DNA of 64,000 nt from Prevotella sp. E15-22. GTDB taxonomy: Bacteria; Bacteroidota; Bacteroidia; Bacteroidales; Bacteroidaceae. The notes under the pieces were generated by a model. That model saw only the letters and a list, made by a program, of their open reading frames with translations. It searched no databases and was not told where the DNA came from. Every line of letters starts with the position of its first letter. Position 1 is the stretch's first letter. Both the position numbers and the translations under genes were made by a program. Positions 1-64,000 of the stretch are shown here, piece after piece. The stretch is from assembly GCF_023204875.1 (NCBI RefSeq), contig NZ_CP096247.1:1922001-1986000 (forward strand). The letters are read 5' to 3'.

Positions 1-33
1 GTTAAAGTTGAACAAATTAACACATAACACAAT

Positions 34-1065
34 ATGACACAGAATACTAAATTCGTGACTTTCGGAGAGTTGCTGCTACGTTTCTCTAAACAGAACCACC
101 AGCGACTTTCTCAGGGCGACTACTTTACCAGCAAGTACGGTGGCAGCGAAGCTAACGTAGCAGTATCACTAGCCACACTCGGCGACACGGTAGAGTACGT
201 TACTCGACTACCAGAGACCCCAGTAGGACATGCTGGTGCTCAAAACTTAATGCAGTTGGGTGTTGGCTGTCGTTATATTCAATGGGGCGGTCAACGCATC
301 GGCACTTATTATATGGAACCAGCTGCAGGCATGCGTTCGGCCAAGGTAATATACGATCGTGCAGATTCCGCCTGTTCGGAAATAAAACCAGGTATGATTC
401 CTTGGCACGAGATTCTAAAAGATGCTTCTGTTCTTCATGTGTCGGGCATTACGGCTGCCATTTCACAATGCACTGCAGATGCCACATTCGAAGCACTCGA
501 CATTGCCGACGAGATGGGAGTCAAAGTTGCCTTCGACATTAATTATCGCAAGAATCTATGGAAATATGGTGCCGAACCACGAGAGACACTAAAGCGCATT
601 CTGTCACGCTGTGACATGATGTTTGGCGATGCCATTGAGTTTGAATGGATATGCGAGCGCAAGCAACCTCCTTTCACAGCCCTTGACACAAAGTTTGAAA
701 TGCAGATGAACGAGTATCGAGAATGGTTCGACGATTTGCACCGCGAATTTCCTCGCTGTCGCAAATGGCTCATGGGCATGCGCAATATGGTAGCATCAAA
801 CAGACATCTATTAACGGCCCTTTTATGGACTGACGGAGAACTGCTCAAAGCACCTATCTACGACATCAACGGTGTTGTAGACCCCTCTGGTGTTGGTGAT
901 GCTTTCATGGCAGGATTACTGCATGCTACAGAAGCATTTCCTGATAACAATGAATATCAGCTGAACTACGCGCTAGCCGCCTCAACGCTTAAGAACACCA
1001 TTCCAGGTGATTTCAACTTGGCCACTGACGAGGAGATTCAAGAACTTATCAAACAAAATATCTAA
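34..1065 (+). CDS. kdgK: PfkB-family sugar kinase, probable 2-dehydro-3-deoxygluconokinase
   Basis: Probably phosphorylates 2-keto-3-deoxygluconate (KDG) to KDG-6-phosphate in the cytoplasm, the step that feeds uronate breakdown into the Entner-Doudoroff aldolase. The 343-residue length fits the PfkB/ribokinase family. The N-terminal sugar-binding region holds the GGSEANVAVSLA motif at about residues 36-47. The C-terminal signature is DPSGVGDAF at 283-291, where Asp289 is the expected catalytic base; DTTGAGD is more usual. A 6-base gap to the DUF4301 gene suggests co-transcription. The promoter is probably left of the window, as only 33 bases precede the start. KDG specificity is inferred from similarity to Bacteroidota KdgK-like proteins; another ketose or aldose cannot be excluded. 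The pectinase at 19 kb makes uronate use plausible. Confidence 0.82.
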   Translation: MTQNTKFVTFGELLLRFSKQNHQRLSQGDYFTSKYGGSEANVAVSLATLGDTVEYVTRLPETPVGHAGAQNLMQLGVGCRYIQWGGQRIGTYYMEPAAGMRSAKVIYDRADSACSEIKPGMIPWHEILKDASVLHVSGITAAISQCTADATFEALDIADEMGVKVAFDINYRKNLWKYGAEPRETLKRILSRCDMMFGDAIEFEWICERKQPPFTALDTKFEMQMNEYREWFDDLHREFPRCRKWLMGMRNMVASNRHLLTALLWTDGELLKAPIYDINGVVDPSGVGDAFMAGLLHATEAFPDNNEYQLNYALAASTLKNTIPGDFNLATDEEIQELIKQNI

Positions 1066-1071
1066 AAGACA

Positions 1072-2571
1072 ATGTTAACAGAAAAAGATCTAAAGCAGAT
1101 TGCCCAACGCGGCATCAGCAAAGAGCAACTAGAAACACAGCTAAAAGAGTTTGAGACAGGCTTTCCTTTCCTAAAACTGGAGGCAGCAGCCTCCGTGGGG
1201 AACGGTATCGTGACTCCCAATGAGAATGAGCGCAAGGAGTATGTTGACGCATGGGAAGCATACAAGGCAGAAGGACATCGGGTGGTAAAGTTTGTACCAG
1301 CCTCTGGTGCAGCCAGTCGCATGTTCAAGAATATGTTCGCCTTTGTCGACGCCAACTACGACGTACCCACCACAGATTTCGAGAAGAAATACTTCGATGA
1401 GATTGAGAAATTTGCTTTCTACGATGCTCTTAATGACGTATGTGTGAAGAACGAGGGCATGGGAATCAAAGCCCTGATGGCCGAAGGCAAATACAAAGCA
1501 GTGGCAGCCAATATGCTAAAACCTGAAGGATTGAACTACGGACAGTTGCCTAAAGGCATGTTGCTTTTCCACAAATATGCAGAGGGCGCACGCACGCCTA
1601 TGGAGGAACATCTTGTTGAAGGAGCTCTCTATGCTGCTTCCAATGGCGAGGCTCATGTTCACTTCACTGTAAGCCACGATCATCTGGCCTATTTTAAAGC
1701 CAAGGTAGCAGAAAAAGCCGACATGTTTGCAAAGAAGTACGGCATTAAATACGATATCACCTTCTCAGAACAGAAGCCAAGCACAGATACTGTTGCCGCT
1801 AATCCAGACAACACACCTTTCCGTGAATCTGACGGTTCATTGCTGTTCCGTCCTGGTGGCCATGGAGCACTCATCGAGAACCTTAACGAGATTAAGGCCG
1901 ATGTCATTTTCATTAAGAACATCGACAACGTGGTACCCGATCGTTTGAAGCCAGAAACTGTAGAGTGGAAACAAGTCATTGCAGGCGTACTCGTTAGCCT
2001 ACAGAAGAAGGCCTTCGAGTATCTTCGAAAATTAGATGCAGGTGTCAATGATGCCGAGCTACAGGAAATCGCCGCATTCGTGGAAAAGAACCTATGCACC
2101 AAACCCAAGAGCTGCAAGGTGGACACCGAATACCTCCGCAATAAACTAAATCGCCCTATGCGTGTCTGTGGTGTTGTTAAGAACGTCGGCGAGCCTGGGG
2201 GCGGTCCGTTCCTTACCTACAATCAGGATGGCACTGTAAGCTTGCAGATATTGGAAAGCAGCCAGATTGACACTAACAATGCCGACTACATGAAGATGTT
2301 CACGCAAGGCACACACTTCAATCCCGTTGATTTAGTATGCGCTGTAAAAGACTACAAGGGCCAGTCCTTCAATCTGCCTGATTTCGTAGACAAGACTACT
2401 GGATTTATCTCGAGTAAATCAAAAGGAGGCAAGGAACTTAAAGCTCTCGAGTTACCCGGCCTATGGAATGGTGCCATGAGCAACTGGTCGACCATTTTTG
2501 TAGAAGTTCCCTTAGGCACTTTCAATCCTGTAAAAACCGTAAATGATTTGTTGCGAGAGCAGCACCAATAA
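1072..2571 (+). CDS. DUF4301 family protein, possible nucleotidyltransferase fold
   Basis: A 499-residue cytoplasmic protein of the Bacteroidota-restricted DUF4301 family, with no experimentally assigned function that I know of. No signal peptide or membrane segment is visible. Two stretches resemble sugar-nucleotide pyrophosphorylases: VPASGAASRMF near residues 75-85, like the glycine-rich nucleotide-binding loop before an Arg, and GGHGALIENLN near 261-271 followed by IFIKNIDNVV near 279-288, like the metal-binding acidic pair of UDP-sugar pyrophosphorylases. The function is therefore inferred only as possible nucleotidyl transfer. It starts 6 bases after the sugar kinase gene, so the two are probably one operon. 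The gene ends 23 bases before the convergent HAD gene, with no clear terminator hairpin between them. Confidence 0.75.
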   Translation: MLTEKDLKQIAQRGISKEQLETQLKEFETGFPFLKLEAAASVGNGIVTPNENERKEYVDAWEAYKAEGHRVVKFVPASGAASRMFKNMFAFVDANYDVPTTDFEKKYFDEIEKFAFYDALNDVCVKNEGMGIKALMAEGKYKAVAANMLKPEGLNYGQLPKGMLLFHKYAEGARTPMEEHLVEGALYAASNGEAHVHFTVSHDHLAYFKAKVAEKADMFAKKYGIKYDITFSEQKPSTDTVAANPDNTPFRESDGSLLFRPGGHGALIENLNEIKADVIFIKNIDNVVPDRLKPETVEWKQVIAGVLVSLQKKAFEYLRKLDAGVNDAELQEIAAFVEKNLCTKPKSCKVDTEYLRNKLNRPMRVCGVVKNVGEPGGGPFLTYNQDGTVSLQILESSQIDTNNADYMKMFTQGTHFNPVDLVCAVKDYKGQSFNLPDFVDKTTGFISSKSKGGKELKALELPGLWNGAMSNWSTIFVEVPLGTFNPVKTVNDLLREQHQ

Positions 2572-2594
2572 CGCTGGTTTACAACAGCTTACAA

Positions 2595-3245
2595 TCAATA
2601 AGCAAGAATTTCACTTGGAGCATCCACGAATGTGGTTGCTCCATTTTCAATTAAAAACTCTTTATCACGGAACCCCCACAACACACTGATGCAAGGTAGT
2701 CCAGAATTGCGAGCCGTTTGCAGGTCAACATCACTATCGCCCACATATACAGCATTGCTCTTATCAACCCCCAACTGACGCAATGCTTCGATCACCGTAT
2801 CGGGTGCGGGTTTTTTGCGGATACCCTCAGACTCATGCTCACCTATAGCAACCTCAATAGTATCAGGGAAGAAATGTCGACACAGTTCCTGCGTAGCGGC
2901 ACAGAACTTATTACTCACGACAGCCGTTCGTTTGCCTCTGCGTTTCAATTCGGCTAACAACCCAAGAATACCCTTATAAGGGCGCGTTGTGTCCAACGAG
3001 TGCAACATATAGTGATCGCGAAAAGCATTGAAGCATTCCTCAAATTGAGGATTCTTCTCACCATCAGGAACAGCACGAACCATTAACAACTTCACACCAT
3101 TACCCACAAAACGACGTATGTCCTCGCGCGAGTGTTCAGGCATACCATACTGTCGTAGAGCATAATTTACAGACGCCATCAAATCATCAAGAGTGTCAAG
3201 CAACGTCCCGTCTAAATCAAAGATATAAGTATTGTATTCTGTCAT
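2595..3245 (-). CDS. HAD-superfamily hydrolase, phosphoglycolate phosphatase-like
   Basis: A 216-residue cytoplasmic HAD phosphatase. Motif I is FDLDGTLLDT at residues 9-18, with Asp10 as expected nucleophile and Asp12 as acid/base. A helical cap follows. The Lys motif is RKKPAPDT near 140 and motif IV is VGDSDVDLQTA near 165. This is the Gph/PpaX type; the substrate (phosphoglycolate, pyrophosphate or a sugar phosphate) cannot be told from sequence. The open frame runs upstream to 3359, but that part crosses two promoters and lacks family similarity. MTEYNTYIFDLDG is the natural N-terminus, only 7 bases from its own -7 box, so the transcript may be leaderless. It is divergent from mltG. Confidence 0.85.
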   Translation of the reverse strand: MTEYNTYIFDLDGTLLDTLDDLMASVNYALRQYGMPEHSREDIRRFVGNGVKLLMVRAVPDGEKNPQFEECFNAFRDHYMLHSLDTTRPYKGILGLLAELKRRGKRTAVVSNKFCAATQELCRHFFPDTIEVAIGEHESEGIRKKPAPDTVIEALRQLGVDKSNAVYVGDSDVDLQTARNSGLPCISVLWGFRDKEFLIENGATTFVDAPSEILAY

Positions 3246-3252
3246 TTTGGCT

Positions 3253-3261
3253 GCAAAAGTA
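3253..3261 (-). promoter_or_regulatory. Bacteroidota -7 box for the HAD gene
   Basis: Reverse-strand TACTTTTGC matches the Bacteroidota primary-sigma element TAnnTTTG(C). It lies 7 bases before the ATG, leaving almost no untranslated leader. The initiation region TTTGCAGCCA is repeated in inverted orientation in the divergent mltG promoter. Confidence 0.65.
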
Positions 3262-3304
3262 GTAATTTTCCTGCTAAATCTGCACGGAGTTACTGTTTTT
3301 TTTA

Positions 3305-3313
3305 TACCTTTGC
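3305..3313 (+). promoter_or_regulatory. -7 box for mltG
   Basis: TACCTTTGC, 24 bases before the mltG start, matches TAnnTTTG(C). No convincing TTTG element sits 19 bases upstream. It forms a compact divergent promoter pair with the HAD gene. Confidence 0.65.
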
Positions 3314-3337
3314 AGCCATTCTTAGAAATAAAAGAAC

Positions 3338-4363
3338 ATGAAACGCAGCAAAGCAACACTTTATCTTATTCCAGCCTTACTCTGCTTGGCTGGCATTATA
3401 GCCATTGGCTATTACCATTTTTTCACGGCATTCTCAAAGCACGTAGACAAACAGTACGTCTACATTGACGACGACGACACAACAGATTCCATTTACGCCA
3501 AACTGGAACCAATTGCTACGGCACATGCACTAACAGGATTCCGCACATTGGCCCGTCATTTCAGTCTTAGCGAAAACATCCACTCCGGACGTTATGCAAT
3601 CGATGCAAATACCAGTACTATTGATGTTTACCGCATCATCCGAAACGGCCGACAAGAGCCTTTGATGCTCACCATTCCCGAAGCACGTACAATGCCCCAG
3701 TTGGCAGCCCGCCTATCAGCCAAGTTAATGCTTGACAGCGCCAGCATTGCCAATGCCATAACCAGCAACGAATATTGCAAGCAACTGGGCTACGACACTG
3801 CTACTATCGCCAGTCTTTTCGTGCCCAACACATATGAAGTTTATTGGAATACCGACCTAGATAAGTTCATGCAACGCATGGTGAAAGAACACGACAACTT
3901 CTGGACAGAGGAACGTCGTCAAAAAGCATCAAGACTTGGTCTGTCGCCTGAGAAGGTTTGCACGCTCGCCAGCATCATTGACGAGGAGACAGCCAACAAT
4001 GCTGAAAAGCCCATGATAGCAGGTATGTACCTCAACCGACTGAAAGCAGGAATGCCACTACAGGCCGACCCTACCGTAAAGTTTGCACTTCAAGACTTTT
4101 CACTCAAGCGCATCTATCACAATCACCTATCTGTTAACAGTCCATACAACACCTATAAGAACATCGGACTGCCTCCCGGCCCCATCAAAGTAGCATCCAT
4201 CAAAGGTATTGATGCAGTACTAAATCGCGTACAGCATCATTATCTGTATATGTGCGCCAAGGAAGATTTCTCGGGCACTCACAATTTTGCCGTCACCTAT
4301 CAGGAGCATCTCAAGAACGCCGCCCGCTATTCCGATGCATTGAATCAGCGAGGCATCAAATAA
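3338..4363 (+). CDS. mltG: Endolytic murein transglycosylase MltG (YceG family)
   Basis: A 341-residue inner-membrane enzyme expected to cleave nascent peptidoglycan strands in the periplasm and so terminate glycan elongation. One N-terminal membrane segment spans about residues 10-29, after Lys/Arg-rich MKRSKA. The YceG domain fills the rest. The catalytic-site region SIIDEETANNAEK lies near 210-222 and contains the expected catalytic Glu. QADPTVKFAL near 244-253, and NSPYNTYKNIGLPPGPI near 266-282, are strongly conserved YceG motifs. The LysM-like N-terminal region is degenerate, as is usual in this family. The length is normal. The gene is divergent from the HAD phosphatase and is followed by a 200-base region with two hairpins before glnS. 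Confidence 0.92.
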   Translation: MKRSKATLYLIPALLCLAGIIAIGYYHFFTAFSKHVDKQYVYIDDDDTTDSIYAKLEPIATAHALTGFRTLARHFSLSENIHSGRYAIDANTSTIDVYRIIRNGRQEPLMLTIPEARTMPQLAARLSAKLMLDSASIANAITSNEYCKQLGYDTATIASLFVPNTYEVYWNTDLDKFMQRMVKEHDNFWTEERRQKASRLGLSPEKVCTLASIIDEETANNAEKPMIAGMYLNRLKAGMPLQADPTVKFALQDFSLKRIYHNHLSVNSPYNTYKNIGLPPGPIKVASIKGIDAVLNRVQHHYLYMCAKEDFSGTHNFAVTYQEHLKNAARYSDALNQRGIK

Positions 4364-4373
4364 CAAATATGTT

Positions 4374-4412
4374 ATTTAGCATGTCTAAGACTATCATTTC
4401 CGCATGCTAAAT
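4374..4412. repeat. Inverted repeat between mltG and glnS
   Basis: Arms ATTTAGCATG (4374-4383) and CATGCTAAAT (4403-4412) are perfect inverted copies around a 19-base loop, just after the mltG stop. No T-run follows, so termination is uncertain. It could be an operator-like or RNA-stability structure. Confidence 0.5.
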
Positions 4413-4430
4413 ATACCATTTATCCCACTC

Positions 4431-4465
4431 AAGTATGCCATTTACAATGCGTAAGTGGCATACTT
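4431..4465. repeat. Hairpin of the TTAC-N5-GTAA type
   Basis: Fifteen-base arms (4431-4445 and 4451-4465) flank the five-base loop AATGC. The one mismatch becomes a U-G pair in plus-strand RNA. The loop-closing bases TTAC/GTAA and the adjoining GCCA/TGGC match two hairpins at 26732-26811, so this looks like one member of a small dispersed family. It may also act as the mltG terminator. Confidence 0.6.
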
Positions 4466-4510
4466 TGTATTAAGCAGATGCCAAAGAGCATAAAAAAGTA
4501 GACTTTTCCC

Positions 4511-4542
4511 TTTGTTTTGCGCTTGTTTTTTCGTAATTTTGC
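4511..4542 (+). promoter_or_regulatory. -33/-7 promoter for glnS
   Basis: TTTG at 4511-4514 and TAATTTTGC at 4534-4542 are separated by 19 bases, the canonical Bacteroidota spacing. The ATG lies 25 bases beyond the -7 box. Confidence 0.75.
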
Positions 4543-4567
4543 AACCAAATTAAATACAAATAAGAAT

Positions 4568-6364
4568 ATGGCAGAAATTATACAGAATGAGGGAGAGGAA
4601 AAGAAGAGCCTCAGTTTTGTGGAACAGATGGTAAAGGACGACCTGGCAGAGGGTAAGAACGGCGGAAGAATGCAGACCCGCTTTCCACCCGAGCCCAATG
4701 GTTATCTGCACATTGGTCACGCCAAAGCCATTGCCATCGACTTCGGATTGGCAAAGAAATATGGTGGCGAATGCAACCTGCGTTTCGACGACACGAACCC
4801 CGTAAAAGAGGATACAGAGTTTATTGAGAATATAGAACAGGACATCAAATGGCTAGGCTACGAATGGGCACACGTCTATTATGCCAGCGACTATTTCCAG
4901 GAACTATGGGACTTTGCAGTATGGCTCATCAAACAGGGACGCGCATATGTAGACGAGCAGAGCGCTGAACAGATTGCTCAGCAAAAAGGCACGACGACCA
5001 GCCCTGGCACAAACTCCCCCTACCGTGATCGACCTATTGAGGAAAATCTACAGTTGTTCGAGTTTATGAACAGCGGTAAGTGTGAGCCTGGAAAAATGGT
5101 ACTCCGTGCCAAAATTGACATGGCACACTCTAACATGTTGTTCCGTGATCCGCTCATCTATCGCGTATTGAACATCCCCCACGTAAAAACGGGCTCTAAA
5201 TGGAATGCCTATCCCATGTATGATTTCACACACGGACAGTGTGACTTCCTCGAGGGTGTCACCCATTCATGGTGTACACTTGAGTTCGTTGAGCACCGTC
5301 CCTTGTACGATCTCTTTGTGGGTTGGATGAAAGAATGGTTGGGAACACTGGAGAATCCTCAGAAACTTGGTTATCTGGAAAACATGGGCGACAAGTTTGC
5401 TGACTTCGACGGACCTCGTCAGACAGAATTTAACAAGCTGAATCTCAACTATATTTTGTTGTCAAAGCGTAACCTACGCACTTTGGTAAGCGAAGGATTG
5501 GTGAACGGATGGGATGATCCCCGCATGCCGACCATCTGTGGCTTCCGTCGTCGCGGTTATTCTCCCGAAGGTATCAAGAACTTCATGGAGAAGATTGGCT
5601 ATACAAAGATTGACGCGCTGAACGACATGGCCCTTTTCGAGAGTGCCCTACGCGACGACTTGAACACCCGCGCCCTGCGAGTAAGTGCCGTTCTTGATCC
5701 TGTGAAGGTGGTCATCACCAACTATCCTGAAGGTCAGCAGGAAATGCTTACAGCTATCAACAACCCTGAGAATGAGGCTGATGGAACCCACGAGGTGGAA
5801 TTCAGTCGCGAGCTTTGGATTGAACGCGATGACTTTATGGAAGTAGCCGAGAAGAAATTCATGCGTTTGGCTCCAGGAAAAGAGGTACGCTTGAAGAACG
5901 CTTACATCATCAAGTGCGACGAGGAGCATCCTTGCGACAAAGATGCAGATGGAAAGGTAACTACTATCTACTGCACCTATGATCCCGATACACGCAGCGG
6001 TCTGCCCGGCGCCAACCGCAAGATTAAGGGTAAGACGCTGCACTGGGTGAGTTGCCATAACGCCGTGAAGGCAGAAGTACGCCTCTACGAACGTCTGTGG
6101 AAGATGGAGAACCCACGTGATGAGTTGAAGCGTTTGGAGGAAGAGGAAGGTATCAAGGGCGCTGATGCGTTGCGTCAGATGATGAACCCCGACAACCTAC
6201 ACATCCTCACCAACTGCTACATCGAGCCCTTCGCTGCAAAACTGCCAGCATTGAGCTACCTGCAGTTCCAACGCATCGGTTATTTCAACGTTGATCCCGA
6301 TTCAACGCCCGAAAAGCCAGTATTTAACAAGACCGTTGGATTAAAAGACACTTGGAAGAAATAA
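4568..6364 (+). CDS. glnS: Glutaminyl-tRNA synthetase
   Basis: Charges tRNA-Gln with glutamine in the cytoplasm. The 598-residue class I synthetase has PPEPNGYLHIGHAKA near residues 39-53 (HIGH motif) and LLSKRNL near 296-302 (KMSKS equivalent). The C-terminal half is the two-barrel GlnRS anticodon-binding region. Many bacteria use GluRS plus amidotransferase instead; Bacteroidota carry a eukaryote-like GlnRS such as this. The frame is open upstream to 4517, but MAEIIQNEGEEK is preferred because the upstream ATG overlaps the promoter. The TPR gene follows after 10 bases and may be co-transcribed. Confidence 0.96.
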   Translation: MAEIIQNEGEEKKSLSFVEQMVKDDLAEGKNGGRMQTRFPPEPNGYLHIGHAKAIAIDFGLAKKYGGECNLRFDDTNPVKEDTEFIENIEQDIKWLGYEWAHVYYASDYFQELWDFAVWLIKQGRAYVDEQSAEQIAQQKGTTTSPGTNSPYRDRPIEENLQLFEFMNSGKCEPGKMVLRAKIDMAHSNMLFRDPLIYRVLNIPHVKTGSKWNAYPMYDFTHGQCDFLEGVTHSWCTLEFVEHRPLYDLFVGWMKEWLGTLENPQKLGYLENMGDKFADFDGPRQTEFNKLNLNYILLSKRNLRTLVSEGLVNGWDDPRMPTICGFRRRGYSPEGIKNFMEKIGYTKIDALNDMALFESALRDDLNTRALRVSAVLDPVKVVITNYPEGQQEMLTAINNPENEADGTHEVEFSRELWIERDDFMEVAEKKFMRLAPGKEVRLKNAYIIKCDEEHPCDKDADGKVTTIYCTYDPDTRSGLPGANRKIKGKTLHWVSCHNAVKAEVRLYERLWKMENPRDELKRLEEEEGIKGADALRQMMNPDNLHILTNCYIEPFAAKLPALSYLQFQRIGYFNVDPDSTPEKPVFNKTVGLKDTWKK

Positions 6365-6374
6365 ATAAAGCAGC

Positions 6375-7799
6375 ATGAAAGTAGGCGATGATTATTTTGA
6401 CAGCGCAGAATTCAGTAAACTGCTAAACGCTTACGAAACATCCGTAAACGCAGGGGAGCCTGTGTTTATGGATGCCGACGAGCTGACCGACATCGCCGAC
6501 TATTATCAGTATACAGGACGCACCGGCGAAGCTGAGAAAGCCATCTCACTGGCACTCAGTCTGTCGCCTGGCGCCATTGCTCCCCTCACCTACCGCATAC
6601 ATGAAGCTATCTTCAAAGGTGATAATCAAAAAGCAAGGCTACTACTTGACCAGATTATAGAGACTAGCGAGCCAGATTACATCTATGACAAGGCAGAAAT
6701 ACTGATTAGTGAGGGAAAGATAGATGAGGCAAATCAATATCTGACAGAACAATTAGAGTTAATTTCCTCTGACGAGCGTCAGGACTTCATCATAGACGTA
6801 GTCAATATCTTTTCCGAATGGGGACAGCCGGGTAAGGCAATGGAATGGATAACCAAAGGAAATAGCGAAGATACTCCTTCCTATAAGGAACTCATGGGTA
6901 GAACACTCTTCGAGATGGGCAAGTTCAAAGAGAGTCAAAACATCTTTAACGAGTTAGTTGACGCTTATCCGTTCTCCAATCGTTATTGGACAGCATTAGC
7001 CTCGGCACAATATATGAGCGAGGACTATAGCGATTCCGTACAGAGTAGCGAATATGCCATTGCCATTGACCCCAACGATCCAGCCGCCATGCTTACGAAA
7101 GCCAACGGACTCATAAAACTCGAGAACTTCGAAGAGGCTCTAAAATTCTATAATAAATACATAGAACAAATTCCTGATGATGAGTTGGCTTTGATGCAGA
7201 AAAGCTACTGCTTGACAAACCTTAATCAGTTTGACGAAGCTCTTAGCACACTAAAACAGGCTGAAGAGATTATGCCTCAAGATGCTTCCGAACGCTGTGC
7301 AATTTATCAGGAAGAAGCCTTTATACTTGCAGAACTAGGACGTACAGATGAGGCATTGGAACAACTCAACAAAACAGATGCTTTTGATTGTGACCACGTA
7401 GAGATGCTTGTCATCAAAGGTCATATCATGCTGGCAGCCCAAAGGCAGAAAGAGGCTCAAAACTATTTCGCCGAGGCTTTAGCAAATTCTCAAGACAGAA
7501 TGCGAACCATGCTTCATATCATCGTCTCTGTCTACGAGAATAAATATGTAGAATCTGCCTATAATCTGTTTAAAGAGTTCTTCGAAGAGATTGACGCAGA
7601 CTTCAACGAAGGTTATGCCTACATGGCTCACTGCTGCCATGCACTAAAGCACTACGACGAATATTTGCTGTATCTCAAACAAGCCTGCAGCCGAAACCCA
7701 CAAGAATGCAAACAAATACTGGGGCATCTTTTCCCACAAGACCTTGCCCCTGAAGAATACTATCACTATACCATCAACAAAATCAAACAACAACAATGA
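6375..7799 (+). CDS. Tetratricopeptide-repeat protein
   Basis: A 474-residue, acidic, largely helical protein with no signal peptide. TPR-like 34-residue units run through most of the chain. Examples are the repeat around SNRYWTALASAQYMSEDYSD (about 209-228) and those around DPNDPAAMLTKANGLIKLEN and DDELALMQKSYCLTNLNQFD that follow. It probably works as a protein-binding scaffold in the cytoplasm; the partner is unknown. It lies 10 bases after glnS, and its last four bases (ATGA) overlap the DedA-family start, so translation of the two is likely coupled. Confidence 0.85.
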   Translation: MKVGDDYFDSAEFSKLLNAYETSVNAGEPVFMDADELTDIADYYQYTGRTGEAEKAISLALSLSPGAIAPLTYRIHEAIFKGDNQKARLLLDQIIETSEPDYIYDKAEILISEGKIDEANQYLTEQLELISSDERQDFIIDVVNIFSEWGQPGKAMEWITKGNSEDTPSYKELMGRTLFEMGKFKESQNIFNELVDAYPFSNRYWTALASAQYMSEDYSDSVQSSEYAIAIDPNDPAAMLTKANGLIKLENFEEALKFYNKYIEQIPDDELALMQKSYCLTNLNQFDEALSTLKQAEEIMPQDASERCAIYQEEAFILAELGRTDEALEQLNKTDAFDCDHVEMLVIKGHIMLAAQRQKEAQNYFAEALANSQDRMRTMLHIIVSVYENKYVESAYNLFKEFFEEIDADFNEGYAYMAHCCHALKHYDEYLLYLKQACSRNPQECKQILGHLFPQDLAPEEYYHYTINKIKQQQ

Positions 7800-8422
7800 A
7801 CTGGATATCAACACTTCTTGGCAACCTGAACTACGGCACAATACTGCTACTAATGCTGCTGGAAAGCACTGTCATACCAGTGCCTTCCGAACTCGTTGTA
7901 GCACCTGCTGCATATCATGCTGCAAGCGGACAGCTCAATGTGGTGCTCGTAGTACTATTTGCGACCATTGGAGCCGATCTAGGCGCATCTATCAATTACT
8001 TTGCAGCATTATATGTAGGTCGTCCCGTCATCTATAAGTTTGCCAACAGTAAGTGGGGAAAAATGTGTTTATTGAACCAAGAAAAGGTTGAAAAGAGCGA
8101 ACGCTATTTTGACAACCACGGTATTATGGCAACTCTCACAGGACGACTCGTGCCAGGTATCCGACACCTCATAAGCATCCCTGCCGGACTGGCACGCATG
8201 AACTACTGGAAGTTTTTGCTTTACACCACTATCGGAGCTGGTGTATGGCATGCCATCCTTGCTACTATGGGATGGTATCTGCATACTGTAGTACCCGAGA
8301 ATCAACTCGAAACTACCATCCAACACTACAACCACTATATCGTTGGGGGCATCCTCATTATAGTTGCACTGGTAGTGGGTTATTTTGTCTTGAAAACAAT
8401 CATTAAAAAGAAAGAGCTATGA
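7796..8422 (+). CDS. DedA family (SNARE-associated PF09335) membrane protein
   Basis: A 208-residue inner-membrane protein of the DedA/VTT superfamily, which is linked to undecaprenyl-phosphate or phospholipid flipping. It has four or five hydrophobic segments: roughly 13-40, 48-75, 130-165 and 178-203. The family motif region is FxGRLVPGIRHLISIPAG near residues 115-131, with conserved Arg and Gly-rich turns, and an ESTVIPVPSE motif near 22-31 is equally typical. It overlaps the TPR gene and the manC gene by ATGA on each side. The coupling to nucleotide-sugar genes is consistent with a role in envelope glycan assembly, which is inference. Confidence 0.9.
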   Translation: MNWISTLLGNLNYGTILLLMLLESTVIPVPSELVVAPAAYHAASGQLNVVLVVLFATIGADLGASINYFAALYVGRPVIYKFANSKWGKMCLLNQEKVEKSERYFDNHGIMATLTGRLVPGIRHLISIPAGLARMNYWKFLLYTTIGAGVWHAILATMGWYLHTVVPENQLETTIQHYNHYIVGGILIIVALVVGYFVLKTIIKKKEL

Positions 8423-9483
8423 AATCAAAGAATCATCTCGTGATTATGGCAGGTGGCGTGGGCAGTCGCTTTTGGCCAATGAGCACGCCTGAGAAGCCCA
8501 AACAGTTTATCGATGTCCTGGGCACAGGAAAGACACTCTTACAGCTTACCGTTGAGCGTTTCGGCAATCTGATAGACCCGGAAAACGTGTGGGTTGTTAC
8601 AAACGAGAAATATGCCGGCATCGTAGCCGAGCAGTTGCCTGACATGCCTCGCAATCATATTCTTTGTGAACCTTGTCGTCGCAACACAGCTCCTTGTATT
8701 GCCTACGTTTCATGGCGCATCAAAGCACAAGACCCAAAAGCCAACATTGTTGTTACGCCAAGCGATCATATCGTTATGAACGTACAGGAATTTCAGCGTG
8801 TCATCTCAGAGTGTATGGACTTCACAGCCGATAGCGATGCAATCGTAACTTTAGGTATGAAGCCCAACCGTCCTGAAACAGGTTACGGCTACATTCAGGC
8901 AGATCTTTCAGCATCTTCTCTGCGCAACAAAAGTATCTTCCGCGTGGATTCCTTCCGCGAGAAGCCCGATCTGGAGACGGCACAACAATATATTAAAAAG
9001 AATTATTATTTCTGGAATGCCGGCATCTTCATTTGGAACGTGTCAACTATTGTCAATGCTTTCCGAATCTATCAGCCCAAGATGAACAAGATCTTCGAAC
9101 AAATGCTACCGATATATGGTACACCACAGGAACAGGAGGTTATCAATGAGAAGTTCCCCCAATGCGAAAACATCTCTGTGGATTATGCCATCATGGAAAA
9201 GGCCGAGGAAATCTTCGTTTGCCCCGCTGATTTTGGCTGGAGCGACCTTGGTACATGGGGATCACTTCAGACGCAAAGCAAACGTGACATCTATGGAAAT
9301 GCCTGCATTGGCGATAACATCCAGATGATTGAAAGCTATAATTGTATGGTTCATACCACACAAGAAAAGAAAGTTGTCATTCAGGGACTCGATGGCTATA
9401 TCGTAGCTGAGAACGACGACACATTATTAATCTGTAAAATGTCTGAAGAGCAACGCATCAAACAGTTCTCTGGTGAGAACTAA
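8419..9483 (+). CDS. manC: Mannose-1-phosphate guanylyltransferase
   Basis: Makes GDP-mannose from mannose-1-phosphate and GTP in the cytoplasm. The 354-residue length indicates the single-function form without a fused phosphomannose isomerase. The nucleotide-binding signature is MAGGVGSRFWPMS at residues 10-22. Further motifs are VTPSDHIV near 114-121, RPETGYGYIQ near 155-164, REKPD near 184 and FWNAGIFIWN near 201-210. The start overlaps the DedA stop. gmd follows after 30 bases, giving a direct route mannose-1-P to GDP-mannose to GDP-fucose. Confidence 0.94.
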   Translation: MKSKNHLVIMAGGVGSRFWPMSTPEKPKQFIDVLGTGKTLLQLTVERFGNLIDPENVWVVTNEKYAGIVAEQLPDMPRNHILCEPCRRNTAPCIAYVSWRIKAQDPKANIVVTPSDHIVMNVQEFQRVISECMDFTADSDAIVTLGMKPNRPETGYGYIQADLSASSLRNKSIFRVDSFREKPDLETAQQYIKKNYYFWNAGIFIWNVSTIVNAFRIYQPKMNKIFEQMLPIYGTPQEQEVINEKFPQCENISVDYAIMEKAEEIFVCPADFGWSDLGTWGSLQTQSKRDIYGNACIGDNIQMIESYNCMVHTTQEKKVVIQGLDGYIVAENDDTLLICKMSEEQRIKQFSGEN

Positions 9484-9513
9484 TGAAAGCTATTCCCGAC
9501 AAACAATAATAAC

Positions 9514-10608
9514 ATGAATAAGAACATTGCCCTTATTACAGGTATCACAGGACAAGATGGCTCATATCTGGCTGAGTTTCTCTTGAACAAAGGCTACGAG
9601 GTGCACGGCACCATTCGTCGGTCATCGGTCGACTATCGCGAACGCATTGCACACTTGGAAGGCAAGCCCAACTTCCACCTGCATTATGCCGACCTAGGCG
9701 ACTCGATGTCTATCCTCGGCGTTATTGGCAAAGTGCGTCCCACCGAGATTTACAACTTGGCAGCACAAAGCCACGTACAGGTGAGCTTCGACTCACCTGA
9801 ATTTACTGCCGACGTGGATGCCGTGGGTGTACTACGCATCCTAGAGGCTGTGCGTCAGCTAGGACTCAAAGATCAATGTCGCATCTATCAAGCCTCTACG
9901 TCAGAATTGTATGGAAAGGTTGAGGAAGTACCTCAAAACGAAGAGACGCCTTTCCACCCCTACTCGCCTTATGCTGTTGCCAAACAATATGGATTCTGGA
10001 TTGTAAAAGAGTATCGTGAGGCTTACAATATGTATTGCTGCTCGGGTATACTCTTCAACCACGAGAGCGAGCGTCGCGGCGAGACTTTTGTTACGAGAAA
10101 GATCACCCTCGCTGCTGCACGCATTAAACAGGGCAAGCAAGATAAACTCTATCTAGGCAACCTGAGCAGTTTGCGCGACTGGGGTTATGCCAAGGACTAT
10201 GTAGAGTGCATGTGGCTTATTCTCCAACAGGAAAAACCAGAAGACTTTGTTATTGCCACTGGCGTACAGCACTCCGTTCGTGAGTTCTGTCACTATGCTT
10301 TTAAACATGTTGGCATTGAACTCGAGTTTGTAGGAGAAGGAGCTGATGAAAAAGGCATCGATAAAGCTACAGGACGTGTACTCATTGAGGTTTCGCCCGA
10401 CTTCTACCGTCCCACTGACGTGGTCAATCTATGGGGAGATCCAACAAAAGCTAAAACGAAGTTAGGTTGGAATCCCAACAAGACCTCGTTCGAGGAACTT
10501 GTCAAAATCATGGTTGATAGCGACATGGCAAAAGTGGCTGCAGATGGTGCTGCTGCAAAAGTACGCACTAACCTTGAGGAGTATCTGGAGAAGGGCATCG
10601 TCAAGTAA
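9514..10608 (+). CDS. gmd: GDP-mannose 4,6-dehydratase
   Basis: Converts GDP-mannose to GDP-4-keto-6-deoxymannose, the first step to GDP-L-fucose. This 364-residue extended short-chain dehydrogenase has NADP-binding [16 protein letters not shown] near residues 9-24, [12 protein letters not shown] near 130, and YSPYAVAK near 150-157 with catalytic Tyr and Lys. [17 protein letters not shown] near 182-198 is diagnostic for Gmd. It sits between manC and fcl. No mismatch with usual length or motifs is seen. Confidence 0.96.
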
Positions 10609-10645
10609 CTTGGCTATGCACAACACCTACTGAACACTGAATTTT

Positions 10646-11815
10646 ATGTTAGATAAAAAAGCAAAAATATATGTGGCGGGGCATCACGGACTAGTGGGCT
10701 CCGCTATTTGGAATAACCTACTTCAGCGAGGTTATACAAACCTTGTTGGTCGAAGTCACAAAGAACTCGACCTCACTGATCAAGTTGCAGTAAAGTCATT
10801 CTTCGATAAAGAGAAACCCGATGCTGTAGTACTGGCTGCAGCATTTGTAGGTGGTATCATGGCTAATTCACTGTACAGAGCTGACTTCATTATGATGAAC
10901 ATGAAGATTCAGTGCAATGTGATAAGTGAGGCTTATACTCATGGTGTTAAGAAGTTGCTTTTCTTGGGAAGTACATGTATCTATCCAAAGAATGCACCAC
11001 AACCCATGAAGGAGGATTGTTTATTGACTTCACCATTGGAATATACGAATGAGGAGTATGCTATAGCAAAGATTGCTGGCTTGAAGATGTGCGAGAGTTA
11101 TAACCTACAGTATGGTACCAACTACATCGCTGTGATGCCCACTAACTTATATGGCCCCAACGATAACTTCCACTTGGAAAATAGTCACGTAATGCCTGCT
11201 ATGATGCGTAAGGTGTATTTAGCAAAACTGATTCACGATGGTTCATGGGGCAAAATTGCCACTGACTTAAACAAGAGACCAGTAGAAGGTATAACGGGAA
11301 AAGACTCTCAGGAAGACATTCTCAAGGTGCTGAAGAAATATGGTATTGAAAACAATAAAGTTACCCTTTGGGGATCAGGTACTCCTTTACGAGAATTCTT
11401 GTGGTCAGAAGATATGGCGGACGCCAGCGTACATGTTCTACTGAACGTGGATTTCAAGGATATCATTGGCATCGAGAAATACTCCAGCGTACACTATGGC
11501 GCCGCTGTTGACGGTACCGTAGACAGAAACCATTCTGCCGGCCGTGGTGGTGCAATTCCCTCCTTAGGCGAAATACGTAACTGCCACATCAACGTGGGCA
11601 CAGGCAAGGAGCTCACCATCCGCAAACTATCTGAACTGGTTATCAAGGCAGTGGGCTTTGCTGGCGAGGTAGTGTTTGACACATCTAAGCCCGATGGCAC
11701 CATGCGCAAACTCATTGATGTCTCAAAACTGCACTCATTGGGATGGACACATAAAGTAGAGATTGAGGATGGCGTAAAAAAACTCTTTGACTGGTATCAG
11801 GAGAGTCTATGTTGA
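10646..11815 (+). CDS. fcl: GDP-L-fucose synthase
   Basis: Epimerises and reduces GDP-4-keto-6-deoxymannose to GDP-L-fucose with NADPH. The Rossmann motif is [12 protein letters not shown] at about residues 12-23. LGSTCIYPK near 110 and the catalytic EEYAIAK near 137-143 are typical. At 389 residues it is longer than the roughly 320-residue E. coli enzyme. The extra length lies in two segments, about 205-235 ([20 protein letters not shown]) and 275-305 (around [13 protein letters not shown]). Such insertions occur in Bacteroidota homologues as I recall, so this is not a fusion. The gene ends just before a bidirectional terminator. Confidence 0.94.
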
Positions 11816-11840
11816 TAGCAACAATAATAAACATAATAAA

Positions 11841-11870
11841 AAAGGTAGTCTTAACGGACTACCTTTTTAT
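11841..11870. terminator. Bidirectional terminator between fcl and the glycosidase operon
   Basis: Stem GGTAGTC / GGACTACC-type arms with flanking A-run and T-run: AAAGGTAGTC-TTAAC-GGACTACCTTTTTAT. It works for either strand. The stop codon and last codons of the minus-strand glycosidase lie inside the stem. Confidence 0.8.
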
Positions 11871-14559
11871 TGTTCACGATACTGATGCCTCGTTGCTGTA
11901 CATCTCTGCGAATACCGTCTAAACCGAAATAGGCTTCGCTCTGATTCTCTGTATTTACGCTGGTGATACCCGATGGATCCTCTGCAATCATAGCTTTCAC
12001 CTCGTCACCACTCAAAGCATAGTTATAAATACGCACATCATCGAGCCACGCCGAGATGTATGGGTCTGCAAGGAACTGACTGCGTCCCAGATAGTTCAAC
12101 ACAGGACGGATGTCACTTGGACGAATGGTGATTGACGTGGTTGACGCAACCTCTTCACCATCCACATAGAGTGACGTTTTTTCTTTACCCAAGACCACCG
12201 CAATATGTTTCCACTGAACAGATGTTAACTTGTAAGGTGCATCGAGCACCTGTTCGTCGTCTCCGTTTTTGATAGCAAAACGCATCACATTGGTATAACT
12301 GTTATTGGGAGTTAGAAACATGTAATGCTCGGTATCCTTACCAAAATCAAATAAGCGTTGCCATTGCGTTGTAGATGAGCGCCAATTGACCCACATAGCG
12401 ATGGTCAACTCGTCACTGGAGGCAACACAATAAGGTAGCTGAACAAATTGGTTGTTAAGGTTCAGCGACTTGTCACCCTGCTTATGATCGGTCTGATACT
12501 TGGCAGTAGCGCCACCAGCATATGCCGCATCCATCATATTGGTGGTCACGTCATAGAGATTATCCTCAAAGGTCCATCGGGCTATCATTGCAGGCTCGCC
12601 ACTAGGAGTAGCTTCGACAATCTCAGACGCCTCAGAGATATTCAGCGAGAGATCAATGGCCTTTACCTTATATATATAAGAAGTGCCAGGGCGACAAGTG
12701 TTGTCTACAAAATAGGTGGCTGTTAGACCGCGAGCAATAACATCCCACTCCTGGGTGTCCTTGGGGGCACGCATCACCATATAGTCCTTCAGGTCGGCGT
12801 CTTCATTAGCTTTCCACGACACACGAACCGAAGCGGTGGAAGACTCGGCACTCACCCGACTAGGCGCAGAAGGGGCCGTAATGTCGTAGGCTACATCAAC
12901 GGGGATGAAGCGAAACAGCATGCGGTCTTGGGCCGAACCAGTGAGTTTTTTGGTCTGGATAAAACGGGCCTCGGAGGCATGCTTGGCCAGATAGAGGGCA
13001 CTTTCACGATTGCGAATGTAATAATAGCCATTGTCAACATACTCCAGATACCACTGCTCATTACTGGTAGGATTATCCTGGGTATAACCAATGATATCGG
13101 CCTGCGACAGAGAGTAATTCTTCACATTGAGATGAACCTTGGCATTGCTCACCGATTCGATGTCGTAAAAACTCAGGTCGCCACCAGTGCGATTGGTTAC
13201 AGGCTTTACTGTCCATTGCTGCTTGGCAGTGCCTTTATAGGCCTGCTGTACAATGTTACCACCATTAGACGTGAAAGCCACTACATTCTCCTTATTGCCA
13301 GCAGCCTTGCAGATAATCTTATAGGTGCCATCAATGGCACATGGGGGTACACATTCTCCCCACGTCACATCAATGACACGCTCAGCATTGGTCTGACCAG
13401 ACTGGTAACCTGTACCACCAGGCATGCTTGATACATACTCATGCACAGGTCCGAAACCATCATAATAGACAGGGCGCTCGGCAGACACAAACTGATAACT
13501 AGTGGTTTTGGCCTGGCGTTCGCTACTGCCAACAAAGGCCTTGATACGTCCGTCATCATGGCGATAGACTGAAGCTGCCGTCCAGTTATTGCGGTGCTCG
13601 GCATAAGCCAGTCGGTCACCATGACGCGAGATATCGCAGAACTCACCACGGGCTCTACTGTCAAAGCCCCACCAGATGCCCACCGTCATGCCATACTCCA
13701 AACCTACCATCGCCTCCCCCACATTGTGCATCTCATCAGCATACCCCACCTTACCGTCCTTCTGCAGCTGCCGGAAGAACTTGGCGAAGTTATCAAATGA
13801 ACCTGCCAACTGATGAGTGTTGCCCCAGTCATAGTACTGTTTACCGGGAGTATACCAATCTAATGCCTTGTCGTCGTTCAATGTATTACCACCCACCATA
13901 GCAATGTCTGCACAGCGGGGATAGTTCTCCTTTAGGAGTTTGGCTACTTGCCACTGCTTAGCCGGCGAACCACCCTCCTCAACACTCCAATAATCACCCT
14001 CGTTGAATGGTGAGATACCCACAACAGGGTGCTTGGTATTTTGTTGCACCCAGTGCACATGACTATTAATCATGGCAGCCCAATGATTGTTATTAGCCAC
14101 CTTGTTCTTCACATAATATTCAGGTGGGCGGCGATTTGGGTCATTATCCGTAGGACTCACAGCCTCCTGGTCGGCAGTAAGGGTGAGGGGCAATGTGGTA
14201 CTAATCTTATTGAAGAGATTACAACGTTGCTTCAACACGTCAATCATATTTGCAGAGAGTATCGAGTCGTTGACTAACTCTTCAGTATAGCGAAAGGCGA
14301 TACGTCCAATACCGACGTTTTCTTTGCCCATATGATTCACACCCTTCATAATGTTCTGTTCACTAATCCACGCCAGGTCAACACCCCATGTGGGGTTGAA
14401 ACGCTTACCCTCTGCCGAGAGATAGAACGGGACGTTGACATCAGCCTTCTTTAATCCCTGCAGATAAATGCTCGACGAAGAGCGTTCCTGAGCCTGAGCA
14501 CCAACAGCTACGAAAAGCATCAGTGCTGCCCCCATCACATATTCTTTGTTCATAGACAT
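11851..14559 (-). CDS. Secreted multidomain glycoside hydrolase-like protein (barrel + ricin-like + FN3 + LamG)
   Basis: A 902-residue exported protein with a signal peptide ending near AVGAQAQ (residue 24). Residues about 25-390 look like a clan-A type (beta/alpha)8 barrel: GISPFNEGDYW near 180-190 supplies a candidate acid/base Glu, and YADEMHNVGE near 274-283 a candidate nucleophile. A ricin-like beta-trefoil (repeated QQW/EQW) covers roughly 395-550, fibronectin III 560-655, and a LamG/concanavalin fold 660-850. The tail ending GISIVNNKKVVR resembles the short C-terminal tails of Prevotella secreted proteins. The exact GH family is not recognised. It follows the GH128-like gene by 6 bases, so they act together. 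The alternative start MNKEYV is 6 bases in. Confidence 0.75.
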   Translation of the reverse strand: MSMNKEYVMGAALMLFVAVGAQAQERSSSSIYLQGLKKADVNVPFYLSAEGKRFNPTWGVDLAWISEQNIMKGVNHMGKENVGIGRIAFRYTEELVNDSILSANMIDVLKQRCNLFNKISTTLPLTLTADQEAVSPTDNDPNRRPPEYYVKNKVANNNHWAAMINSHVHWVQQNTKHPVVGISPFNEGDYWSVEEGGSPAKQWQVAKLLKENYPRCADIAMVGGNTLNDDKALDWYTPGKQYYDWGNTHQLAGSFDNFAKFFRQLQKDGKVGYADEMHNVGEAMVGLEYGMTVGIWWGFDSRARGEFCDISRHGDRLAYAEHRNNWTAASVYRHDDGRIKAFVGSSERQAKTTSYQFVSAERPVYYDGFGPVHEYVSSMPGGTGYQSGQTNAERVIDVTWGECVPPCAIDGTYKIICKAAGNKENVVAFTSNGGNIVQQAYKGTAKQQWTVKPVTNRTGGDLSFYDIESVSNAKVHLNVKNYSLSQADIIGYTQDNPTSNEQWYLEYVDNGYYYIRNRESALYLAKHASEARFIQTKKLTGSAQDRMLFRFIPVDVAYDITAPSAPSRVSAESSTASVRVSWKANEDADLKDYMVMRAPKDTQEWDVIARGLTATYFVDNTCRPGTSYIYKVKAIDLSLNISEASEIVEATPSGEPAMIARWTFEDNLYDVTTNMMDAAYAGGATAKYQTDHKQGDKSLNLNNQFVQLPYCVASSDELTIAMWVNWRSSTTQWQRLFDFGKDTEHYMFLTPNNSYTNVMRFAIKNGDDEQVLDAPYKLTSVQWKHIAVVLGKEKTSLYVDGEEVASTTSITIRPSDIRPVLNYLGRSQFLADPYISAWLDDVRIYNYALSGDEVKAMIAEDPSGITSVNTENQSEAYFGLDGIRRDVQQRGISIVNNKKVVR

Positions 14560-14565
14560 ATGAAT

Positions 14566-17500
14566 TTATTTGATGATGACCTTCTTGGCCTGTCCATTCT
14601 CCACCTTGATATATAAGCCACTCTTTAGGTATTCCGTCTCCTTCATCTGTCTGCCATCAACAGTATAGAAACCATTAACGGGCTTAAGAACAGAGGTTGG
14701 CGTAGAGATTCCTGTCAAGTCGTCGATAGCATGATAATAGAGCACAAAGCCCGTGGCACACCACCATCCCTCACGATTATCTTTGCTGCCCGATGCATTG
14801 CCGAAGCTGTGCCACCAGCTGGAATGAGCATTGGTCTTAGAACTCTTGAACCCCAAGGTTAGCGAACCGTTAGGCTCGACGTAGATGGGCGTTGACTTCA
14901 GCGTCTCCCAGACATCGGAAACAGGCAGATCGAAAAAGTCTTTCGACATGACTGGAGTCACAGCTTCGTTATTACCACTCTTCAGATAGCCATGCTGGTC
15001 GGAGATACAGAAGTGCTCGGTAGTGCCCTTACACTCCAACTGATAATAGCCCTCAGGCAACCCCGTTACCGTTTGGCGAATCTCCATCGTAGCGGTCTTT
15101 GATGTGGTGCTCCACCACGCATTCCAGCAGGTCTTACCAAACTTCGTGGTGGCCTTCTGGTCGCCGTCTTTATAGGTACCAACCTTTGTCTCCCAGCCAT
15201 CACTCTTCTCGCCAGCAAACGAACCATACTTAGGCTGTTTGGACGAACGGGTAAAAGCAAAATGAGCATCAAGCATCGCCTGAATTTGCTCTACCAGGTC
15301 CAGTTTCTTCTGATAGGTCTGAGCAGCCTGTGCTTGAGTCAACAGGTCCTTCATCTGGTCGTAGCCGGGACAGGGTCTATCTTTGATAGCGTCGAGTGTC
15401 GTGGCAAAACGAGCAAGACGGTCTATCAAGGCCGTTGACTGGGCGTTATAGGTCTCCTCGGCCTGAACCCTCAGCTGTGACTTAACGGCGTCGTCGGCCA
15501 GCGCCTCCTCGCGGGTTGCAAAGAGCTGACGCAGTTCAACGGCATCAATCTGAGCCTTGGCACCCAGGGTATAGAACGATAGGATGCCCTTGTCGTAGGT
15601 CTCGGTATTAAACACAAAGCGTTCAAGATTCCACGAGGTTCCATTGGTGGCCTTACCTACCTCCTTGACTAATGTACTGCCATCGGGTGAAAGTGCCATT
15701 TTCACATAGTTGCCACTATTGATGGTAGCAATGCGGAAGATATAGTTCTGATTCGGCATCAGGTCCACAATCTTCTTTACTGCAGAAACAGTATTCATAC
15801 CACCGTTCAGATGTGCCTGCAGGTAAGCACCACCATCATATCCTCCAGCTCCAACCACCTGGAACTGAGGCTCTGTCAAAGCATTGCCCTGTCCGTTAGT
15901 CCAATCTGTGAAGCCGAGATCAAACTCGCCATTCACCAAGACGTTACCACCGGCATAGAACACCTGTCCATCTACCTCCACTACATCACCTGCATTCAAT
16001 TCATCGGAAGTAAAGTATTCCTTGCCATTGAGATCAATAAGATGAAGACGATAGTTAACCGCCTCGTCGGTGTTAGCCACATCATAAGTATAGTTAGCAG
16101 CGGTTTCCTTCTGTGCGATGGTGTCAAGAACCACCCAGCGCCCCGAGGAATCCTTCATCTGAACCTCCATCAACTGATTATATTCACCATTGGAATCATG
16201 CCAAGTGAGACGCATCTTTCCATTTGTCAGCGCAGTCTTGAACTTCGACGGACCATACTGGCGAGGCGTCGTTGGCACAAAGTCATACTTGCCGTTGTAA
16301 GCCATCGGGGCATTCATCGACGAGTAGTACTCGCCGGCGGGTGTTAGGCCGTTATTATAGACACGTGAAATCTCACGCTCTCCATTCCAATAATAATAGC
16401 GCTCCACATAGTCATAGCTATTCAGCTTCGAACATATATTCTGGAGAGCCGTCTTTACCTGAGCTTGTGTTACGCCACTGGCAAAGGCACCGTTATTATT
16501 CCATGAGGCTCCCCAGCACCACTCTGAAATCCATATAGGACGTTTGTATTTGTTGACCCAGTTGACAATATTACCGAAGTTGCCCTCAGTCCAATAGCAA
16601 TGCAGGTCAATAATATCGCAACGCCATCCGCGTGCGTCAATAGAGTCCATAAACTCCGCCAGGAAACCAGTAGCATTCCAATAGTCACTGCCATCCCAAG
16701 AGGCTGGTGAGCACAGGCGCATACCCGTACGCATCATATTCTCCCAGTTGTTAAGAATGGTTGTAAGGTCCTGAGGGTGATCGTCCGCCGTGTTCTTCGG
16801 CTCATTGTTGTTCTTGGTATGAGGAGACCAGGTGGCCTCACCAATTGCCGATGATGATGGCCAATCTTCATAGATATGGTTGGGAATGCACTCATAGTCG
16901 GGAGCCTTGTTCTCACCCACACCCCACGTATAGCTACTCTGCACCCTCAGGGCATTCAGCACCGTACTGTTCAAATTGTCGGCAATCTGTTTCTTGGCAG
17001 CATCATACCATTTGAACACACGATACGAAGAAATCTTCTGGTCGAGCACAGCAGGCAATTCGCTAATTTCCAGGTCAGCATCGGCTGCAATGAAGCAACG
17101 ACTATAACCCTTACCACCGCTTAGAGTCGAAAAGGTCACCATATAACCTCTCTTAAGTTTGAACGAACGGATGCGGTTGTTCAGGAGAGCCGTGGTCAAC
17201 GTGTTCATATAGCCACCGGTATTTCCCAAGCCATAGTTATTGCACGACTCGCCCTCAAAGTTGCGTTCCGTAAAGGTGGTCAGGGGCTTAAAGGTATTAC
17301 CGTAAGGCAGGATGACACAGCCATTCTTATAGAGTTTTACCTGACAGTTGGTACTGTTCTTGGCCTGTTCGCCGTTGATAAGCACCTTTTTCAACCATTT
17401 GCTGATGGCCACCGAAGGCTTCACCTTGTTGATAATCAGCACGGCATGGTCGGTATTCACAATATTCACTTTACCATCATCGGTAAAGGGGGTGTCACCC

Positions 17501-17637
17501 GAGATGATATAGTCCACATTATCTGTCACAGCCACCGAGTCGGTCACTTGTGTCACTGTTGTCTTGGTGTTTCCACCCATCATTGCCAGAGGCATGCAAA
17601 GCATGATGAGCATCCAAAAAGTAGTTAGTTTTCTCAT
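14566..17637 (-). CDS. Secreted GH128-like glycoside hydrolase with C-terminal carbohydrate-binding modules
   Basis: A 1023-residue exported enzyme; the signal peptide ends near MAMMGGN (residue 22). Residues about 215-460 match the glycosyl hydrolase catalytic core (PF11790) associated with GH128 endo-beta-1,3-glucanases. NNNEPKN near 277-283 holds the candidate acid/base Glu, and PIWISEWCWGASW near 365-377 the nucleophile Glu. A jelly-roll-like module lies near 575-700 (VLVNGEFDLGFTDW onwards), a helical linker near 705-800, and a second jelly-roll near 800-985. The tail ending GLYIKVENGQAKKVIIK is the sorting-type tail seen on Prevotella secreted proteins. Beta-1,3-glucan as substrate is inferred from the family. 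It heads a two-gene operon from the box at 17671. Confidence 0.8.
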   Translation of the reverse strand: MRKLTTFWMLIMLCMPLAMMGGNTKTTVTQVTDSVAVTDNVDYIISGDTPFTDDGKVNIVNTDHAVLIINKVKPSVAISKWLKKVLINGEQAKNSTNCQVKLYKNGCVILPYGNTFKPLTTFTERNFEGESCNNYGLGNTGGYMNTLTTALLNNRIRSFKLKRGYMVTFSTLSGGKGYSRCFIAADADLEISELPAVLDQKISSYRVFKWYDAAKKQIADNLNSTVLNALRVQSSYTWGVGENKAPDYECIPNHIYEDWPSSSAIGEATWSPHTKNNNEPKNTADDHPQDLTTILNNWENMMRTGMRLCSPASWDGSDYWNATGFLAEFMDSIDARGWRCDIIDLHCYWTEGNFGNIVNWVNKYKRPIWISEWCWGASWNNNGAFASGVTQAQVKTALQNICSKLNSYDYVERYYYWNGEREISRVYNNGLTPAGEYYSSMNAPMAYNGKYDFVPTTPRQYGPSKFKTALTNGKMRLTWHDSNGEYNQLMEVQMKDSSGRWVVLDTIAQKETAANYTYDVANTDEAVNYRLHLIDLNGKEYFTSDELNAGDVVEVDGQVFYAGGNVLVNGEFDLGFTDWTNGQGNALTEPQFQVVGAGGYDGGAYLQAHLNGGMNTVSAVKKIVDLMPNQNYIFRIATINSGNYVKMALSPDGSTLVKEVGKATNGTSWNLERFVFNTETYDKGILSFYTLGAKAQIDAVELRQLFATREEALADDAVKSQLRVQAEETYNAQSTALIDRLARFATTLDAIKDRPCPGYDQMKDLLTQAQAAQTYQKKLDLVEQIQAMLDAHFAFTRSSKQPKYGSFAGEKSDGWETKVGTYKDGDQKATTKFGKTCWNAWWSTTSKTATMEIRQTVTGLPEGYYQLECKGTTEHFCISDQHGYLKSGNNEAVTPVMSKDFFDLPVSDVWETLKSTPIYVEPNGSLTLGFKSSKTNAHSSWWHSFGNASGSKDNREGWWCATGFVLYYHAIDDLTGISTPTSVLKPVNGFYTVDGRQMKETEYLKSGLYIKVENGQAKKVIIK

Positions 17638-17670
17638 ATAGTTACACTTAGTTTGTTTTTTAATTCTTCT

Positions 17671-17679
17671 GCAAAGATA
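17671..17679 (-). promoter_or_regulatory. -7 box for the glycosidase operon
   Basis: Reverse-strand TATCTTTGC, 33 bases upstream of the ATG at 17637. It should drive both glycosidase genes, which are separated by only 6 bases. Confidence 0.65.
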
Positions 17680-17738
17680 ATTGATTCATGTCAAACAGCC
17701 AAATTAATTCATGATTTTTCACGATTGTCTAAACATCT

Positions 17739-18920
17739 TCAACGATTCATATCTTCTTTCGGAATCTGGGGTTCCAAATCATTGCGATGGGCAAATATAT
17801 GGGGTGACATAATCTCGACACCAGACTGATGGAAGGCGTCAAGAATGTTCTGATGAAGTTCGGAATAGATGATGGACAGCAGATCCGTATGCTTTGTATA
17901 AGCATTAATCTCATATTCCACATAGAAATCATCCAGCGTCGTCACGATGACAAAAGGCAACGGATGCTTCTCAATATGTTTTGTGGCACGGGCAGCACTA
18001 AGCAGGAGATTCTCAATGATGTCGTGCTTCACGTCATAACCGATGGTCACCTTCGTATGCACGATGATGCCATAGTTCTCTGCCGACATTGTGTAGTTGG
18101 AGGTCTGGGCACTCATCAGGGTGGAGTTGGGAATGGTCACCAAGAGGTTTTTCCTGGTACGCAGACGTGTCACCAATCCCGTCTTCTCTACCACAAACCC
18201 CTCTACATCACCAAAGCGGATAAAATCGCCCACTCGGAAGGGGCGCATGTAGGTCATCACAAGTCCCGCCATCAGATTGCCAAATATGGACATCGAACCC
18301 AGCGACACAATGACACCGATAAACACTGAGACACCTTGGAATACCTGTGAATTACTACTAGGAAGCAAAGGCCATATCATCACAAGCATAAACGAATAGC
18401 ACAAGAAACGCAGAATAAAGAACGTAGGTCTAGCCCAGTCAGGATAGAAGCCATTAATCCTGAGTCGTCCTAACGCAACTTCATTTGAGAAATAGCGAAG
18501 AATCTTCACAAGATAGTGAATAAGAACAACGATAACAATAATCTTAAATAGGTTAGGTAGATAACCCACCACACTCCAGAAAAGATCCTTTAAAGGATTC
18601 CATATATAGCCCAAAATGATAAATGCAAACTTCTCGGTCTCAGGAAACACATAAAACATCAACGGAACACTTACCAGTAATTGTATTAAGACAACAATGA
18701 TACGAAGCAAGCGATAGATGACAAGAAACAGAACACCCTGTTTATGAACATTCAGAACCTCATAGTCCTTAATCTTCAATGGAATAGCTTTACGTAGCGT
18801 AAAACGTGTCAAACTGAATTTCCATCGTTTATAAAGCCAAAGAGTGAGCTTTATCAGTAGTACTTGTACCACGATGATAGCCACTGCCAACGCAATATTT
18901 ACAAGTTGATCCATAGGCAT
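17739..18920 (-). CDS. Small-conductance mechanosensitive channel (MscS family)
   Basis: A 393-residue inner-membrane channel that should open under membrane tension to release solutes during osmotic downshock. Hydrophobic segments occur near 8-28, 65-90, 95-115, 117-140, 170-190 and the pore helix near 195-220. The MscS beta domain follows: SIFGNLMAGLVMTYMRPFRV near 207-226, DFIRFGDVEGFVVEK, and IPNSTLMSAQTSNY near 262-275. An alternative start (MDQLVN) lies 6 bases downstream of the annotated MPMDQL. It is transcribed alone, with divergent promoters toward the pectinase gene. No regulatory domain is fused. Confidence 0.9.
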   Translation of the reverse strand: MPMDQLVNIALAVAIIVVQVLLIKLTLWLYKRWKFSLTRFTLRKAIPLKIKDYEVLNVHKQGVLFLVIYRLLRIIVVLIQLLVSVPLMFYVFPETEKFAFIILGYIWNPLKDLFWSVVGYLPNLFKIIVIVVLIHYLVKILRYFSNEVALGRLRINGFYPDWARPTFFILRFLCYSFMLVMIWPLLPSSNSQVFQGVSVFIGVIVSLGSMSIFGNLMAGLVMTYMRPFRVGDFIRFGDVEGFVVEKTGLVTRLRTRKNLLVTIPNSTLMSAQTSNYTMSAENYGIIVHTKVTIGYDVKHDIIENLLLSAARATKHIEKHPLPFVIVTTLDDFYVEYEINAYTKHTDLLSIIYSELHQNILDAFHQSGVEIMSPHIFAHRNDLEPQIPKEDMNR

Positions 18921-18968
18921 TCATTATTGGTATTATTAGTAATAACTAAATTCGTTTATTTACGTGTA

Positions 18969-18976
18969 CAAAGATA
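18969..18976 (-). promoter_or_regulatory. -7 box for the mscS-family gene
   Basis: Reverse-strand TATCTTTG, 48 bases before the start at 18920. It is divergent from the pectinase promoter, about 75 bases away. Confidence 0.55.
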
Positions 18977-19048
18977 TAAAAAATTGTTCATACCCACAAA
19001 TGTTTTTTCTATTTTTAGTATTAGTAGAACATAATGCGCTATTAGTCC

Positions 19049-19080
19049 TTTGTCGTTTCAGACTTTTTTCGTACCTTTGC
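19049..19080 (+). promoter_or_regulatory. -33/-7 promoter for the trimodular pectinase
   Basis: TTTG at 19049-19052 and TACCTTTGC at 19072-19080 have exactly 19 bases between them, a textbook Bacteroidota promoter. A 43-base leader follows. Confidence 0.78.
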
Positions 19081-19123
19081 GCCACATATAGAAATACTGA
19101 AGCTAAAACAGAAAACTGGAAAT

Positions 19124-22100
19124 ATGCGCCTAAAAGCCCTTATACCAATACTTCTTATGCTGTGCCCGCATCTTTGCACAGCTATTGAATGGAACGAGCG
19201 TAAGTATCACGAAATAGAGTTGAGCATTCAGCTACCGCAGTTTGGCAAAAACGCCTACGATGTAACAACATTTGGTGCCAAGCCCACTATTACCCCTGAA
19301 GCCAATCAAAAAGCCATTCAAAATGCTATAGACCAATGCTCTACGAAAGGCGGTGGACGAGTAATTATCCCTTCAGGAGTAACACTTACCACAGGAGCTA
19401 TTCATCTGAAAAGCCACGTCAACTTAGTCGTTGAGAAAGGGGCCACACTAAGATTTGCTTTTAATCCACAACTATACCCCATCGTCGAAACATCATGGGA
19501 AGGTATAGACTGCTATAATCTGTCACCATGCATCTACGCTTTCCAGCAAACAGACATTGCAATTACAGGTAATGGAACAATCGACGGAAATGGATCACGA
19601 CAGACATGGTGGCCGTGGTGTGGTGCCAGTAAGTTCGGATGGAAAGAAGGAATGACAAATCAAAAGACAGAAGCAAGGCCTCGACTACTAAAAAACGGTG
19701 AAGACGGTGTGCCAATGATTGACGACAAAGGCCAGCGTATAAAGAGTCGTATATTTGGACCTAACGATGGTCTGCGCCCACAACTCATTGGTATAAACCA
19801 GTGTCAACGCATACTAATTGAAAACGTCACACTGCTCGACTCGCCTTTTTGGGTAATCCATCCTTTAAAGTCGGAAGATATAACGGTACGCGGTGTCCAT
19901 ATCAATAACGACGGGCCTAATGGTGATGGATGCGATCCAGAGTCATGCAATAGAGTCCTGATAGAAAGCTGCTATTTCAACACAGGCGATGACTGTATTG
20001 CCATCAAAAGCGGACGAAACCGCGATGGACGCGAGCGGGCTATGGCATCACAGAACATTATCATAAGAAACTGTGAGATGAAGAACGGCCATGGTGGTGT
20101 TGTCATCGGCTCGGAAATTAGCGGTGGTGCTAGAAACATCTTCGCTCACGACTGCGTGATGGACTCACCCAACCTCGAACGCGTGCTAAGAATTAAGACG
20201 AACTCATGTCGTGGAGGTGTCATCGAGAACATTTATATTCGTGACATTAGCGTAGGTCAATGCGACGAGTCGGTAATGAAAATCAATCTGAATTACGAGC
20301 CTCACGAGGTATGTTGCCGAGGCTTTTATCCCATGGTAAAAAACATTTTGATGGAACGAGTGACCTGCAAGAAGTCACGCTATGGTGTGCAAATCATTGG
20401 GCTCAACGAAGATACTTTTGTAAAAGACATCACAATAAGAGACAGCCACTTTAGCGGCGTTCAACAAGGTAATACTATTACTGGTAAGACATCAAATATC
20501 AACTTCGACCAACTCTATATCAACGGCAGTCTTGCGCTGACTCAAATGCCCTACAAGCACTATTCCGAATGGATGACATACTCCGAAATGGCTCGAACCC
20601 CGAAATCTTTTCTTCTGGACTTTTCAAAACGGCCAAAATGGTCGTATGTAATGGGCATCGAACTAGAAGCTATGTTCGATACATATCTGCACTATGGCGG
20701 ACAGGACATCATGAACTACTGTCAGCAATACATCGACACAATGATTAACCGGAAGGGTTACATCCGTGACTACAAACAAAAGGACTACAACTTAGACAAT
20801 ATTCGTACGGGCCATTTCGTGGCCCGTCTCTATACTCAGGCTCCTGAGACGAAAAAGCTGAAAGCCATACGTATACTGATGAACCAACTGGAGCAGCAAC
20901 CACGCACAAAGAACGACAGTATCTATTGGCATAAAGCCATCTATGCACATCAAGTATGGCTCGATGGCATTTTCATGGGCCTCCCCTTTCGTTGTCTAAC
21001 GGCATCGATCGTCAACAAAAAGAAAAATACAATCAAGATTTACGATGATGCTGTAAACCAACTCATCAAGACTTATGAACGAACATTGGATAATCGGACC
21101 GGTCTAAACCGTCATGCCTTTGACGAGACAAAGAAGATATTTTGGGCAAATGCAGAAACAGGACAGAGTCAACACTGCTGGGGGCGCGCGCAAGGCTGGT
21201 ACACAATGGCTTTGATTGAGATTCTAGATGCACTCCCCAAAGACTACGCCCGACGCCAAGAGGTAGTAGCACTTCTAAAAAAAGACTTGGCAGCAATTGT
21301 AAAATGGCAAGACAAACAATCAGGCTTATGGTATCAGGTAATGGATGCCCCCAACCGCGAGGGCAACTATCTAGAAAGTACATGTTCCTGTATGTTTTCC
21401 TATGCATTGCTCAAAGCTTATCGTATGGGTTATGTAGGCACGGCATATCGCGAGGCTGGCATTAAAGCCTACCGTGGCATCACAAGTCATTTCCTTCGCA
21501 TTGATGAAGACAAGAACTTGTCACTGACTCATTGCTGTTCCGTTGCCGGATTAGGCCCTGACAACAACCGCAGACGTGATGGAAGCTTTGAATATTATCT
21601 ATCTGAACCACAACGAGATAACGACGCGAAAGGAATAGGACCATTCATCTGGGCATCATTAGAAATGGAGAAAATGGGCTATACCACCGACAATGTGATG
21701 CAGCCCATTAATCGACAAGAAGTAACCGAACGCCACAACCCCATCATTACCCAGATTGATCCTTTATCATCGCTCACTGTTGGCAATGGCCATATAGCCA
21801 CAACTGTAGACGTAACAGGCATGCAATCATTCTACGACGACTACGAGAACGGAATTCCTCTAACCACAATGAGCGACTGGGGATGGCATTCATTTTCAAA
21901 CACATTAAGATTGAAACGCGAGGAGAGCGAAAAGACATTCAACTTGGGACACGGTCACGACGAGGTGTATGCCATAGAATACAAAAATGAGGAGGATGGA
22001 CGCAGGAAGGCTGCAACAGCCTATTATCGTGCGAACCCACATCGTCTGAATCTGGGAGTTATCGGACTTATATTAAAAAACAAGAGCAACCTTCAAATCA

Positions 22101-23827
22101 CGCCATACGAATTATCCGACATTTATCAAGAATTGAAGTTATATGATGGCATCATCGAATCGAAGTATAAGGCCGATGGTGTGTCTGTAGAGGTTACTAC
22201 TGCCGCTCTACAGAACAAAGATGCTGTTATTTATCGCATCAAGACACCTCTATTGAAAGACGGACGTGCCCTGGTTAGCATCCGATTTCCCTACCCCACG
22301 GGCAAACATTCCGATGGCGCAGCCGACTGGGACAAGCCATCATTACATGCCTCACGCATCGTTAGTCAGACAACAAACTCTGCAATTATTGAGCATGTAA
22401 TAGACACCACACGATATTTCCTACAACTATCATGGACTGGACAGGCCTATATCAACAATACGAAACCACACGAATACCTACTGACTTCCTCTAACGATGT
22501 TCTGACAATGAAGGCCGAATACACGCAACATATTCCCGCAGAAGCCCCAGTTTTTGCTTTCGAACAGGAACTGGCAAGTGTACGAAAGGCATGGAACACA
22601 TGGTGGAAGCAAGGAGGCTTTGTTGACTTCTCGGCCTGTACCGATTCAAGAGCCAAGGAACTGGAACGCCGCGTAATACTATCGCAATACCTCACACAGG
22701 TGAACTGCGCCAATGCACTGCCTCCGCAGGAAACAGGTCTTACCTACAACTCATGGTTTGGTCGCCCACACTTGGAGATGACGTGGTGGCATATGGTCGA
22801 TTTCACTCTGTGGAACAGGCCCGAAGTTATGAAAACGGTTATGAACTGGTACGACATATCAGCCGCTCAGGAGGCCAGAGACATTTCAAAGCGTCAAGGT
22901 TTCAACGGTCTGCGCTGGATGAAGATGACCGATCCGTGGGCAGGCGAGGCGCCATCAAATGTGGGCAGTTTCCTCATTTGGCAGCAACCACATTATATAT
23001 ATATGGCAGAAGAACTCTATCGAGCCACCCCCACACAAGAAACTCTCAACAAATATGCTGCACTAGTAGAGGAAACGGCACAATTTATGGCCGACTTTGT
23101 GAGTAGCCGTAGACGATGTAAGAATGTAATTCCTCTTTTGCCACTTGAACGATTCTGGACCGAATACCACCTTAAGGGATTTACAGCTATGCAGGAAAGC
23201 ATTTCAAAGGACATAGCCTACAATCAGCCCTTTGAACTAGCCTATTGGCATTACGGTCTCAACAAAGCTAACGAATGGCGTGAGCGTTTAGGAAAAGAGC
23301 GTAACAAACAATGGGACGACATCGCCGCCCATCTATCGCCACTTCCTATGCAAGACGGCATCTATACAGCAGGCATCCCCCTCAGCACCGCCCTCGACAA
23401 AGAGAAAAGTCATAGCGACCATCCCGCCGTTCTTGGTCCTTTCGCTATTCTACCCTCCTCATATTTAACCAACGACAGCGTTACCGCCCGCAAAACCCTT
23501 GCATGGGTAATGGATAATTGGAACTGGCCATCGGCATGGGGTTGGGATTTCGGAATGACAGCAATGGCGGCTGCACGACAAGGAGAACCCGAAACAGCCA
23601 TTCAAGCCCTACTGATGGATGTTCAGAAAAACACTTACCTTAAGAATGGGCATAACTATCAAACAGCCGACAGGCTGAGACTATATCTCCCAGGCAACGG
23701 TGCATTGCTTACAGCTGTAGCAATGATGTGCGCCGGATGGGAGGGATGTCCCAATGTGAGCAACCCAGGTTTTCCGCAAGACGGCACCTGGAACGTGCGA
23801 TGGGAAGGGCTAAACAGAATGCAATAA
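19124..23827 (+). CDS. Secreted trimodular pectinase: GH28 + GH105 + C-terminal six-hairpin-like domain
   Basis: A 1567-residue exported protein (signal peptide ends near LCTA, residue 22). Residues about 35-470 form a GH28 polygalacturonase-type beta-helix. Visible active-site elements are NDGPNGDGCD near 262-271, NTGDDCIAIKSG near 285-296 (Asp pair), GHGGVVIGSE near 322-331 and RIKTN near 356. Residues about 490-845 match GH105 unsaturated galacturonyl/rhamnogalacturonyl hydrolases: HQVWLDGIFMG near 606-616 with the candidate catalytic Asp, and WGRAQGWYTMAL near 685-696. Residues about 865-1567 form a third domain with WQQPHYIYMAEELY and LPGNGALLTAVAMM, resembling (alpha/alpha)6 glycosidases but not assigned to a family. 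It probably cuts pectin and trims the ends in one polypeptide. No SusC/SusD genes lie next to it. Confidence 0.87.
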   Translation: MRLKALIPILLMLCPHLCTAIEWNERKYHEIELSIQLPQFGKNAYDVTTFGAKPTITPEANQKAIQNAIDQCSTKGGGRVIIPSGVTLTTGAIHLKSHVNLVVEKGATLRFAFNPQLYPIVETSWEGIDCYNLSPCIYAFQQTDIAITGNGTIDGNGSRQTWWPWCGASKFGWKEGMTNQKTEARPRLLKNGEDGVPMIDDKGQRIKSRIFGPNDGLRPQLIGINQCQRILIENVTLLDSPFWVIHPLKSEDITVRGVHINNDGPNGDGCDPESCNRVLIESCYFNTGDDCIAIKSGRNRDGRERAMASQNIIIRNCEMKNGHGGVVIGSEISGGARNIFAHDCVMDSPNLERVLRIKTNSCRGGVIENIYIRDISVGQCDESVMKINLNYEPHEVCCRGFYPMVKNILMERVTCKKSRYGVQIIGLNEDTFVKDITIRDSHFSGVQQGNTITGKTSNINFDQLYINGSLALTQMPYKHYSEWMTYSEMARTPKSFLLDFSKRPKWSYVMGIELEAMFDTYLHYGGQDIMNYCQQYIDTMINRKGYIRDYKQKDYNLDNIRTGHFVARLYTQAPETKKLKAIRILMNQLEQQPRTKNDSIYWHKAIYAHQVWLDGIFMGLPFRCLTASIVNKKKNTIKIYDDAVNQLIKTYERTLDNRTGLNRHAFDETKKIFWANAETGQSQHCWGRAQGWYTMALIEILDALPKDYARRQEVVALLKKDLAAIVKWQDKQSGLWYQVMDAPNREGNYLESTCSCMFSYALLKAYRMGYVGTAYREAGIKAYRGITSHFLRIDEDKNLSLTHCCSVAGLGPDNNRRRDGSFEYYLSEPQRDNDAKGIGPFIWASLEMEKMGYTTDNVMQPINRQEVTERHNPIITQIDPLSSLTVGNGHIATTVDVTGMQSFYDDYENGIPLTTMSDWGWHSFSNTLRLKREESEKTFNLGHGHDEVYAIEYKNEEDGRRKAATAYYRANPHRLNLGVIGLILKNKSNLQITPYELSDIYQELKLYDGIIESKYKADGVSVEVTTAALQNKDAVIYRIKTPLLKDGRALVSIRFPYPTGKHSDGAADWDKPSLHASRIVSQTTNSAIIEHVIDTTRYFLQLSWTGQAYINNTKPHEYLLTSSNDVLTMKAEYTQHIPAEAPVFAFEQELASVRKAWNTWWKQGGFVDFSACTDSRAKELERRVILSQYLTQVNCANALPPQETGLTYNSWFGRPHLEMTWWHMVDFTLWNRPEVMKTVMNWYDISAAQEARDISKRQGFNGLRWMKMTDPWAGEAPSNVGSFLIWQQPHYIYMAEELYRATPTQETLNKYAALVEETAQFMADFVSSRRRCKNVIPLLPLERFWTEYHLKGFTAMQESISKDIAYNQPFELAYWHYGLNKANEWRERLGKERNKQWDDIAAHLSPLPMQDGIYTAGIPLSTALDKEKSHSDHPAVLGPFAILPSSYLTNDSVTARKTLAWVMDNWNWPSAWGWDFGMTAMAAARQGEPETAIQALLMDVQKNTYLKNGHNYQTADRLRLYLPGNGALLTAVAMMCAGWEGCPNVSNPGFPQDGTWNVRWEGLNRMQ

Positions 23828-23843
23828 AAAGAGACACACTAGA

Positions 23844-23891
23844 AAAAAGCGAAAACGAGGAAGCAATCAGTCTTCCTCGTTTTCGCTTTTT
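23844..23891. terminator. Bidirectional terminator between pectinase and TRIC genes
   Basis: Twenty-base complementary arms (23844-23863 and 23872-23891) around an eight-base loop, A-rich on the left and T-rich on the right. The right arm contains the last codons of the minus-strand channel gene. Confidence 0.88.
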
Positions 23892-24493
23892 AATATCGGC
23901 AATGCAATATGGTATCGCACAGCCAGCAATCGGATAACACACGTCACCACAAAGCTCAGAATAGCCGTGACGCCCACCGACATGCCCAATTCTATACCTA
24001 TCCAATAGGCCAAGCCACCAAGGACGCAGGCCATTGCATAAATCTCCTTATGGAATATTACAGGCTCGTTGTTTAGCAACACATCACGAATAACACCACC
24101 TGCGGCACCCGTGATGCAACCCATTATGATAGCCACCCAAAAAGCCTGACCAGCATCAAGGCTGCGCTGAATACCTGCGATTGTGAAGAGCGCCAAACCG
24201 AAAGTATCGAACACGAACCACGCATTCTTCAATGGTTCCAGCCATCGTCTTAAGAATACAACGGTCAGCAAAGCCACTGCCGTACATATCATATAAATAG
24301 GTGTAGTCATCCAAAAGATGGGCACATCAAGGATGACATCACGAATAGTACCACCACCAATAGCCACAGCAATACCACAGACATAGCCGCCAAACCAGTC
24401 AAAATGCTTGGCAGCAGCATGACGTATGCCCGAGATGGCAAAGGCAAAAGTACCCAGCAACTCAATTATTTTTATTATGATATCTTGATTCAT
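23867..24493 (-). CDS. TRIC / UPF0126 family membrane channel
   Basis: A 208-residue inner-membrane protein with seven predicted hydrophobic segments. It has two repeated glycine-rich modules, each starting with a helix like TFAFAISGIRHA (about 14-25) and LALFTIAGIQRS (about 99-110). This duplicated architecture is the hallmark of prokaryotic trimeric intracellular cation (TRIC) channels, formerly UPF0126/YicG. Family members conduct K+ or other monovalent cations; the physiological role here is unknown. It lies 55 bases after rarA in the same direction and may be co-transcribed. Its last codons form half of the terminator stem. Confidence 0.88.
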   Translation of the reverse strand: MNQDIIIKIIELLGTFAFAISGIRHAAAKHFDWFGGYVCGIAVAIGGGTIRDVILDVPIFWMTTPIYMICTAVALLTVVFLRRWLEPLKNAWFVFDTFGLALFTIAGIQRSLDAGQAFWVAIIMGCITGAAGGVIRDVLLNNEPVIFHKEIYAMACVLGGLAYWIGIELGMSVGVTAILSFVVTCVIRLLAVRYHIALPILKSENEED

Positions 24494-24548
24494 TCTCGTT
24501 ATTTATCTCATTTTGCATTCGCATCATTGCGACATATCCAACAGTCAG

Positions 24549-25820
24549 CTACTCCTCGAAACGTTTTCCCCAGTAGTTCACCATGCGCTGCCACAATTTC
24601 TCCTCCTGTGGATTGTGCTGCCCATGCCACAAGCGTTTGTCTTGCAGTTCATCAGGCATATATTGCTGAGGTGTGAAATGCCCAGGATAGTCGTGCGGAT
24701 ACATATAGCCATCGTGATAACCCAGTTCCTTCATCAACTGAGTGGGTGCATTGCGTATAGGCAGCGGCACCGGCTGATTGCCCGTCTCACGAACCAAAGC
24801 AAGAGCAGCATCGATACCCAGATAAGCCGAGTTGCTCTTTGGCGAAGTAGCCAAATACACAGCACATTCAGCCAAAGCGATGCGAGCCTCAGGCCAACCA
24901 ATCTTCATCACCGTATCAAAGGCAGCGTTTGCCAATAGCAAAGCATTAGGATTTGCCAGTCCTATGTCCTCAGAAGCAGAAATAACCATACGGCGAGCAA
25001 TGAACTGCGGATCCTCTCCACCCTCAATCATGCGAGCCATCCAATAGAGAGCCGCATCAGGATCAGATCCACGAATACTCTTGATAAAGGCCGAGATGAT
25101 ATCATAATGCATCTCCCCATCCTTGTCGTAAGCCAGAGGATTCTGCTGCAGGCGAGCCACCACCAATTCATCAGTGATAACCACATCACCACTCTCCGAC
25201 TCAACCACCAGTTCTAGGATATTCAGTAACTTACGAGCATCGCCACCACTATAACGCAGCAATGCATCCGTCTCTTTCAGTTCAATACGCCTTTCGCGCA
25301 GTACCACATCCTTCGTAATAGCACGCTCCAACAACTTCAGCAGGTCGTCTTTTTCTAGCGACTTCAATACATAGAGTTGACAGCGCGATAGCAAAGGTCT
25401 GATAACCTCGAACGAGGGATTCTCGGTTGTAGCACCTATCAACGTCACTATGCCACGCTCCACGGCCCCCAGCAATGAGTCCTGCTGAGACTTTGAGAAG
25501 CGATGAATCTCGTCGATAAACAAGATGGGCGAAGCCTCATTGAAGAACCGCCCCTTCTGGGCCTTCTCAATGACATCGCGCACATCCTTAACGCCACTGG
25601 TTACAGCAGAGAGCGTGTAGAAAGGTGTCTCCAGTTTATGAGCAATAATCTGAGCAAGCGTTGTTTTGCCAACCCCCGGAGGTCCCCAAAGAATAAAAGA
25701 AGAGATGCGCCCCGAGTCAATCATCCTACGGAGCACAGCCCCCTCGCCAACCAAATGCTGCTGACCAATATAATCATCCAGCGTGCGAGGTCTTAGTCTT
25801 TCTGCTAACGGTTCAGCCAT
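24549..25820 (-). CDS. rarA: Replication-associated recombination protein A (MgsA/RarA AAA ATPase)
   Basis: A 423-residue clamp-loader-like AAA+ ATPase acting at stalled replication forks. Walker A is GPPGVGKTT at residues 46-53 and Walker B is ILFIDEIHRF near 101-110. The sensor 1 region is GATTENPSFE near 128-137, and the C-terminal MgsA domain ends in HDGYMYPHDYPGHF, conserved in the family. The frame is open to 25865, but MAEPLAERLRP is the family N-terminus and the upstream part covers the promoter. The ATG is 9 bases from the -7 box, so the mRNA is nearly or fully leaderless. It is divergent from the acidic protein gene. Confidence 0.95.
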   Translation of the reverse strand: MAEPLAERLRPRTLDDYIGQQHLVGEGAVLRRMIDSGRISSFILWGPPGVGKTTLAQIIAHKLETPFYTLSAVTSGVKDVRDVIEKAQKGRFFNEASPILFIDEIHRFSKSQQDSLLGAVERGIVTLIGATTENPSFEVIRPLLSRCQLYVLKSLEKDDLLKLLERAITKDVVLRERRIELKETDALLRYSGGDARKLLNILELVVESESGDVVITDELVVARLQQNPLAYDKDGEMHYDIISAFIKSIRGSDPDAALYWMARMIEGGEDPQFIARRMVISASEDIGLANPNALLLANAAFDTVMKIGWPEARIALAECAVYLATSPKSNSAYLGIDAALALVRETGNQPVPLPIRNAPTQLMKELGYHDGYMYPHDYPGHFTPQQYMPDELQDKRLWHGQHNPQEEKLWQRMVNYWGKRFEE

Positions 25821-25829
25821 ATTTTTGTC

Positions 25830-25838
25830 GCAAAGGTA
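25830..25838 (-). promoter_or_regulatory. -7 box for rarA
   Basis: Reverse-strand TACCTTTGC, 9 bases upstream of the rarA ATG, leaving at most a few bases of leader. Confidence 0.68.
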
Positions 25839-25882
25839 CAAAAAAAATCGGAATTCATAATTCAACTTTCACAATAATTTTA

Positions 25883-25891
25883 TATCTTTGC
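25883..25891 (+). promoter_or_regulatory. -7 box for the acidic protein gene
   Basis: TATCTTTGC, 30 bases before the ATG at 25922. With the rarA box it makes a divergent promoter pair about 45 bases apart. Confidence 0.65.
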
Positions 25892-25921
25892 AACCATAAA
25901 CTACAAAAGAATCAAATATTT

Positions 25922-26728
25922 ATGGAGAAACAGTCTGAAAAAAAAGCACTTACACTCAAAACCCTTACTAAGAGTAGTGTATGGGACGTTCAGGAGAACG
26001 ATATCTTCCGTATGTGGGAAGGCGCAGACAAGGACGCAGACATCAAAGACAATGTACGCCGTTATGTCGACATTATTCGCTCGGCCTTCATGATTGAAGA
26101 GGTAACCAGCGACCAGCCTATTATCATTACGAAATACGAGAAGCAGGGCTACAAGGTAGGACAAGTGAAACTGGACGAGAACAAGCACATCACTTGGGCC
26201 ATCAAGAAGCGCCCCATCATGCGAGTGACAGACCTGACCTACGAGAACATTCGCCATATCAGTGCTGCCAAACTCATTGAGGTGCTCGACCGTAACTTCG
26301 GTGGTGGCTGGGACTCACTGTCGCAGAGTATCAAGGATATCATCGAGAGTGGTTTCGACATCTCTACCACTACTCTGCCCCAGGATCGTCTGCACAAGAA
26401 GGGAGGCCTTTATGAAAAGAAGGTGGAAGACGGTTTTGAGGTACTCGAAGTAGCTAAAGGCAGTTGGGTGGAAGCCATCTTTGCCAAGGTGAAGCCTGAG
26501 GCCGAGAAGCCCCGCATGAAGTTTGCTTCGGCCATGAACGACGAAGAGGACGAGGATGCCGACGTAGAGATTGAGGACAACTACAACAAGCCCGACGAGG
26601 ACGATGTAGAGATTGAGGATCCCAATGACGACGATATCAACGAGGACAACTACTCAACGATGATGGATTTGGGCAGCGGAGATCCCGATGAAGAGGCCGA
26701 AGGATTGGCCGACTACGGAGAAGAGTAA
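25922..26728 (+). CDS. Conserved hypothetical protein with highly acidic C-terminal tail
   Basis: A 268-residue cytoplasmic protein that I do not recognise as a named family. No signal peptide or membrane segment. Residues about 10-205 are a mixed globular region with Lys/Glu-rich helices (e.g. ENIRHISAAKLIEVLDRNFG near 110-129). From about residue 207 the chain is dominated by Asp and Glu (DEEDEDADVEIEDNYNKPDE and similar), with DDVEIEDPNDDDINED repeating the same pattern. The tail could bind basic proteins, DNA-binding proteins or divalent metals; that is inference. It has its own promoter and is followed by two strong hairpins. It is probably a single-gene unit. Confidence 0.8.
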   Translation: MEKQSEKKALTLKTLTKSSVWDVQENDIFRMWEGADKDADIKDNVRRYVDIIRSAFMIEEVTSDQPIIITKYEKQGYKVGQVKLDENKHITWAIKKRPIMRVTDLTYENIRHISAAKLIEVLDRNFGGGWDSLSQSIKDIIESGFDISTTTLPQDRLHKKGGLYEKKVEDGFEVLEVAKGSWVEAIFAKVKPEAEKPRMKFASAMNDEEDEDADVEIEDNYNKPDEDDVEIEDPNDDDINEDNYSTMMDLGSGDPDEEAEGLADYGEE

Positions 26729-26731
26729 TAG

Positions 26732-26768
26732 AAAGTGCCATACTTACGAGTCGTAAGTATGGCACTTT
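26732..26768. repeat. Perfect 37-base palindrome, TTAC/GTAA hairpin family
   Basis: Arms 26732-26749 and 26751-26768 are perfectly complementary around a single centre base, giving a stem closed as TTAC-GAGTC-GTAA. A T-run follows on the plus strand. It may serve as a bidirectional terminator between the acidic protein gene and maf. Confidence 0.75.
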
Positions 26769-26776
26769 TAATATAT

Positions 26777-26811
26777 AAATATGGCATTTACGACTGGTAA
26801 ATGCCATATTT
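26777..26811. repeat. Second hairpin of the TTAC/GTAA family, also terminator-like
   Basis: Fifteen-base perfect arms (26777-26791 and 26797-26811) around the loop GACTG, with TATTTTTT after it. It sits eight bases from the previous palindrome and just beyond the maf stop. Confidence 0.75.
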
Positions 26812-26816
26812 ATTTT

Positions 26817-27401
26817 TTAGAACGCAGTTGTCAGCTCGTTGTAGATACGCTGAACGGGCAAGCCCATCACATTAAAGTAACTGCCATTGAGACCGGTGAC
26901 ACCCACATAACCAATCCATTCCTGAATACCATAGGCACCTGCTTTATCGAATGGACGATAAGTACGGATGTAATAGTCAATCTCTTCGTCAGTGAGTTGC
27001 TTAAAGGTGACGTCGGTAGTCACCGAAAATGCCCGTTGTTTGTCTGTGGTGGTCAGGCAAACACCCGTAATTACCTGATGAGTCCTACCACTTAATTTAT
27101 GGAGCATACGCCGAGCATCGTCAGCATCAACAGGCTTTCCCATCACCTCATCGCCAGCAACAACGATGGTGTCGGCCGTAATAATCAAATCGGTCTGCTC
27201 CATCAGTTCACGATAAGCATCGGCCTTCTCCTTCGCAATATACTCAGCAATCTGAGCCACAGGTAAGTCTGCAGGATAATTCTCCTCAATATCGGGCAGC
27301 ACCTTCACCTCGTATTTGATTCCAAGTCCGCCCAACAATTCACGGCGGCGCGGCGAGTTGCTGGCCAGAATAATATGATATTTCTCTAAATTCTCAAACA
27401 T
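26817..27401 (-). CDS. maf: Maf-family nucleoside triphosphate pyrophosphatase
   Basis: A 194-residue cytoplasmic house-cleaning pyrophosphatase, probably of the YhdE type acting on dTTP/UTP. The N-terminal motif ASNSPRRRELL lies at residues 12-22. ITADTIVV near 78-85 carries the conserved Asp, and GKPVDADDA follows near 92. GAYGIQEWIG near 154-163 is the family C-terminal motif. MFENLEKYHIILASN is preferred over an upstream MAGKYEIT start (27425), which would overlap kdsC by 11 bases. It is the last gene of a four-gene overlapping minus-strand operon. Confidence 0.93.
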   Translation of the reverse strand: MFENLEKYHIILASNSPRRRELLGGLGIKYEVKVLPDIEENYPADLPVAQIAEYIAKEKADAYRELMEQTDLIITADTIVVAGDEVMGKPVDADDARRMLHKLSGRTHQVITGVCLTTTDKQRAFSVTTDVTFKQLTDEEIDYYIRTYRPFDKAGAYGIQEWIGYVGVTGLNGSYFNVMGLPVQRIYNELTTAF

Positions 27402-27414
27402 TGTTATTTCGTAT

Positions 27415-27933
27415 TTACCAGCCAAAGGCCTTTTCGTTCATCAGCCACTTACCCTGAGCACGCAACACCTGCTCAACAACATCACGACCACAGCCATAAC
27501 CGCCTCGGCGATCACTCACATAGATACTGGCTTCACGAACTTCGGTGCAAGCATCCTGTGGACAAACGGGACAGCCTACGCGCTGCATCACCTGCAAATC
27601 AGGAATATCATCGCCCATATACATCACTTCGTCTGCCTTCAGTCCGTACTTTTCAAGGAAAGCCTCATAAGTTTTAATCTTTACGGCACATCCCACAAAT
27701 ACATCTTTCACACCAAGTCCTTCGTAACGCACACGGACAGAATCGACATTAGCACCCGTCATAATGGCGATATGGAGCCCCATCTTCACAGCCAACTGAA
27801 TGGCATAACCATCCTTAATATTCACCGTGCGCATTGGCAGTCCATCGGGAGCCAGCGTAATAGTCTCGGCAGAAAGTACACCATCAATATCAAAGATAAT
27901 GGCTTTAATCTTCTTTAAATCGTAATTAATCAT
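27415..27933 (-). CDS. kdsC: 3-deoxy-D-manno-octulosonate 8-phosphate phosphatase
   Basis: Removes phosphate from KDO-8-P in the KDO pathway for lipopolysaccharide core. A 172-residue HAD protein of the C0 (no cap) YrbI type. [10 protein letters not shown] near residues 14-23 has the nucleophile Asp and the acid/base Asp. IMTGA near 57-61 is motif II, and [12 protein letters not shown] near 105-116 the metal-binding motif. [20 protein letters not shown] near 143-162 is the typical KdsC tail. It overlaps the DUF2520 gene by 8 bases. The partner enzyme gene kdsB is at 42.6 kb in this window. Confidence 0.93.
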
Positions 27934-28645
27934 GGGAAAGTTTGTGTATGCTATTACTCATTAATTCATATATCTTTTGCATCTCAGGCTCATTGTCAAG
28001 CAAAGCCTTCTGGGCCGACATCACATTTTCGTCCCAACGAATGGCCGGACCTGTTTGAGCAGGAACAGGATGCATGGTATGCACCTTACGGGCAGTCTCG
28101 TCAATCAAAGGAAGCATCACGTCGAAAGGCAGGCCATGTTGCTCAAGCACCTTTGCCGACAATGCATAACAATGGTTAGCAAAGTTGCACGCAAAGACAG
28201 CTGCCAAGTGCAGATAGCGTCGTTCGGCCGTTGTTAGCTCGTATACCTTCCGGCTGATGCTCTCAGCAATTGTATGAGCCGTTTGAATCGCCTTATCATC
28301 ACAACCCTCAAGGAATATGGGCACATCAGCAAAATCCACTTGTCGTTCCTTTGAAAAGCTTTGCATGGGATAAAAAACACCGTAATGGCGAGCGATTCCT
28401 TCGAAGACCGACAACGGCATTGAACCAGCCGTATGGAAAAACACTTGTTCTTCTCTACCCCGCACAACACGTCGGGCAACCGATTCGAGTGCATCATCCT
28501 TCACAGCAATGACGAAAGCTTCGGCCTCATTGGGAAGACCTTCGAGCGTTCTACTATTCACCACTCGCACTTCGTGCCCCACCTTCTGCAAGGCAGGCAC
28601 AAGATTAGAAGCCAAGCGTCCAGTACCTATAACAACGATTCTCAT
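27926..28645 (-). CDS. Rossmann-like / DUF2520 domain protein
   Basis: A 239-residue cytoplasmic protein with an N-terminal NADP-binding fold ([14 protein letters not shown] near residues 6-19, in place of GxGxxG) and a C-terminal helical DUF2520 domain (roughly 115-235). The arrangement resembles F420-dependent NADP oxidoreductases and ketopantoate reductase-like dehydrogenases. Substrate unknown. It overlaps the nitroreductase gene by one base and kdsC by eight, so it belongs to the same operon. Bacteroidota often carry it next to kdsC and maf, to my knowledge, but a functional link is not shown. Confidence 0.85.
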
Positions 28646-29172
28646 CAGAACTTATCTACGTGAACATTCTCCCACTTCAACTTCTCTTCGTTCTGAGGCT
28701 GACGTTCATCGGCCTTGTGACCGAAGGCAACAACACAAAGAACATTCAAGTTTTCGGGAATATCAAGAATTCCACGAATCACAGTGTCGGCACTCGTACC
28801 ATCATTCAGACCTCGGCCACGCATCTGAACCCAGCAAGACCCCAAACCCAGTTCCTCGGCCTGATACTGCATTGAGATGGCTGCAATACTACCATCCTCC
28901 ACCCAGCAATCGTTCTGCATAGGATCACCCAGTACAACGATAGCGAGCGATGCACCCTTGATAAGCTGACCACCCATCTCCTTGGCATCAGAAAGTTTCT
29001 CAAGGTCCATCTTATCGTCAACCACCACAAACTGCCAGGCGCGTTGCCCCTTCGACGTGGGCGACATCAAGGCTGCGCGAAGTATCATTTTTACATCTTC
29101 GGCATCAATTTCCTGATCAGTAAACTTACGATGTGAACGGCGCACTTGCACCAGTGTTTTGAAGTCTGTCAT
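28645..29172 (-). CDS. Nitroreductase family FMN protein
   Basis: A 175-residue flavoprotein expected to bind FMN and reduce nitro or quinone-like substrates with NAD(P)H. The N-terminal FMN motif is VQVRRSHRKFTDQEI near residues 8-22. SPTSKGQRAWQFVVV near 36-50 and GLGSCWVQMRG near 114-124 match the family, and a FGHKADER-type C-terminus follows near 155. The ATG giving MTDFKTLV is chosen; the longer frame uses a TTG 12 bases upstream. It is the first gene of the operon with DUF2520, kdsC and maf. Confidence 0.9.
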   Translation of the reverse strand: MTDFKTLVQVRRSHRKFTDQEIDAEDVKMILRAALMSPTSKGQRAWQFVVVDDKMDLEKLSDAKEMGGQLIKGASLAIVVLGDPMQNDCWVEDGSIAAISMQYQAEELGLGSCWVQMRGRGLNDGTSADTVIRGILDIPENLNVLCVVAFGHKADERQPQNEEKLKWENVHVDKF

Positions 29173-29196
29173 AGTCGTTTGCAATTAATTTTTCAT

Positions 29197-29205
29197 GCAA
29201 AGGTA
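29197..29205 (-). promoter_or_regulatory. -7 box for the nitroreductase-DUF2520-kdsC-maf operon
   Basis: Reverse-strand TACCTTTGC, 24 bases upstream of the nitroreductase ATG. It is the only clear promoter ahead of the four overlapping genes. Confidence 0.68.
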
Positions 29206-29247
29206 ATAATTTTCAGCAAAAACAGGCGAAATTTAAGAAAGATTTAG

Positions 29248-29255
29248 TATTTTTG
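29248..29255 (+). promoter_or_regulatory. -7 box for the FemAB-like gene
   Basis: TATTTTTG matches TAnnTTTG and ends 7 bases before the ATG at 29263, implying a leaderless or near-leaderless mRNA. No good TTTG at -33. Confidence 0.55.
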
Positions 29256-29262
29256 TCCCCTG

Positions 29263-30240
29263 ATGAGTGATTGGGCCATAAACATATATACCAATAGCAA
29301 TCAATTGCCGAAGGGACTGAAAGACGATAACATCTTCCATAGCCCGCAGTTGTTCCTATTGGCCAAGAAGACGCCACGACAGAAACCATACATGGTAACC
29401 GTCGAGACGTCAGATGGTGTGGTAATAGCCCAAATGCTGGCATTGATTCGCTACCACTCGTCATGGTTTCCCCCTTATCTTTATCGTCATTGTCGCATTC
29501 TGGGAGAAGGCGTCTATGCCGACGGCTACGACAAGGCCGAACTTTTCAGCATGATGCTGAAGCATCTCACAGCGAAAGTTGGCCGATGGACGCTCTATTT
29601 GGAGGTGAGCAACCTTTCAGGAAAGATGTTTGCCTACAGAGAACTTCGTAAAGCGCACTATTTTCCAGTAAAATGGGTTCACATTCATAACTCTCTGCAT
29701 TCTCACACACCAGAAGAGCGCATCAACGAACGTATGCAGAAGCGTATCAATACGGCCTATGCCCGCGGTGTGATAACAGACGAAGTGAAGACAGAAGCCG
29801 ACTTTCTGGCATTTATGCATCTGCTGCGCACCCACAATTGGCTGAAGCCCAAACGATATATCCCTGCCGACGAGTTCTTCCGTGGCTTACAAGACAGTCC
29901 CAACGGGCGGTTATTCCTCACACGTTATAACGGCCATACCATCGGATGTTCGGCCGTGGTATACAGTCAGGGGCAAGCCTATCTATGGTACGCCGCCTAC
30001 AGACGTAAGTCATTTGCTTTCGTACACCCTGACATCCTCACCATATGGAATGTTCTTAAGGATTCTCACCAACGAGGCTATCAGCACGTATTCTTCATGG
30101 ACGTTGGTCTTCCCTTCCGTAAGAATGCATTTCGCGACTTCATCCTGCGCTTTGGAGGAAAGCAGGCCAGCGCCTATCGTTGGTTCCATTGCTCCATTGG
30201 ATGGATAAATAACCTGTTTTCGTGGTATTATCGCGACTAG
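29263..30240 (+). CDS. FemAB / GNAT-like acyltransferase superfamily protein
   Basis: A 325-residue cytoplasmic protein with the doubled GNAT-like layout seen in FemAB/BioF2 (Acetyltransf_6) proteins. The C-terminal half holds the recognisable acetyltransferase-type strands: RLFLTRYNGHTIGCSAVVY near 217-235, then YLWYAAYRRKSFAFVHPDIL near 240-259 and HVFFMDVGLPFRKNAF near 274-289. Relatives join aminoacyl or acyl groups to cell-envelope precursors; the substrate here is unknown. No signal peptide or membrane segment. It is transcribed on its own or read through into the TonB receptor gene 37 bases downstream. Family confidence is moderate because the sequence is divergent. Confidence 0.68.
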   Translation: MSDWAINIYTNSNQLPKGLKDDNIFHSPQLFLLAKKTPRQKPYMVTVETSDGVVIAQMLALIRYHSSWFPPYLYRHCRILGEGVYADGYDKAELFSMMLKHLTAKVGRWTLYLEVSNLSGKMFAYRELRKAHYFPVKWVHIHNSLHSHTPEERINERMQKRINTAYARGVITDEVKTEADFLAFMHLLRTHNWLKPKRYIPADEFFRGLQDSPNGRLFLTRYNGHTIGCSAVVYSQGQAYLWYAAYRRKSFAFVHPDILTIWNVLKDSHQRGYQHVFFMDVGLPFRKNAFRDFILRFGGKQASAYRWFHCSIGWINNLFSWYYRD

Positions 30241-30277
30241 ATATAATAAAACGTAGCACACTGCGTTATTACTATTG

Positions 30278-32644
30278 ATGAAACAACGCACCAAACGATA
30301 TATTTTCACGCTTGTCACATTTCTGACAAGCCTCATGTGTTTTGCTCAGTCATTCACGTTAAAAGGAAAGGTCATCGACGATGAGGGCAATGCTCTGGAG
30401 CTTGCCACCGTATCATGCGTCGAGCAGGCTGCCGTAACGATGACCAACCTAAAAGGTGAATTCAAGATGACTTTGCAGTCGGCCGACTCGGTAGTTGTCA
30501 AGTTCTCAATGGTTGGCTATAACTCGCGTACACGCGTGCTTCGGAATCCAAAGAACACACAGACTATTCAAATCCAGTTGCACAACATGGAACTGGAAGG
30601 TGTCACTATCACACAGAGACGTCGTCAGACAGAACAGATGGAGCAACTGGACATCAAGAATATCAAAGCAACACCATCGGCTTCAGGCAACGCCATTGAA
30701 GAACTGATTCAACAGCAAGCCGGTGTGTCAACGCACAATGAACTGTCAAGTCAATATAATGTGCGAGGCGGTTCGTTCGACGAGAACTTCGTATATATAA
30801 ATAATGTAGAGGTCTATCGTCCACTGCTCATCAGGAGCGGTCAACAAGAGGGATTGTCCATAATCAATCCAGATATGGTCGAAAAGGTAGGATTTTCCAG
30901 CGGTGGCTTTGCCGCCCGTTATGGCGATAAGATGTCGAGTGCACTTGATATAACCTACCGTCGTCCCAAAGCCTTCGAGGCTTCAGCCACAGCGTCATTA
31001 CTTGGTGCCAGTGCCTTTGTGGGAACATCAAACAAGAATTTCTCGATGAGCCACGGTTTGCGCTATAAGACCAATCGATATTTATTAGGTTCTTTAGAGA
31101 CAACAGGCGAATATCGCCCTAACCAGTTGGATTATCAGACCTACATCACCTATGAACCCAATAAGCGATGGACATTAGAGTTGCTGGGAAACATTTCTGA
31201 GAACCATTATAACTTCAAACCAAAAGATCGCGAAACATCTTTTGGAACAATGGAAGACGTCAAGTCGTTCAAAGTATATTTCGACGGGCAAGAAAAAGAT
31301 ATCTTTCGCACGTTGTTTGCTACAGCTGCCATCACCCGTCATCTTGGCGATTCCACACACATAAAACTCCTTTGGTCGGCCTTTAAGACCAAAGAACAGG
31401 AATGCTATGACATTCAAGGACAGTATTGGCTTAACGAATCGCAGAATGCTGAGCAATTAGGCGTTGGAACATATGCCGAACACGCTCGCAATTATCTCAC
31501 TGGCAATGTGCAGAGCCTCAAGCTGATGCTTAACCACCAACTGCGTCAGCACAATATCGAAGCCGGTCTTACCCTGAAATGGGAACACATCAAAGAGCAA
31601 AGTCGTGAATACGAGATGCGCGACTCAAGCGGCTATTCTATTCCGCATACAGGCAACCGTTTAGACTTAATCTATGCCCTATCATCCAAACAGGACATCA
31701 AGTCAAAACGCATCGAAGGATACATTCAGGACGTATACCGCTGGCATCATGACGAAACGTATTTTACACTCAACTACGGTCTGCGCTTCGCCCATTGGTC
31801 GTTCAACAAAGAAACAATTCTCTCGCCACGCTTGTCGTTGGCCATCGTCCCCGCCTTCAATCAGGACATTGTCTACCGTTTTGCCACTGGCATCTATTAT
31901 CAAGCACCGTTCTATAAGGAACTGCGCGATACCACGACAACAACCAACATCACCGTTGTCACCCTCAACAAGAACATTAAGAGTCAACGCTCACTGCAAT
32001 TCATTGCAGCAATGGACTATCGTTTCCGCATGAAAGACCGTCCATACAAGTTCACCGCAGAGGCATATTACAAGGCTCTTTCAAACCTGATACCCTATAA
32101 CGTGCAAAACGTTAAGATAACCTATTACGGACAGAACCTTTGCTCAGGCTATACAGCAGGATTGGATCTCAAACTTTATGGAGAGTTCGTACCAGGAACC
32201 GACTCATGGATATCTCTTTCACTAATGAGTACCAAGCAGAAGATGAATGGCCAATGGATTCCAATGCCCACTGACCAGCGCTATGCCATCAACTTGCATT
32301 TTACTGATTATTTCCCTGGAACAGAACGATGGAAGATGACCCTACGCCTGGCCTATGCCGATGGACTGCCTTTTGGTGCACCTCATCGCGGTTTGGAATC
32401 ACAAAATTTCCGTGCTCCAGCCTATAAACGAGCTGATATTGGCATGAGCTATATGGCTTATCAGGCACTTCACGAAAGAAAAACCCTAAAAAGAATCTGG
32501 CTAGGAGTCGATTGTTTGAACCTATTTGGCATCTCAAATGTTAACAGTTACTATTGGGTAACAGACGTTTCCAATAATCAATGGGCCGTCCCTAATTACC
32601 TCACAGGACGACAAATTAATGGGAAAATAACTGTAGAATTTTGA
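30278..32644 (+). CDS. TonB-dependent outer-membrane receptor with N-terminal carboxypeptidase-like domain
   Basis: A 788-residue outer-membrane transporter; signal peptide ends near CFAQ (residue 24). Residues about 26-105 are a CarboxypepD_reg-like domain (LKGKVIDDEGNALELATVSC). The plug domain follows, about 115-230, with SSQYNVRGGSFDENFVYINN near 157-176, and a 22-strand barrel to the C-terminus ending with aromatic F (ITVEF). A short TonB box is not evident. It has no SusD partner, so it is not a classic SusC pair. It could carry iron complexes, cobalamin or peptides; the ligand cannot be told. A TTG three bases upstream is not the likely start. The LruC-type lipoprotein gene lies downstream. 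Confidence 0.88.
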   Translation: MKQRTKRYIFTLVTFLTSLMCFAQSFTLKGKVIDDEGNALELATVSCVEQAAVTMTNLKGEFKMTLQSADSVVVKFSMVGYNSRTRVLRNPKNTQTIQIQLHNMELEGVTITQRRRQTEQMEQLDIKNIKATPSASGNAIEELIQQQAGVSTHNELSSQYNVRGGSFDENFVYINNVEVYRPLLIRSGQQEGLSIINPDMVEKVGFSSGGFAARYGDKMSSALDITYRRPKAFEASATASLLGASAFVGTSNKNFSMSHGLRYKTNRYLLGSLETTGEYRPNQLDYQTYITYEPNKRWTLELLGNISENHYNFKPKDRETSFGTMEDVKSFKVYFDGQEKDIFRTLFATAAITRHLGDSTHIKLLWSAFKTKEQECYDIQGQYWLNESQNAEQLGVGTYAEHARNYLTGNVQSLKLMLNHQLRQHNIEAGLTLKWEHIKEQSREYEMRDSSGYSIPHTGNRLDLIYALSSKQDIKSKRIEGYIQDVYRWHHDETYFTLNYGLRFAHWSFNKETILSPRLSLAIVPAFNQDIVYRFATGIYYQAPFYKELRDTTTTTNITVVTLNKNIKSQRSLQFIAAMDYRFRMKDRPYKFTAEAYYKALSNLIPYNVQNVKITYYGQNLCSGYTAGLDLKLYGEFVPGTDSWISLSLMSTKQKMNGQWIPMPTDQRYAINLHFTDYFPGTERWKMTLRLAYADGLPFGAPHRGLESQNFRAPAYKRADIGMSYMAYQALHERKTLKRIWLGVDCLNLFGISNVNSYYWVTDVSNNQWAVPNYLTGRQINGKITVEF

Positions 32645-32736
32645 TTAACTTTACAAATTAATCATACATTTCTTAAAAGAAGTTAAATTTGTAGAGAAAT
32701 TTAGGTCATTGCATATTAGTTGTTTCGTTTTTTATC

Positions 32737-32744
32737 TATATTTG
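32737..32744 (+). promoter_or_regulatory. -7 box for the LruC-type lipoprotein gene
   Basis: TATATTTG, 29 bases before the preferred ATG at 32774. A second candidate, TAAATTTG at 32684-32691, lies upstream. Confidence 0.5.
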
Positions 32745-32773
32745 TAGAAAAATAGAACACTAATTATATGCAT

Positions 32774-34849
32774 ATGAAGAAATTTTTTTTAACCGCACTA
32801 ACAATCGCCATTAGCCTTTGTAGTTGCATGAACCATGAAGATGCTGACGGTTACAACGACACCGCCATTAGAGAAAACGCACAAAAGATCTTTGGAGACA
32901 TCGATCCCAGCCAGGATTGGAGTTCAATCAACAAAGGAGTTATCAAAGTCACCGCTGACGCAGACCTAAAGGACATTGCCAAAGTTATGATTCTGACAGA
33001 GTCGCCTTTTGGCAATAGCAATGCAAAAATCTTAAATACAGCTAATGTAAAGAAGGGCGAAACTGTCCAGATGGCATATGATGCCCCCAACATCTACGAC
33101 GTATTATTTGCAGCTTGCGTAGACAGCAAGGGCAACTATTTCGTTCAGGTGTTCAATGTTGGAGACAAGGAAGTTAACTTCGCTGAACCAGCCAGCGCAC
33201 GCATGAACAGAGCAGGTGAAACATTCCCAGATCCCGCAGCCGTCAAGTTGGGCGCTCCCGCTAAGTCGTTCAACACCCTTCGTGCAGAAGACGCGCAAGC
33301 CAATCCTGATAAATACACCCTTATTTGGGACCAAGCAGGCTATTCAAACGACGTTCATAAAGGCGCAGAAAGAGAATATCCCCTTTGGGCCGATGGTTCT
33401 TGGAAGGATGAAAGACTGTGGACCGCACAGAATGGCTCAAGCAATGGTTGGACTATCTCCAATGGTGCCATCACAAAAGCTGTCACAGACAATATGGATT
33501 TAACCACCCTGAAGTGGCTGGTAAATTACTATCTGCCCAAGACTGGCGGTGAAATCGTTACAAAAAAAGGAGGTAAGTCAAACAACTGGAAGAGTATTGT
33601 TGAAGGTACAAACTATTTCAAGCAGTACAAGAACCACTTTGTCTGCAATGGTCAGCCCCTGACAATCATTCCTCTCCAGATGAACACCACAGAAGGAGAA
33701 TACAACAACGTCTACTATTATTATTTCCCCGCATCAAAGTTGGAGGAATACAAAGACGATGACGCTGCATTAGCCAATTACATCAAAACATTGCCAAAGT
33801 TCAAAGCCTTTAATGGTAAGGAGCAGAAAGAATTCCAAAGAACCACTCAATATCTGTTGCCCTATTACGGTGATGGACAAATCACGGAGAATATGACAGC
33901 TGTTTCTGCCTCTATCCCCGAAGGCTATCTTGTTGGTTTCATGAATCAAAAAGCGAATGGAGAATCCATTCATGAGTGCATGAATGGCTGCACCTATGGT
34001 TTTGGTCCGCTTAATATCGAGAACAATCATATCTTTGGTCACTACTTCTCGGCTATGAGTACGGATGTCAGCATGGAATCCGTAAAACACAAGACAGACG
34101 GAACCAAAGAAAAACAGGTCAAGTATGGTGAGACACCTTATGGTATGGATTTTGATAGCCCGCGTATTGGTATCTTCAACGCCAACAACAAGTCGTTCAT
34201 GTGCTTCGAGGATGGTTGCGACTGTAACTTCAGCGACATGATTATTGAAATTTGCAGTGGTGTTGATGCTCCCAGTGAGCCCATCGAGCCCGAGGCTATG
34301 GCATACACCATGTGCTTCGAAGACCGTTTGGAGGAAGCCGATTATGACATGAACGACGTGGTACTTCGCGGTGTTCGTCTTGATGAGAATCAAATTGAGA
34401 TTACCCTGATTGCTTGCGGTGCATACGATGAACTTCAGATTCAAGGATTATATAATTCTAAGAAACTGACAAGCAAAGAAGTACACAAGTTCTTCAATGT
34501 AACTCCAGGCACAGAGTTCATCAACACCGAGAAAGGCAAGAAAGTATATCCATATGTTTCTGAGAAATTCAGTATTAACAACTCGGTGAATATGGAGGAC
34601 TTCATGAGACAGATATATGTCATCAACAAGACCACCAACAAGAAGATTGAAGTTCCCAAGAAAGGAGAACCTCCTTATGCCATCATCGTACCTCAGAACT
34701 TCAACTATCCTGTTGAATTCATTGACATCACGAAAGCCTATCCGCTGTTCAAGAACTGGGCACAAAACAGCGAGGTTGACAAGGATTGGTTTAAGACCGA
34801 AAACGAAGACAAGACCTACCCCAACAGTTTTGCCAACCCCACAGAATAA
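32774..34849 (+). CDS. LruC-domain (DUF4842-like) surface lipoprotein
   Basis: A 691-residue exported lipoprotein: the signal peptide has lipobox SLCSC with lipidated Cys near residue 18, after MKKFFLTALTIAI. The N-terminal segment (GDIDPSQDWSS near 40-50) is common in Bacteroidota surface lipoproteins. The C-terminal half contains two acidic motifs, FEDGCDCNFSDMIIEI near 479-494 and FEDRLEEADYDMNDVVL near 516-532, the second typical of LruC/DUF4842 domains and a likely Ca2+ site. Function unknown; probably a surface adhesin or binding protein. A start at 32768 (MHMKK) is possible. The gene ends in a strong terminator. Confidence 0.8.
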   Translation: MKKFFLTALTIAISLCSCMNHEDADGYNDTAIRENAQKIFGDIDPSQDWSSINKGVIKVTADADLKDIAKVMILTESPFGNSNAKILNTANVKKGETVQMAYDAPNIYDVLFAACVDSKGNYFVQVFNVGDKEVNFAEPASARMNRAGETFPDPAAVKLGAPAKSFNTLRAEDAQANPDKYTLIWDQAGYSNDVHKGAEREYPLWADGSWKDERLWTAQNGSSNGWTISNGAITKAVTDNMDLTTLKWLVNYYLPKTGGEIVTKKGGKSNNWKSIVEGTNYFKQYKNHFVCNGQPLTIIPLQMNTTEGEYNNVYYYYFPASKLEEYKDDDAALANYIKTLPKFKAFNGKEQKEFQRTTQYLLPYYGDGQITENMTAVSASIPEGYLVGFMNQKANGESIHECMNGCTYGFGPLNIENNHIFGHYFSAMSTDVSMESVKHKTDGTKEKQVKYGETPYGMDFDSPRIGIFNANNKSFMCFEDGCDCNFSDMIIEICSGVDAPSEPIEPEAMAYTMCFEDRLEEADYDMNDVVLRGVRLDENQIEITLIACGAYDELQIQGLYNSKKLTSKEVHKFFNVTPGTEFINTEKGKKVYPYVSEKFSINNSVNMEDFMRQIYVINKTTNKKIEVPKKGEPPYAIIVPQNFNYPVEFIDITKAYPLFKNWAQNSEVDKDWFKTENEDKTYPNSFANPTE

Positions 34850-34871
34850 ATATCAGATATTATTTCATAGA

Positions 34872-34914
34872 AAAGAGATTATTGCAAACAAGAGATGCAA
34901 TAATCTCTTTTTTT
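34872..34914 (+). terminator. Rho-independent terminator after the LruC-type gene
   Basis: Arms 34872-34885 and 34897-34910 are complementary (14 bases) with an 11-base loop, followed by a T-run. Confidence 0.85.
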
Positions 34915-34959
34915 ATTAAAAAAGAATGTAAAAAGGATGGGTATCTCGCATATCTTTTG

Positions 34960-34968
34960 TAACTTTGC
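34960..34968 (+). promoter_or_regulatory. -7 box for the methylmalonyl-CoA cluster
   Basis: TAACTTTGC, 30 bases before the epimerase ATG. It should drive mce, mmdA, the small subunit and the biotin carrier up to the terminator at 37636. Confidence 0.65.
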
Positions 34969-34998
34969 AGCACAATTAAGGTTTAAACGTTTAGCTTT

Positions 34999-35409
34999 AT
35001 GAAGATTTCACACATTGAGCATCTGGGCATTGCCGTTCAGAGCATTGAAGAAAGCCTACCGTTCTTTAAAGATGTGCTGGGCTTAGAGTGTTATGCAACA
35101 GAGGTCGTAGAAGACCAGAAAGTAAAAACCGCTTTCCTAAAGTGTGGAGAGGTAAAGCTCGAGCTTCTTGAGCCGACATCACCCGAGAGTACCATTCAGA
35201 AATGGCTCGATAAAGGTAACAAGGGTGTCCATCACGTGGCATTCTGCGTAGAAGATGGTGTGGCTAAAGCCTTGGCAGAAGTCAGCGAGAAAGGTGTCCG
35301 TCTTATTGACGAGAAACCTCGCAAAGGTGCAGAAGGACTGAACATTGCCTTCTTGCATCCCAAATCAACCTGCGGCATCCTGACAGAACTCTGTGAACAT
35401 CCAGAATAA
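34999..35409 (+). CDS. mce: Methylmalonyl-CoA epimerase
   Basis: Interconverts (S)- and (R)-methylmalonyl-CoA in the succinate-propionate pathway. The 136-residue glyoxalase/VOC-fold protein has His5-type metal ligands: IEHLGIAVQSIEE near residues 5-17, GVHHVAFCVEDG near 76-87, and FLHPKSTCGILTELCE near 118-133, with His and Glu ligands. Length is normal. mmdA starts 26 bases later, matching the clustering in propionate-forming Bacteroidota. Confidence 0.95.
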   Translation: MKISHIEHLGIAVQSIEESLPFFKDVLGLECYATEVVEDQKVKTAFLKCGEVKLELLEPTSPESTIQKWLDKGNKGVHHVAFCVEDGVAKALAEVSEKGVRLIDEKPRKGAEGLNIAFLHPKSTCGILTELCEHPE

Positions 35410-35435
35410 ATTATCATCAATAAAATTAAAAACAA

Positions 35436-37001
35436 ATGTCAAAGCAATTAGACAAGATTAAGCAACTCATCGAGAAGCGCGAACAAGCCCGTCTCGGTGG
35501 TGGCGAAAAAGCAATTCAGAAACAGCACGAGCGCGGAAAGTACACAGCCCGCGAGCGTATTGAAATGTTGCTCGACGAAGGTTCCTTCGAAGAGTATGAT
35601 ATGTTCAAGGAACATCGTTGCCATAACTTCGGCATGGAGAAGAAGAACTTCCTTGGCGATGGTGTGGTAGCCGGTTCTGGTACTATCGACGGTCGTTTGG
35701 TATTTGTCTTCGCTCAGGACTTCACTGTTCATGCAGGTTCTCTTTCTGAGACCATGAGTCAGAAGATCTGTAAGGTGATGGATATGGCCATGAAGATGGG
35801 TGCCCCCGTTATTGGTATCAACGACTCAGGCGGTGCACGTATTCAGGAAGGTATCAACTCATTGGCAGGTTTCGCCGAGATTTTCGAGCGTAACATCCTC
35901 GCTTCAGGTGTCATCCCCCAGATTTCAGGTATTTTCGGTCCTTGCGCCGGTGGTTCTGTTTACAGCCCTGCCCTCACTGACTTCACCCTGATGATGGAAG
36001 GCACTTCATACATGTTCCTCACCGGTCCTAAGGTGGTTAAGACTGTTACTGGCGAAGATATCGACCAAGAGCACCTGGGTGGCGCATCAGTTCACGCTAC
36101 GAAGTCAGGTGTAACCCACTTCACCGCTAAGACAGAAGAAGAGGGTCTGCAGATGATTAAGACCCTGCTTTCATATATCCCCTCAAACAATATGGAGGTG
36201 GCTCCTCGTAAAAAGTGCGAAGACCCCATCAACCGTATGGAGGACATGCTGAACGAGATTATCCCCGAGAACCCCAACGAGGCATACGACATGTACAAGG
36301 TGATTGGTGCCGTAGTTGATAATGGTGAGTTCTTCGAGGTACAGCCTAAGTTTGCCAAGAACATCATCGTAGGTTTTGCTCGTTTCAATGGTCAGAGCGT
36401 AGGTATCGTAGCCAACCAGCCCTCTTGCTACGCAGGTGTGCTCGACGTTAACGCCAGCCGTAAGGGTGCCCGTTTCGTTCGTTTCTGCGACGCCTTCAAT
36501 ATTCCTATCGTATCATTCGTCGACGTCCCTGGCTTCCTGCCCGGTACAGGTCAGGAGTACAATGCCGTCATCCTGCACGGAGCACAGTTGCTCTACGCCT
36601 ACGGTGAGGCCACAGTTCCCAAGATCACCGTTACCCTGCGTAAGTCGTATGGTGGTTCACACATCGTGATGGGTTCAAAGCAGCTCCACACCGACCTGAA
36701 CTACGCATGGCCCTCAGCTGAGATTGCTGTGATGGGTGCATCAGGTGCTGCAGCCGTACTCTATGCCAAGGAGGCAAAGGCCAAGAAGGAAGCTGGTGAG
36801 GATGTGAAGGCATTTATTGCCGAGAAGGAGGAAGAGTACAACGAACTCTTCGCCAATCCTTATCAGGCAGCTAAGTATGGCTACATTGACGATGTCATCG
36901 AGCCACGCAACACCCGTTTCCGCATCTGCCGCGGTCTGGCTCAGCTTGCTACCAAGCGTGATGCTCTGCCCGCTAAGAAGCACGGTAACATTCCTATGTA
37001 A
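35436..37001 (+). CDS. mmdA: Methylmalonyl-CoA decarboxylase alpha / propionyl-CoA carboxylase beta (carboxyltransferase)
   Basis: The 521-residue carboxyltransferase subunit, a double crotonase-fold protein. Acyl-CoA-binding and oxyanion-hole motifs are [14 protein letters not shown] near 130-143, [15 protein letters not shown] near 168-182, [16 protein letters not shown] near 332-347 and [14 protein letters not shown] near 365-378. It transfers CO2 between methylmalonyl-CoA and biotin. In Mmd systems this drives Na+ export; in carboxylases it runs the other way. It is followed by a 50-residue subunit and the biotin carrier, the order seen in decarboxylases. No beta pump gene is adjacent. 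Confidence 0.94.
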
Positions 37002-37018
37002 TTGTTAAAAAGAAACGT

Positions 37019-37171
37019 ATGAAAAAGAATGAAGTATATGCTGCCATCGCGTTGGCTCTTCACGAGCATCTGGGCAACAACGTTCACGATGTGGAGCCCG
37101 GCATCATCACGATTGCCGAGCACCCCACTCAGTGGAACGGTTACGCTCAGGTAATGACAGCACGTCCCTAA
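37019..37171 (+). CDS. Small methylmalonyl-CoA decarboxylase subunit (MmdE/OadG C-terminal-like), 50 residues
   Basis: Reading frame MKKNEVYAAIALALHEHLG... ends in TAA at 37169-37171 after 50 codons. It sits 17 bases after mmdA and ahead of the biotin carrier, the usual place for a short conserved protein in Bacteroidota Mmd clusters. The composition and its AAIALALHEHLG helix near residues 8-19 followed by NNVHD resemble the C-terminal part of OadG/MmdD and the epsilon subunit MmdE of Veillonella, which bind the decarboxylase and stabilise the complex. It lacks the N-terminal membrane helix of full gamma/delta subunits. Function is inferred from position and resemblance. Confidence 0.8.
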   Translation: MKKNEVYAAIALALHEHLGNNVHDVEPGIITIAEHPTQWNGYAQVMTARP

Positions 37172-37185
37172 ATCACAAAATTAAA

Positions 37186-37620
37186 ATGAAAGAGTACAAG
37201 TATACTATCAACGGAACAAAATACGAGGTTGCCGTAGGCGATATTGAAGAGAACATCGTTACCGTCACCGTCAATGGCGAGACCTATAAAGTTGAGATGG
37301 AGAAGGAAGCTGAGCCAGAGAAGAAGAAGCCGGTTCTTGGTAAGCCAGCTGCAGCTTCAGCCGACAACACTTCCGAGCCCACAGCCTCAGCTGCCAACAT
37401 CAATAAAAATAATGCCATCAAGGCTCCGCTCCCTGGTGTTATTACCGACATCAAGGTTGCTGTTGGCGACGACGTAAAGGTTGGCGACACGGTTGTAGTT
37501 CTTGAAGCCATGAAGATGGCCAATAACCTTCAGGCAGAGAAAGCTGGTAAGGTAACTGCTATCTGTGTTAAGGTTGGCGAGAGTGTCATGGAAGACGACG
37601 CTCTGATTGTCATCGAGTAA
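37186..37620 (+). CDS. mmdC: Biotin carrier protein of methylmalonyl-CoA decarboxylase
   Basis: A 144-residue biotinyl carrier protein. The C-terminal biotinyl domain (about 75-144) has LEAMKMANNL near 107-116, with the biotinylated Lys in the AMKM motif. The middle, about 40-75, is a flexible Ala/Pro/Ser/Lys-rich linker. The frame runs upstream to 37132, but that part overlaps the small subunit gene; MKEYKYTING is the family N-terminus. It carries CO2 from the carboxyltransferase to the membrane pump. It is the last gene before a strong terminator. Confidence 0.93.
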   Translation: MKEYKYTINGTKYEVAVGDIEENIVTVTVNGETYKVEMEKEAEPEKKKPVLGKPAAASADNTSEPTASAANINKNNAIKAPLPGVITDIKVAVGDDVKVGDTVVVLEAMKMANNLQAEKAGKVTAICVKVGESVMEDDALIVIE

Positions 37621-37635
37621 ACAACCAAATACACT

Positions 37636-37690
37636 AAATAAAGCAGGTTTCACTTTAAGGTAAATACCTTTTGTGAAACCTGCTTTATTT
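37636..37690. terminator. Bidirectional terminator after the Mmd cluster
   Basis: Eighteen-base complementary arms (37636-37653 and 37673-37690), AAATAAAGCAGG...-type left and T-rich right. The stop codon of the minus-strand DUF6057 gene begins at its edge. An inner AAGGTAAATACCTT repeat extends the stem. Confidence 0.85.
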
Positions 37691-38838
37691 TATTTCTGAT
37701 AATAATAGTAATACCAGTAAGATCCCTCATAATGGTCAAACACCCGGTATTTACGTTCTGACAATAGCTTGTACTGTTTTTCCAATTGCTTCAAGTTCTT
37801 CCAATCCTCATCAAGCACAGCATGATGATAAACAACAGACGGATTGGTATGAAGATGCCTATAAAGAACTAAAGCTTCCTGATAATGACGAGGCAGAGGC
37901 AATGAATCAGCAACCTCATAATACTGAGGTAGCAACCTCACAAAGTCATCCAGGCGGCGATCAATCAGGCAGCCACACAACCTATAATCAGCCACAGCCT
38001 GAGTAGCCAATGAATCACGCTCCAGTATCCGATAATACAAATCAGCATCACATACATGAGACGGCATTGCTCCCAAATGTTTCCAAATGCTATCTGCTGA
38101 AAGAATTTGCAATGTGGTATGCATCGGCAAAATATCATTACTATTACCTACCACAGGATAGTTAAACAGACGTTCACCCAGCTGTCCCTTCTTAGACAGC
38201 GCATACACGCGCAACATAGTTAAACGCTTATCCGTCTCCTGCGACTCGTCCCCTACTCTCAGAGCTTCATCAACATTCCCATGAATCAAGGCCCTTTCCG
38301 CATGCGAAGAGAAATGGAACACAGCATTGGTACTACCTACGATAGCCACAAAGAACATCAGCATAACCATCAGCAACAGATTAACCCAGACACGCTGAGA
38401 AAGAATGCCCTGAGACCGCCGATTATCATATCTCGACATTTGACTTGCAGCCCAAACGATGACAGCCCATGCAACCAAAACAATGGGAATAAGCCACCAC
38501 ATTCCAATGGACAGTGTGCAGTCAATATCCGAATCAATGTCCGAGATAAAAGCAATCATCAGCATAGAAGGCACATACGTCAATGCATGTACTTTCTCTG
38601 GTAACCGAATAAAAGACGCCACCAACCATTGCACAACAAAGAGAACCGATGTGATAATAATAGCACCTGTCAAGGGATAATAGGTTGTTAGTCCTCCGCT
38701 TAACGCATGCTGAGCCACAGCAATTACATCGGCCTCAAACACATATAGCCAAAGAAAAGAAAAAAGAATGAAACAAACGGCACACCACACCTTAATGGTG
38801 AGAGTGCCGCTTTTCTTATATGAGTTATTATACATCAT
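37690..38838 (-). CDS. DUF6057-type membrane protein
   Basis: A 382-residue membrane protein, recognised as DUF6057-like. Five hydrophobic segments fall in the first half, about 15-35, 58-78, 85-105, 112-132 and 150-170. The second half is soluble and helical, about 180-382, with TPR-like pairs, and ends in a run of aromatic residues (YWYYYYYQK). The N-terminus starts with a double Met. The start overlaps the glgB stop by one base, so it is translated in the same operon. Function unknown. Confidence 0.75.
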   Translation of the reverse strand: MMYNNSYKKSGTLTIKVWCAVCFILFSFLWLYVFEADVIAVAQHALSGGLTTYYPLTGAIIITSVLFVVQWLVASFIRLPEKVHALTYVPSMLMIAFISDIDSDIDCTLSIGMWWLIPIVLVAWAVIVWAASQMSRYDNRRSQGILSQRVWVNLLLMVMLMFFVAIVGSTNAVFHFSSHAERALIHGNVDEALRVGDESQETDKRLTMLRVYALSKKGQLGERLFNYPVVGNSNDILPMHTTLQILSADSIWKHLGAMPSHVCDADLYYRILERDSLATQAVADYRLCGCLIDRRLDDFVRLLPQYYEVADSLPLPRHYQEALVLYRHLHTNPSVVYHHAVLDEDWKNLKQLEKQYKLLSERKYRVFDHYEGSYWYYYYYQK

Positions 38839-40889
38839 CAGTTCTTCTTAAGAACCACAGCAGAACGTGCTGGAATATACAATTTAAGCCACTCTTTGCG
38901 ATCGTTCACATAAAGCGGATCGTAATTCGTAAAGTGAGTCACACTATCATCGGCAAAACCAAAACCACCGAAGTCCTTCGAGTCTGTATTAAGCACCACG
39001 TCATAACTACCTGTAGGCACAAGAAAACCATAATCCGTAAATGATTGTGTCGGCGAGAAGTTGAACACAAACAAGAGGTCACCACGCATAAAGGCCAAGA
39101 CCTGATCACCATCGTTGTGCCAGATTTCCACCACAGGCTTGTCCTGGAAGTTACGCACCCCTTTAACCACCTTAATCATCTCACGGTCAAAGTCACCCAG
39201 CCAATGATAACACAGATCCTTATTATCCACAAGGTTCCACTGGCGACGAGCGTATTTGTAACTCCAGCCATTACCTTCGCGAGGGAAATCAATCCACTCT
39301 GGGTGACCGAATTCATTACCCATGAAGTTCAGATAGCCACCATTAATAGCTGCCAAAGTAACCAAGCGAATCATCTTATGCAAAGCAATTCCTCGCTCGG
39401 CCACCCCATTCACATCCTTCTTGGCAAAATGCCAGTACATATCAGCATCAATCAGTCGGAAGATGATGGTCTTATCACCGACCAATGCTTGGTCATGACT
39501 TTCACAGTAACTAATGGTCTTTTCGTCAGGACGACGGTTCTTCACCTCCCAGAAAATACTTGATGGCTTCCAGTTCTCATCAGGCTGCTCCTTGATAGTC
39601 TTAATCCAGTAGTCAGGAATATTCATCGCCATGCGATAGTCAAATCCATATCCTCCATCCTCAAACTTCGCTGCCAGACCCGGCATTCCACTTACCTCTT
39701 CGGCAATGGTTATCGCATTCGGATTCACCTCATGAATCAACTTGTTTGCTAATGTCAAATAGCAAATCGCGTTATCATCCTGACCACCATTGAAGTAATC
39801 ACCATAACCACAGAAGGCCTCGCCTAGTCCATGACTATAGTACAACATAGAAGTAACACCATCAAAACGGAAGCCGTCAAACTGGAATTCCTCCAACCAA
39901 TAACGACAGTTAGACAAGAGGAAGTGCATCACTTCGTCCTTACCATAGTCAAAACAGAGAGAGTCCCAAGCCGGATGCTCATGACGGTCGCCAGGATAGA
40001 AGAATTGATTGGGATCACCTGCTAAGTTGCCTAATCCCTCCACCTCGTTCTTCACGGCATGCGAATGAACAATATCCATAATCACCGCCACACCATTCTT
40101 ATGAGCCTCATCAATGAGCTGTTTCAGTTCTTCAGGCGTTCCAAACCTACTACTTGGCGCAAAGAAAGATGACACATGATAACCGAAAGAACCATAGTAA
40201 GGATGCTCCTGAATAGCCATCACCTGAATGCAATTATAACCATCCTTGATGACACGAGGCAACACATTCTCACGGAACTCATTGTATGTGCCCACCTTCT
40301 CCGCATCCTGTCCCATGCCTACATGGCACTCGTAGATAAGCAACGGACTTTTCTTTGGTTTGAAGTTCTTCTTTTTGAAATCATATTTCTTAGCAGGGTC
40401 CCATACCTGAGCAGAAAAGATGTTCGTCTTTTCGTCCTGCACAACGCGGCGACACCAAGCCGGAATACGCTCGCCCTCGCCACCGTTCCACTTTACCTTC
40501 ATCTTGTAAAGTTGACCGTGCTTCAGGTCGCGTTCGCGCAACTTCAGTTCCCAGTTACCAGTACCCTCAATACGCTTACATTTAAACTTCTCATCCTCTT
40601 GCCAATTATTAAAATCACCAATCAGATAAATCTCCGTAGCATTAGGGGCCCACTCACGGAACACCCATCCACGCAGCAGTTTATGTAATCCAAAATAAAG
40701 ATGTCCGGCCGCAAAATCCTTTAAAGATTTCTTGCCATTACGTGTCAGTTGATTCAACTTCCACACCGCATGGTCATGACGTCCACGGATAGCCTCCTCA
40801 AATGGCTCAAGCCACGAATCATTCTGCACAAGACCAATGTGCTTTGGCTGTACTTCAGCCTTCTTTGTGGTTTTCTTTGTTGCTGCCAT
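38838..40889 (-). CDS. glgB: 1,4-alpha-glucan branching enzyme (GH13_8, eukaryote-like)
   Basis: Builds alpha-1,6 branches in glycogen. The 683-residue protein has an N-terminal CBM48-type domain (EWAPNATEIYLIGDFNNW near 79-96), then the GH13 barrel. Motifs: MDIVHSHAVKN near 271-281 (region I); FDGFRFDGVTSM near 336-347, with the nucleophile Asp near 342; AEEVSGMPG near 396-404, with the acid/base Glu; and CESHDQALVGD near 464-474. This is the long eukaryote/archaeal-like type common in Bacteroidota. YhcH lies 4 bases upstream and DUF6057 overlaps downstream. It starts MAATKKTTKKAEV, a Lys-rich N-terminus. Confidence 0.94.
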   Translation of the reverse strand: MAATKKTTKKAEVQPKHIGLVQNDSWLEPFEEAIRGRHDHAVWKLNQLTRNGKKSLKDFAAGHLYFGLHKLLRGWVFREWAPNATEIYLIGDFNNWQEDEKFKCKRIEGTGNWELKLRERDLKHGQLYKMKVKWNGGEGERIPAWCRRVVQDEKTNIFSAQVWDPAKKYDFKKKNFKPKKSPLLIYECHVGMGQDAEKVGTYNEFRENVLPRVIKDGYNCIQVMAIQEHPYYGSFGYHVSSFFAPSSRFGTPEELKQLIDEAHKNGVAVIMDIVHSHAVKNEVEGLGNLAGDPNQFFYPGDRHEHPAWDSLCFDYGKDEVMHFLLSNCRYWLEEFQFDGFRFDGVTSMLYYSHGLGEAFCGYGDYFNGGQDDNAICYLTLANKLIHEVNPNAITIAEEVSGMPGLAAKFEDGGYGFDYRMAMNIPDYWIKTIKEQPDENWKPSSIFWEVKNRRPDEKTISYCESHDQALVGDKTIIFRLIDADMYWHFAKKDVNGVAERGIALHKMIRLVTLAAINGGYLNFMGNEFGHPEWIDFPREGNGWSYKYARRQWNLVDNKDLCYHWLGDFDREMIKVVKGVRNFQDKPVVEIWHNDGDQVLAFMRGDLLFVFNFSPTQSFTDYGFLVPTGSYDVVLNTDSKDFGGFGFADDSVTHFTNYDPLYVNDRKEWLKLYIPARSAVVLKKN

Positions 40890-40893
40890 AGTT

Positions 40894-41340
40894 TTATACC
40901 TTTATTTTAAATATAGCCTTCCTAATTTGTGGGAACATGGAAATACAAGGCGCATGTCCATCCTGCGGAAAGAACACAGCAAACATGCCAGGTTGACAAT
41001 CAATAAAATTCTCAGCCATCAAGTCTGGATAAAAAGAGATATCTTTGTCTTTATCATATGCTGCCTCCGGCAAATGTGCTAAAGGTGTATGTCCATAAGT
41101 TTCCGGTCCGTCAATAGGTATCTGAACATCAATCATCTTCACATGCGTTTCCAACACAGCCTCATCAGGAGCCTTTCCTGGAGTCGTTGTCAAGTTCAAG
41201 AACACATCCTCCCCTTTTATCGGATATTTCCCATCCGCCATCTTTTCAAGATCGTTTTCCTTCAGGAAAGCCACAACCTCGGCAAAGAGAGGGTGTACGC
41301 CAGTATATTTCTCAAGATTGTCCAGTGTGTCAATAATCAT
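40894..41340 (-). CDS. YhcH/YjgK/YiaL family protein
   Basis: A 148-residue cupin-like protein of the DUF386 family (the beta-galactosidase beta-subunit-like EbgC family). The candidate metal-binding residues are the His in ETHVKMIDVQ near 65-74, and the Glu and His further on (PQDGHAP near 126-132). Relatives occur in sialic acid and other sugar catabolic operons; some are linked to sugar mutarotation or isomerisation. Position between the MORN gene (24 bases) and glgB (4 bases) suggests a role in carbohydrate storage, but that is inferred. Confidence 0.85.
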   Translation of the reverse strand: MIIDTLDNLEKYTGVHPLFAEVVAFLKENDLEKMADGKYPIKGEDVFLNLTTTPGKAPDEAVLETHVKMIDVQIPIDGPETYGHTPLAHLPEAAYDKDKDISFYPDLMAENFIDCQPGMFAVFFPQDGHAPCISMFPQIRKAIFKIKV

Positions 41341-41364
41341 AATAATTTTGTTTTTTAGTTATTG

Positions 41365-42483
41365 TTATTCCACCTTACGATAGCCATTGTTATAAGTACC
41401 CTTGGCCACTATATTACCATTGCGATCCTTCTCTACGAACGCGCCATCACGTTTTCCGTCGGTATAATTACCCTCAAAACGCTTTCCGTCCCTATTCTCC
41501 TCAATGGCCTTTCCGTTCTTCACGCCATTCTTAAACATCGCCTTGAATTTAGAGCCATCAGCCATATGACCGATACACTCGCCCTCAGGCTGACCATTCT
41601 TAAACTCTCCCTCGACCACGTCACCAGCTTTAGTAGTGAGTTTACCGTGACCATTAGGTGCATCGGCTCGCCATTGACCAGTGTATGTATTGCCATTTGC
41701 CCATACTACGGTACCTTGTCCATGCTTATCACCATTCAGGAACTGACCATTATAGCGGTCGCCATTAGCAAACTTAAAGATGCCCATACCCGAACGTCTA
41801 CCATTCTGATAGTCACCCTCGTAAATATCACCATTCTGGAATCGATAGATACCCTTTCCATGTTGGACATCATTCAGCCACTGGCCCACATACACATCAC
41901 CATCAGCATATTTATAGACGCCCTTACCATTGCGCTGATTATCCTTCCACTCACCATCATAAGTAGAGCCATCAGCCCAATCATAAAAGCCCTTACCATT
42001 CTTCTTGTCATGCTGCCACTGACCATCATAATAAGCGCCCCCCGAGAACACATATTTTCCCTTGCCCTCACGCATATCCTCGTGCCAGTTGCCCGAATAC
42101 ACATCACCATTAAAATAGTACATCACGCCATGACCCTGCTGATAATCCTTAAACCAGAGTCCGACATACTTATTGTTATTCTGGAAATAAAACGTGCCCT
42201 GTCCATGCTGGTGATCCTGCATCCATTGGCCTTCATAGCGTTCGCCATCGGTAAAGGTATAAATACCATATCCCTCGCGCTTGCCTTTCACATACTCACC
42301 CTCATACAGGTTACCGTTTTTCCACACCGTTTTACCCTTTCCATGAGGTTTTCCGGCAGTCATTTCTCCATTATAATCTCCTCCATCCTTTGTCACACAT
42401 GAGCCAAGCGTAATTTTCTGTGCCTGCACATTCATTGACAAGGCAAGAAGAGCTATCGAAAATATATATGGTGTCAATTTCAT
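41365..42483 (-). CDS. Exported MORN-repeat protein
   Basis: A 372-residue exported protein; signal peptide ends near NVQAQ (residue 22). About fourteen 23-residue MORN repeats fill the rest, each like YxGxWxxxxxxGxGxxxxxxGx, with regular spacing (e.g. RYEGQWMQDHQHGQGTFYF and IYEGDYQNGRRSGMGIFKF). Later repeats (residues about 290-372) lose the Gly and Trp positions. MORN repeats form beta-hairpin ribbons and bind lipids or proteins. Function here is unknown. The ATG at 42483 is chosen over an upstream MVLKLSWN frame that overlaps the promoter. First gene of the MORN-YhcH-glgB-DUF6057 operon. Confidence 0.88.
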   Translation of the reverse strand: MKLTPYIFSIALLALSMNVQAQKITLGSCVTKDGGDYNGEMTAGKPHGKGKTVWKNGNLYEGEYVKGKREGYGIYTFTDGERYEGQWMQDHQHGQGTFYFQNNNKYVGLWFKDYQQGHGVMYYFNGDVYSGNWHEDMREGKGKYVFSGGAYYDGQWQHDKKNGKGFYDWADGSTYDGEWKDNQRNGKGVYKYADGDVYVGQWLNDVQHGKGIYRFQNGDIYEGDYQNGRRSGMGIFKFANGDRYNGQFLNGDKHGQGTVVWANGNTYTGQWRADAPNGHGKLTTKAGDVVEGEFKNGQPEGECIGHMADGSKFKAMFKNGVKNGKAIEENRDGKRFEGNYTDGKRDGAFVEKDRNGNIVAKGTYNNGYRKVE

Positions 42484-42506
42484 ATTCCATGATAGTTTTA
42501 GCACCA

Positions 42507-42514
42507 CAAAGATA
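42507..42514 (-). promoter_or_regulatory. -7 box for the MORN-YhcH-glgB-DUF6057 operon
   Basis: Reverse-strand TATCTTTG, 23 bases before the MORN gene ATG. It is divergent from the kdsB promoter about 65 bases away. Confidence 0.62.
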
Positions 42515-42577
42515 CAAAAAAAAGGCCAAAGTCACAAGAAAAAGGCGCTTTTACAACCGATAATTAAGAATTATTTG

Positions 42578-42586
42578 TATCTTTGC
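42578..42586 (+). promoter_or_regulatory. -7 box for kdsB
   Basis: TATCTTTGC, 18 bases before the kdsB ATG at 42605. It is part of a divergent promoter region. Confidence 0.65.
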
Positions 42587-42604
42587 GGTCAAAAATCAGA
42601 CGAT

Positions 42605-43351
42605 ATGAAGTTTATTGGAATCATTCCCGCGCGTTATGCATCAACGCGTTTCCCAGGCAAGCCCTTGGCTGTTTTAGGAGGCAAGCCTGTCATTCAGAGA
42701 GTATATGAGCAAGTAGTAAGTGTACTAGGCGAAGCCTATGTCGCCACCGACGACGAACGCATATTCCAAGCCGTTGAGCAGTTTGGCGGCAAAGCTGTCA
42801 TGACGCGTAACGACCACAAAAGTGGTACCGACCGAATTGAAGAAGCAGCCCAGAAACTACACACCACCGCAGATGTGATTATCAACGTTCAAGGCGACGA
42901 ACCCTTCATTCAGAAGAGTCAGTTAGAGACCGTCAAGCACCTTTTTGACGACCCACAAACCCAGATTGCCACATTGGGAAAACCTTTCGAGACTATGGAG
43001 GCCGTCGAGAATCCCAACTCCCCCAAGATTGTTACAGACATCAATGGCTACGCCCTTTATTTCAGTCGCAGTATCATTCCTTATATTAGAGGTAAGGAAC
43101 AATCGGAGTGGCTTCAGAACTTCCCATTTCTCAAGCACATCGGTCTTTATGCCTACCGCCGCAACGTACTATCAGAAATCACAAAACTGCCCCAGAGTCC
43201 ACTGGAATTAGCAGAGAGTCTGGAGCAGTTGCGTTGGCTGCAGAACGGCTATCGCATTAAGGTTGGCCTCACAGATGTTGAAACCGTAGGCATCGACACT
43301 CCCGAAGACCTTCAGCGTGCCGAGCAGTTTATCCTTGCTGCATCTGTCTAA
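42605..43351 (+). CDS. kdsB: 3-deoxy-manno-octulosonate cytidylyltransferase (CMP-KDO synthetase)
   Basis: Activates KDO with CTP for transfer into LPS. The 248-residue nucleotidyltransferase has IIPARYASTRFPGKPL near residues 5-20. Further motifs are YVATDDERI near 43-51, SGTDRIEEA near 72-80 and NVQGDEPFI near 94-102, the last with metal-binding Asp. The upstream frame to 42575 overlaps the promoter and is not coding. The 3' end overlaps the convergent J-domain gene by 23 bases, with no terminator between them. Confidence 0.95.
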   Translation: MKFIGIIPARYASTRFPGKPLAVLGGKPVIQRVYEQVVSVLGEAYVATDDERIFQAVEQFGGKAVMTRNDHKSGTDRIEEAAQKLHTTADVIINVQGDEPFIQKSQLETVKHLFDDPQTQIATLGKPFETMEAVENPNSPKIVTDINGYALYFSRSIIPYIRGKEQSEWLQNFPFLKHIGLYAYRRNVLSEITKLPQSPLELAESLEQLRWLQNGYRIKVGLTDVETVGIDTPEDLQRAEQFILAASV

Positions 43352-43994
43352 GCAAATCCTGTTGACGTGGTGACAGACTGGCAGGCAGAGTAACGTTATA
43401 CGTAATAATCAAGTCAGTACCATTTTGTCCCTTACCACGCAAACGAACCTTAGAGCCTGGCTGTGTGCCAGGCTTTATTCTTAACTTCAGTTTCCTTCCA
43501 TCTTGGGTTGTCACAATCACGTCGCCACCCAACAAAGCAGTATACATATCAATACTAACATTTGCTTGGGTATCAACCGGTTGCTGACGTCTACCAAACC
43601 CGCCTCTGCTTGCAGCACCTCCGCCAAAGAGGTTTTCAAAGAACGAGCTAAAGCCACCAGTTCCACCTCCATTTGAAAAGCCCGAAAAATCGAAACCTTC
43701 AAACGGAGAGCCACCACGGGCATTGCCTCCTGAGAAGCCACCAAAGCCACCAGCGTCAAAAGCATCAGCCTGCTTCCATTGCTCTCCGTACTGGTCGTAT
43801 TTTCTTCGTTTTTCCGGATCACCTATCACATCATAGGCTTCGTTCAGAGCCTGGAACTTTGCTTTAGCTTTTTGGTCGTCAGGATGCAAATCAGGATGAA
43901 ACTGCTTAGCCCTTTTCAGGTAAGCCTTCTTCACATCCTTCTGCGGAATCGTCTTATCGACGCCCAAAATCTTGTAATAGTCAATGAATGCCAT
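43329..43994 (-). CDS. Short J-domain (DnaJ/CbpA-like) protein
   Basis: A 221-residue Hsp40-type co-chaperone. The J domain is residues about 4-70, with HPD in AKQFHPDLHPDD near 30-41. A Gly/Phe-rich linker runs about 83-145 (FDAGGFGGFSGGNARGGS and more). Only one beta-domain follows, about 150-221. CbpA normally has two C-terminal domains and about 300 residues; this one ends early after SLSPRQQDLLRQMQQG. No zinc finger. It should stimulate DnaK ATPase. The 3' end overlaps kdsB by 23 bases. The upstream frame to 44066 has no family similarity. Confidence 0.88.
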   Translation of the reverse strand: MAFIDYYKILGVDKTIPQKDVKKAYLKRAKQFHPDLHPDDQKAKAKFQALNEAYDVIGDPEKRRKYDQYGEQWKQADAFDAGGFGGFSGGNARGGSPFEGFDFSGFSNGGGTGGFSSFFENLFGGGAASRGGFGRRQQPVDTQANVSIDMYTALLGGDVIVTTQDGRKLKLRIKPGTQPGSKVRLRGKGQNGTDLIITYNVTLPASLSPRQQDLLRQMQQG

Positions 43995-44118
43995 ATTAAT
44001 CTTTGTTTTATATTCTGCATAGCCTACAGCAAATTTCGTGCCTGAATAAAAAAGCAGGAAAACCAATCATCGCCATCACATTTCTTATCATATTGGCGGT
44101 TAATCGAGAGTTTTTTTG

Positions 44119-44127
44119 TAATTTTGC
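44119..44127 (+). promoter_or_regulatory. -7 box for the 5'-nucleotidase gene
   Basis: TAATTTTGC, 21 bases before the ATG at 44149. Confidence 0.62.
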
Positions 44128-44148
44128 CCTCACAAACATCAATAGTCT

Positions 44149-45885
44149 ATGAAAAATTATCTTATAGCAGCAACATGCCTCATCTTTGCAACCATGCAAA
44201 CAGCTACGGCACAAACCAAGACTGTCAATCTGCAGTTTATTGAAACCAGCGATGTACACGGATGCTTTTTTCCCTATAATTTCACCACTGGCAAGCCCAC
44301 GGACGGTTCCATGGCGCGCATTCACCATTATGTAGAACAGCAGCGCCAGGAGATGGGTAAAAATGTCTTATTACTGGACAATGGCGACATTCTTCAAGGT
44401 CAACCCTGCTGCTATTGGTCTAACTACGTAATGACCAACGAGCCCAATATCGCAGCCAGAGTCGTAAACTACATGCAATATGACGTTCAGACCATCGGAA
44501 ACCATGACGTAGAACCCGGCCATGCCGTTTACGACAAATGGATAAACGAAGTAAACTGCCCTGTGTTAGGGGCCAACGTCATTAACAAGCAGACAGGTCT
44601 TCCATACCTCAAGCCCTACACTATGTTTGTACGCGATGGCGTCAAAATTGCTATCATCGGTCTGCTAACTCCCACTATTCCATGCTGGCTGAACGAGAAG
44701 CAGTTTGAAGGTCTCACCTTTGAGAACATGGTAACCAGTGCAAAAAAATGGGTAAAGCACGTACAGGAAGTAGAGCACGCCGACCTTATCATCGGACTTT
44801 TCCACAGTGGGAAGGACGGAGGACTCATACTTGATGGCAACGAAGAAGATGCCTCAGCCCGTATAGCCCACGAAGTACCTGGTTTCGACATCATTTTCTA
44901 CGGTCACGACCACACAGTCCACAACGATTGGATTACCAACACCAAAGGACAGAAAGTATCGACGCTCGACCCAGCCAACAACGCCCTTAACGTGGCAGTA
45001 GCGCATGTCAAGATGACCTACGAGAATGGTCAACTCAAACAAAAAAACATCAATGGCAATATCGTCAGTGTGAGAAAAGAACCCATTGACGAAGCCATGA
45101 CCAGCTATTTTGCCTCAGACATAGAGCGAATAAAATCGTATGTCAATCGCCGTATCGGCAGATTCGAGAACAGCATCAGCACACGCGATGGCTTCTTTGG
45201 CAATTCAGCCTTTATTGATTTCATCCACACGCTTCAACTCCAGCTAACCGGAGCCGACATTTCATTCAATGCCCCATTGGCATTAGACAGCAAAATTGAG
45301 GCTGGCGACATCACCGTAGCCGATATGTTTAAGTTATACCGTTATGAGAACCAGCTTTATGTACTCAACATGACAGGACGCGAGATCAAGGGCCACTTGG
45401 AAGAGAGCTACGACCGTTGGGTAAACACCATGAAAAGTCCAGACGACCACCTCTTATTGCTCAGCGAACAATCGAAAGGCGACCAACAACGCCTTGGTTT
45501 TAAAAACCTTACGTTCAACTTCGACTCAGCAGCAGGCATTGACTATATAGTTGACGTCACCAAACCAGATGGTCAGAAAGTACAGATTCTCAAGATGTCA
45601 AATGGTGAGCCTTTCTACGAAGACAAGACATACAAAGTAGTGATGAACAGCTATCGTGGTAACGGTGGCGGCGACCTCATCACCAAAGGCGCCGGCATTC
45701 CCCAAGACCAGCTCAACAAAAGAATTATCTACCAATCCCCACTTGACCTTCGCCATTACCTCATGCAGGAAATTGAACGTCAAGGTACCATGACACCCCA
45801 AGCAGGCCACAATTGGAAGTTCATCCCAGAAGAATGGACGATACCTGCAGCCAAGCGAGACTACAAACAAATTTTCAAAGAATAA
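44149..45885 (+). CDS. Exported bifunctional metallophosphatase / 5'-nucleotidase family protein
   Basis: A 578-residue periplasmic enzyme; signal peptide ends near TATAQT (residue 24). The metallophosphatase domain (about 27-300) shows metal ligands in order: ETSDVHGCFF near 31-40, LLDNGDILQG near 75-84, GNHDVEPG near 118-125, GLFHSG near 219-224 and YGHDHT near 255-260. A 5_nucleotid_C domain follows, about 340-540, with the substrate-stacking region near FKLYRYENQLYV. Typical members hydrolyse nucleotides or 2',3'-cyclic nucleotides. nudC starts 33 bases downstream, so the two may form a nucleotide-scavenging unit. Confidence 0.9.
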   Translation: MKNYLIAATCLIFATMQTATAQTKTVNLQFIETSDVHGCFFPYNFTTGKPTDGSMARIHHYVEQQRQEMGKNVLLLDNGDILQGQPCCYWSNYVMTNEPNIAARVVNYMQYDVQTIGNHDVEPGHAVYDKWINEVNCPVLGANVINKQTGLPYLKPYTMFVRDGVKIAIIGLLTPTIPCWLNEKQFEGLTFENMVTSAKKWVKHVQEVEHADLIIGLFHSGKDGGLILDGNEEDASARIAHEVPGFDIIFYGHDHTVHNDWITNTKGQKVSTLDPANNALNVAVAHVKMTYENGQLKQKNINGNIVSVRKEPIDEAMTSYFASDIERIKSYVNRRIGRFENSISTRDGFFGNSAFIDFIHTLQLQLTGADISFNAPLALDSKIEAGDITVADMFKLYRYENQLYVLNMTGREIKGHLEESYDRWVNTMKSPDDHLLLLSEQSKGDQQRLGFKNLTFNFDSAAGIDYIVDVTKPDGQKVQILKMSNGEPFYEDKTYKVVMNSYRGNGGGDLITKGAGIPQDQLNKRIIYQSPLDLRHYLMQEIERQGTMTPQAGHNWKFIPEEWTIPAAKRDYKQIFKE

Positions 45886-45918
45886 GCACACGCTACATAA
45901 ATCAACCGGATAAGAAAA

Positions 45919-46698
45919 ATGAAAAAATACTATTTTGTTTTTTGCAAAGACGACCTGATGCTACAGCGACAGGCCGATGGCACTTATACCATTCCATTTG
46001 AAGAAGAACCACCCATTGAAGTAAAACCCTGGACCACGATTCTCAACATCACGCCATTAAGTGATATCGAGGTCAAAGCCTATAGCATCGACACCCCCAT
46101 CACCAATCATCCCACATACGAGATGTGTCCCCTACGCCAGAGCTACTACAAGCTGCCCTACCCCCTTTATCTGAAAGCAGGAAAATGCGCAGAACTACTC
46201 TATTGGGACCGCAACACCAAGTTTTGCGGCATGTGTGGCGGACACATGCACTTCCATACCGACATCAGCAAGCGTTGCGAGGTATGTGGTAAGGAAGTGT
46301 GGCCCCAACTGGCCACAGCAGTCATCGTACTCATTCGCAAAGGGAAGGACGAGATTCTCCTGGCTCGAGGTCGCAATTTCCGTAGCGACTTCTACGGACT
46401 TATTGCTGGCTTCGTCGAGACAGGCGAGACCTTGGAAGAAGCCGTCCAGCGCGAAGTAATGGAAGAAACTGGCATTAAGATAAAGAATATCCGTTACTTC
46501 GACTCACAGCCTTGGCCCTATCCCAGCGGACTGATGGTTGGCTTCACAGCCGACTATGAGAGCGGTGACATTCACGTACAACTCGAGGAGCTACAAAAAG
46601 CAGGTTGGTTCCATCGTACCAACCTGCCTAAACTTCCTGAGAAACTCAGTATCGCCCGCCGTCTCATAGATCATTGGCTGGACGAAGACTTATCCTAA
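45919..46698 (+). CDS. nudC: NADH pyrophosphatase / Nudix hydrolase NudC
   Basis: A 259-residue cytoplasmic Nudix hydrolase cleaving NADH/NAD+ into NMN and AMP, and in some bacteria decapping NAD-RNA. The zinc ribbon has Cys pairs CGMCGG near 97-102 and CEVCGK near 115-120. The Nudix box lies around 173-195, with GETLEEAVQREVMEETGI visible. SQPWPYPSGLM near 197-207 is the diagnostic NudC motif downstream of the box. It follows the 5'-nucleotidase gene by 33 bases. The final four bases overlap the convergent DUF4738 gene. Confidence 0.93.
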   Translation: MKKYYFVFCKDDLMLQRQADGTYTIPFEEEPPIEVKPWTTILNITPLSDIEVKAYSIDTPITNHPTYEMCPLRQSYYKLPYPLYLKAGKCAELLYWDRNTKFCGMCGGHMHFHTDISKRCEVCGKEVWPQLATAVIVLIRKGKDEILLARGRNFRSDFYGLIAGFVETGETLEEAVQREVMEETGIKIKNIRYFDSQPWPYPSGLMVGFTADYESGDIHVQLEELQKAGWFHRTNLPKLPEKLSIARRLIDHWLDEDLS

Positions 46699-47486
46699 TA
46701 TTCCAACAAAGTCATTGACAATTTTCCATCCTTTGCAATAAGAACATCCACCAGATAGCAACTGGCGCCATCAGGAATGCACAGCGTAGCATTAAAGTGG
46801 CAGCCATGAGCATCTATATGGTCATATTGCATATTGCCCAATATCGCCTGTTCCAAAAACTCGTTTGGAATCATGTCGGAGAACATCTGCTTCTTAAAAT
46901 CACGTGAGAACAAACTTCGCGAGCCATTATAAAGACTAAGGTGAATAATATTGTCGTAATAGACATTGTCCACCCCTACTCCCTCACTATTATAAGCAGT
47001 TTTTACCACACGATACCTTGTTGGATTTACAGCAATATACCAATGATAGCGCTCAGCGCCAAACGACACCACAGAATCCATCTTCAGCACCTCTGTCACC
47101 GTCAGGATTTCTGGTCGGCGACTCACAAACGCCAGTGAATCATCCTCCGACTCACTTCTTCTGTACCTCACCTCATCACCATTCTGATTCTGCAGCAAGA
47201 ACAAGTGCTCTGTTTGTTTCACAATAGCATAACGGCCATCACCCAACCAGAGCGAATCGTTCACAATCATGAAATAAGCAGGCAAACTTGTCGAATCAGG
47301 ATAGTAAATAGTATCTCCCTTTGCGCGAAACGATACTTCGTCAGTCTCATCTTCTATCCAAATTCCCTGCAACATGGCTTTTGCCTCCAGATTCTCCTCA
47401 GGTCGAGAAGTATCTGTAGACCCCGACTGCCATCCACAAGAAGCGAATAACAAAACAAGAAAAAACAGTTGACCAAGTATTTTCAT
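46695..47486 (-). CDS. DUF4738-type lipoprotein
   Basis: A 263-residue lipoprotein: signal peptide MKILGQLFFLVLLFASC, with the lipidated Cys near residue 17. The mature protein is beta-rich and acidic, about 30-263, with no recognised catalytic motif. It matches the Bacteroidota DUF4738 family from memory. Conserved-looking stretches are QGIWIEDETDEVSF near 40-53 and KGDTIYYPD near 56-64. The function is unknown, possibly a periplasmic or outer-membrane binding protein. It follows rfbC by 67 bases on the same strand, perhaps its own unit. Confidence 0.75.
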   Translation of the reverse strand: MKILGQLFFLVLLFASCGWQSGSTDTSRPEENLEAKAMLQGIWIEDETDEVSFRAKGDTIYYPDSTSLPAYFMIVNDSLWLGDGRYAIVKQTEHLFLLQNQNGDEVRYRRSESEDDSLAFVSRRPEILTVTEVLKMDSVVSFGAERYHWYIAVNPTRYRVVKTAYNSEGVGVDNVYYDNIIHLSLYNGSRSLFSRDFKKQMFSDMIPNEFLEQAILGNMQYDHIDAHGCHFNATLCIPDGASCYLVDVLIAKDGKLSMTLLEY

Positions 47487-47553
47487 GTATTTATCTCAGA
47501 GCCAATGCCCGCAATGGCAAAAGCAAATCCTATACCTCTTTATTAATAATATA

Positions 47554-48102
47554 TTATTCAAAACATTCTGCATCCTTCAACAAGGGCTGCTTTAAATCCT
47601 TCTCGCTGGTCAGCACCTCCTTCGGATCAATAGGCCAGTTGATGCCCAGCGCAGGATCATTCCAACGGATGCCAGCATCAGCCTGCGGTGCATACACATT
47701 GTCAACCTTATAGGTAAAGATAGCCTCATCGCTCAACACAAGGAAACCATGCGCAAAACCACGTGGAATAAAGAACTGGCGTTTATTCTCACCACTCAGT
47801 TCCACCATCACGTGCTGACCAAAAGTAGGCGAACTCTTTCGGATGTCGACAGCCACGTCCAAGACACAGCCCTTGATAACGCGCACCAATTTGGCCTGCG
47901 AATAATCACCTTTTTGATAATGAAGTCCACGAAGCACACCACGCGAAGACTTAGACTCATTATCCTGAACAAAATTCACTTTACCAATATGTTCTTCAAA
48001 TTCAGCCTGTTTCCAAGCCTCAAAGAAATATCCTCGCGCATCTGTAAATATCCGAGGTTCAATAACATATACCCCATCGATTGAGGTTTTCTTAAATTCC
48101 AT
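47554..48102 (-). CDS. rfbC: dTDP-4-dehydrorhamnose 3,5-epimerase
   Basis: Makes dTDP-4-keto-L-rhamnose in dTDP-rhamnose synthesis. The 182-residue cupin has the expected GVLRGLHYQKGDY near residues 54-66, with catalytic His60-type residue, and RGFAHGFLVLSDEA near 113-126. DARGYFFEAW near 21-30 and IRWNDPALGINWP near 143-155 are also conserved. The other rhamnose genes (rfbA, B, D) are not in this window. A -7 box lies 27 bases upstream. Confidence 0.95.
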   Translation of the reverse strand: MEFKKTSIDGVYVIEPRIFTDARGYFFEAWKQAEFEEHIGKVNFVQDNESKSSRGVLRGLHYQKGDYSQAKLVRVIKGCVLDVAVDIRKSSPTFGQHVMVELSGENKRQFFIPRGFAHGFLVLSDEAIFTYKVDNVYAPQADAGIRWNDPALGINWPIDPKEVLTSEKDLKQPLLKDAECFE

Positions 48103-48129
48103 GATACAATTATTATTATTTTTCTGTGT

Positions 48130-48138
48130 GCAAAAGTA
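48130..48138 (-). promoter_or_regulatory. -7 box for rfbC
   Basis: Reverse-strand TACTTTTGC, 27 bases before the rfbC ATG. Divergent from the HU-SPOR promoter, about 65 bases away. Confidence 0.62.
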
Positions 48139-48202
48139 TAAAATAAAATTGTAATCCGAAAATGTTTTCCACTTTTTATTTGCCTATCTCAGAAAAAAGG
48201 CG

Positions 48203-48211
48203 TACCTTTGC
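48203..48211 (+). promoter_or_regulatory. -7 box for the HU-SPOR gene
   Basis: TACCTTTGC, only 4 bases from the GTG start at 48216. Transcription must begin at or near the start codon, so this mRNA is probably leaderless. It excludes the longer frame beginning at 48162. Confidence 0.7.
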
Positions 48212-48215
48212 ACTC

Positions 48216-49214
48216 GTGATTGAACTTGAAAGACATATAGAGATTTTGTTGCTCAGCAACGATTGCGTCATCGTCCCCGATTTAGGTGGTTTCATGGCGC
48301 ATCATGTTGAGGCACGTTATGACGTAGAAGACGGAACCTTCCTGCCTCCTCTGCGCACATTGGGATTCAATCCACAACTCAAGATGAACGACTCACTTCT
48401 TGTACAGTCGTACATCGAGGCCTACGACATCAGTTATCCAGAAGCCTTACGCCGCATTGAAGCTGAGGTTGCTGAAATCCGTCAGCACTTGGAGACCGAT
48501 GGCCAATTTGAATTAAATGACATCGGTATTCTTCGCTTGAACGAAGAAGGACATATCACCTTTGAACCATGTGAAGCAGGCATTCTAACCCCTAATCTCT
48601 ATGGATTAAGTTCGTTCGAGATGCCGTTTATCGCCGCAAAAGAAGAAAAAGAGCAGCCCACAGAACAGGAAAAGCCAGCTGAGGTTATTTCGCTCAACAG
48701 TGTTCCTAAAGAAGAAAGTATCACTATCAAGATGTCATGGCTTCGCAACATAGCTGCCGTCGCAGCAGCAGTTGTTGCATTCCTCATGATTAGTTCACCC
48801 ATATCAAATAGTGACATAAACACCCAGGTTCAGCAAAGCGCCTTCTTCCCTATTGGCTCACTGCACACTAAGGCAACGACTGACATAAAGTCTCTTCCTG
48901 CAGCCGCCAAACAAGTTACACCTACTGACAGTACGTCATCTGACATCGTAACTGTTTCTAAAGAAGAAGCGAAGCCCATTGTCCCCACATATTGCATCGT
49001 ACTGGCTAGTCAAGTCAACAGACAGAACGCCATGGACTTTATTAGCCAGCTCAACAAGCAAGGTTATGAGGAAGTTCGCTTGTTGGAGACAAAGATTCTT
49101 CGTGTGGTCTATGGCACCTACAACTCTGAAGATGAAGCCCAGAATGTTCTACGCACACTGCGTTCGCAGAGTAAACATTTTGCAGAGGCTTGGATTATGG
49201 AAGTAAAACAGTAA
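48216..49214 (+). CDS. HU-CCDC81-like and SPOR domain protein, GTG start
   Basis: A 332-residue membrane protein. Residues 1-135 form an HU/CCDC81-type domain (IELERHIEILLLSNDCVIVP onwards). A single membrane segment is near 176-196 (SWLRNIAAVAAAVVAFLMI). The C-terminal SPOR domain, about 258-332 (YCIVLASQVNRQNAMDFISQ), binds denuded septal peptidoglycan in known examples. N-in, C-out topology would put the HU-like part in the cytoplasm and SPOR in the periplasm. The GTG start is chosen because the longer frame overlaps the promoter. The FHA gene follows after 24 bases. Confidence 0.88.
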   Translation: MIELERHIEILLLSNDCVIVPDLGGFMAHHVEARYDVEDGTFLPPLRTLGFNPQLKMNDSLLVQSYIEAYDISYPEALRRIEAEVAEIRQHLETDGQFELNDIGILRLNEEGHITFEPCEAGILTPNLYGLSSFEMPFIAAKEEKEQPTEQEKPAEVISLNSVPKEESITIKMSWLRNIAAVAAAVVAFLMISSPISNSDINTQVQQSAFFPIGSLHTKATTDIKSLPAAAKQVTPTDSTSSDIVTVSKEEAKPIVPTYCIVLASQVNRQNAMDFISQLNKQGYEEVRLLETKILRVVYGTYNSEDEAQNVLRTLRSQSKHFAEAWIMEVKQ

Positions 49215-49238
49215 TCACTTTTTCTAATACATTTTGAG

Positions 49239-49769
49239 ATGAAGCGAGTACGCTGTCCCAAATGTGACAATTACATCACATTCGACGAAACAAAATACAC
49301 GGCAGGTCAGTCGTTAGTTTTTCAGTGCACCGAATGCGGCAAGCAGTTTGGTATCCGCATTGGCGTATCGAAGTTGCGCGACACCCAAAAAGTTGAGAAC
49401 AACACACAAACTACCGACTGCGAATCACAGTTCGGCACAATCACTGTTATTGAGAACGTGTTCCATTACAAGCAGGTTATCCCCCTCCAGATGGGCGATA
49501 ACGTCATTGGCCGTTACCAGAAGGGCAACCCCATCAACACACCTTTCGAGACCGTTGACCCCAGCGTCGACCTCAACCACTGCACACTCAACATCAGCCG
49601 TGACAAGAAAGGCCAGCTAAAGTACACACTTCGCGACAACAACAGCAACACTGGCACCTTTGTCGACAATGTAGAGATACCACCACGCGAAAGACGCGTC
49701 ATTGAGAATGGCACCCTCTTTACTATTGGTGCCACTAGTATTATCTTAAAGACAACAGAAGAGGAATAA
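49239..49769 (+). CDS. Zinc-ribbon and FHA domain protein
   Basis: A 176-residue cytoplasmic protein. The N-terminal zinc ribbon has two Cys pairs, RCPKCDNY at residues 5-12 and QCTECGKQF near 30-38. The FHA domain covers about 80-172, with DNVIGRYQKGNPI near 86-98, LNHCTLNIS near 113-121 and NNSNTGTFVDN near 134-144. FHA domains bind phosphothreonine peptides. It follows the HU-SPOR gene closely, suggesting a shared role in envelope or division signalling, which is inference. A terminator follows. Confidence 0.88.
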   Translation: MKRVRCPKCDNYITFDETKYTAGQSLVFQCTECGKQFGIRIGVSKLRDTQKVENNTQTTDCESQFGTITVIENVFHYKQVIPLQMGDNVIGRYQKGNPINTPFETVDPSVDLNHCTLNISRDKKGQLKYTLRDNNSNTGTFVDNVEIPPRERRVIENGTLFTIGATSIILKTTEEE

Positions 49770-49775
49770 AAAATA

Positions 49776-49810
49776 AACGTTCGCAAGCGACTTGCTTGCG
49801 AACGTTCTTT
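49776..49810. terminator. Rho-independent terminator between FHA and xylB genes
   Basis: Thirteen-base perfect arms (49776-49788 and 49794-49806) around loop GACTT, with T-run after and A-run before. It can serve both convergent genes. Confidence 0.85.
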
Positions 49811-49861
49811 TTAAAAAGTCATCCTTACTTAATTTTTTAATCTTTTCACCAGATTAAACGC

Positions 49862-51349
49862 CTATTGGTTTTTCTTCAAAGTTTCTTTCCATGCGGCATA
49901 AGCAGCAGCATAATCAGCACGATGCTTCTCATCGGGCTCAATCACCTGCAACTTCTCAAGCGTAGCGAAAGCCTCGTTGTTGTCTTTATAGATACCAGCG
50001 CCCATACCAGCACCCTTAGCGGCACCCACTGAGCCATCCGTATCATAAAGTTCAATCGTTGCACCGCTAACGCCAGCCAGTGTATCACGGAACAGCGGAC
50101 TCAAGAACATGTTAGCCTTACCAGCATGAATCTTCTTGATATCCATACCCATTTGCTGCATAATCTCCATACCATAGCAGAACGAGAATACGATACCCTC
50201 CTGAGCTGCGCGCACCAAGTGAGCTTGAGAGTGCTTATTAAAGTTCAGTCCATTGATTGAGCAACCAATCTCCTTATTCTCCAACACACGCTCAGCACCA
50301 TTACCGAACGGAACGATAGTCACGCCCTCGCTACCAATAGGAGCCTGTGCAGCCAAATCGTTCATCTCGGCGTATCCGATGCCAGGTGTAATATTTCTGT
50401 GAACCCATGCATTCAGGATACCAGTACCATTGATACACAACAGCACACCCAGACGTGTCTGGTCGGCCGTATGATTCACATGAGCGAAGGTATTTACGCG
50501 GCTCTTAGGATCATAGTTTACATCACCCAAAACGCCATAAACCACACCCGATGTACCAGCTGTAGCAGCAATCTCACCAGGATTCAACACGTTGAGCGAC
50601 AGCGCATTGTTAGGCTGATCACCACCACGATATGTAATAGGCGTACCAGCTTTCAGTCCCAATTCCTTGGCAGCAGCCTCAGAAACAACACACTGCTCAC
50701 TGAAAGTAGGCACGATGTCAGCAATCAGCGAACGGTCAAAGCCATAATAATCCAACAAGAACTGAGCCACATCATTGTTTTTGAAATCCCAGAACATACC
50801 CTCAGACAATCCGCTCACCGTAGTGTTTGCAGTCCCAGACAAGCGCATTGCCAGATAATCACCAGGCAACATCACCTTATATATATTACGATACAAGTCG
50901 GGCTCATTCTCCTTCACCCATGCCAGTTTAGCAGCGGTAAAGTTACCAGGCGAGTTCAGCAAATGCGACAGACATTTCTCAGAACCTAAATCCTTAAAAG
51001 CCTTCTCGCCGTAAGGCACTGCACGAGAGTCGCACCAGATAATTGAAGGACGAAGAGCCTGCAAATTCTTATCCACGCAAACCAGTCCGTGCATCTGGTA
51101 TGAGATACCAATAGCGGCAATCTCATCACCTTTCACGCCACTGTCAGCCATAATCTTCTGCAACGACTGCTTAGCGTATTTCCACCACGATTCTGGGTCC
51201 TGCTCAGCCCAACCAGCCTTCACAGCCATGATGGGTGCCTCCTTCTCTGGGAAGAAGGCAGAAGACACACACTTGCCATTTTCGGCATTGACCAAAGATG
51301 CTTTGACAGACGAGCTGCCTACATCAAAACCTAAAAGATATCTTGCCAT
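49862..51349 (-). CDS. xylB: Xylulokinase
   Basis: Phosphorylates D-xylulose to xylulose-5-phosphate. The 495-residue FGGY kinase has N-terminal GFDVGSSSVKASL near residues 7-19, the phosphate-binding loop. IGISYQMHG near 80-88 and YRGGDQPNNALS near 238-249, with catalytic Asp near 242, follow. TAGTSGVVYG near 261-270 and DGSVGAAKGAGMGAG near 436-450 complete the ATP-binding fold. No xylA or xylose transporter is adjacent, so it stands alone here. No clear -7 box was found upstream, within the 175 bases to the receiver gene. Confidence 0.93.
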   Translation of the reverse strand: MARYLLGFDVGSSSVKASLVNAENGKCVSSAFFPEKEAPIMAVKAGWAEQDPESWWKYAKQSLQKIMADSGVKGDEIAAIGISYQMHGLVCVDKNLQALRPSIIWCDSRAVPYGEKAFKDLGSEKCLSHLLNSPGNFTAAKLAWVKENEPDLYRNIYKVMLPGDYLAMRLSGTANTTVSGLSEGMFWDFKNNDVAQFLLDYYGFDRSLIADIVPTFSEQCVVSEAAAKELGLKAGTPITYRGGDQPNNALSLNVLNPGEIAATAGTSGVVYGVLGDVNYDPKSRVNTFAHVNHTADQTRLGVLLCINGTGILNAWVHRNITPGIGYAEMNDLAAQAPIGSEGVTIVPFGNGAERVLENKEIGCSINGLNFNKHSQAHLVRAAQEGIVFSFCYGMEIMQQMGMDIKKIHAGKANMFLSPLFRDTLAGVSGATIELYDTDGSVGAAKGAGMGAGIYKDNNEAFATLEKLQVIEPDEKHRADYAAAYAAWKETLKKNQ

Positions 51350-51481
51350 AATTAATATTAAATTACTTTAATATGATACGAAACAAGCATATATTTCCCT
51401 AATTTTATTTGAAAAAAACAACAATTTTGCAGAAAAGAAGATTTTTTTTCAACAACATGTTGGCATTTCAAATATTTTTTT

Positions 51482-51490
51482 TACCTTTGC
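51482..51490 (+). promoter_or_regulatory. -7 box for the exopolysaccharide locus
   Basis: TACCTTTGC, 34 bases before the receiver gene ATG. It is the only clear promoter ahead of the first genes of the locus. No UpxY/NusG-type antiterminator gene precedes it. Confidence 0.66.
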
Positions 51491-51524
51491 AGAATAAAAT
51501 TGGAATTTAAAGAGTATTTCATAT

Positions 51525-51893
51525 ATGAAAAAGAAGATTCTAATACTGGACGACAAAGAGACCATTGCAAAGGTTCTCTCTATTTATTTAATGAGCGACT
51601 ACGATGTACAGTGGCTCCCCGACGGCTTGCAAGGTGTCAAATGGCTTCAGGCTGGCAACACGCCCGATCTGATTATCTCAGACATCCGTATGCCAGGCAT
51701 GCGTGGTGACGACTTCTTGGAATGGATCAAGCAGAACGAGTTATTCCGCCACATTCCCGTCATTATGCTGTCCAGCGAAGACTCAACCAGCGAACGCATT
51801 CGTCTTCTGGAGATTGGTGCCGAGGACTATATTGTGAAACCCTTCAACCCCATGGAACTTAAGATTCGCGTTAAAAAGATTCTGCCGAATTAA
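51525..51893 (+). CDS. Stand-alone response-regulator receiver protein
   Basis: A 122-residue single receiver domain with no output domain. Key residues are intact: acidic pair in ILDDKE near 7-12, phospho-acceptor Asp in IISDIRMPG near 51-59, switch Ser/Thr in IMLSSED near 82-88, and Lys in IVKPF near 106-110. It should be phosphorylated by a histidine kinase not encoded in the window. It is 9 bases from the sugar transferase gene, so it is translated with it. Output must be through protein contact, perhaps with the adjacent transferase or exporter, which is inference. Confidence 0.9.
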   Translation: MKKKILILDDKETIAKVLSIYLMSDYDVQWLPDGLQGVKWLQAGNTPDLIISDIRMPGMRGDDFLEWIKQNELFRHIPVIMLSSEDSTSERIRLLEIGAEDYIVKPFNPMELKIRVKKILPN

Positions 51894-51902
51894 CCACAAG
51901 TT

Positions 51903-53105
51903 ATGATAGGTGTCGTATATTTAGGAAATAATCCCCAGACAGAAGAGCGTTTAAGGTATCTGCCTGGCAGAGATGTCAAATTCACGAAAAGTCATTTTGA
52001 GGCCGCAGAGGAAAGTAAGTCTCATAATAACGGCGACCACTTTATACTTTTCTTGGAGAAAGGTAATCTCACTGACGATATTGCTGCAATAACCTACTTA
52101 CGAAAGGTTTGCAGCAGCATCTATATTATCCTATTGACAAGTCCGTTAGACCCTGAGGAGCGCAAGGCTTATCAGCAAAGCGGCATTAACGACACACTCG
52201 ACATCAACGCACCTGTTACGCTCATCAACAAGAAATTACAATTCATCGAAGAACGTGAGTCAGTTCTTTTCGACACCAATATCTCGAAAAGACGCGTCCT
52301 CCAGTTTAAGATACCCATTTGGAAGCGCACGTTCGACATCATCTTCTCTATTTTAGCCATTATTATCACGTCTCCCATCATGATAGCAACAGTTATTGCC
52401 ATCAAGTTGGAGAGCAAAGGCCCTGCCCTATTCAAGTCAAAGCGCGTTGGAACCAACTACAAGGTATTCGAGTTCTTGAAGTTCCGTTCCATGTATACAG
52501 ATGCAGAAAAACGCCTGAAGGAGTTGAGTGCATCCCAAAATCAGTATGGCAAGAATACTGAGGATAACGACGATGCCGTCTTCACCACCAATTCTCAGCA
52601 AGAACAAGTCGAAGAGCCCAAGGACATGGACATGGATATCGAAATGATGATTGGCGACGAAGAAGTGATGCTGATTGGCGACGACTTTGTGGTATCTGAG
52701 AGTGATTTCAGCAAAAAGAAGGAAGAAGAGATTAACAACGCATTCGTCAAAATTGAGAACGACCCCCGTGTCACAAAGGTTGGTCGTTTCATTCGCAAAT
52801 ATAGCATTGACGAACTCCCTCAGTTCTTCAATATTCTGAAAGGCGACATGTCCATCGTGGGCAACCGTCCCCTCCCCCTTTACGAAGCCGAGAAACTCAC
52901 CATCGACTCCAGCATCGACCGTTTTGTGGCCCCTGCTGGACTCACAGGTCTTTGGCAGGTAGAGGAAAGAGGTAAGGGTGGCAAGATGTCGGCAGAAGAA
53001 CGCAAGCAACTTGATATCCTGTACGCGCAGACATATAACTTCGGAATGGACATGAAGATTCTTTTCCGTACCCTCTTTGCGTTTGTACAAAAGGAAAATG
53101 TCTAA
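51903..53105 (+). CDS. Polyprenyl-phosphate sugar-1-phosphate transferase with degenerate receiver-like N-terminus
   Basis: A 400-residue initiating transferase that should load the first sugar phosphate onto undecaprenyl phosphate. Residues about 1-120 follow a receiver pattern, but Glu52 (FLEKG) replaces the phospho-acceptor Asp and the usual KP is DINAP. One membrane segment is near 140-166. The PGT core follows (VGTNYKVFEFLKFRSMYTDA near 183-202, NDPRVTKVGRFIRKYSIDEL near 289-308, GNRPLPLYEAEKL near 324-336). An acidic insertion of about 80 residues (near 206-285, rich in Asp/Glu) interrupts the core between these motifs. The insertion is unusual for this family. Next gene is 19 bases away. 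Confidence 0.88.
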   Translation: MIGVVYLGNNPQTEERLRYLPGRDVKFTKSHFEAAEESKSHNNGDHFILFLEKGNLTDDIAAITYLRKVCSSIYIILLTSPLDPEERKAYQQSGINDTLDINAPVTLINKKLQFIEERESVLFDTNISKRRVLQFKIPIWKRTFDIIFSILAIIITSPIMIATVIAIKLESKGPALFKSKRVGTNYKVFEFLKFRSMYTDAEKRLKELSASQNQYGKNTEDNDDAVFTTNSQQEQVEEPKDMDMDIEMMIGDEEVMLIGDDFVVSESDFSKKKEEEINNAFVKIENDPRVTKVGRFIRKYSIDELPQFFNILKGDMSIVGNRPLPLYEAEKLTIDSSIDRFVAPAGLTGLWQVEERGKGGKMSAEERKQLDILYAQTYNFGMDMKILFRTLFAFVQKENV

Positions 53106-53124
53106 TTAGTCTTTTTGACAAAAC

Positions 53125-54087
53125 ATGTTTAGGAAAATAGCATTTACCCTCGTTGTCTCTGTATTCTGCGTTGGTGCTATGGCGCAGACAGCCGACGATA
53201 GTGGCATCAGTGCCGGATTCTTCGATTCCAGTAATGAGAAGGACCTTAATTTCTCAATGTTTAAGCTTCCGCCATTGTCAGTTCTGTTTGAGAATGCCAA
53301 GCAGAATCCCAATATTCTGTTATTAGCCAAGCAACAGGAAATGGCACAAGCAGAAGTTGCTAAACAGAAAAAACATATTTTCTCTTACGTCAATGGCAAT
53401 GCCAGCATGAGTTATGGCCTTACAGATATATGGAGTGGTTCCCAAGGCACTGGCTATGGCAGTGGCATGGTATGGCAGCCCCACTCTTCTGAACAAAGTT
53501 TTTGGAACATAGGTGTCAATATAAGTGTTCCTCTTGAGGACATTCTTGATTTAGGGCCATCCGTCAAACGCAAACGAATGGAAGTTGAGCAAGTACAGAT
53601 TCAAAAAGATGCCGCCTACGATCAATTAAAACTGCAGATTGTCACGCTCTATATCAAAATAACGAACAACCTAACGGCTCTAAAAACTGCAGGTGAGAAC
53701 GCAGCTGCTTATCAAGGCGCAGCATCTTTGAATGAGGTCGAATTTCACCATGGAAACATGGAAATCGAGTCATATGCTTACACAGGATTACAAGGTCAAG
53801 GCGCTGTTACGACATACCAATCCCTTCTCACAGAAATAACAACGGATATCGTCACTTTAGAGATTCTTACTCATACGCCCATCATTACAAATACAACAAC
53901 AGACATCACGTTAGATTCCTCTATCGAAAAGACAAAGAGACAGATTGCTCGTGAAAACAGAGCTGTTGAGAAGCGCATTAAGAAAGAGGCAAAAGAGGAA
54001 GAAAAACTTGAAAAGCAGCTAGAAAAGCAATCCGCCAAAGATGCTTTAAAGACAAGTGAACCTACTACTCCAACTCCAAAAGAATGA
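53125..54087 (+). CDS. TolC-like outer-membrane protein, shortened
   Basis: A 320-residue exported protein; signal peptide ends near GAMAQ (residue 21). Residues about 47-255 match an OEP/TolC-type helical hairpin: LSVLFENAKQNPNILLLAKQ near 51-70, beta-like GNASMSYGLTD near 90-100, and the SVPLEDILDLGPSVKRKRME region near 134-153. The C-terminus, about 270-320, is a highly charged Lys/Glu coiled coil (EKRIKKEAKEEEKLEKQLEK). TolC proteins are about 420-490 residues with two such hairpins, so this one looks like half a TolC. It could form a multimer or be a truncated exporter. A Wza-type OPX protein is not seen in the window. Confidence 0.78.
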   Translation: MFRKIAFTLVVSVFCVGAMAQTADDSGISAGFFDSSNEKDLNFSMFKLPPLSVLFENAKQNPNILLLAKQQEMAQAEVAKQKKHIFSYVNGNASMSYGLTDIWSGSQGTGYGSGMVWQPHSSEQSFWNIGVNISVPLEDILDLGPSVKRKRMEVEQVQIQKDAAYDQLKLQIVTLYIKITNNLTALKTAGENAAAYQGAASLNEVEFHHGNMEIESYAYTGLQGQGAVTTYQSLLTEITTDIVTLEILTHTPIITNTTTDITLDSSIEKTKRQIARENRAVEKRIKKEAKEEEKLEKQLEKQSAKDALKTSEPTTPTPKE

Positions 54088-54103
54088 AATAATAATAGTC
54101 GAT

Positions 54104-56281
54104 ATGGATTTATTTAGATATTTAGTTAGATTTCTATATAAAATCAGGTGGTATCTGGTCATACTACCTATGATTGCCATGATTATTGCTTGGTTATCCA
54201 CACGAAATATGGAACGCGAATACGATGCTAAAACAACCATATACACAGGTATGATTACCGGCTATAATATTGAAGGCGGATCGGGTACAGCAGGTGGCAA
54301 TCAGCAGACCAACATTGCTAACTTGATGCTTATTATTCAAACCGACAATACCATTCATGAGGTAGCCCTTCGTTTGTTTGCCCGTTGCATGATGTATGGC
54401 AATCGAAGCAAGGATAACAACTATATCTCAGCTGAGCATTTCCGTTTACTTGATGCTAGTGTACCAGCTGAAGTCAAGGCGCTCATCAATCACAATAGCG
54501 AACAGGAAACCTATCGAAACCTCAAAGCATATGAGAAACCGACACAAGACAACTACCTTTTTGGTCTATTAAACTTCCATCCTTATTTTAGTATTAATAG
54601 CATTACAAGTCGCCTGAAAGTTTTACAATTAGAGTATAGTGATATTATTGATATCTCTTATTCAGCTAACGACCCAGGCATTTGCTATAACACGTTGGAC
54701 ATTCTGAATGATGTATTTGCTAAGCAATACCGTGATTTGCGCTATGGCGAGACGTTAAATGTTATCAAGTTCTTTGAAAAAGAGGTTGCTCGTTTGTACA
54801 AAGTGCTTACTGACGCAGAAAATGACCTTATCAAATATAACGTTAAGCATCGTATCATTAACTATGGTGAGCAAACCAAGGTGTTAGCAGGACTTGAAGC
54901 ACAGCAACAAGTTAAGGATAACGAACTGCGCATGAACATTGCGACCACCGAAGCCTTGATTGCCTACCTCAAACGTCAATTAGGCGACCGCACCAGGATT
55001 ATCGAATCGAACCAAAACTTCACAAATTTGGTTCGTGACATCACCCGTTTGCAATCTCGTATTGCAAACCTAAAACTCATGAGTAGCGAGAACGGCGGCA
55101 ATAACAATGAAGCACAGATAGAATTGGCAAAAGCAGAACGTCAATTGAATGAAACAACGAAAAAAGTAAAAGAACTGACACAAACCCTAGAAGCCTCAAA
55201 CTATAGCACTGACACAGGTGTTAAAGCATCTGCTTTGATTGACCGTTGGTTGGAACAAGTACTGTTATTGGAACAAACAAAAGCAGAACTTGGCGCTCAG
55301 GACATCATGAAAGAAAATATCAATGAACAGTTTCTTTTCTATTCACCCATTGGAGCTACACTCGACCGTAAAGATCGTCATATTGGTTTCATCGAGACTA
55401 ACTATATTGAAATGCTAAGAGCGCTCAACTCTGCCCGTCTACGCCAGCGCAACCTTCAGATGTCAACAGCTGTACTACGCATTCTGAATCCACCTGTATT
55501 TCCACTTAATGCGCAGCCTACCAATCGTTTAATGACATTGTTAGGCTCATTTATGCTGACATTTGTATTCACGGCATTATACTTTTTTATCATCGAAATG
55601 CTCGACCGCACCCTTCGCGACCGCATGCGTTCTGAAAAGATTACAAATATACCCGTCATGGGCTGCTTCCCCAAGGAAAGCACCTTGCGTTATCGCCGAT
55701 TCAACAAGACCATCAGCGATATGGCTCTACGTCAACTCAGCAAGTCACTCCTGCCCCACTTTAAGGAAGGTCAACAGAACGTGCTTAACTTGTTGTCCAC
55801 CGATGCCGCCAACGGCAAGAGTTACCTGGCTCAAGAATTAGAGAATTATTGGCTTAGTCTTGGTTTGCAGATTCGCCGTCTTACCTATGATGAGGACTTC
55901 TTGGCCGAAGATAGCCGTTACCTTTTGGCAAAAGATATCAAGGACATCTGTCCTGATATAATGCCTAATGAGATTGCCATCATCGAATATCCAAACTTGG
56001 ATGACAACACCATCTCAAGTTCATTGTTGAACATGGGTACCGTCAATCTGATGATTACCCGTGCCAACCGTACATGGAAGGATGTTGACCAAAAAGCGCT
56101 CAAAGATATCGAGTCTCGTCTGGAGAATAAAGAAACACTCTTTATGTACCTCACCGAGGCCAGTCGTTATGCTGTAGAAGAGTTTGTGGGACAGTTGCCA
56201 CCATACACACGTTTCAACAACTTTGTCTATCGCATCTCTCAACTCGGCCTGACCGCTATCGAGAATAATCATGCCAAGTAA
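54104..56281 (+). CDS. Wzz/GumC-type chain-length protein with degraded BY-kinase-like domain
   Basis: A 725-residue inner-membrane protein. The first membrane segment is near 16-36 and the second near 473-493. Between them is a periplasmic Wzz-type coiled-coil domain with many Gln, Glu and Lys. The C-terminal 210 residues resemble the Wzc/CapB BY-kinase fold: LLSTDAANGKSYLAQEL near 563-579 keeps GKS of Walker A. However, the Walker B position reads AIIEYPNLDD near 625-634, where hhhhDxPP is expected, and no C-terminal Tyr cluster is present. It probably polymerises or sets chain length without kinase activity. MDLFRYLVRFL is the chosen start; the frame opens at 54056. It ends 3 bases before wzy. 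Confidence 0.84.
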   Translation: MDLFRYLVRFLYKIRWYLVILPMIAMIIAWLSTRNMEREYDAKTTIYTGMITGYNIEGGSGTAGGNQQTNIANLMLIIQTDNTIHEVALRLFARCMMYGNRSKDNNYISAEHFRLLDASVPAEVKALINHNSEQETYRNLKAYEKPTQDNYLFGLLNFHPYFSINSITSRLKVLQLEYSDIIDISYSANDPGICYNTLDILNDVFAKQYRDLRYGETLNVIKFFEKEVARLYKVLTDAENDLIKYNVKHRIINYGEQTKVLAGLEAQQQVKDNELRMNIATTEALIAYLKRQLGDRTRIIESNQNFTNLVRDITRLQSRIANLKLMSSENGGNNNEAQIELAKAERQLNETTKKVKELTQTLEASNYSTDTGVKASALIDRWLEQVLLLEQTKAELGAQDIMKENINEQFLFYSPIGATLDRKDRHIGFIETNYIEMLRALNSARLRQRNLQMSTAVLRILNPPVFPLNAQPTNRLMTLLGSFMLTFVFTALYFFIIEMLDRTLRDRMRSEKITNIPVMGCFPKESTLRYRRFNKTISDMALRQLSKSLLPHFKEGQQNVLNLLSTDAANGKSYLAQELENYWLSLGLQIRRLTYDEDFLAEDSRYLLAKDIKDICPDIMPNEIAIIEYPNLDDNTISSSLLNMGTVNLMITRANRTWKDVDQKALKDIESRLENKETLFMYLTEASRYAVEEFVGQLPPYTRFNNFVYRISQLGLTAIENNHAK

Positions 56282-56284
56282 CGA

Positions 56285-57817
56285 ATGATAAAATCATTCA
56301 CATCATACAACAGTAATATCAGAGGAAGAGTCATTGTACTCTTTCTTCTGTTTCTGTTAGCCATCTATCTTCTAGCGACATCAGGGCTTACACCTTTTGC
56401 TGCAATATGTATGATTCCCGCTATAGGCCTATTCCTATTTCTTTCTTTTAAGCAACAAAATGCACTTTTTTGGTATATTTTTGCAATGAACTACTTTGTA
56501 ATGGGGCTACAACGATATGATTACATACCTGTCCCCGTTACGGTAGTCACTGTATTACCACAGTTACTGTTAGTGATGACTCTCATTATAATCCCAAAGA
56601 AAGGACAAAATTCCCTCGCCAATCCTATGCTTTTGGGTCTTTTACTTTGGACTTTCTATTTAGGAATTCAAGTCTTCAACGAGACTTGTGGATTGCCAGT
56701 AAGTATTGGGGATTGGCTAACCAATATGAACTTTTATGCGTTTTATTTCATCTTTGCATTTGTACTTGTTAGTAAAATCATCAATACTCCTGAGAATATC
56801 ATGCGTTTTTTACGCATTTGGGCATGGTTCTCCATTGTCGCAACAATTTGGGCTTGGCGTCAAAAAACGTTCGGCTGGGATCAAGCAGAATTACGTTGGT
56901 TAATTGGCGGTGCCATGCGTACACACATCATTGGTGGCTCCATACGCTATTTTTCGTTCTTCTCAGATGCTGCCACCTTTGGTTGTAACATGGGCGCGGC
57001 TGCCGCTCTTTTTTACATCACAAGTCTCACAAGTAAACTTAGGAAAGATAAAATATTATTTGCTATCACCGGAATCTGTTGCACCTATAGTTTCTTTGCA
57101 TCAGGAACCCGTTCTGGTTTGGTTTGCTTCATGGCAGGTATTGCCCTATACGTTTTCTTAGCTAGATCTGCCAAATTAACAGCAACAGTCTTGCTTCTTG
57201 GAGGAGCATTCGTTTTCATTCTTGCATTTACAAATATCGGTCAGGGCAACATGCAAATACGTCGTATGCGCTCAGCATTCAACACTAAAGACGCTTCACT
57301 CAATGTCCGTGATTTAAACAAACAGGCCTTAAAGAAGTACCTCAAAGATGCCCCTTATGGTATGGGTATCAATATTGATGAATCTAGGATTCCAAGATTC
57401 AACAAATTTAAAGTAGTATATGAAACCTCCAATGACTCTACATATGTGTTCTTTTGGCAACGTACTGGTATCGTAGGCGTCTACGTATTTGCAGCCATGA
57501 ATATCATCATCCTATTGGGTGGGTGCTTCATTTCCTTCTTTAAACTACAGAACAAAGCTTGTAAAGGCATTTCAGCGGCTATTTGTTGTGGTTTTATTGG
57601 CATCCAAGCAGGAGGATATGCAAACCATATTCTACTTCAATATCCGAACATCATACTATTCTATGGCGGCATGGCCATTGTCTATTTACTTCCTGCCATA
57701 GAGCCTGAATATATTGCATACGAAGAAAAAATATATACAAAGCTAGAAGAGAAAAAACGTCTTAAGAAAGAACAGCAAGAAAAATCTAGAGTTAAGAAAC
57801 TACTGTCATGGACATAA
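56285..57817 (+). CDS. O-antigen polymerase / ligase-like membrane protein (Wzy)
   Basis: A 510-residue integral membrane protein with about ten hydrophobic segments across residues 12-480, and a Lys/Glu-rich cytoplasmic tail (about 480-510). The large loop near 330-390 holds conserved-looking MGINIDESRIPR. Wzy/O-antigen ligase family proteins (PF04932) have low sequence conservation; assignment rests on topology and position after the Wzz-like gene. Its end overlaps the next glycosyltransferase gene by 10 bases, indicating coupling. Confidence 0.82.
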   Translation: MIKSFTSYNSNIRGRVIVLFLLFLLAIYLLATSGLTPFAAICMIPAIGLFLFLSFKQQNALFWYIFAMNYFVMGLQRYDYIPVPVTVVTVLPQLLLVMTLIIIPKKGQNSLANPMLLGLLLWTFYLGIQVFNETCGLPVSIGDWLTNMNFYAFYFIFAFVLVSKIINTPENIMRFLRIWAWFSIVATIWAWRQKTFGWDQAELRWLIGGAMRTHIIGGSIRYFSFFSDAATFGCNMGAAAALFYITSLTSKLRKDKILFAITGICCTYSFFASGTRSGLVCFMAGIALYVFLARSAKLTATVLLLGGAFVFILAFTNIGQGNMQIRRMRSAFNTKDASLNVRDLNKQALKKYLKDAPYGMGINIDESRIPRFNKFKVVYETSNDSTYVFFWQRTGIVGVYVFAAMNIIILLGGCFISFFKLQNKACKGISAAICCGFIGIQAGGYANHILLQYPNIILFYGGMAIVYLLPAIEPEYIAYEEKIYTKLEEKKRLKKEQQEKSRVKKLLSWT

Positions 57818-58683
57818 CACTATCTATCATCACTATCAATTACAACGGGTTGAAAGATACCTGTGAATTAATTGATTCGTTACCTTTAGAGGATCATTCC
57901 ATAGAGGTAATCGTGGTAGATAATGCATCGAAAAATGACGAAGCTTCCATCATCAAAGAACGCTATCCAGCCGTCATAGTAATTAGAAGTCATAAGAATC
58001 TAGGGTTTGCTGGTGGCAACAACATAGGCATCAAAGCCGCCCATGGAAAGTATCTTTTCTTCATCAACAACGACACGATTCTCAAGCCTCAGGCTTCAGA
58101 CATCAGCCACCTCGTCTCGCGCCTAGAGTCCAATGAAGAAATTGGTATTGTATGTCCCAAGATTCGCTTTGCGTGGGATGACAATCCCATTCAATTTGCA
58201 GGCTACACCCCCCTTTCGCGATTTACCATGCGCAACCGCTCTATTGGCTTTGGAGAAAAAGACCATGGGCAATACGACACTGCCCACCCCACTCCTTATG
58301 CACATGGTGCTGCCATGTTGGTCAAACGCAGCGCTATCGACCTGGTTGGCCTTATGCCCGAATGCTATTTCCTCTATTACGAGGAGCTCGATTGGTCGAT
58401 GATGTTCACTCGTACTGGCTACAGCATTTGGTACGAACCTGCTTGTACCATTTATCACAAGGAAAGCCAATCTACAGGACAACAAAGTCCGCTGAAGGCC
58501 TATTACCTCACACGCAACCGATTGTTGTTTGTCAAACGAAACATACAAGGACTGCGAAAATACATCACATACACATATCTAATATTCCTCGTTGCTCCTC
58601 GCGACATTTGCAAGTACCTTTTACATGGGCAACTAAATCTGGTATCAGCAACAATAAAAGGGATTATGAATTTAATATTTTAG
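57808..58683 (+). CDS. Glycosyltransferase family 2 (rhamnosyltransferase-like)
   Basis: A 291-residue GT-A enzyme. N-terminal SIITINYNGLKDT near 5-17, VVDNASKND near 36-44 and FINNDTILKP near 90-99, the last containing the DxD-like metal site. NLGFAGGNNIGIKAA near 64-78 is typical of GT2 rhamnosyl- or glucosyltransferases. YYEELDWSMMF near 190-200 contains the likely catalytic acid. No membrane segment is evident except a weak one at the C-terminus. Sugar specificity cannot be told. The start overlaps wzy by 10 bases. Confidence 0.9.
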   Translation: MDITLSIITINYNGLKDTCELIDSLPLEDHSIEVIVVDNASKNDEASIIKERYPAVIVIRSHKNLGFAGGNNIGIKAAHGKYLFFINNDTILKPQASDISHLVSRLESNEEIGIVCPKIRFAWDDNPIQFAGYTPLSRFTMRNRSIGFGEKDHGQYDTAHPTPYAHGAAMLVKRSAIDLVGLMPECYFLYYEELDWSMMFTRTGYSIWYEPACTIYHKESQSTGQQSPLKAYYLTRNRLLFVKRNIQGLRKYITYTYLIFLVAPRDICKYLLHGQLNLVSATIKGIMNLIF

Positions 58684-58685
58684 AA

Positions 58686-59909
58686 ATGGATTTCTGGTGG
58701 ATACTATATATTATTGATTTCCTACTGTTTTTGCCCGTGGCATTAACAGTAGCATATATCTTTGTTTTTGCAGTCTTTGCGCTATTTAAGAGTCCACGCG
58801 AGATCAAAAAAGCAAAGCAGTTCAATCGCTTTATCGTTTTAATTCCCGCCTATAAAAGTGGGAAGAGAGTGCTGGAAACAGTCAACGCCGTCCTTGGACA
58901 GACCTATAACCAGCGTAACTTTGATATTGTTGTCATCTCAGATCATCAAAGCGAGATGATAAACATGCGTTTGGCACAAATGCCCATCACCCTACTCACT
59001 CCTGACTTCGAAAAGAGTTCCAAAGCAAAATCACTGCAATACGCCATCCTAAATCTCCCACAATTCAAAATCTACGATACTGTTGTCGTATTAGATGCTG
59101 GCGACCTTGTTGATCCCGATTATCTGGAATTGGTCAATGATGCCTACGACACATCTGGTTCAAAAGTCATTCAGACACACAAAATGGCAAGGAACCGCGA
59201 CACGTCCATCTCGCGTATGGATGCCACATTCGAGGAGATTAACAACAATATCTTCAGGGCTGGTCATAATGTAGTTGGATTGTCTGCAGCCTTAAACAGC
59301 TCAGGTTCTGTCTTCGATTTCCAATGGTTCAAACAAAACATCATGAAAGTACACTCTGCCATGGGCGAGGAAAAGGAATTGGAAGCCATGTTGGCCAACG
59401 AAGGCATCTTTATCGACTATTTCGAAGACATCAATGTCTACGATGAGAAGATACGCCTAATCCACGACTTCAACATGCAACGTGGTCGTTGGACCTATAT
59501 ACAAACACATGCCCTATTCGATAACATCCACTATCTGCCGTCTGCGTTCATTAATAGTAAGCACGACCAGATTGACAAGATTATCCAGTGGGCAATGGTT
59601 CCTCGAACCATCATGATGGGTATCATCGCCATCATGTGTTTCTTTCTACCATTCATCTATTTTTCTTTAGTCATCAAATGGTGGGCAATCGCAGCCATTG
59701 CTATGTTCGCATTCGCACTGGCAACGCCTGACTATCTGGTGGATAAGAACTGGGATCGTGACTATCTGCGTGCGCCCCTCATCACTGTTGGTGCCATTAT
59801 CAACATCTTCCGAGCAGGCAGAGACGAGGCAGGTAACCGTTTGGATGCTTTTTCTCATATCATACAAAGACTTAGAAGAGTCATCAGAAACAAAATTCTA
59901 AAGAAGTGA
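58686..59909 (+). CDS. Membrane glycosyltransferase family 2, first of two tandem paralogues
   Basis: A 407-residue protein: an N-terminal membrane segment (about 7-31), a GT2 domain about 45-290 (IPAYKSGKRVLETVNAVL near 51-68, VVLDAGDLVDPDYLE near 135-149) and two C-terminal membrane segments near 310-360. QRGRWTYIQTH near 262-272 replaces the QxxRW motif of synthases. LTPDFEKSSKAKSLQYAI near 103-120 is repeated in the next gene. It starts 2 bases after the previous stop. The open frame extends to 58362 over the previous gene, so ATG at 58686 is preferred. Overlaps the next gene by 4 bases (GTGA). Confidence 0.88.
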   Translation: MDFWWILYIIDFLLFLPVALTVAYIFVFAVFALFKSPREIKKAKQFNRFIVLIPAYKSGKRVLETVNAVLGQTYNQRNFDIVVISDHQSEMINMRLAQMPITLLTPDFEKSSKAKSLQYAILNLPQFKIYDTVVVLDAGDLVDPDYLELVNDAYDTSGSKVIQTHKMARNRDTSISRMDATFEEINNNIFRAGHNVVGLSAALNSSGSVFDFQWFKQNIMKVHSAMGEEKELEAMLANEGIFIDYFEDINVYDEKIRLIHDFNMQRGRWTYIQTHALFDNIHYLPSAFINSKHDQIDKIIQWAMVPRTIMMGIIAIMCFFLPFIYFSLVIKWWAIAAIAMFAFALATPDYLVDKNWDRDYLRAPLITVGAIINIFRAGRDEAGNRLDAFSHIIQRLRRVIRNKILKK

Positions 59910-61105
59910 GCATTAGAATTATCATAGAAATCATCGACTTACTGTTATGGATCATCATAGCAGGCAATGTTTTCTATGTTCTATTCTTTGCGCTCGCCTC
60001 ACTTCTCCCCAAGAAGAAGAAAACTCTTCCATCATCCATCATCCACCAGCCATCTTTCCTTGTGCTCTTTCCTGCCTATCACGAAGATGTCGTCATCATC
60101 CATTCCATAGAGTCATTCCTACATCAGGAATACCCCAAGGATTTATTCCACGTGGCAGTTATTTCGGATAACATGAGCGACGAGACCAACCAACATTTAG
60201 CATCTCTTCCCATCACGCTTTTATGTCCCAACTTCGAAAAGAGCAGCAAGGCCAAAGCTTTGCGACATGCCATCTCTTCCATATCACATCATACATCATC
60301 CGCCTACGACTACATCGTCATTCTTGATGCTGATAACATTGTGGCACCAGACTATCTCACTCAGTTAAGTACCATTGCTCATCCCTCAATGGCCATTCAG
60401 TGCCATCGTACCGCCAAAAATGCCGACAACGATATTGCAGCTCTTGATGGCCTCAGCGAGGAAATCAACAACAGCATTTTTCGTAAAGGTCACAACCGCA
60501 TCGGCATGTCATCCGCCCTCATCGGCTCAGGCATGTGCTTTGACTATCATTGGTTTTGTGCCAACGTCAGCAAACTCGATTCTGCTGTCGAAGATCGAGA
60601 ACTTGAGGCTCTGCTCATGATGCAAGGTGTCCACATCCATTATGCAGAAGATATCCTGGTGATGGATGAGAAAGTCAGTAGTAGCGACAACTTCCAGCGC
60701 CAGCGTTTACGCTGGATGACTGGACAGGTACAAGCCTTTCTTCAGATGCTCCCATCCCTTCCAAAGGCTGTCATCACAGGGAACATCAATTATATCGACA
60801 AGACCATTCAGCAGGCCCTCATCCCTCGCTCCATCCTTCTTGTCCTCACACCAATTCTTTGCATCATTGCAACTCTTACATCATCCATCTACCATCTTCC
60901 ATCTATCATCTACCATCTTAAATGGTGGTTCACCCTCGCACTATTCATTATAGGACTCTATATTGCCATTCCAAACCAGTTAAGAACTAAAGTTGTTTTA
61001 AAGAAAGCGACAGTTCTTCCAAGACTTGTTTGGCGAATGGCAACAAATATCTTGCATATCAAAACCAGTAACAAGGATTTCATTCATACCGTTCATAACA
61101 AATGA
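59906..61105 (+). CDS. Membrane glycosyltransferase family 2, second tandem paralogue, GTG start
   Basis: A 399-residue GT2 protein with the same layout as its neighbour: N-terminal membrane segment (about 7-33), catalytic domain with FPAYHEDVVIIHSI near 53-66 and VILDADNIVAPDYL near 138-151, RQRLRWMTGQVQA near 269-281 (canonical QxxRW), then membrane segments near 310-330 and 345-365. LCPNFEKSSKAKALRHAI near 110-127 matches the paralogue. GTG at 59906 overlaps the upstream TGA. A short repeat-rich segment (60881-60925) encodes a loop absent from the paralogue. Stop overlaps the GT4 start by ATGA. Confidence 0.88.
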   Translation: MSIRIIIEIIDLLLWIIIAGNVFYVLFFALASLLPKKKKTLPSSIIHQPSFLVLFPAYHEDVVIIHSIESFLHQEYPKDLFHVAVISDNMSDETNQHLASLPITLLCPNFEKSSKAKALRHAISSISHHTSSAYDYIVILDADNIVAPDYLTQLSTIAHPSMAIQCHRTAKNADNDIAALDGLSEEINNSIFRKGHNRIGMSSALIGSGMCFDYHWFCANVSKLDSAVEDRELEALLMMQGVHIHYAEDILVMDEKVSSSDNFQRQRLRWMTGQVQAFLQMLPSLPKAVITGNINYIDKTIQQALIPRSILLVLTPILCIIATLTSSIYHLPSIIYHLKWWFTLALFIIGLYIAIPNQLRTKVVLKKATVLPRLVWRMATNILHIKTSNKDFIHTVHNK

Positions 61106-62271
61106 AGATTGCAATTATCACATCTGGAATACTGCCAATACCAGCAGTTCAAGGAGGTGCAGTCGAGAATCTAATAGACTACTACCTTGAATATAACAAC
61201 CAGCACAGGTTGCATAACATCACGGTGTATAGTGTTTGGCATCCAGAAGTAAAAAAGCACGAAGCATTGAAATCAGAAGTGAACCATTATGAATACATCA
61301 ACACGCATAGTTTATGGTTTCGCCTTTACAGTAAAGTTTATAGCAAGTTACACCCTAATGGCTACTATTTCCATCATTTAGAATACTTTTTTGAACTTGC
61401 CTATCGCAAACTCAGAAAACAGCATTTTGACTTAATTATACTTGAGAATCGCCCTGGATTTGCGCTAAAGCTAAAAGAGCGATTGGACACCCCAATTATA
61501 TCTCACATACACACCGATATCATTAACGCCCTAACATCTCGTGTTGACGAGATTATTAAGACGCACACTGGTTTTATCTGTGTCTCAAAATACATTCAAA
61601 AACGAATTTCCGATGTTGGCATTCCTACAAGAACAACGGTAGTATACAACGGCCTTGATACAGAGCAGTTTAAACCTTCGCTAAACAACATCAACCGTCA
61701 AGCTTTTGGCTTTAACGAGAAAGACTTCATTGTGATTTACACAGGCCGCATTGTGCCCGACAAAGGAGTCAAGGAATTGATTGAGGCCATAGCACTGTTA
61801 AAAGAAGAAAAAGACATCAAGCTCTTAGTGGTAGGCGGAAGCAATTTTGCTGATAGCGTAAACCACAATACTTTCTTAGACGAGCTCCTGGAAATGGAAA
61901 GACAATTGAACGGCAAAGTTCATTTCACAGGCTTCGTACCCTACAGCGAACTCCCCAATTATCTCAGCCTTGCCAATGTTGCCGTAGTACCTTCGAAAAT
62001 CAATGAAGCACTCGGCATGTCAGCTATCGAGGCCACAGCGATGGGATTACCAGTCATCGCCACCAACGACGGAGGGCTCCCTGAAACCTTAATAGGACAG
62101 AAAAATATTATCATTGACAAAAACAAGAATCTTACCACACAGATAGCCGAAGCCATATTAGAAATAAAAGGGCATTATGCTGACTATACGGGCAATCAGC
62201 TAAACGCCCAATTCACGAAAGAGGTATATACACAATCATTCTATAACTCATTATGCTCTTTGTATGATTAG
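61102..62271 (+). CDS. Glycosyltransferase family 4 (GT-B fold)
   Basis: A 389-residue GT-B enzyme. The Rossmann N-terminus begins IAIITSGILPIPAVQGGAVE near 3-22. YTGRIVPDKGVKELIEAI near 213-230 starts the nucleotide-binding domain, and PSKINEALGMSAIEATAMGL near 298-317 holds the EX7E motif. GLPVIATNDGGLPE near 316-329 follows. Retaining transferase; donor unknown. No membrane segment. Its ATG overlaps the previous stop. After it comes a 128-base gap with an internal promoter. Confidence 0.93.
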   Translation: MKIAIITSGILPIPAVQGGAVENLIDYYLEYNNQHRLHNITVYSVWHPEVKKHEALKSEVNHYEYINTHSLWFRLYSKVYSKLHPNGYYFHHLEYFFELAYRKLRKQHFDLIILENRPGFALKLKERLDTPIISHIHTDIINALTSRVDEIIKTHTGFICVSKYIQKRISDVGIPTRTTVVYNGLDTEQFKPSLNNINRQAFGFNEKDFIVIYTGRIVPDKGVKELIEAIALLKEEKDIKLLVVGGSNFADSVNHNTFLDELLEMERQLNGKVHFTGFVPYSELPNYLSLANVAVVPSKINEALGMSAIEATAMGLPVIATNDGGLPETLIGQKNIIIDKNKNLTTQIAEAILEIKGHYADYTGNQLNAQFTKEVYTQSFYNSLCSLYD

Positions 62272-62293
62272 TAATAAAATATCGTTATACTAA

Positions 62294-62326
62294 TTTGGAA
62301 ATAACAGAAGTTATTATTATCTTTGC
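62294..62326 (+). promoter_or_regulatory. Internal -33/-7 promoter before wzx
   Basis: TTTG at 62294-62297 and TATCTTTGC at 62318-62326, 20 bases apart, 73 bases before the flippase ATG. It would start a new transcription unit inside the exopolysaccharide locus. Confidence 0.65.
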
Positions 62327-62399
62327 ATCAATTAATAACAATCCATTATAAAAACATTCATTAAAAAATATTAGATAGTAGGAAAACAACATCTAAAGC

Positions 62400-63941
62400 A
62401 TGTCAGTTTCACGCACAAAAAGAACTATTCAGAACTCAAAAGTATCATTAATACTTTTTGTGATACAAATCTTTGTGGGTTTTTACTCCCGCAAGGTTTT
62501 TCTTAACTATCTAGGTGATGAAATCATTGGACTCAATACTACCCTTGGCAATATTCTAAGTTTTCTTAATTTAGCAGAACTTGGCATTGGTATTGCTATG
62601 GCGACATCACTATACAAGCCCATTCATGATAAAGATGAAAATGCCATTATAGATATCATGTCCGTGCAAAGAATACTCTACAGACGAATAGCGATTCTTC
62701 TATGCGGATTAAGCATCCCAATTCTGATTGCGATTCCTTTTATCTTTCCTTCTACGGAATGCAGTATTATTTATATATACATTGCTTATTTTGTTTTTCT
62801 TAGTGGTTCCATTTTTAGCTATCTTTGGAACTATCGAGAAGTACTTATCGAGGCAGACCAGAAGAGTTTCAAACTAACCCCATGGATTCATTGTGTACGC
62901 TATATAAAAATAATCACACAGGTTATATTACTCATTTTCACCCCCCTCGGTATTTGGGGATGGATTGGTGCGGAACTCGCTGGCAATATTGCTACAGTAT
63001 TTGTAATCAACAGTGTTATTAAGAAAGAATATCCTTGGCTACATAAATCCAAAGAGGAAACTTCAATACTGCTACAAAAACACAATATCATTTTAACTAA
63101 AACAAAACAGTTATTTGTTCATAAGATTGGTGGTTTTGTTCTATACCAAACCTCACCAATCGTGATTTATGCATTTGTATCTCTCGAGATGGTCACCCAC
63201 TATGGGAATTATATGATGTTAATTGGATATTGCTTATCCCTTACATCAGTTATCTTCGGCGGAATGGGTGCTTCGATTGGAAATTTAGTTGCAGACAACA
63301 ACAAGCAACATACTATGGATGTATTCTGGGAACTTTTTTCTTCCAGAATATGGATAGGAGGCATCATTTGTTTTGCCATGTATATATGTATTGAACCATT
63401 CATTTCAATGTGGATTGGCAATAAATATATTTTGGATGAAAGTACCCTCTTACTACTTATCCTTTATATGTTTATACAAATTTCACGCTCTGTAATCGAA
63501 TCATTTAAAGATGCATTCCAACTTTTCGGAGATGTATGGGCACCTATTGTTGAAGCATGTATTAATCTGGGAGGATCAATTCTCTTTGGATACCTATGGG
63601 GATTAAACGGAGTCCTAATTGGAGTCAATCTTAGTCTTATCATTATTATCCTAATTTGGAAACCATTCTATATCTTCCGCCATGGTTTGAAATCATCTGT
63701 TTTATCCTATTATTATCAATATACATTTCACCTACTTATTTTAGTCGTAGGCGCTTTGATTGCAAAATCGTTAATGACTCAAATAAGTGATAAAGAGAGT
63801 AACATATTAATTATAGCATTATCCATTGTTATAGGTCTAACAGTATTCTCTTTAATCACGTTCTCTATATTATACCTCTGCAACAGAGGTATGCGAATGT
63901 TCATCGTCCGCATTAAAAACATTATTACGAACAGAATTTAA
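62400..63941 (+). CDS. Polysaccharide flippase (Wzx / MATE-like)
   Basis: A 513-residue integral membrane protein with 12-14 hydrophobic segments spanning the whole length, and a Lys/Arg-rich N-terminus (MSVSRTKRTIQN). It matches the polysaccharide biosynthesis / MOP superfamily Wzx type that flips undecaprenyl-linked repeat units. Motifs near VFLNYLGDEIIGLNTTLGNI (about 33-52) and AELGIGIAMATSLYKPI (about 59-75) are typical. The gene is more AT-rich than its neighbours by eye, common in Wzx/Wzy genes. Substrate unknown. Separated from the GT4 gene by a promoter. Confidence 0.9.
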   Translation: MSVSRTKRTIQNSKVSLILFVIQIFVGFYSRKVFLNYLGDEIIGLNTTLGNILSFLNLAELGIGIAMATSLYKPIHDKDENAIIDIMSVQRILYRRIAILLCGLSIPILIAIPFIFPSTECSIIYIYIAYFVFLSGSIFSYLWNYREVLIEADQKSFKLTPWIHCVRYIKIITQVILLIFTPLGIWGWIGAELAGNIATVFVINSVIKKEYPWLHKSKEETSILLQKHNIILTKTKQLFVHKIGGFVLYQTSPIVIYAFVSLEMVTHYGNYMMLIGYCLSLTSVIFGGMGASIGNLVADNNKQHTMDVFWELFSSRIWIGGIICFAMYICIEPFISMWIGNKYILDESTLLLLILYMFIQISRSVIESFKDAFQLFGDVWAPIVEACINLGGSILFGYLWGLNGVLIGVNLSLIIIILIWKPFYIFRHGLKSSVLSYYYQYTFHLLILVVGALIAKSLMTQISDKESNILIIALSIVIGLTVFSLITFSILYLCNRGMRMFIVRIKNIITNRI

Positions 63942-63964
63942 ACAATAACATAATCCCCCATACA

Positions 63965-64000
63965 ATGAGAATCCTATACGACCATCAAATGTTTGCGATA
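63965..64000 (+). CDS. Start of a glycosyltransferase gene, cut by the window edge
   Basis: Twelve codons beginning MRILYDHQMFAI, 23 bases after wzx. This N-terminus resembles GT4-type enzymes of Bacteroidota capsule loci (MxILYDHQxF). Only the first 36 bases are visible, so family is a guess from the N-terminal motif. Confidence 0.5.
   Translation, partial: MRILYDHQMFAI

Follow-up and report, generated by a model that had tools for sequence, protein, structure and literature searches.

Organization of the locus

The sequence analyzed here, referred to as the window, is a stretch of 64,000 nucleotides from Prevotella sp. E15-22. The parts of the exopolysaccharide locus are given below by their positions within the window; all listed parts are on the + strand.

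51525..51893, +, stand-alone receiver (REC), 122 aa; Pfam PF00072 Response_reg, 92.8 bits
51903..53105, +, initiating sugar-phosphate transferase, monotopic (PGT), 400 aa; PF02397 Bac_transf, 200 bits (cut-off 27)
51903..52277, +, N-terminal domain of the PGT (NTD), residues 1-125, predicted pseudo-receiver; G8 and E52 at the positions of REC D9 and D53
52518..52727, +, acidic insert without cysteine within the PGT catalytic domain, about residues 206-275; the Bac_transf match is split there, and the alignment places it
53125..54087, +, TolC/OEP-like outer-membrane protein, single-repeat, 320 aa; PF02321, 46.7 bits, one stretch (57-207)
54104..56281, +, Wzz-type chain-length protein with a P-loop domain; TIGR03007, 66.6 bits, under the cut-off of 278.85
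56285..57817, +, Wzy polymerase / O-antigen ligase family; PF04932, 42.1 bits
57808..58683, +, glycosyltransferase family 2; PF00535, 72.5 bits
58668..59909, +, membrane-type glycosyltransferase family 2 (start approximate); PF13641, 60.9 bits
59906..61105, +, membrane-type glycosyltransferase family 2; PF13641, 72.3 bits
61102..62271, +, glycosyltransferase family 1/4; PF00534, 116.8 bits
62400..63941, +, Wzx-like flippase; NCBIfam WZX_like, 32.3 bits, under the cut-off of 300, with no Pfam match

The ATG at 54104 is more likely to be the Wzz start than the GTG of the longest ORF. The Pfam matches and the predicted fold bear out the initial annotation in placing an intact stand-alone receiver 9 bases upstream of a PGT with a degenerate-receiver N-terminus, and the single OEP match agrees with the short TolC-like protein described after it.

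The receiver, the pseudo-receiver domain and the catalytic part

The REC in the window has the complete set of receiver residues (acidic pair D9 D10, phospho-acceptor D53, S83 and K105) and is without an output domain. Among its relatives, K105 is retained in 90/90 sequences and D53 in 84/90. The six RECs that lack D53 count against gating; they include two with Glu (L133 and L141) and two that are broken or mis-assigned frames (L050 and L121).

The NTD of the window PGT matches no Pfam family when searched alone, and Response_reg is matched by 40 of 73 aligned NTDs. A profile built from 31 degenerate NTDs only retrieved 16 PDB sequences at E<=1, all of them named as response regulators, CheY homologues or (hybrid) histidine kinases, and hhalign aligned the NTDs with the adjoining RECs at a probability of 93. 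Structure prediction had been set beforehand as the refuting test for this domain; the AlphaFold2 model (pLDDT 87.6) has a receiver fold, and its top PDB matches are receivers (Z up to 16.6). The window NTD has Gly-Asn at the positions of the acidic pair and Glu at that of the phospho-acceptor, and relatives are similar (Gly at the D9 position in 76/85, Glu at the D53 position in 62/85). By its predicted fold, the NTD is thus a degenerate receiver without a phospho-acceptor, i.e., a pseudo-receiver.

In front of its catalytic domain the PGT has about 138 residues, and its match to TIGR03025 begins only at profile position 252. The DX12P motif (D145..P158) and D303 E304 are invariant among 39 aligned sequences including the window; according to PMC12802240, these are the re-entrant helix motif and the catalytic dyad, respectively. 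The catalytic motifs are intact. The acidic insert is present in other lineages in a Cys4 version.

Conservation of the REC-PGT pair

The REC-PGT pair is conserved across Bacteroidota. Lack of such conservation was the other refuting condition set beforehand, so neither condition overturned the initial annotation. A REC lies directly upstream of 80/82 testable PGTs of at least 350 aa (84 minus two at contig ends), and of 72/73 long PGTs in a second set that overlaps the first. As a control, other PGT genes from genomes of the same family were inspected, and none of 20 has a REC within about 8 kb, so the adjacency is beyond chance. Long PGTs with no REC nearby are L068, L143/L299 and L259.

Among PGTs of at most 320 aa, 13 were counted with an upstream REC (9/25 testable plus 4/7), and 19/32 testable ones are without. 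In L121 and L210, two of the 13, the PGT is a long one that has been broken, and what was counted as its upstream 'REC' is its own NTD. There remain at least 11 intact short PGTs that lack an NTD and are preceded by a REC-family gene (L028, L048, L134, L137, L139, L140, L214, L224 and L232, and in degenerate form L029 and L118), which indicates that the NTD is not always required for pairing with REC. L101 and L118 each have a short PGT side by side with two receiver-type genes, one canonical and the other a degenerate member of the REC family.

Comparison with Wzc/Wza-type systems

With its Wzy, Wzx-like and Wzz-type proteins the locus resembles Wzc/Wza-type capsule systems; it differs in that the window contains no match to the BY-kinase family and no Poly_export gene. 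The places of the Wza-type exporter (PF02563 Poly_export) in this genome are two, near 0.91 and 1.07 Mb, and the genome's single BY-kinase above cut-off lies together with a Poly_export gene near 1.07 Mb.

The Wzz protein had been described as carrying a degraded Wzc-like kinase domain. No match to TIGR01007 was found in the window (this family-score test covers this genome only), and none of 41 aligned Wzz proteins, the window's included, has a Tyr-rich C-terminal tail (the window protein has three Tyr in its last 40 aa, with no cluster). An altered Wzc-like domain is thus no peculiarity of this locus. Walker A' and Walker B patterns were also tried on the Wzz domain; a strict Walker A' is absent from 41/41 Wzz proteins and Walker B from 40/41. 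Since the genome's real BY-kinase failed both patterns too, the Walker motifs were rejected, which leaves just the family score and the Tyr tail as evidence.

The proposal that the receiver substitutes for Wzc control is not favored: at some loci with the REC-PGT pair no Wzz turned up within 3.5 kb (e.g. L198 of B. fragilis), which ties the receiver to the PGT and not to a replacement of Wzc.

Candidate kinases

None of the genome's 35 HATPase hits lies in the window. In relatives, histidine kinases are found near the REC-PGT pair, some of them directly upstream. Hybrid kinases directly precede REC on the same strand at L285-L287, and seven of eight hybrids scanned have an Hpt match (that of L297 is below the Pfam cut-off; L084 has none). 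The Hpt search gave no matches in this genome, so an HPt relay is unsupported here. REC-histidine kinase (REC-HK) proteins immediately precede REC at L045 and L046; at L201, L205, L295 and L296 they lie 1.2-2.0 kb upstream of the PGT. When these six were compared with 30 of the 35 HATPase proteins in this genome, all had the same best match, an orphan REC-HisKA-HATPase protein at 1.65 Mb (G000:C1:1651024-1652172), 323 kb from the window PGT. This REC-HK is the best candidate for the kinase partner of the window REC.

In 11 of the 46 genomes that have both kinase and PGT, a homologue of the candidate lies at most 20 kb from the PGT, and in 17 at most 45 kb; in the other 29 it is not within 45 kb, at least 10 of them only through differing contigs. 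The 46 comprise 35 genomes with kinase and module (22 from the family and 13 from the order; same contig in 21, <=20 kb in 11, <=45 kb in 17) and 11 genomes of the order in which the kinase match is weaker; in 10 of these, kinase and PGT are on different contigs, and in one (G405) they are 726 kb apart.

We also considered the phylogenetic profile. Of 151 family genomes, 26 have the REC-HK, 24 the module and 22 both (Fisher 2.5e-20; 22 was not reached in any of 20000 within-genus shuffles); among 295 order genomes the numbers are 63 (kinase, E<=1e-60), 56 (module, E<=1e-30) and 26 (both). A control kinase (hybrid HK, C1:1237887) is found in 20/151 family genomes, and 20/20 are module carriers, so co-occurrence is not specific and was set aside as evidence. 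Linkage to the PGT does separate the REC-HK from the control, which in its 20 genomes shares a contig with the module in 10 and lies within 20 kb in none and within 45 kb in five. In four of these five, the control kinase is 2-5 kb from the REC-HK, and the control is thus not fully independent.

Comparison with known receiver-PGT systems

In Myxococcus xanthus, phosphorylated EpsW activates the initiating PGT EpsZ (mBio 2025, PMC12802240; EpsW is also covered in PMC4671073). As told in PMC12802240, EpsZ is a large monoPGT with four TM helices and a DUF, large monotopic PGTs work as dimers, and conservation of EpsW/EpsZ was studied in myxobacteria; the main text of that paper has no word beginning with 'Bacteroid'. 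Going by that account, both systems link a stand-alone receiver with an intact phospho-Asp to the PGT that initiates a Wzx/Wzy exopolysaccharide pathway, and in both control is proposed at the protein level; in the Prevotella PGT, a predicted receiver-fold NTD replaces the TM bundle and DUF of EpsZ. The window proteins score below the equivalog cut-offs for EpsW (REC, 60.7 bits; cut-off 200) and EpsZ (PGT, 161 bits; cut-off 800). Small monoPGTs with receiver domains, which share with our PGT a receiver domain within a small monoPGT, come from O'Toole et al. (2021, PNAS) as told in PMC12802240.

Among the matches listed from the open-licence PMC literature, which included EpsW/EpsZ papers, no title or start of an abstract describes the Bacteroidota REC-PGT pair. 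Since the EpsW/EpsZ principle was published in 2025, the initial annotation went too far in suggesting that switching by protein-level two-component signalling may be undescribed. What is new relative to EpsW/EpsZ is another PGT architecture, the pseudo-receiver and another phylum.

Proposed mechanism and alternatives

Of the switch by two-component signalling first suggested for this locus, protein-level control of the PGT is the best-supported part; 'undescribed' is too strong, and a role in place of Wzc is not favored. The locus is probably a Wzx/Wzy-type exopolysaccharide operon in which REC~P, acting on the PGT at the protein level, gates the first step. The stand-alone REC would be phosphorylated at D53 by a kinase encoded elsewhere, and REC~P would contact the neighboring monotopic PGT and change its activity. 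The pseudo-receiver NTD is the likeliest docking site, where REC~P and NTD would pair in the manner of receiver-receiver pairing. By analogy with EpsW/EpsZ, the effect may be stimulation rather than inhibition, and undecaprenyl phosphate would be committed to the polymer only with the signal on.

The pairing would have a likeness in PleD, which consists of a REC, a pseudo-REC adaptor and a diguanylate cyclase; in the Prevotella locus, REC stands as a protein of its own and a membrane PGT is the output. A model of a REC-NTD read-through fusion formed both folds (pTM 0.52) with no confident relative placement; its input was alignment A3 with 16 fused rows, as the displayed NTD-only rows of A2 had fallen onto the REC half. 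It aligned with PleD over both domains only at an rmsd of 13, so a PleD-like arrangement is not supported.

That model leaves room for REC to target the catalytic domain or PGT dimerization directly, with the NTD as an evolutionary remnant or mere scaffold. The REC-family genes ahead of the 11 intact short PGTs favor this reading, as do the mean pairwise identities among 28 close loci including the window (REC 87%, NTD 44%, catalytic part 78%): the NTD evolves fastest of the three, a poor fit with a tight, specific interface to a near-invariant REC. We still regard a catalytic-domain target as fairly unlikely, because nearly all long PGTs have a REC as compared to the 19/32 testable short ones that do not, because the predicted receiver fold of the NTD has been retained despite sequence decay, and because L101 and L118 look as if the role of a pseudo-receiver were still wanted there.

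Stand-alone receivers are often phosphate relays, and hybrid kinases with Hpt matches adjoin in several lineages, so REC could be an intermediate, i.e., an ordinary orphan receiver serving transcription, Wzz or a phosphorelay, whose adjacency to the PGT reflects operon co-expression only. This is distinctly improbable given an adjacency that is to this type of PGT (also where Wzz is missing within 3.5 kb), a REC lacking an output domain, the 0/20 control genes and the absence of Hpt matches in this genome. Very improbable is a constitutively homodimerizing NTD with which unphosphorylated REC competes or which it caps, inhibiting the PGT until phosphorylation releases it: Glu at the acceptor position of most NTDs could mimic an active state, and the dimeric action of large monotopic PGTs would suit it, but in the known precedent it is the phosphorylated form that activates (PMC12802240).

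Returning to gating through the NTD, a wider version is possible, although we hold it at somewhat less than even confidence: a phylum-wide 'split receiver pair' of Bacteroidota in which REC~P would heterodimerize with a pseudo-receiver grafted on a small monotopic PGT and so gate the commitment of undecaprenyl phosphate to surface polysaccharide. Its input would come from a REC-histidine kinase in Bacteroidales and, in other classes, from hybrid kinases that carry HPt domains, and it would have evolved independently of Myxococcus EpsW/EpsZ.

Undecaprenyl phosphate is common to glycoconjugate pathways, and which of them may start, and how this is regulated, is a question raised in PMC12802240. 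A REC beside the PGT, a worn-out receiver copy in the PGT and the recurrence of both in Bacteroidota suggest that switching of the sugar coat may act at the enzyme and not at the gene. The question can be tested directly in this module, whose two soluble parts are small, whose enzyme is of a known type and whose candidate kinase has been named. If the proposal is true, receiver control of PGTs would have arisen in more than one enzyme architecture, and many Bacteroidota from gut, rumen and environmental sources, a Bacteroides fragilis strain among them, would make this choice by two-component signalling at the first enzyme.

Operon layout

The contig holding the window is 3.34 Mb long, and an exopolysaccharide operon runs on its forward strand from 51525 as far as the window end, with genes in this order:

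51525-51893, +, REC, a stand-alone receiver
51903-53105, +, PGT, a monotopic phosphoglycosyl transferase (residues 1-125, the NTD, are a predicted pseudo-receiver; insert at 52518-52727)
53125-54087, +, OEP protein
then to the window end, +, Wzz, Wzy, three GT2, GT4 and a Wzx-like flippase

A complete receiver (92.8 bits) is followed 9 bases after its stop by the PGT start, as the initial annotation described; both genes are in the same frame. Named genomes that match the PGT best are of Prevotella type, several of rumen origin. Its catalytic domain is interrupted by an insert of about 65-75 residues (acidic and Cys-free in the window), and the DX12P motif (D145, P158) and DE dyad (D303, E304) are invariant among 39 aligned sequences. 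Judged by eye, the window also encodes a small protein (49239-49769) with a zinc-ribbon-like start and an FHA-like domain, adjoining a gene (48162-49214) that resembles HU/SPOR proteins.

Conservation of the REC-PGT pair

Homologues were found at family level in 24 of 151 genomes (E<=1e-40), at order level in 56 of 295 (E<=1e-30) and at phylum level in 46 of 395 (E<=1e-30), each count including the window's own genome. Two overlapping locus sets were compiled: 113 loci (all family and order rows and 26 phylum rows, not counting 19 phylum rows with weaker matches, re-fetched duplicates and the locus of the window itself), and the top 80 of at least 592 named loci. Of the PGTs of at least 350 aa in the 113-locus set, 80 are immediately preceded by a same-strand REC and 2 lack one (2 more sit at contig ends); in the named set REC is so placed for 72 of 73. 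PGTs of at most 320 aa have REC in this position in 9 of 25 testable cases of the first set (28 in all, 3 of them at contig ends) and in 4 of 7 of the named set; these 13 short PGTs with REC include two broken long ones (L121 and L210). A single 334-aa PGT lacks REC, and 0 of 20 control PGT genes from the family's genomes have any REC inside about 8 kb. The expectation that the pair is conserved across genomes thus held, and the pairing is real, conserved and mechanistically suggestive. OEP, Wzz and Wzy lie downstream in many of the longer loci; REC-PGT is also present where Wzz was not found inside 3.5 kb, e.g. in Bacteroides fragilis S82. That short locus (L198:5470-8713) continues with a glycosyltransferase-like ORF and a small third ORF, and a purH-like gene lies downstream of it (translations judged by eye).

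Several variants were seen. Two loci (L101:3988-5712 and L118:3888-5426) encode a canonical receiver, a degenerate REC-family protein and a short PGT as three separate genes, possibly a split version of the module. In L143 and L299:6331-7368, a 346-aa histidine kinase ORF occupies the receiver's place, 124 bases upstream of the pseudo-receiver PGT. A Flexithrix locus (L259:3904-6783) has a 960-aa PGT ORF whose long N-terminal region lacks Pfam matches. The PGT insert carries a zinc-ribbon-like CxxC..C..C pattern in many lineages (68 of 135 PGTs with a locatable insert; not locatable in 23 of 158, counted over the overlapping sets).

Wzz and OEP proteins

The P-loop is kept in 41 aligned Wzz proteins, the window's included (GK[ST] in 38), and none has a Tyr-rich tail (at most 4 Tyr per last 40 residues). 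The genome's BY-kinase, at 1.07 Mb, has such a tail and adjoins a Poly_export gene. Walker A' and B patterns were set aside as a test of Wzz because this real BY-kinase fails both too. The OEP repeat is single in the window's protein, as it is in each of the 9 tested relatives that encode OEP; a tenth ORF tested, taken from a locus whose short PGT lacks REC, is an acyltransferase. TolC has twice that repeat, and the single-repeat protein may assemble with more subunits than TolC.

Candidate kinases

None of the genome's 35 HATPase hits falls inside the window, and an Hpt search of this genome gave no match. A histidine kinase occurs anywhere in the locus in 29 of 131 loci longer than 7 kb. Several other lineages have hybrid kinases close to REC; in L285-L287 the kinase gene immediately precedes REC, on the same strand. 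Of 8 hybrids scanned, 7 combine HisKA, HATPase and REC domains with an Hpt match (below cut-off in L297), and the L084 hybrid lacks Hpt. A REC-HisKA-HATPase protein (REC-HK) is encoded immediately before REC in L045 and L046 (cut ORF); in L201, L205, L295 and L296 such a protein lies 1.2-2.0 kb upstream of PGT. When 30 of the genome's kinases were compared, the best match for all six was a 382-aa protein (contig 1, 1651024-1652172) adjoining rho- and ruvC-like genes (translations judged by eye). In 46 genomes that have both this kinase and the module (11 of them added by hand), the kinase lies no more than 20 kb from PGT in 11 and no more than 45 kb away in 17; in the window's genome the distance is 323 kb. 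Co-occurrence of this kinase with the module seemed overwhelming, but a control hybrid kinase (contig 1, 1237887) co-occurred too, so co-occurrence may show only that module carriers are kinase-rich. In four genomes (G121:C37, G135:C1, G062:C1 and G080:C1) REC-HK lies 2-5 kb from the control kinase and both lie 24-38 kb from PGT, hinting at one signalling cluster.

Proposed mechanism and relation to EpsW/EpsZ

The best account is that phosphorylated REC would gate PGT at the protein level; we infer the REC-PGT contact, the sign of its effect and the identity of the kinase. A model of a REC-NTD fusion (pTM 0.52) speaks neither for nor against an interface between the two domains. Pairwise identity over 28 close loci, the window's among them, is on average 87% in REC, 44% in NTD and 78% in the catalytic part; the correlation of these identities is 0.84 between REC and NTD, 0.55 between REC and the catalytic part, and 0.81 between NTD and the catalytic part. 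A near-invariant REC next to a fast NTD points to strong constraint on REC; this rate contrast alone does not mark NTD as REC's partner.

The initial annotation considered this mode of switching possibly undescribed, but there is a biochemical precedent in the Myxococcus xanthus receiver EpsW and initiating PGT EpsZ. According to PMC12802240, proximity labelling suggests that phosphorylated EpsW interacts with EpsZ, EpsW stimulates EpsZ activity in Salmonella, and conservation 'beyond' myxobacteria is proposed. Compared with that system, the Bacteroidota PGT has a pseudo-receiver in front, without the TM bundle or DUF. The kind of regulation is recently described rather than new, and the Bacteroidota form varies it.
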